Origin: a bacterium
GTDB lineage: Bacteria; UBP7; UBA6624
Direction of reading: 5' to 3'
DNA: 15,037 bases
NCBI GenBank assembly: GCA_014384545.1
Contig: JACNFQ010000029.1
Location: 1 to 15,037, forward strand
Of this stretch, positions 1-15,037 are shown piece after piece. Positions within the stretch are counted from its first letter, which is position 1. Every line of letters starts with the position of its first letter. Made by a program: the position numbers and the translations under genes. The notes beneath the pieces were generated by a model, which was not told the origin of the DNA, searched no databases, and saw only the letters and a list, made by a program, of their open reading frames with translations.

Positions 1-1092
1 AAGGGATTTGGGGCTGAAAAAGGGGAAAGGCTTCGCCTTGTCGGAAAGGCGGGTGTCGTTCGAGATGGTGGCTTTGAGTTGGCTCGGCTAGAAGCGTGGT
101 CCGACCCTGTCTTTCGGACTGCAGCGGGCTTGGGAATCGCCCTCCTCTTGGCTTATGGGGGTGGGCGGGTCGCATCGGGCGACTTGACATTGGGGGGATT
201 AGCAGCTTTCTTACAATATTTTGCCTACTTGGTTTGGCCTTTCCTCGCACTCGGGTTCATGGTCAACCTCTATCAACGCGGCACAGCGAGTCTCATGCGC
301 ATCCAGGAACTTATTGATGAAGAGCCCGAGCCCAGACCGACAGGGCTATTGCCCAAAGGGAGTTCCATCAAGATAGAAAACCTCTCCTTTGCCTACCGCG
401 AAAACGACTGGGTATTGGAAGATATGAATCTTGAGATTCAATCGGGACAGCGGGTGGGTGTGGTAGGTCCCACAGGGTGTGGAAAGACGACCCTGTTTCG
501 CCTGTTGTTGGGGCTGTATCCATCCCCTGATGGGACACTACTGGTAGGAGGGGTCCCCCGAGAGCGGGTCGAGATTATGGCTTGGCGGCGGATGACCGCA
601 TGGTGCCCTCAGGACGCCATCACCTTCTCGGATACCGTCAGAAACAACCTGACCTTAGGTGCCAAGATTCCCGAAGACCAACTGTGGGAAGCGCTAGAAG
701 TTGCTGCGCTTGCAGGAGATGTCAGGTCGATGCCAAAAGGGATGGACAACAAAGTAGGAGAACGGGGCATTTCGTTGTCGGGGGGGCAACGGCAGAGGCT
801 TGCCTTGGCGCGGGCGGTGGCACAGTCCCGAGATGTTCTCCTCTTGGATGATGCACTTACAGCAGTGGATGCCGAGACTGAAGACAAGATTCATCAAAAT
901 CTAGAAGGAGTGATGGAGGGGAGGACAGTCGTCGTGGCGACGCACAGGTTATCTTCTATTCGAGGATTTGATCAGATATTGATTCTCGATATGTCGGGGC
1001 GGCAAATCGCCTTCGGTCCTCCAGACGACCTCATGGAAAAGAACGCCTCCTTCAGGAGAATGTGGCGGCTTTCCACGGGAGAGTCGTTATGA
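1..1092 (+). CDS. ABC exporter half-transporter, C-terminal part (degenerate catalytic site)
   Basis: The reading frame is open from base 1, so the N-terminus lies outside the window; about 363 residues are visible. They hold the end of a transmembrane domain (starting at a KGFGAE motif typical of these exporters, then hydrophobic helices) followed by a complete nucleotide-binding domain. Walker A is GPTGCGKTT (466-492), the signature is a canonical LSGGQ (775-789), Walker B is VLLLDD (835-852) and the H-loop His is in VVVATHRLSS. The residue after the Walker B Asp is Asp (850-852) where an active ATPase has Glu. This is the hallmark of the degenerate subunit in heterodimeric exporters of the YheI/YheH, BmrC/BmrD and TM287/288 type. 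It overlaps the next gene by ATGA, so the two are probably translated together as one inner-membrane exporter. The substrate cannot be deduced. Confidence 0.9.
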   Translation, partial: KGFGAEKGERLRLVGKAGVVRDGGFELARLEAWSDPVFRTAAGLGIALLLAYGGGRVASGDLTLGGLAAFLQYFAYLVWPFLALGFMVNLYQRGTASLMRIQELIDEEPEPRPTGLLPKGSSIKIENLSFAYRENDWVLEDMNLEIQSGQRVGVVGPTGCGKTTLFRLLLGLYPSPDGTLLVGGVPRERVEIMAWRRMTAWCPQDAITFSDTVRNNLTLGAKIPEDQLWEALEVAALAGDVRSMPKGMDNKVGERGISLSGGQRQRLALARAVAQSRDVLLLDDALTAVDAETEDKIHQNLEGVMEGRTVVVATHRLSSIRGFDQILILDMSGRQIAFGPPDDLMEKNASFRRMWRLSTGESL

Positions 1093-2885
1093 GGGGTTCC
1101 ATCGGTCCGGACACGGGCTCGGTCCCCCCCCAACCCCCCGGCGTCTTGTTGGCGTGGTTGTGGGGGAGGATGGGTCCCCACAAGAAGCTCCTCATCGCTC
1201 TCTTTCTCGCCATTGGTGGGATGGTCCTTGTGGAGGTCTTGCGCCCCTTGGTCATTCAGCGCCTTGTGGATGGACCACTTTCTCATCTCGGAGTTTCCCC
1301 CGACGAGATAGCAGAGACCAGCCAGAAAGCGATTCAGATGGGGTTGGTCTACTTGGGGCTTGTCTTGATTTCCTTCTGGTTTTCTTGGTGGAGTACAGGG
1401 TCGCTGGGACGACTGGCACACAAGGTGATGTTCGAAATGAGACGGGATCTCTTTGCCCATGTGGTTAATCTCAAGCCTGCTTTCTTCCAAAGAACGCCTG
1501 TGGGGGTATTGGTTCATCGCATTAGTAATGATGTGCGTGCGGCAAGTGATCTTTTTACTCAGGTCTTGAATACAGCAGTAAGAGACCTTCTTCTCATCTT
1601 AGGCGTTCTGATTGCGATGTTCCGCATGTCACCCATCCTTGCGATGTGGGTTCTTACTCCCTTGCCTTTGCTCCTTATGACGACACCTGCATTTGGTCGT
1701 TGGATTTTTCGGTTGTTTGATGTGATTCGAAACCGATCAACCCAGATGGTTATCTCTTTGAACGAGATTCTTAGGGGCTTGGGGTTGTTGCGAGCGTACG
1801 ACCGAGAGGGCGAGGCAGAAGAGAAGTATTTGGCACTCAACGAAAAGACCTACCAGGCCCATATGGAGAGCATCCGTGCCTTTAGTCTCTTTGATCCAGC
1901 AATCTCACTTTGTCGCTATGTTTCTGTGGCGATGTTGTTATGGAAAGGCATTCCAAGTATCCATACCGAGGCACTCTCCCTGGGTGTATTCATCGCCTTG
2001 TTGGCGTATATTCGCACCCTGTATCAACCTCTGCAGGATTTGGCTCATAAGTTCCATTTGGTTCAGAGTGCGTTGGCTGGCGTGGGCAAGGTGCACTGGC
2101 TCATCTCTGTGAATGAACCTGATTATCAGGGTGGAACAGGGAAAAGTCCTTGGCCCATGGAGGGGGGTCTCTTGGTTAAAAACCTCTCTTTCTCGTATAC
2201 AGAGGGAACAAGGGTTGTGGACGATCTCTCGTTCAATCTAGAAAAGGGGAAGAAACTCGCTCTTGTGGGCTCGACAGGTGCTGGAAAGTCAACCCTAGTC
2301 AAACTCCTGATGGCGTTCTACGAAGCTGACGAGGGAGAGATTTCGGTAGGAGGGGTAGATCAGAGGGAAGCGGGGACAGAGGGATGGAGAGGGGGGTTGG
2401 CGTATCTGTCTCAAGAGGTGACGCTTTTCAATCGCTCGGTTCTGGACAATGTCCGACTCCATGATGAGATTTCAGCAGATCGGGTTGAAGAGATCTTGGG
2501 ACATTTAGGTGCGTTGGAGAGATTCCAGTCTTTGCCCCAGGCGTTGGATACGGTCTTGGCAGAGGGAGGGAAGGACTTGTCGCTGGGAGAACGGCAATTG
2601 GTTTCGATTGCGCGTGCGCTTGCATTTGATCCAGAAATACTCATAATGGATGAAGCAACGAGCAGTATTGATCCAGAACTGGAGAATCTTGTAACCGAGG
2701 CGATGGATACGTTATTGGAGGGGAGAACCGCCATCTTGATTGCCCATCGCCTTTCAACGGTCAGAAAAGCAGATGAAATAGTTGTGATGCATGAAGGACG
2801 AGTCGTGGAAAGGGGAACACATTCAATGCTCATGGAGAAGAAAGGAAGGTACTACAGTTTGGTTCGACTCCAGCTAGCCACATAG
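1089..2885 (+). CDS. ABC exporter half-transporter, permease-ATPase fusion (partner subunit)
   Basis: A full-length half-transporter of 598 residues when started at the ATG overlapping the upstream TGA (ATGA). A GTG at 1062 in the same frame would add nine residues but lies deeper inside the previous gene. The N-terminal two thirds is a six-helix type I exporter domain; the C-terminal third is an ATPase. Walker A is GSTGAGKST (2268-2294), Walker B is ILIMDE with catalytic Glu at 2652-2654, and the H-loop is LIAHRLSTV. The signature reads LSLGERQ (2577-2597) rather than LSGGQ. Thus the non-canonical signature faces the Asp-bearing Walker B of the first subunit (one dead site), while the canonical LSGGQ faces this subunit's intact Glu (one active site). 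This fits the second subunit of a heterodimeric YheH/MdlB-like exporter for drugs, lipids or peptides. Confidence 0.92.
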   Translation: MRGSIGPDTGSVPPQPPGVLLAWLWGRMGPHKKLLIALFLAIGGMVLVEVLRPLVIQRLVDGPLSHLGVSPDEIAETSQKAIQMGLVYLGLVLISFWFSWWSTGSLGRLAHKVMFEMRRDLFAHVVNLKPAFFQRTPVGVLVHRISNDVRAASDLFTQVLNTAVRDLLLILGVLIAMFRMSPILAMWVLTPLPLLLMTTPAFGRWIFRLFDVIRNRSTQMVISLNEILRGLGLLRAYDREGEAEEKYLALNEKTYQAHMESIRAFSLFDPAISLCRYVSVAMLLWKGIPSIHTEALSLGVFIALLAYIRTLYQPLQDLAHKFHLVQSALAGVGKVHWLISVNEPDYQGGTGKSPWPMEGGLLVKNLSFSYTEGTRVVDDLSFNLEKGKKLALVGSTGAGKSTLVKLLMAFYEADEGEISVGGVDQREAGTEGWRGGLAYLSQEVTLFNRSVLDNVRLHDEISADRVEEILGHLGALERFQSLPQALDTVLAEGGKDLSLGERQLVSIARALAFDPEILIMDEATSSIDPELENLVTEAMDTLLEGRTAILIAHRLSTVRKADEIVVMHEGRVVERGTHSMLMEKKGRYYSLVRLQLAT

Positions 2886-2903
2886 AGAGGGGCAGGAATC
2901 AAA

Positions 2904-2944
2904 GGGGATTTAGGAGGGGGCACCCTCAAACCCTTCACATCCCC
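2904..2944 (+). terminator. Nested stem-loop after the ABC operon
   Basis: GGGGAT (2904-2909) can pair with ATCCCC (2939-2944), enclosing an inner hairpin GAGGG/CCCTC (2914-2918 with 2923-2927, GGCA loop). It begins 18 nt after the ABC stop codon and precedes the tRNA gene. There is no U-tract after it, so intrinsic termination is uncertain; it could be a Rho-independent remnant or an mRNA 3' end stabiliser. Confidence 0.3.
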
Positions 2945-2955
2945 ATAGTTTCTGG

Positions 2956-2984
2956 TGCTTGAGAGGGCATTCATAGAGGATAAT
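2956..2984 (+). promoter_or_regulatory. Possible tRNA promoter
   Basis: GATAAT at 2979-2984 is one mismatch from TATAAT and lies 11 nt upstream of the mature tRNA 5' end, a plausible place for a -10 box. At 17-nt spacing the -35 position reads TGCTTG (2956-2961), a poor match. Low confidence. Confidence 0.3.
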
Positions 2985-2994
2985 CCCCCCACCA

Positions 2995-3077
2995 GCCGGG
3001 GTGGCGGAATGGTAGACGCGCTAGGTTTAGGACCTAGTGTCCGAAAGGGCGTGAGGGTTCGAGCCCCTCCCCCGGCA
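2995..3077 (+). tRNA. tRNA-Leu, anticodon UAG
   Basis: An 83-nt cloverleaf. Acceptor GCCGGGG (2995-3001) pairs perfectly with CCCCGGC (3070-3076), followed by discriminator A3077. The D-arm contains TGGTAGACGC. The anticodon stem CTAGG/CCTAG encloses the loop TTTAGGA, giving anticodon TAG. There is a long class II variable arm, as expected for Leu. The T-arm is GAGGG/CCCTC around TTCGAGC (3053-3069). The 3' CCA is not encoded and must be added after transcription. It decodes CUA/CUG leucine codons. Confidence 0.96.
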
Positions 3078-3080
3078 AAA

Positions 3081-3199
3081 GGTCAGGAGATTCCCCCCAT
3101 GGGCGGCAGGAGTTCCCCCCCCATTGGGGTCAGGAGATTCCCCTCCATCGCCTTCAGTGGATTCCTCCCCATGGGCGTCAGGAGATTCCCCTCCATCGC
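3081..3199 (+). repeat. Five imperfect tandem copies of a ~24-nt unit
   Basis: Units lie at 3081-3104, 3105-3127, 3128-3151, 3152-3176 and 3177-3199, with lengths 24, 23, 24, 25 and 23. The core is GTCAGGAGATTCCCC followed by C/T-rich bases and CATGGGC or CATCGC. Copies 3 and 5 share a 24-base identical stretch; copies 1 and 4 share the CATGGGC ending, so the array seems to have grown partly as a two-unit (48-nt) block. It begins three bases after the tRNA-Leu 3' end. There are no spacers between units, so it is not a CRISPR. No convincing gene covers it. Confidence 0.85.
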
Positions 3200-3319
3200 C
3201 CTTTGGAATCGTGGCGGGAATGGGCGTCGGAATCGAAGAGTCGAGTCGCCTCCTAATCTGTATTGTGCTCAAAAAGAGTGAGTTGGTGGAACGAAGGGCG
3301 AACATGGAGCCAAGAAGCA
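3200..3319. other. Intergenic stretch with nothing recognised
   Basis: Between the repeat array and the sigma-operon promoter I see only short echoes of GGAATC and GAGTCGAGTCG, and no ORF with a ribosome binding site or RNA signature. It may carry upstream regulatory sites for the promoter at 3320-3328. Confidence 0.4.
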
Positions 3320-3328
3320 TGGTATAAT
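3320..3328 (+). promoter_or_regulatory. Extended -10 promoter of the sigma-factor operon
   Basis: TGGTATAAT is a perfect TATAAT (3323-3328) preceded by the TGn extended -10 element. No TTGACA-like -35 is present at 16-18 nt spacing, which an extended -10 tolerates. Transcription would begin near 3335, about 180 nt upstream of the first start codon. A TTGACA at 3354-3359 exists but has no matching -10. Confidence 0.55.
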
Positions 3329-3334
3329 CACTTT

Positions 3335-3514
3335 CTAAGCGGATGTGTTGGTGTTGACAGGGGTGTTTTTGCCTACCACCGCGAAGGATTTGCCTATTTA
3401 GGCTTTTTGCGGGGTAGTCGCTTTCTACACTACCTGGTCTTGAACAGTCAAGACCCTTGATTATTCTCACTAAGGGGTTCGCCCCTTGGCACGATCTAGG
3501 GAGGACTGTGCAAT
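3335..3514 (+). promoter_or_regulatory. Structured 5' leader of the sigma-factor operon
   Basis: Three stable hairpins can be read. (1) CTACC-A-CCGC (3373-3382) pairs with GCGGGGTAG (3409-3417), a 9-bp stem with one bulged A, enclosing a small GCCT/AGGC hairpin followed by TTTTT (3404-3408). (2) GGTCTTGA (3436-3443) pairs with TCAAGACC (3448-3455), loop ACAG. (3) AAGGGG/CCCCTT closes a UUCG tetraloop (3472-3487). TCAAG (3448-3452) can pair instead with CTTGA (3456-3460), so hairpin 2 has a mutually exclusive alternative. The Shine-Dalgarno AGGGAGGA (3498-3505) follows. No known riboswitch or 6S/SRP consensus is recognisable. It may be a cis-regulatory element or the precursor of a small RNA. 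Confidence 0.45.
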
Positions 3515-3637
3515 ATGGAAAGCGACATAAGTTATTCGCAGCGCGAGACAAGGGCTTTGGCCTGGTTCTTTATGCGGCGTATTCAGGTTGGATTAGAGAG
3601 GGTTCTTGAAGTTGCCCTTGAGGGAAGGGTAGCGTAA
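3515..3637 (+). CDS. 40-residue micro-protein coupled to the sigma factor
   Basis: Short ORF starting ATG at 3515 and stopping TAA at 3635-3637, whose last A is the first base of the sigma-factor ATG (TAATG overlap). A strong Shine-Dalgarno, AGGGAGGA (3498-3505), lies nine bases upstream, better than that of many longer genes here. The product begins MESDISYSQRE and ends VALEGRVA; the middle (WFFMRRIQVGLERVL) can form one amphipathic helix with basic and hydrophobic faces. It has no signal peptide and no cysteine. I do not recognise the family. It may be a translational coupling leader peptide, or a small protein that binds the adjacent sigma factor or RNA polymerase. The ribosome binding site and exact overlap argue for real translation; function is unknown. 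Confidence 0.6.
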   Translation: MESDISYSQRETRALAWFFMRRIQVGLERVLEVALEGRVA

Positions 3638-4515
3638 TGGTCCAGTACAACCCACTCTGGAAAAGAGCGAGAGCGATGAGAGACCTAGATAGGTCACTGC
3701 GCGAGCAAGGGTTTGACATCAACCATTCTCTGTTAGAAAGAGAAGAAGAAGACTTCTTACTAAGCCTTGCCCAAATCGGCGACGAGGAGGCGTTGGATTC
3801 CCTAGTGCGCCACAATGTGCGCCTCGTATTGGGGTTGGTCAACCAGTTCCTTGTCCGTGCAAAGCGTGTATCTGGGGAGGACCTCTTCTCTTTGGGAATC
3901 GAAGGATTTCTCCATGCTGTTCAGAAGTTCGACCGTGGTTCTGGCAATCGGCTCTCAACCTACGCCACCTGGTGGATTCGACAACGCTTGGGGCGGGGAT
4001 TGGAGACGACTGATTGGGGGGTCGTGCGCCCTCCCCCGAAAGCGATCAAGGTGTTGAGGAATCTCGCCCGTTATCTAGCTGGATGTGAAGAGAGGGGCGA
4101 TACCCCTTCCATTTCACGGATGGCTGCTGATTTGGGAGAATCGGTCCCCTCTGTTGAGAAGACACTTACTCTTATGGGCGGGTATTCTTCCCTCAACGAG
4201 CGTCTTGAAGAAGGTGGCGAAAGCCTTGAAGAGAGGTGGGGAGAAGAACCACTAGATCTTCTTGACGAAATAGAGGGTAGTGCGCTCATTGAACGCCTTT
4301 ACCTCGCCCTTGAAACACTACCAGAACTCCACAGAAAAATCATCTCCCTTCGAAGTGGTATTGGGGTGGAGAAGGTCTTATTTCAGCGCGAGATTGGGGA
4401 GATGTTTGGACTATCTCGTCAGCGTGTGGCATCGCTTGAGCAACAGAGTATGGAGATGTTGGGAGAGGTGATGGGGAAGAATCAACATGATCCCTCTCCC
4501 CAATTCGCCCATTAG
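3637..4515 (+). CDS. Divergent sigma-70 family (RpoD/RpoS/RpoH-like) RNA polymerase sigma factor
   Basis: A 292-residue protein with regions 2, 3 and 4 but no long region 1.1. Region 1.2/2.1 is around residues 32-72 (LEREEEDFLL, VRLVLGLVNQF). Region 2.3 keeps the melting motif YATWWIRQ (residues 109-116). Region 3 includes PSISRMAADLGESVPSVEKTL, and the region 4 helix-turn-helix is near residues 249-270 (FQREIGEMFGLSRQRV). Just after the conserved Gln116, the residue matching E. coli RpoD Thr440 is Gly, and the usual TIRIPVH run is replaced by WGVVRPPPKAI, so -10 recognition is probably altered. The start overlaps the micro-ORF stop; AGGGAAGGG (3621-3629) serves as ribosome binding site. It is most likely an alternative sigma factor. 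The regulon is unknown, and no anti-sigma factor of known type is adjacent. Confidence 0.85.
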   Translation: MVQYNPLWKRARAMRDLDRSLREQGFDINHSLLEREEEDFLLSLAQIGDEEALDSLVRHNVRLVLGLVNQFLVRAKRVSGEDLFSLGIEGFLHAVQKFDRGSGNRLSTYATWWIRQRLGRGLETTDWGVVRPPPKAIKVLRNLARYLAGCEERGDTPSISRMAADLGESVPSVEKTLTLMGGYSSLNERLEEGGESLEERWGEEPLDLLDEIEGSALIERLYLALETLPELHRKIISLRSGIGVEKVLFQREIGEMFGLSRQRVASLEQQSMEMLGEVMGKNQHDPSPQFAH

Positions 4516-4567
4516 GGGGCAGACCACAAGAGGCTAGGAGAGGGTGGAAGATGCCCCATTGCCCCCT
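4514..4567 (+). terminator. Possible terminator after the sigma gene
   Basis: AGGGGGCA (4514-4521) and TGCCCCCT (4560-4567) form an 8-bp stem with a 38-nt loop, starting in the sigma-factor stop codon. The T-run after it is short (TCATTTC). It may be a weak terminator or an mRNA end stabiliser. Confidence 0.35.
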
Positions 4568-4629
4568 CATTTCAACGACATAGTTTGGTCAAGAAAAGTG
4601 CGAGGTAAGGGAATAGTGAATAGTGAGTT

Positions 4630-4657
4630 GGCGCTCTAACCCCCCTAAACGAGCGCC
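4630..4657 (+). terminator. Inverted repeat upstream of the HD-domain gene
   Basis: GGCGCTC (4630-4636) and GAGCGCC (4651-4657) are perfect 7-base inverted repeats around a C-rich 14-nt loop, followed by TGACGCCCTTTT. It could terminate upstream transcription or act as an operator for the gene at 4711. No clear promoter was found in 4568-4710. Confidence 0.3.
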
Positions 4658-4710
4658 TGACGCCCTTTTCCCCTGAAAACCGAAGGAGGAGTGATAGGAT
4701 AAGAAAAGAG

Positions 4711-5787
4711 ATGAGTGGCACCCCAAAAAAAGGAGAAAAGGGAAAAGGAGATAAGATATTCGCTGTACGGAGGGTTTCGCTCCGAAAAACGAAGGCAGGA
4801 AAGAACTATTTAGACCTTCTATTGGCCAACAGTGAGGGCGAGATTGTGGGTAGGAAGTGGGATGTGAAAAGTAGGGATTCTTTGCCAGAGGTTGGGACAG
4901 TCATCGTAACGGAGGGCAAAGAGGATACTTATAACGATACTCCTCAGTGGATTATGACAAAATGGAAGGTTGCTGATAACAAAGAGAGAGAAGAGGCAGA
5001 GCTTGTTCCCTCTGTTGGCGGGGACCATGAAGCTAGATGGGAGAGACTGATTGAGGCAGCTAAGGGGATAAAGGCGGAGGGGCTAAGGGGGTTAACAGTT
5101 GCACTCTTTGAACAGAACAAAGAGAGTATTATGGGGGCGACAGCGGCAAAGATGATGCACAGCGCTGGTCGGGGGGGGTTGATGGAGCATGTGGACAGTT
5201 TACTGACGATGGCTAAGGGGCTGGGACCACAACTTGAGGGTGTAGATAGTGATTTGTTGGTGGCGGGCATCCTGTTGCATGACATCGGGAAAATTAGGGA
5301 AATGATGTGCGAGCCCGCTTTGGATTACACAACAGAGGGTCGGATGTTGGGGCATATTGTGATTGGATCTATGATGATTGATGAGGCGGCAAAGAAGAGA
5401 GGAATGCCCCAAGAAGAGGTCTTACCCCTTCTTCACTTGGTCGTTTCCCATCACGGTACGAAAGAGTTCGGTTCGCCCGTGGCACCGATGACCCCCGAAG
5501 CGGTTGCTTTGCACCACTTAGACAGCATAGATGCGAAACTAAACGCCATGAGTGGAAGTAAAGAGAAGGGCTTGTTTTGGCACAACAACTTGCGCCAATT
5601 TGTCTTTCTATCTCAGGAGGTCAGCAACAGTCAGGGAGAGAGCCCTGTGGATTCTGGATCAGAGAGCAACAGGACAGCCTCAAAGGAAGAGGAAGCCCCC
5701 TCAACACCCCGAACACCGACCCACCAAGGAGAGAAAGAGCCTAAGGATACCCCCTTGCCTAAGGAGGAATCGGGTGGCCTGTTTTAG
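4711..5787 (+). CDS. YhaM/CBF1-like OB-fold and HD-domain protein (probable 3'-5' exoribonuclease)
   Basis: A 358-residue soluble protein. Residues ~15-90 resemble a nucleic-acid-binding OB fold (KTKAGKNYLDLLLANSEGEIVGRKWDV). Residues ~135-290 are an HD hydrolase domain with His160 (MEHV), His190-Asp191 (HDIGK), His215 (LGHI), His247-His248 (SHHG) and Asp274 (SIDAK), the metal-binding set of the family. The OB+HD order and the EHV...LLHDIGK...GHI...SHHG series match Bacillus YhaM/CBF1, a 3'-5' exonuclease on RNA and single-stranded DNA. From about residue 300 a low-complexity Ser/Pro/Glu/Lys tail follows, which is not typical. GGAGGAG (4685-4691) is about 20 nt from the ATG, unusually far, and only AAGAAAAGAG precedes the start directly. 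The gene ends 30 nt before gyrA, so the two may be co-transcribed. Confidence 0.8.
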   Translation: MSGTPKKGEKGKGDKIFAVRRVSLRKTKAGKNYLDLLLANSEGEIVGRKWDVKSRDSLPEVGTVIVTEGKEDTYNDTPQWIMTKWKVADNKEREEAELVPSVGGDHEARWERLIEAAKGIKAEGLRGLTVALFEQNKESIMGATAAKMMHSAGRGGLMEHVDSLLTMAKGLGPQLEGVDSDLLVAGILLHDIGKIREMMCEPALDYTTEGRMLGHIVIGSMMIDEAAKKRGMPQEEVLPLLHLVVSHHGTKEFGSPVAPMTPEAVALHHLDSIDAKLNAMSGSKEKGLFWHNNLRQFVFLSQEVSNSQGESPVDSGSESNRTASKEEEAPSTPRTPTHQGEKEPKDTPLPKEESGGLF

Positions 5788-5817
5788 GGATAACAGACTG
5801 GACATAAGGAAGAATGA

Positions 5818-8622
5818 ATGAACGACTCTAATCTTTTTGAATCTGCCGAACGCATCCAACCCGTGGATGTAATCGACACGATGCAAGTTGCCTATCTAGA
5901 CTATGCGATGTCGGTCATTGCGGGTCGGGCATTGCCTGACTGTCGAGATGGACTAAAACCGGTCCAAAGACGGATTCTTTTTGAGATGGGAAATATGAGT
6001 CTCTCACCAGGACGCCCTTACCGAAAATCTGCTCGGGTTGTGGGGGCTGTGATGGGGCAATGGCATCCTCATGGCGACTCCGCGATTTATGACGCCTTAG
6101 CCCGCATGGCCCAGCCTTTTAGTCTACGGTATCCGTTGATTGATGGACATGGGAACTTTGGCTCGATTGATGGAGACCCCCCAGCAGCGATGCGGTACAC
6201 CGAGTGTCGCCTAACACCCATCGCAATGGAGATGTTATCGGAAGTCAACGAAGATACCGTTGACTACTTGCCTAACTTTGATGGATCTGACGAAGAACCA
6301 GTCCTCCTACCAAGTCGCTTACCCATCTTGCTTATGAATGGTGCTATGGGTGTTGCTGTGGGTGTAAGTACCGCTATTCCCCCTCACAACCTTGGAGAAA
6401 TCCTAGATGGAGCTCTTCTCTTACTTGATGCCCCTGATGCCCCTAGTGAAGAAATAGCCAAGAAAGTAAAGGGTCCTGATTTCCCTACAGGGGGAGTCAT
6501 CGTGGGGCGACAGGGGATCAATGATTTTATAGAGACGGGTGCAGGCTCGATTCTTGTCCGAGCGAAAGCCGAAGTGAAACGAGCCGAGGGTAGGCGAAAT
6601 GCTCGCATCATCATCACTGAGATTCCTTTCCTAAAGAACAAGTCCACCATTATTAAACAGATTCATGACGCCGTCAAGAGGGATGTGATTCGTGGCATAA
6701 GGGCGATTCGGGACGAGTCGGGGCGGAAGGGCATTCGAATGGTTTTTGAGGTTTCGGCAAGGCGCGACCCACGCCTCATTCTCCACCTCCTCTTCAAACA
6801 TACAGATCTCCAGTCCCGGTTCCCCGCTCGTATGGTCACACTGTTAGACGGGGTGCCCTTACTTCTACCCGTGAAAGAGGCGTTGTTGGCGTATGTGGAG
6901 CACCGCCGGACGGTCGTACGGCGACGGACAGCGTTTGCTCTTTTCAAGGCAGAAGAAAGAGCTCATCTGGTGGAAGGTCTCTTGTTGGCGCTGGATCAAA
7001 TTGATGCGATTATTGCGACCATCAAGGCGAGCAAGGACAGGGATGATGCTCGTAAGAATCTCCAGAAGGAGTTCTCCCTCTCGGAACGACAAGCCGATGC
7101 GATTGTCCGCATGCAGTTGGGGACACTGACGGGCTTAGAACGAGAAAAACTCCAAGAAGAGATGAACCAACTCCAGAAGGATATCAAGTGGTACAAGAAA
7201 GTCTTAGAGGAAGAAGAGACCTTGCGAGGTGTACTTCGTGAAGAGATGGAGGGGTGGCGAAAGAAGTATGGAGATGCCCGACGCACAAAGATATTGGCGC
7301 GTGAGGCGAGCGAATCTCCTACGATTCAGCCAGAGATGCAAGTCGTTATATTCACAGAAAAGAACTACATCAAGCGTATTCCAATGACCGATTTCAAATC
7401 CTACCGACGGGGTGGGCAAGGTGTAAGGGGTATTACCCTCCAAGCAAAGGATTCTGTCAAGCAGATTGAAATCTGTTGGAACACGGATGAACTCTTTCTC
7501 CTTACCGATCAAGGGAAGATCTACTCTGTTCCTGTCTATGATGTGATTGAAGGGGGCAGAGGAGCAAAAGGCATTCCCGTTCAAAACTACCTCAAGGAGC
7601 TCAAGAAAGAGAGGGTGGTCTGTATTCGGGGTCGGAAAAAAGAGAAAGAGAGTCTGTTGTTGATTACAGAAAAGGGACGAGTAAAAAGGCTGTCATCAGG
7701 AGACCTTACAAAGATTATGCGTCCTGGAAAGAAAGTGATGCGCGTCGAGAAAAAAGACCGCATCGTCAACGCCCTTTGGGTCAATGGAAATGATCGTGTC
7801 CTTGTCGTTACAGAACAGGGCAAAGGTGCCCAATTCCCCGCTTCTGAGATTCGGGTAATGGGTAGAACCGCTGGTGGTGTTCGTGCGATGCGCCTTGAGA
7901 AAAGAGATAAGATTTCGGATGTGGGAATCGTGGGGCTAGAAGCGATCGTTTCTGGCGAGGTGATCGAGATTGAAAACCTAGATGATGGCAGTAAGAAGAT
8001 TCTCATTTCTCCACAGGGGCTTTCGCCCGTCAAGGGCAAGGTAATAGAAACAACAAGCACCAGAGAATCATTTACGGTGACACTAGATATTGGGAGTGGG
8101 CGCATCCGAAAACTCCCCTTCCCGCCTAGGAGCAAACTCCTCGTCAAGGAAGGGGATAAGGTCAAAGAGAAAGAAGAGATTGTCTCTCTTCCTAAGATAT
8201 CTACCGAACCCGTTTCCCACTTTGTTCCTCCCCAAATGCAGGTGGGATTGCGGAAAGGGAAGAAACCCCTAAAGGTCATCAAACATGAAAGCCTTACCCA
8301 AGGCGATCGGGTCTTGTTGGTTACCAGCCAAGGGATGGGGAAGTTGATGGATAGCCATTTGGTTCGGATGACACACCGCGGCTCTAAAGGGGTAAGGGTT
8401 TATGCATTGAAGACGCCCAAGGGAAGCAAGCGAAAGGGCGTAGGGCATTTGGCACGGTGCCGAGCGATTGGGAACGAAAAGGAAGTGGGGATTGCAACGA
8501 CCGATGGCAAACTTTACAAGACACGTCTCCGTGAAATCTCCGAACAAAAGAGAAGTGCCCGGGGCGTTATCGTTATTTCGCTCAAGCCAGGTGATTTTGT
8601 CGCCGATCTTCGCGTCGTTTGA
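5818..8622 (+). CDS. gyrA: DNA gyrase subunit A (type IIA topoisomerase), with an extra inserted domain
   Basis: A 934-residue protein, longer than the usual 820-880, that would cut and rejoin DNA in a gyrase tetramer with GyrB (not in this window). The catalytic Tyr is Tyr127 in [10 protein letters not shown]. The quinolone-determining segment [11 protein letters not shown] keeps Ser88 and Asp92, equivalent to E. coli Ser83 and Asp87, so no resistance substitution is seen there. The C-terminal domain has six beta-pinwheel blades. The first carries a GyrA-box-like YRRGGQG (residues 529-535; canonical QRRGGKG), supporting gyrase rather than ParC. Between blades 4 and 5, residues ~707-800 do not read as a blade (see separate entry). 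The start is the ATG after AAGGAAG (5807-5813); an ATG at 5814 is out of frame and stops at once. The stop overlaps the next start. Confidence 0.88.
7936..8217 (+). other. Inserted barrel-sandwich-hybrid-like domain inside the GyrA C-terminal domain
   Basis: This covers roughly residues 707-800 of GyrA. It begins [19 protein letters not shown] and ends [19 protein letters not shown]. The pattern of a G-rich hydrophobic strand, then L-V-K-E-G-D-K-V-K, then a strand, is that of the barrel-sandwich hybrid repeats in RNA polymerase beta-prime (consensus like PYGARLLVKEGQKVK) and of biotinyl/lipoyl domains. The opening IVSGEV...KKILI also resembles the beta-prime segment that reads ISGIVSF...RRLVIT. 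Pinwheel blades flank it on both sides and the frame is uninterrupted. The fold assignment is inference from sequence pattern. Confidence 0.45.
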
Positions 8623-9347
8623 GGGGGGCAATCCCAGGCGCGGTCTCTTTCCCTGCCGGCGACGATTGCACCTTGGGTCGGTATCTAGACGGCGGGGCTA
8701 AAGACAAACCCCTCTTATTGGGATTGCCCTTTGCCCACCCAGCAACAGGAAAAGAGAGAGCACCTGATGCCTTTCGCCTTGGCATGATAACGACCCCTCT
8801 AGAATCCCCACCCAAGGGAATGTTAGCCGGAGATGGGGGGGATCTTCCTCTCCATGGAGTTTCTCTAAGAGAGATGAAAACTCTCGTTAGAGAGGGAATC
8901 AGTGAAGAAACAAAGAGAGCGAACGAACTCATCTTGTTGGGGGGAGACAAGACCGTTCTTCATCATGCCCAGAAAGAACTAGAAGAGGTTTGGGGCAAGG
9001 GGGGAATGGTGGGCGTAAGCCACAAAGGGTACTTCGTTCATCACGGGGAAGTTCTTCGGTCTGTGGGAGAGAACCGCGAGCGTCCATTTGGAGAGATCGC
9101 CCTGGAGTTGGCTTCTGCACTCAATCGTGGTGATTGGGGATCGCTCCATTTTGATCTGTCGGAGGAGACCCATGGGGGTAGTGGGTATTCTGATGCCGAA
9201 CTCTTTGAGATCGCTACCTTAGCGGGCAGACTGAAGAGGGTGAGAGTGCTTGCCCTGATGGGCGTTCCCCCTTTGGGAGAGGGTGCAAAGGAGAGAATAG
9301 AGAGTGCGACAGGGATTCTTGGGGCTTTTCTTAGGGCGAGGAATTAG
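8619..9347 (+). CDS. Arginase/agmatinase-superfamily-like protein, probably without metal ligands
   Basis: A 242-residue protein starting at a TTG that overlaps the gyrA stop (TTGA). An in-frame TGA at 8592 rules out a much earlier start, and the next in-frame ATG would remove 55 residues. The layout follows the ureohydrolase fold: an early [23 protein letters not shown] like the GVPFD...GARFGP segment; LLGGDKT (Lys111) where arginases have GGDH; GVSHKGY (134-138) about 25 residues later where they have DAHxD; and [28 protein letters not shown] where they have DxDxxDP...PGG...E. Of the six canonical Mn2+ ligands only about two positions (His135, Asp179) could be retained, so catalysis is unlikely and a structural or regulatory role is possible. 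It is short for the family (usually about 300). The family assignment is tentative. Confidence 0.5.
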
Positions 9348-9410
9348 GCTCTAGGACGAAATCGGAAACTATCCCCTTATTGGTTTGGTAAACTTACACG
9401 TATCAAAACA

Positions 9411-9420
9411 AAAGGAGGTG
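9411..9420 (+). promoter_or_regulatory. Near-perfect Shine-Dalgarno of the gene at 9426
   Basis: AAAGGAGGTG lies five bases before the ATG and pairs almost completely with the 16S rRNA 3' end. It is the strongest ribosome binding site in the window and suggests high translation. Upstream, TTGGTT and TATCAA elements around 9380-9406 are spaced 15 nt apart and are too weak to call a promoter. Confidence 0.75.
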
Positions 9421-9425
9421 TCATA

Positions 9426-9995
9426 ATGACCCAAAACGAAGGCGGAACGACCGCCACCACCAATGCGAAGAATATCGCACTTACGATTCTCTTGCTCGTC
9501 TTAACTGTCGGGCTGTGGAAAATCTTGGATGCTACGGCGTCCTATATCATCGATGCTCGTGCAACATCAGCAAGTGTCAATCAAGTGATTTACGAATACC
9601 GCAATGCGGTAGGTGATGTCGGTGGCAAGATGGCAGAATTGATTGATGCTCAGATTCAAGTTGCGTCTGCTGTGGAAGAGAGTGTTCGATCGTCGAGCGC
9701 ACTTATTGACGAGTCTAAGGGACGTATTGCTTGGGCTGCCCAGATGATGGAGAACTTGTTTCCCGCTCAAGCACAAGAGAGTATTGGTGGGGTTCTTGAA
9801 CAGGCGGTAGGAACTCTCTCAAACGCTCTGGATTACCTTATGGAGCACCCTGATGATGTCAGAGGAGCAATCCAAGCTCTTATCCAAGGCATTATGGATG
9901 CGAAGCCTTTCCAAACGATGGGAGAGGGACTAGGACCTATCATGGATACTATGGTGGAGGTTGTTGAGGAGACTGTAAACCCCTGCGGGGGATAA
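9426..9995 (+). CDS. Unrecognised single-pass membrane protein with long helical domain
   Basis: A 189-residue protein of no family I recognise. Residues 1-15 are polar (MTQNEGGTTATTNAK), residues ~16-36 form one hydrophobic helix (NIALTILLLVLTVGLWKILD), and the rest is rich in Ala, Glu, Ser, Val and Met with heptad-like hydrophobic spacing (VNQVIYEYRNAVGDVGGKMAELIDAQIQVASAVEESV), suggesting an amphipathic or coiled-coil region outside the membrane. It ends NPCGG, with a single cysteine three residues from the C-terminus. The polar N-terminus and lack of a cleavage site favour a membrane anchor over a signal peptide. It stands alone: 78 nt after the gene upstream and with a strong hairpin after it. 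The strong ribosome binding site points to an abundant envelope protein; function is unknown. Confidence 0.75.
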   Translation: MTQNEGGTTATTNAKNIALTILLLVLTVGLWKILDATASYIIDARATSASVNQVIYEYRNAVGDVGGKMAELIDAQIQVASAVEESVRSSSALIDESKGRIAWAAQMMENLFPAQAQESIGGVLEQAVGTLSNALDYLMEHPDDVRGAIQALIQGIMDAKPFQTMGEGLGPIMDTMVEVVEETVNPCGG

Positions 9996-10019
9996 CGTCC
10001 CATTCGGCTCCTAATCCCA

Positions 10020-10041
10020 GGAGGGGGGCACGCCCCCCTCC
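10020..10041 (+). terminator. GC-rich hairpin, probable transcription end
   Basis: GGAGGGGGGC (10020-10029) and GCCCCCCTCC (10032-10041) are perfect inverted repeats, giving a stem of at least nine base pairs with a four-base loop. It lies 25 nt after the stop codon of the membrane protein. The following sequence (CACATACCCC) lacks a U-tract, so it may be an atypical terminator or a 3' protective hairpin. A smaller CCCC-TGC-GGGG hairpin (9980-9990) overlaps the stop-codon region. Confidence 0.5.
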
Positions 10042-10113
10042 CACATACCCCTATTATCTAGAGCTGGGGGGTTCTTTTGCGTGGGAGGAAGTCTTGAGTC
10101 TTAGGATGGTCTC

Positions 10114-10893
10114 GTGGAGTCCAAATCCAAAAAGCAGATACGCCTTCCAAGAGAGACTTGGGAGGGGGATGCCACCTGGATTGAACTCCCGACTCTCTCC
10201 CAGAAATGGAAGCTCTCTTTTGCTCCTTGGTGGTGCTTGGTGCAGAGGCAAAAGGAGAGTTTTCGGCTCCGTCCTATAAGTGGTGGTATCCTTGAAGGGA
10301 GGGTGCACTTTAGGGATGGGGAGAGAGCTCTTGTCGTCCCCATCTCTTCTAGGATTCAAGGGACCCATTGGGGTTGGGGGCGAGGCTTGGTGGCAAGTGG
10401 AGCAACTCTCGGGGTAGTTGAGGGGGGTATTTCGCTCCTTCCTATCACATGGGATGGTCCCTTGGGGGTGGTCGCTTTCCTCTTACTTCTTTCTGGTCTT
10501 GTATCCGTATTCGTTGGGTATGCGGTGGGGTTGCGGGGGCATTGGATTCGGGGTTGTTGGGGATTTCTGGCTGGTATTCTCTGCTCTTGGGGGCTTCTCC
10601 AAGTGGGATCAAGTCTCGTTCCAAACAGCAAGTGGGCTTGGCTTGTCGTTGCAGGACTCGCATTTGCCCTACCCGCAACGGGGTGGATGAAGGGTGTAGG
10701 AGGTGTTTTTTCTTGGAGAGCGCTCCAGGAGGGATTCGTTGCGGGGGTCTTAGGTTTGGGATTGCGGATGGGGCTTGTGGCTTCGGGTGCGATAGAGTCG
10801 TGGGGGATTCTCTCATTTCCCCTTGCTGTGTGGGTTCTCTTGTTGGCGGTTCGATACCCCCCCCTTGTGCAAGCCCCACTTGAGAGAAAGTAG
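10114..10893 (+). CDS. Unrecognised polytopic membrane protein preceding ctaA
   Basis: A 259-residue protein starting GTG at 10114 behind AGGA (10103-10106). The first ~90 residues are soluble and rich in Trp, Lys and Arg (MESKSKKQIRLPRETWEGD, QKWKLSFAPWW, EGRVHFRDGERALVVPI). The rest has about five or six Gly/Ala/Leu/Val-rich membrane segments, for example GPLGVVAFLLLLSGLVSVFVG and WAWLVVAGLAFALPATGW. There are no His or Cys clusters typical of the copper chaperones Sco or CtaG. The stop lies 28 nt before the ctaA ATG, so it is probably the first gene of the oxidase operon and may help oxidase biogenesis, by location only. I do not recognise the family. Confidence 0.65.
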   Translation: MESKSKKQIRLPRETWEGDATWIELPTLSQKWKLSFAPWWCLVQRQKESFRLRPISGGILEGRVHFRDGERALVVPISSRIQGTHWGWGRGLVASGATLGVVEGGISLLPITWDGPLGVVAFLLLLSGLVSVFVGYAVGLRGHWIRGCWGFLAGILCSWGLLQVGSSLVPNSKWAWLVVAGLAFALPATGWMKGVGGVFSWRALQEGFVAGVLGLGLRMGLVASGAIESWGILSFPLAVWVLLLAVRYPPLVQAPLERK

Positions 10894-10921
10894 AATAAAC
10901 TTTCATCCCGAGAGATCGCTC

Positions 10922-11800
10922 ATGAAATCCTTACCTATTCTTATCAAAGTGACGATTGCACTAACGATTCTCTTGATTGGTTGGGGGGGGCTCACAACGA
11001 ATACTTTTTCAGGCATGGGGTGCGGAGATGATTGGCCCCTCTGTCATGGAGGGCTGTTTCCTGATTGGACAGAGCGTGATCAAGTGGTGGAATGGACCCA
11101 TCGTGCGTTGGCACTTTTGGTTGGCGGCTTTCTCTCTGTTATTGTTGCACTATCGGCCCGCATAAAGGGGCTAAGACGTCCTGTTTTAGCTTCTCTTGTC
11201 CTCCTTCTGTTACAGGCTGGGCTGGGCATGGCGACGGTAAGACTAGAAACAGCTTCGATCGTTATCAATGCGATTCATCTGGGAATCGCGATACTTTTCC
11301 TCTGTTCGTTGGTGATTCTCCATGAATATGTCACATCCAAGAATGGTAAGAGTGGTGGGGAGACCATCGTCAAGTTGACACGATGGGTAGCGATCATTTT
11401 TTTCGTTCAGATAATCTTGGGGGCTCTCGCTCTTCATGCGAAATTCCCCCACGAAGGGTGGGTGGGTGCTGCCACACCTTTGCGCCATACGCATGCCACC
11501 CTAGGCGTCGTTGTCCTTGTCATGGCGATGATTCTCTCTGCCCGTGCACGACGCACAGGCACCAGGGGGTTGGTTGCTCCGGCATATCTACTCTCTTCGT
11601 TGTCTGGGATACAGATGTTTTTGGGGTTCGGTCTATTGGGCATGGTTCCCCTTTCCTATCTTCATGCTCTCGTTGCCCACATCATGGCAGCCGCTAGCCT
11701 TATCGCTCTCGTTGTCTTGTTGATGCAGCGGATACCGAAAGGGTGCCCTCTTGCCAAAGTCTGCATTGGGCGTTGCCCTACAGATAAAAACGGTGCGTGA
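10922..11800 (+). CDS. ctaA: Heme A synthase (CtaA/COX15)
   Basis: A 292-residue inner-membrane protein that oxidises the C8 methyl of heme O to give heme A for the aa3-type oxidase. The start is the ATG of MKSLPILIK at 10922; an open frame continues 33 codons upstream but lacks family similarity. The N-terminal loop GMGCGDDWPLCHGG and the motif EWTHRALA with His60 are hallmark features. The second conserved His set is His119 (AIHLGIA), His189 and His191 (RHTHATLG), and His248 and His253 (YLHALVAHI). Two cysteines seven residues apart in the first external loop match the redox-active pair of the Bacillus-type enzyme. The C-terminal tail carries three more cysteines (CPLAKVCIGRC), which is unusual. 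About eight membrane helices are expected. Confidence 0.9.
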   Translation: MKSLPILIKVTIALTILLIGWGGLTTNTFSGMGCGDDWPLCHGGLFPDWTERDQVVEWTHRALALLVGGFLSVIVALSARIKGLRRPVLASLVLLLLQAGLGMATVRLETASIVINAIHLGIAILFLCSLVILHEYVTSKNGKSGGETIVKLTRWVAIIFFVQIILGALALHAKFPHEGWVGAATPLRHTHATLGVVVLVMAMILSARARRTGTRGLVAPAYLLSSLSGIQMFLGFGLLGMVPLSYLHALVAHIMAAASLIALVVLLMQRIPKGCPLAKVCIGRCPTDKNGA

Positions 11801-11834
11801 ATTTCGGTTTCTAGACCGAATTGAGACTTTAGGA

Positions 11835-12275
11835 ATGGAAACGGGAACTGTTCCCATTATAGAATCTACTTTGGGTCCATCTTCTTCCTCGTTCCGTATC
11901 ACGCCGAAACGGCGAACGATTCTCATAGCCCTTCAGGACTTGGCTTGTCATCCACCTGCAGATGCGATCTATCTAAAGGCGAAAGAAAGCGACCGTTCAA
12001 TCTCCCTTTCAACCGTCTACAGAGCTTTGGATTGGTTGACAGATAAGGGACTCATTCAAAGAGTGGAGCCAGGGGGGGGTGCAGCAAGGTATTGTGGTAA
12101 TCCCACCCCGCATGATCATCTTTACTGTATCGCTTGTGGCGAGGTCATCAACGCCCCCACCGAAGTCTTTGATACCAGTATGTCCAAACTGGAGAGAGTA
12201 TCGGGTTGGCGGTTCCGGTCCCGGAAAGTGGTGCTGGAAGGAAAATGTCCTTCGTGCATCGAGGCTGAAAGGTGA
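11835..12275 (+). CDS. Fur-family metalloregulator (Fur/PerR/Zur type)
   Basis: A 146-residue DNA-binding regulator when started at the ATG at 11835, the normal length for the family. An in-frame GTG at 11793 would add 14 residues and overlap ctaA by 8 nt, and AGGA abuts the ATG directly, so the start is not certain. A winged helix occupies residues ~17-80 (FRITPKRRTILIALQ, SISLSTVYRALDWLTDKGLIQRV). The dimerisation and metal domain has HDH at 93-95, CIAC (Cys98, Cys101) and CPSC (Cys138, Cys141), the four Cys of a structural zinc site. It lies between ctaA and ctaB and its TGA overlaps the ctaB start. It may regulate the oxidase operon in response to iron, peroxide or heme supply; which metal or signal it senses cannot be told. 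Confidence 0.85.
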   Translation: METGTVPIIESTLGPSSSSFRITPKRRTILIALQDLACHPPADAIYLKAKESDRSISLSTVYRALDWLTDKGLIQRVEPGGGAARYCGNPTPHDHLYCIACGEVINAPTEVFDTSMSKLERVSGWRFRSRKVVLEGKCPSCIEAER

Positions 12276-13153
12276 TGAAGAAGGAAGCCAAGTGGTCGGA
12301 CTGGCTGGAACTGACCAAGCCCCGCATTACCCTGCTCGTTCTTGCAACGACTGGTCCGGCATACCTATTGGCTTCATCACTCAGCGAAAGGAGTACTCCT
12401 TTGATTGGGTGGACACTCCTTGGGACAGCACTCGCCTCTGGCTCTAGCAGTGTCTTGAACAACTTGGCAGACAGAAAGAGAGATGCTCTCATGGACCGCA
12501 CGAAAGACCGCCCCTTGGCTTCGGGGAGAATCTCACCCGGTGCAGCTTGGGTGTGGGGTCTGTTCTTGGGGTTCTTGGGGATGGGCATCTTGGGGATGAT
12601 GACAACGCCTCTAGCCGCTCTCTTAGCTGGGGGGGCGATCCTTTACTATTGGGGGCTCTATACGATGTGGCTCAAACGAACCACGCCCCACTGTACGGTA
12701 TTGGGGGGTGTGGCAGGAGCGATTGGTCCCCTCATTGGGTGGGCTGCAGCTACTGGAGAAATTGGGACACCAGCATGGGCACTTTTCCTCTTATTGGTGA
12801 TTTGGCAGCCGGGGCACTTTTGGGTCTTTTCGCTCTTGGCTAAAGAGGACTATAAGAAGGCGGGGTTTCCGATGCTTCCTGTGGTCTCTGGCGAGAAAAC
12901 CACAAAAAGAGCGATCGTTATCTACGGCGTCCTTTTCTTCTTGGGTGGGGTGACATATCCTCTTGTGTCGGGGGCAAATACAGGTTCTATTTATGGGTTG
13001 GCGGCATGGATTGCTGGGGGATATTATCTCTGGAAAACGGTTCGATTTGCCCAGCAAAGTGTAACAAAAGAGAGAGCATTACGCCTTTTTGGCACCTCAG
13101 TAACGACCCTCTTTCTTCTCTTTGGTGCACTCACCTTTGAGGGGATTACATAG
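12275..13153 (+). CDS. ctaB: Protoheme IX farnesyltransferase, heme O synthase (CtaB/CyoE)
   Basis: A 292-residue polytopic membrane prenyltransferase that adds a farnesyl group to heme b to make heme O, the substrate of CtaA. The prenyl-diphosphate motif N-x3-D-x3-D is Asn62-Asp66-Asp70 (NNLADRKRDALMDRTKDRP), and the second conserved loop is DYKKAGFPMLPV (from Asp192). Both are diagnostic of the UbiA-superfamily CtaB branch. The start is the ATG at 12275, sharing one base with the Fur-family TGA (TGATG); a GTG three bases earlier could also serve. GAAAGG (12267-12272) is the likely ribosome binding site. The stop is 25 nt before coxB, so one operon is likely. Confidence 0.93.
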   Translation: MKKEAKWSDWLELTKPRITLLVLATTGPAYLLASSLSERSTPLIGWTLLGTALASGSSSVLNNLADRKRDALMDRTKDRPLASGRISPGAAWVWGLFLGFLGMGILGMMTTPLAALLAGGAILYYWGLYTMWLKRTTPHCTVLGGVAGAIGPLIGWAAATGEIGTPAWALFLLLVIWQPGHFWVFSLLAKEDYKKAGFPMLPVVSGEKTTKRAIVIYGVLFFLGGVTYPLVSGANTGSIYGLAAWIAGGYYLWKTVRFAQQSVTKERALRLFGTSVTTLFLLFGALTFEGIT

Positions 13154-13178
13154 ATTGACATTGAATGGAGGATTGATT

Positions 13179-14207
13179 ATGAAAAGGTATTTACCCTTGC
13201 TGGGGGCTTTCATTCTGGGGGCAACTTCATTGGGCGCAGATGCACCTATGGATTGGACCAAAGCTGAGGGTCCCGTCGCTGCTTCGGAATGGGGCGTCTT
13301 TCTAACGACTCTCTGGGTCGATGTGGGCATTCTGATTATCGTTGGTGGTCTTTTGACTTACGCCATCTTCAAGTTCCGTGCTAAGGAGGGCGATGATACG
13401 CCCCCTAAACAGGTTCATGGGAACATTAAGCTTGAAGTGGGCATCATGGTGGTTTCTGCACTCCTTCTTGTGGTGATTGAGATTCCCAATGTAAAGGCGA
13501 TTTGGTATACCGCGTCTCCACCTGAAGGAAGGGAAGTGATGGATATCAACATCATTGGTCACCAATGGTGGTGGGAAGTGGAATACCCATCCCTTGGAAT
13601 AAAGACCGCCAACGAAATCATGATTCCTGTAGGAAAGGTCGTTAATTTCCATTTGGCTAGTGCTGATGTCATCCATAGTTTTTGGGTCCCTAGGTTAGGT
13701 GGAAAACTTGACCTCATTCCCGGAAAGGTGAATCAACTGTGGTTGGAGGCAGATAAACCAGGAGAGTATTACGGACAATGTGCCGAACTCTGTGGCGTAT
13801 CCCATGCCAATATGCGGCTAAGGGTCTTTGCCCAAACTGATGAAGATTTTGAGATATGGGTTTCAAGCCAACTTGAAGGGGCGGCTCTTCCTGAAAGTGA
13901 TTCTGCCGAAGAAGGTGAAGCTCTCTTTTTGTCGAAAGGATGTATTGCCTGTCACACAGCAAGGGATATTCCGGGTGCCTTGGGGATTATCGGTCCAGAC
14001 CTTACCCATGTAGGGAGCCGAGGGATGATCGCCTCTGGTGTATTGCCCAATACTGATGAAGCGATGGCATCTTGGATTCAAGATCCTGAAGCGATTAAGC
14101 CGGGGAATATTATGAGTAGAGATGGTCCGATGTACAACGGCACACTAGAAGAACTTACACCGTCCGAGGTAGAAGCCCTTGTCGCTTTCCTCCGCGGGTT
14201 GAAATAA
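13179..14207 (+). CDS. coxB: Cytochrome c oxidase subunit II with fused cytochrome c domain (caa3-type)
   Basis: A 343-residue protein beginning at the ATG at 13179 behind TGGAGGATT (13166-13174). A hydrophobic, probably cleaved N-terminal segment (MKRYLPLLGAFILGATSLG) is followed by two membrane helices, then the CuA domain on the outer face. The CuA ligands are His166, Cys201, Glu203 (carbonyl), Cys205, His209 and Met212 (GQCAELCGVSHANM). Residues ~245-343 are a class I cytochrome c domain with CIACH (Cys255, Cys258, His259) and a probable sixth ligand Met312 (NIMSRDG). This is the caa3 arrangement, passing electrons from soluble cytochrome c through heme c and CuA to subunit I. The gene is followed nine bases later by coxA. 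Confidence 0.95.
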   Translation: MKRYLPLLGAFILGATSLGADAPMDWTKAEGPVAASEWGVFLTTLWVDVGILIIVGGLLTYAIFKFRAKEGDDTPPKQVHGNIKLEVGIMVVSALLLVVIEIPNVKAIWYTASPPEGREVMDINIIGHQWWWEVEYPSLGIKTANEIMIPVGKVVNFHLASADVIHSFWVPRLGGKLDLIPGKVNQLWLEADKPGEYYGQCAELCGVSHANMRLRVFAQTDEDFEIWVSSQLEGAALPESDSAEEGEALFLSKGCIACHTARDIPGALGIIGPDLTHVGSRGMIASGVLPNTDEAMASWIQDPEAIKPGNIMSRDGPMYNGTLEELTPSEVEALVAFLRGLK

Positions 14208-14216
14208 GGAGAGAAA

Positions 14217-15037
14217 ATGATGAATCATGCTGAAACAGAAGCGCCTCTTCCGGGCTTTCTTTCATTCCTAAGGAAGAGACCCACGGGAACGACAGGTTGG
14301 AAATCGTGGCTGACTACGGTAGACCACAAACGGATTGGTATCCTTTACTTTTGGACCTCCCTCTTCTTTCTCTTGATAGCTGGCGGCGAGGCGCTCCTAA
14401 TGCGCGCCCAATTGGCGGGTCCGGACAAGACCGTTCTGGGTGGAGACCTTTTCAACCAGATGGTGACGATGCACGCCACTACGATCGTATTCTTGGCTGT
14501 GATGCCCTTGTCAGCTGCTTTCATGAATTACTTTGTACCCCTGATGATTGGGGCACGTGATGTCGCCTTCCCTCGCCTAAATGCGTTTTCATATTGGCTC
14601 TATGTGGTCGCCGCGATCGTCCTAAACGCTTCTTGGTTTTTGGGTGGAGCACCCAACTTTGGTTGGTTTGGCTATGCCAACCTAACCTCTACGGCGTATA
14701 GTCCCACCCACGGAGCTGAGTTCTGGATTCTGGGGTTGGCTGTGATTTCTATTTCGAGTACGGTCGCTGCTCTCAACTTTATCGTCACGATTCTCAACAT
14801 GAGGGCACCCGGGATGAAACTCCTCAAGATGCCTGTATTCGTTTGGATGTCTCTTATCACTTCAGTCATCCTCATTCTTGCCCTACCTCCTGTCACGATT
14901 GGGCTCATCTACCTCTTGTCCGACCGTATGGTGGGAACAGGGTTTTACGACCCCTCTATGGGGGGGAATGTCTTGCTTTGGCATCATCTCTTTTGGGTCT
15001 TTGGACACCCAGAGGTTTATATCATCGTTCTTCCGCC
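14217..15037 (+). CDS. coxA: Cytochrome c oxidase subunit I, N-terminal part (cut by window edge)
   Basis: The frame runs from ATG at 14217 (a second in-frame ATG follows at 14220) to the end of the window without a stop; 273 of roughly 550-600 residues are visible. AAGGAGAG (14206-14213) is the ribosome binding site. The typical opening segment W...TTVDHKRIGILYF is present. His86 in QMVTMHATTIVF is the expected low-spin heme a ligand. HPEVY at residues 264-268 provides the CuB ligand His264 and the cross-linked Tyr268 of A-type heme-copper oxidases. It forms the oxygen-reducing, proton-pumping core of the caa3 complex with CoxB. Further cox genes probably follow outside the window. Confidence 0.95.
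   Translation, partial: MMNHAETEAPLPGFLSFLRKRPTGTTGWKSWLTTVDHKRIGILYFWTSLFFLLIAGGEALLMRAQLAGPDKTVLGGDLFNQMVTMHATTIVFLAVMPLSAAFMNYFVPLMIGARDVAFPRLNAFSYWLYVVAAIVLNASWFLGGAPNFGWFGYANLTSTAYSPTHGAEFWILGLAVISISSTVAALNFIVTILNMRAPGMKLLKMPVFVWMSLITSVILILALPPVTIGLIYLLSDRMVGTGFYDPSMGGNVLLWHHLFWVFGHPEVYIIVLP

Follow-up and report, generated by a model that had tools for sequence, protein, structure and literature searches.

How could a bacterium set the level of an alternative sigma factor whose gene begins on the stop codon of a 40-codon open reading frame (ORF), which in turn lies behind a long and strongly folded RNA leader? This question is raised by a locus in the window studied here, a stretch of 15,037 nucleotides that makes up an entire contig (C69) of a 1.39 Mb bacterial genome (107 contigs, 79% complete). 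We give about an even chance to the reading that the locus is a two-step translational gate on the sigma factor: a fold of the leader would hold back translation of the small ORF, and ribosomes that do read this ORF would open the start of the sigma gene. We consider this the most economical reading of the cassette. Throughout, the RNA evidence is thermodynamic prediction from one sequence, and the argument is set out below from the sigma gene upstream to the leader.

A diverged sigma factor with altered promoter contacts

The last gene of the cassette is the one whose expression has to be explained:

3637-4515, plus strand: orphan sigma-70 family factor of 292 amino acids, with regions 1.2 to 4 and no region 1.1

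The product of this gene is a sigma-70 family factor of group 2/3. It scores 41.4 bits against PF04542 (cut-off 24) and 33.8 bits against PF04545 (cut-off 24.1), Foldseek finds a sigma fold in its predicted structure, and its N-terminus is too short to hold region 1.1. Three more specific identities were considered and rejected. Although RpoS is the top-scoring family, the score of 104.4 bits compares with an equivalog cut-off of 378.7 (TIGR02394); for RpoH (sigma-32) the score is 59.6 bits against a cut-off of 323.1 (TIGR02392, NCBIfam). The protein is also not the primary sigma factor RpoD/SigA: a separate RpoD is encoded on contig C55 of G000, and the residues that contact the -10 and -35 elements differ. 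The genome's further sigma-70 proteins are two, RpoD and one of ECF size, and the ECF-sized protein is the only other alternative sigma-70 factor seen in this 79%-complete genome.

In the alignment, the promoter-contact residues of regions 2.4 and 3.0, which touch the -10 and extended -10 elements in E. coli sigma-70, are altered, and in region 4.2 TRERIRQIE is replaced by SRQRVASLE. Because the contact residues are altered, this sigma factor probably reads promoters unlike those of the housekeeping type, and the extended -10 promoter of its own cassette is probably not among them. Altered contacts of this sort would be expected of an alternative sigma factor that needs control.

The original prediction had called the sigma factor divergent, which is correct in the sense of a diverged sequence. 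Over its length, the protein shares at most about 33% identity with anything in the genomes, viral contigs, phages and plasmids searched, and the 47% identity to one viral contig is confined to a short conserved stretch. The end branch of the sigma factor in a tree of 62 measures 6.2 changes per site (column), and the position of the sigma factor in this tree is not trustworthy because the branch is so extremely long. A phage origin was rejected: viral homologs resemble the protein no more than cellular homologs do, and its placement in the tree is of no help.

The small ORF and the start of the sigma gene

Directly upstream of the sigma gene, and overlapping it, we find the following elements:

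3498-3505, plus strand: Shine-Dalgarno sequence AGGGAGGA of the small ORF, read from the sequence
3515-3637, plus strand: 40-codon ORF MESDISYSQRETRALAWFFMRRIQVGLERVLEVALEGRVA, with its ATG at 3515 and its stop codon TAA at 3635-3637
3611-3633, plus strand: 9-bp hairpin made up of the small ORF's final eight codons, predicted at -13.4 kcal/mol

The small ORF has the character of a coding sequence. Its codon score of 7.0 can be set beside an average of 5.7 for real 40-codon pieces of this genome, and it exceeds the scores of 99.3% of spurious ORFs. Shine-Dalgarno sequences are present for both the small ORF and the sigma gene, and the two genes meet in a UAAUG at 3635-3639, where the stop codon of the first overlaps the ATG of the second (3637). 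This overlap lies directly 3' of the hairpin at 3611-3633, the stem of which takes up half of the sigma Shine-Dalgarno sequence (3625-3629) while the remainder (3621-3624) sits in the loop. The hairpin is the second strongest among 258 gene starts sampled. It is also stronger than 97.3% of synonymous recodings of its sequence; only 2.7% match it.

A stop/start overlap, together with a predicted occlusion of the downstream ribosome binding site (RBS) that upstream translation would unfold, is what characterizes a coupled gene pair, and both are found here. Two models have been proposed for translational coupling, RNA unfolding and termination-reinitiation, and short upstream ORFs have been proposed to serve in delivering ribosomes (PMC12548453). 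The predicted anatomy of the UAAUG and the RBS hairpin is such that it would fit both models: ribosomes reading the final eight codons of the small ORF would unwind the hairpin that these form and so uncover the Shine-Dalgarno sequence of the sigma gene, and upon the stop at UAAUG the same or incoming ribosomes would initiate the sigma factor. The likeness to the coupled gene pairs with a downstream-RBS hairpin reviewed in the same source (PMC12548453) lies in the stop/start overlap and in the position of the hairpin within the upstream ORF. The cassette differs from them in that the upstream ORF has only 40 codons and is itself placed behind a long-range fold, and the coupling is here a prediction.

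Does the small protein matter, or only its translation? The peptide may act by itself or only deliver ribosomes. AlphaFold2 predicts the 40 amino acids as a single helix over residues 2-39 (pLDDT 91), in which residues 19-36 form an amphipathic segment, and since the ORF is also gene-like, the peptide could be the regulator, as a helical anti-sigma factor, co-sigma factor or adaptor that is coupled to the sigma gene through the overlap, with the leader being incidental. Precedents for such upstream partners exist: in Bacillus, SpoIIAB-SigF and RsoA-SigO are cases where the gene for a partner protein directly precedes the sigma gene and is coupled to it, an arrangement that resembles the small gene and predicted coupling seen here. 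The 40-residue helix differs from these partners, however, in that it matches no anti-sigma or co-sigma family, and the protein as a whole has no match to any Pfam or NCBIfam family, these included. Moreover, no relative of the small ORF was found in the phylum's three genomes, none of the 190 sigma relatives examined is preceded by an ORF for a similar peptide, and a confident single helix is a frequent AlphaFold output for short peptides. We therefore regard a regulatory role of the peptide with an incidental leader as unlikely.

Promoter and leader RNA

According to the two-step gate, transcription from a housekeeping-type extended -10 promoter would give an RNA with a folded leader at its 5' end. 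The elements of this upstream part are:

3320-3328, plus strand: extended -10 promoter TGGTATAAT (TGnTATAAT, with TATAAT at 3323-3328), recognized in the sequence
3335-3514, plus strand: 5' leader RNA of about 180 nt, judged by fold z-scores
3374-3416, plus strand: leader hairpin 1, with core pair probabilities of about 1 and a local z of -3.6
3436-3455, plus strand: leader hairpin 2 of 8 bp, terminator-like in the scan, with a tail that is not U-rich
3471-3488, plus strand: leader hairpin 3 with a UUCG loop, from sequence and fold prediction
3489-3511, plus strand: hairpin holding the Shine-Dalgarno sequence of the small ORF, with AGGGA in the loop and its last bases paired

The promoter has no good or recognisable -35 element. 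In 320 kb of this genome, counting both strands, TGnTATAAT occurs at only two sites, one of which is this promoter, and from its position we would expect the transcription start near 3335-3337. The fold of the resulting RNA is stronger than that of shuffled sequences, with z = -3.7 for 3340-3530 against dinucleotide shuffles and, in a separate set of shuffles, z = -3.85 for 3335-3530; for 3370-3530, a segment whose ends were picked after the fold had been seen, z in this second set falls to -6.1. Control leaders from the same genome (n = 55) have a mean z of -0.26 and a standard deviation of 1.39. Three of them lie below -3.5, among them one with a tRNA and one that is a coding stretch absent from the gene list, apparently an EF-P-like reading frame. 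A second very strongly folded leader was seen in this genome (L238 19190-19476, minus strand, z about -4.2); it consists of several GC-rich hairpins 5' of a gene and is likewise without an Rfam match.

The sequence bears out the parts list of the original prediction, in that the extended -10, the leader of about 180 nt, the 40-codon ORF with its Shine-Dalgarno sequence, the stop/start overlap and the sigma gene all lie where it had placed them, and the three hairpins that it described are present as hairpins 1 to 3. The UUCG loop is closed by a G-C pair and not by the extra-stable C-G. A pair of mutually exclusive stems had also been proposed, and here the fold prediction disagrees: the stem apparently meant, GGUAGU/ACUACC at 3413-3418/3429-3434, can be drawn but is 6.8 kcal/mol worse, and its predicted occupancy is about zero at every transcript length tried. 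With the alternative pair not predicted to form, a conformational switch as the signal of the leader finds no support. Two further candidates were rejected. Transcription attenuation would have to use hairpin 2, the sole terminator-like stem, which has no U-tract; chance alone would give 2.4 sites of this kind. The longer ORFs that overlap the leader (3027-3551 on the minus strand and 3263-3460 on the plus strand) have codon scores that are non-coding or near-neutral.

Is the leader a member of a wider class of regulatory RNA? At gathering thresholds, Rfam detects only tRNA in the window, and the leader has no match up to E<=10. We also find no second copy of it in its own genome, nor in 193 genomes and 32 loci searched with a single-sequence covariance model. 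Being compact, deeply folded (z of -6), built of several stems and unmatched in Rfam, the leader could be an undescribed ligand-binding riboswitch or a protein-binding leader that controls initiation or termination, but there are no relatives showing a conserved sequence, no alternative fold is populated and no terminator is convincing, and we think this quite unlikely. Distinctly unlikely, in our estimate, is the idea that the leader represents a new class of regulatory RNA specific to its lineage, which would sense a signal and control the highly diverged sigma factor with the 40-codon ORF as a relay.

A predicted long-range helix over the start codon of the small ORF

The first step of the proposed gate is the pairing of the leader with the beginning of the small ORF:

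3417-3427 with 3516-3526, plus strand: long-range 11-bp helix, pair probability about 0.9

The 3' arm of this helix (3516-3526) consists of the last two bases of the start codon (U and G) and codons 2-4, and the helix as a whole encloses the hairpins at 3436-3455, 3471-3488 and 3489-3511. By occluding the start codon, it would keep initiation on the small ORF low and probably adjustable. Of random 180-nt genomic stretches, 0.1% pair with the start region at 11/11 positions. When codons 2-9 are recoded synonymously the excess is weak, 5.9% of the recodings folding as well as the start helix. Apart from the long-range helix, the local accessibility of the start is at the 71st percentile and not unusual, so that it is the helix by itself that would make up the first gate.

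It could be argued that these folds are incidental, and that what precedes the sigma gene is just a short gene and an unexceptional long 5' UTR, in which the leader regulates nothing. The cassette is known from a single genome, overlapping short genes are frequent in compact genomes, and some other leaders fold equally; against this stand several independent excesses over controls, and we judge this explanation very unlikely. An RNA thermometer of the rpoH kind, which would free the start codon at high temperature, is highly improbable: burial of the start codon by pairing inside the ORF does recall E. coli rpoH, but the helix stays paired with a predicted probability of 0.87-0.96 across 10-65 C (in the energy model, to which this result is limited), and NCBIfam does not class the sigma factor as RpoH (59.6 bits against about 323).

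For the two-step gate, these results leave the question of what would open it. The original prediction had suggested leader-controlled or coupled synthesis of the sigma factor. The anatomy for this is there, in the form of the buried start codon, the UAAUG and the RBS hairpin inside the small ORF. The signals proposed for it fare worse, with no Rfam match to support a metabolite and no melting up to 65 C in the energy model to support temperature. In our view, temperature and a known metabolite riboswitch are less probable than ribosome availability or an RNA or protein acting in trans. The two structures that matter most had both been overlooked, namely the helix that buries the start codon of the small ORF and the hairpin that covers the sigma RBS. 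The cassette is seen in one genome, no relative has the same arrangement, and we consider the two-step gate plausible.

Comparison with leader-controlled sigma genes

Leader control of stress sigma genes is well known from E. coli rpoS and rpoH, where structured mRNA limits translation. The likeness to the present cassette is that a structured mRNA region would restrict translation of an alternative sigma factor. The differences are that it is an intervening small ORF that would be gated here, that there is no sequence relation, that the modelled helix stays closed on heating, and that the sigma factor scores below the curated cut-offs for both RpoS and RpoH. If the two-step gate is true, it is a compact design in which a leader gates not the regulator's own start but a tiny ORF that opens the regulator, and it marks an alternative sigma factor with altered promoter contacts and hence probably with a regulon of its own. 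As a cassette without relatives, it is a one-genome prediction, from a phylum with almost no sequenced members.

Genomic setting

Where did the cassette come from? Our comparison within the phylum covers three genomes, namely the window's genome and two others (G001 and G002, 86% and 62% complete) from the same family and a different genus. The gene order ABC transporter, ABC transporter, tRNA-Leu, GyrA is common to all three. What differs is the distance from the second ABC transporter to GyrA, which is only about 200 bases in G001 and G002 against about 2.9 kb in the window. The larger gap holds the tRNA-Leu, an array of 24-nt repeats, the leader, the small ORF, the sigma gene and a gene for a YhaM-like HD-domain protein. 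Two of these serve as landmarks:

2995-3077 in the window, plus strand: tRNA-Leu, between ABC transporter and GyrA; its counterparts in the relatives (L197 12628-12710 and L198 8469-8551) are on the opposite strand
4711-5787: HD-domain protein similar to the exoribonuclease YhaM, with 156.8 bits against a cut-off of 460

Relative to G001 and G002, the tRNA-Leu locus of the window is a local inversion plus an insertion, and has gained about 2.7 kb. In both relatives the syntenic locus is present and empty of the cassette, and neither the sigma gene nor the HD-domain gene was found anywhere in these two incomplete genomes. The HD-domain gene was gained together with the sigma cassette or beside it. 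Integration targeted to the tRNA was rejected, as the 3' end of the tRNA-Leu has no duplicate in the window.

Some smaller features of the window are recorded here. Directly 3' of the tRNA-Leu (3081-3200) lies an array of about five units of 24 nt, which alternate as 48-nt pairs, and the array has no other copy in the window's genome. Two proteins encoded at 9426-9995 and 10114-10893, neither of which matches a Pfam family, have gene-like codon usage. Finally, an inverted repeat GGCGCTC/GAGCGCC followed by CCCTTTTCCCC is found 3' of the sigma gene (4630-4680); it is a possible terminator, which would make the small ORF and the sigma gene a two-gene unit.
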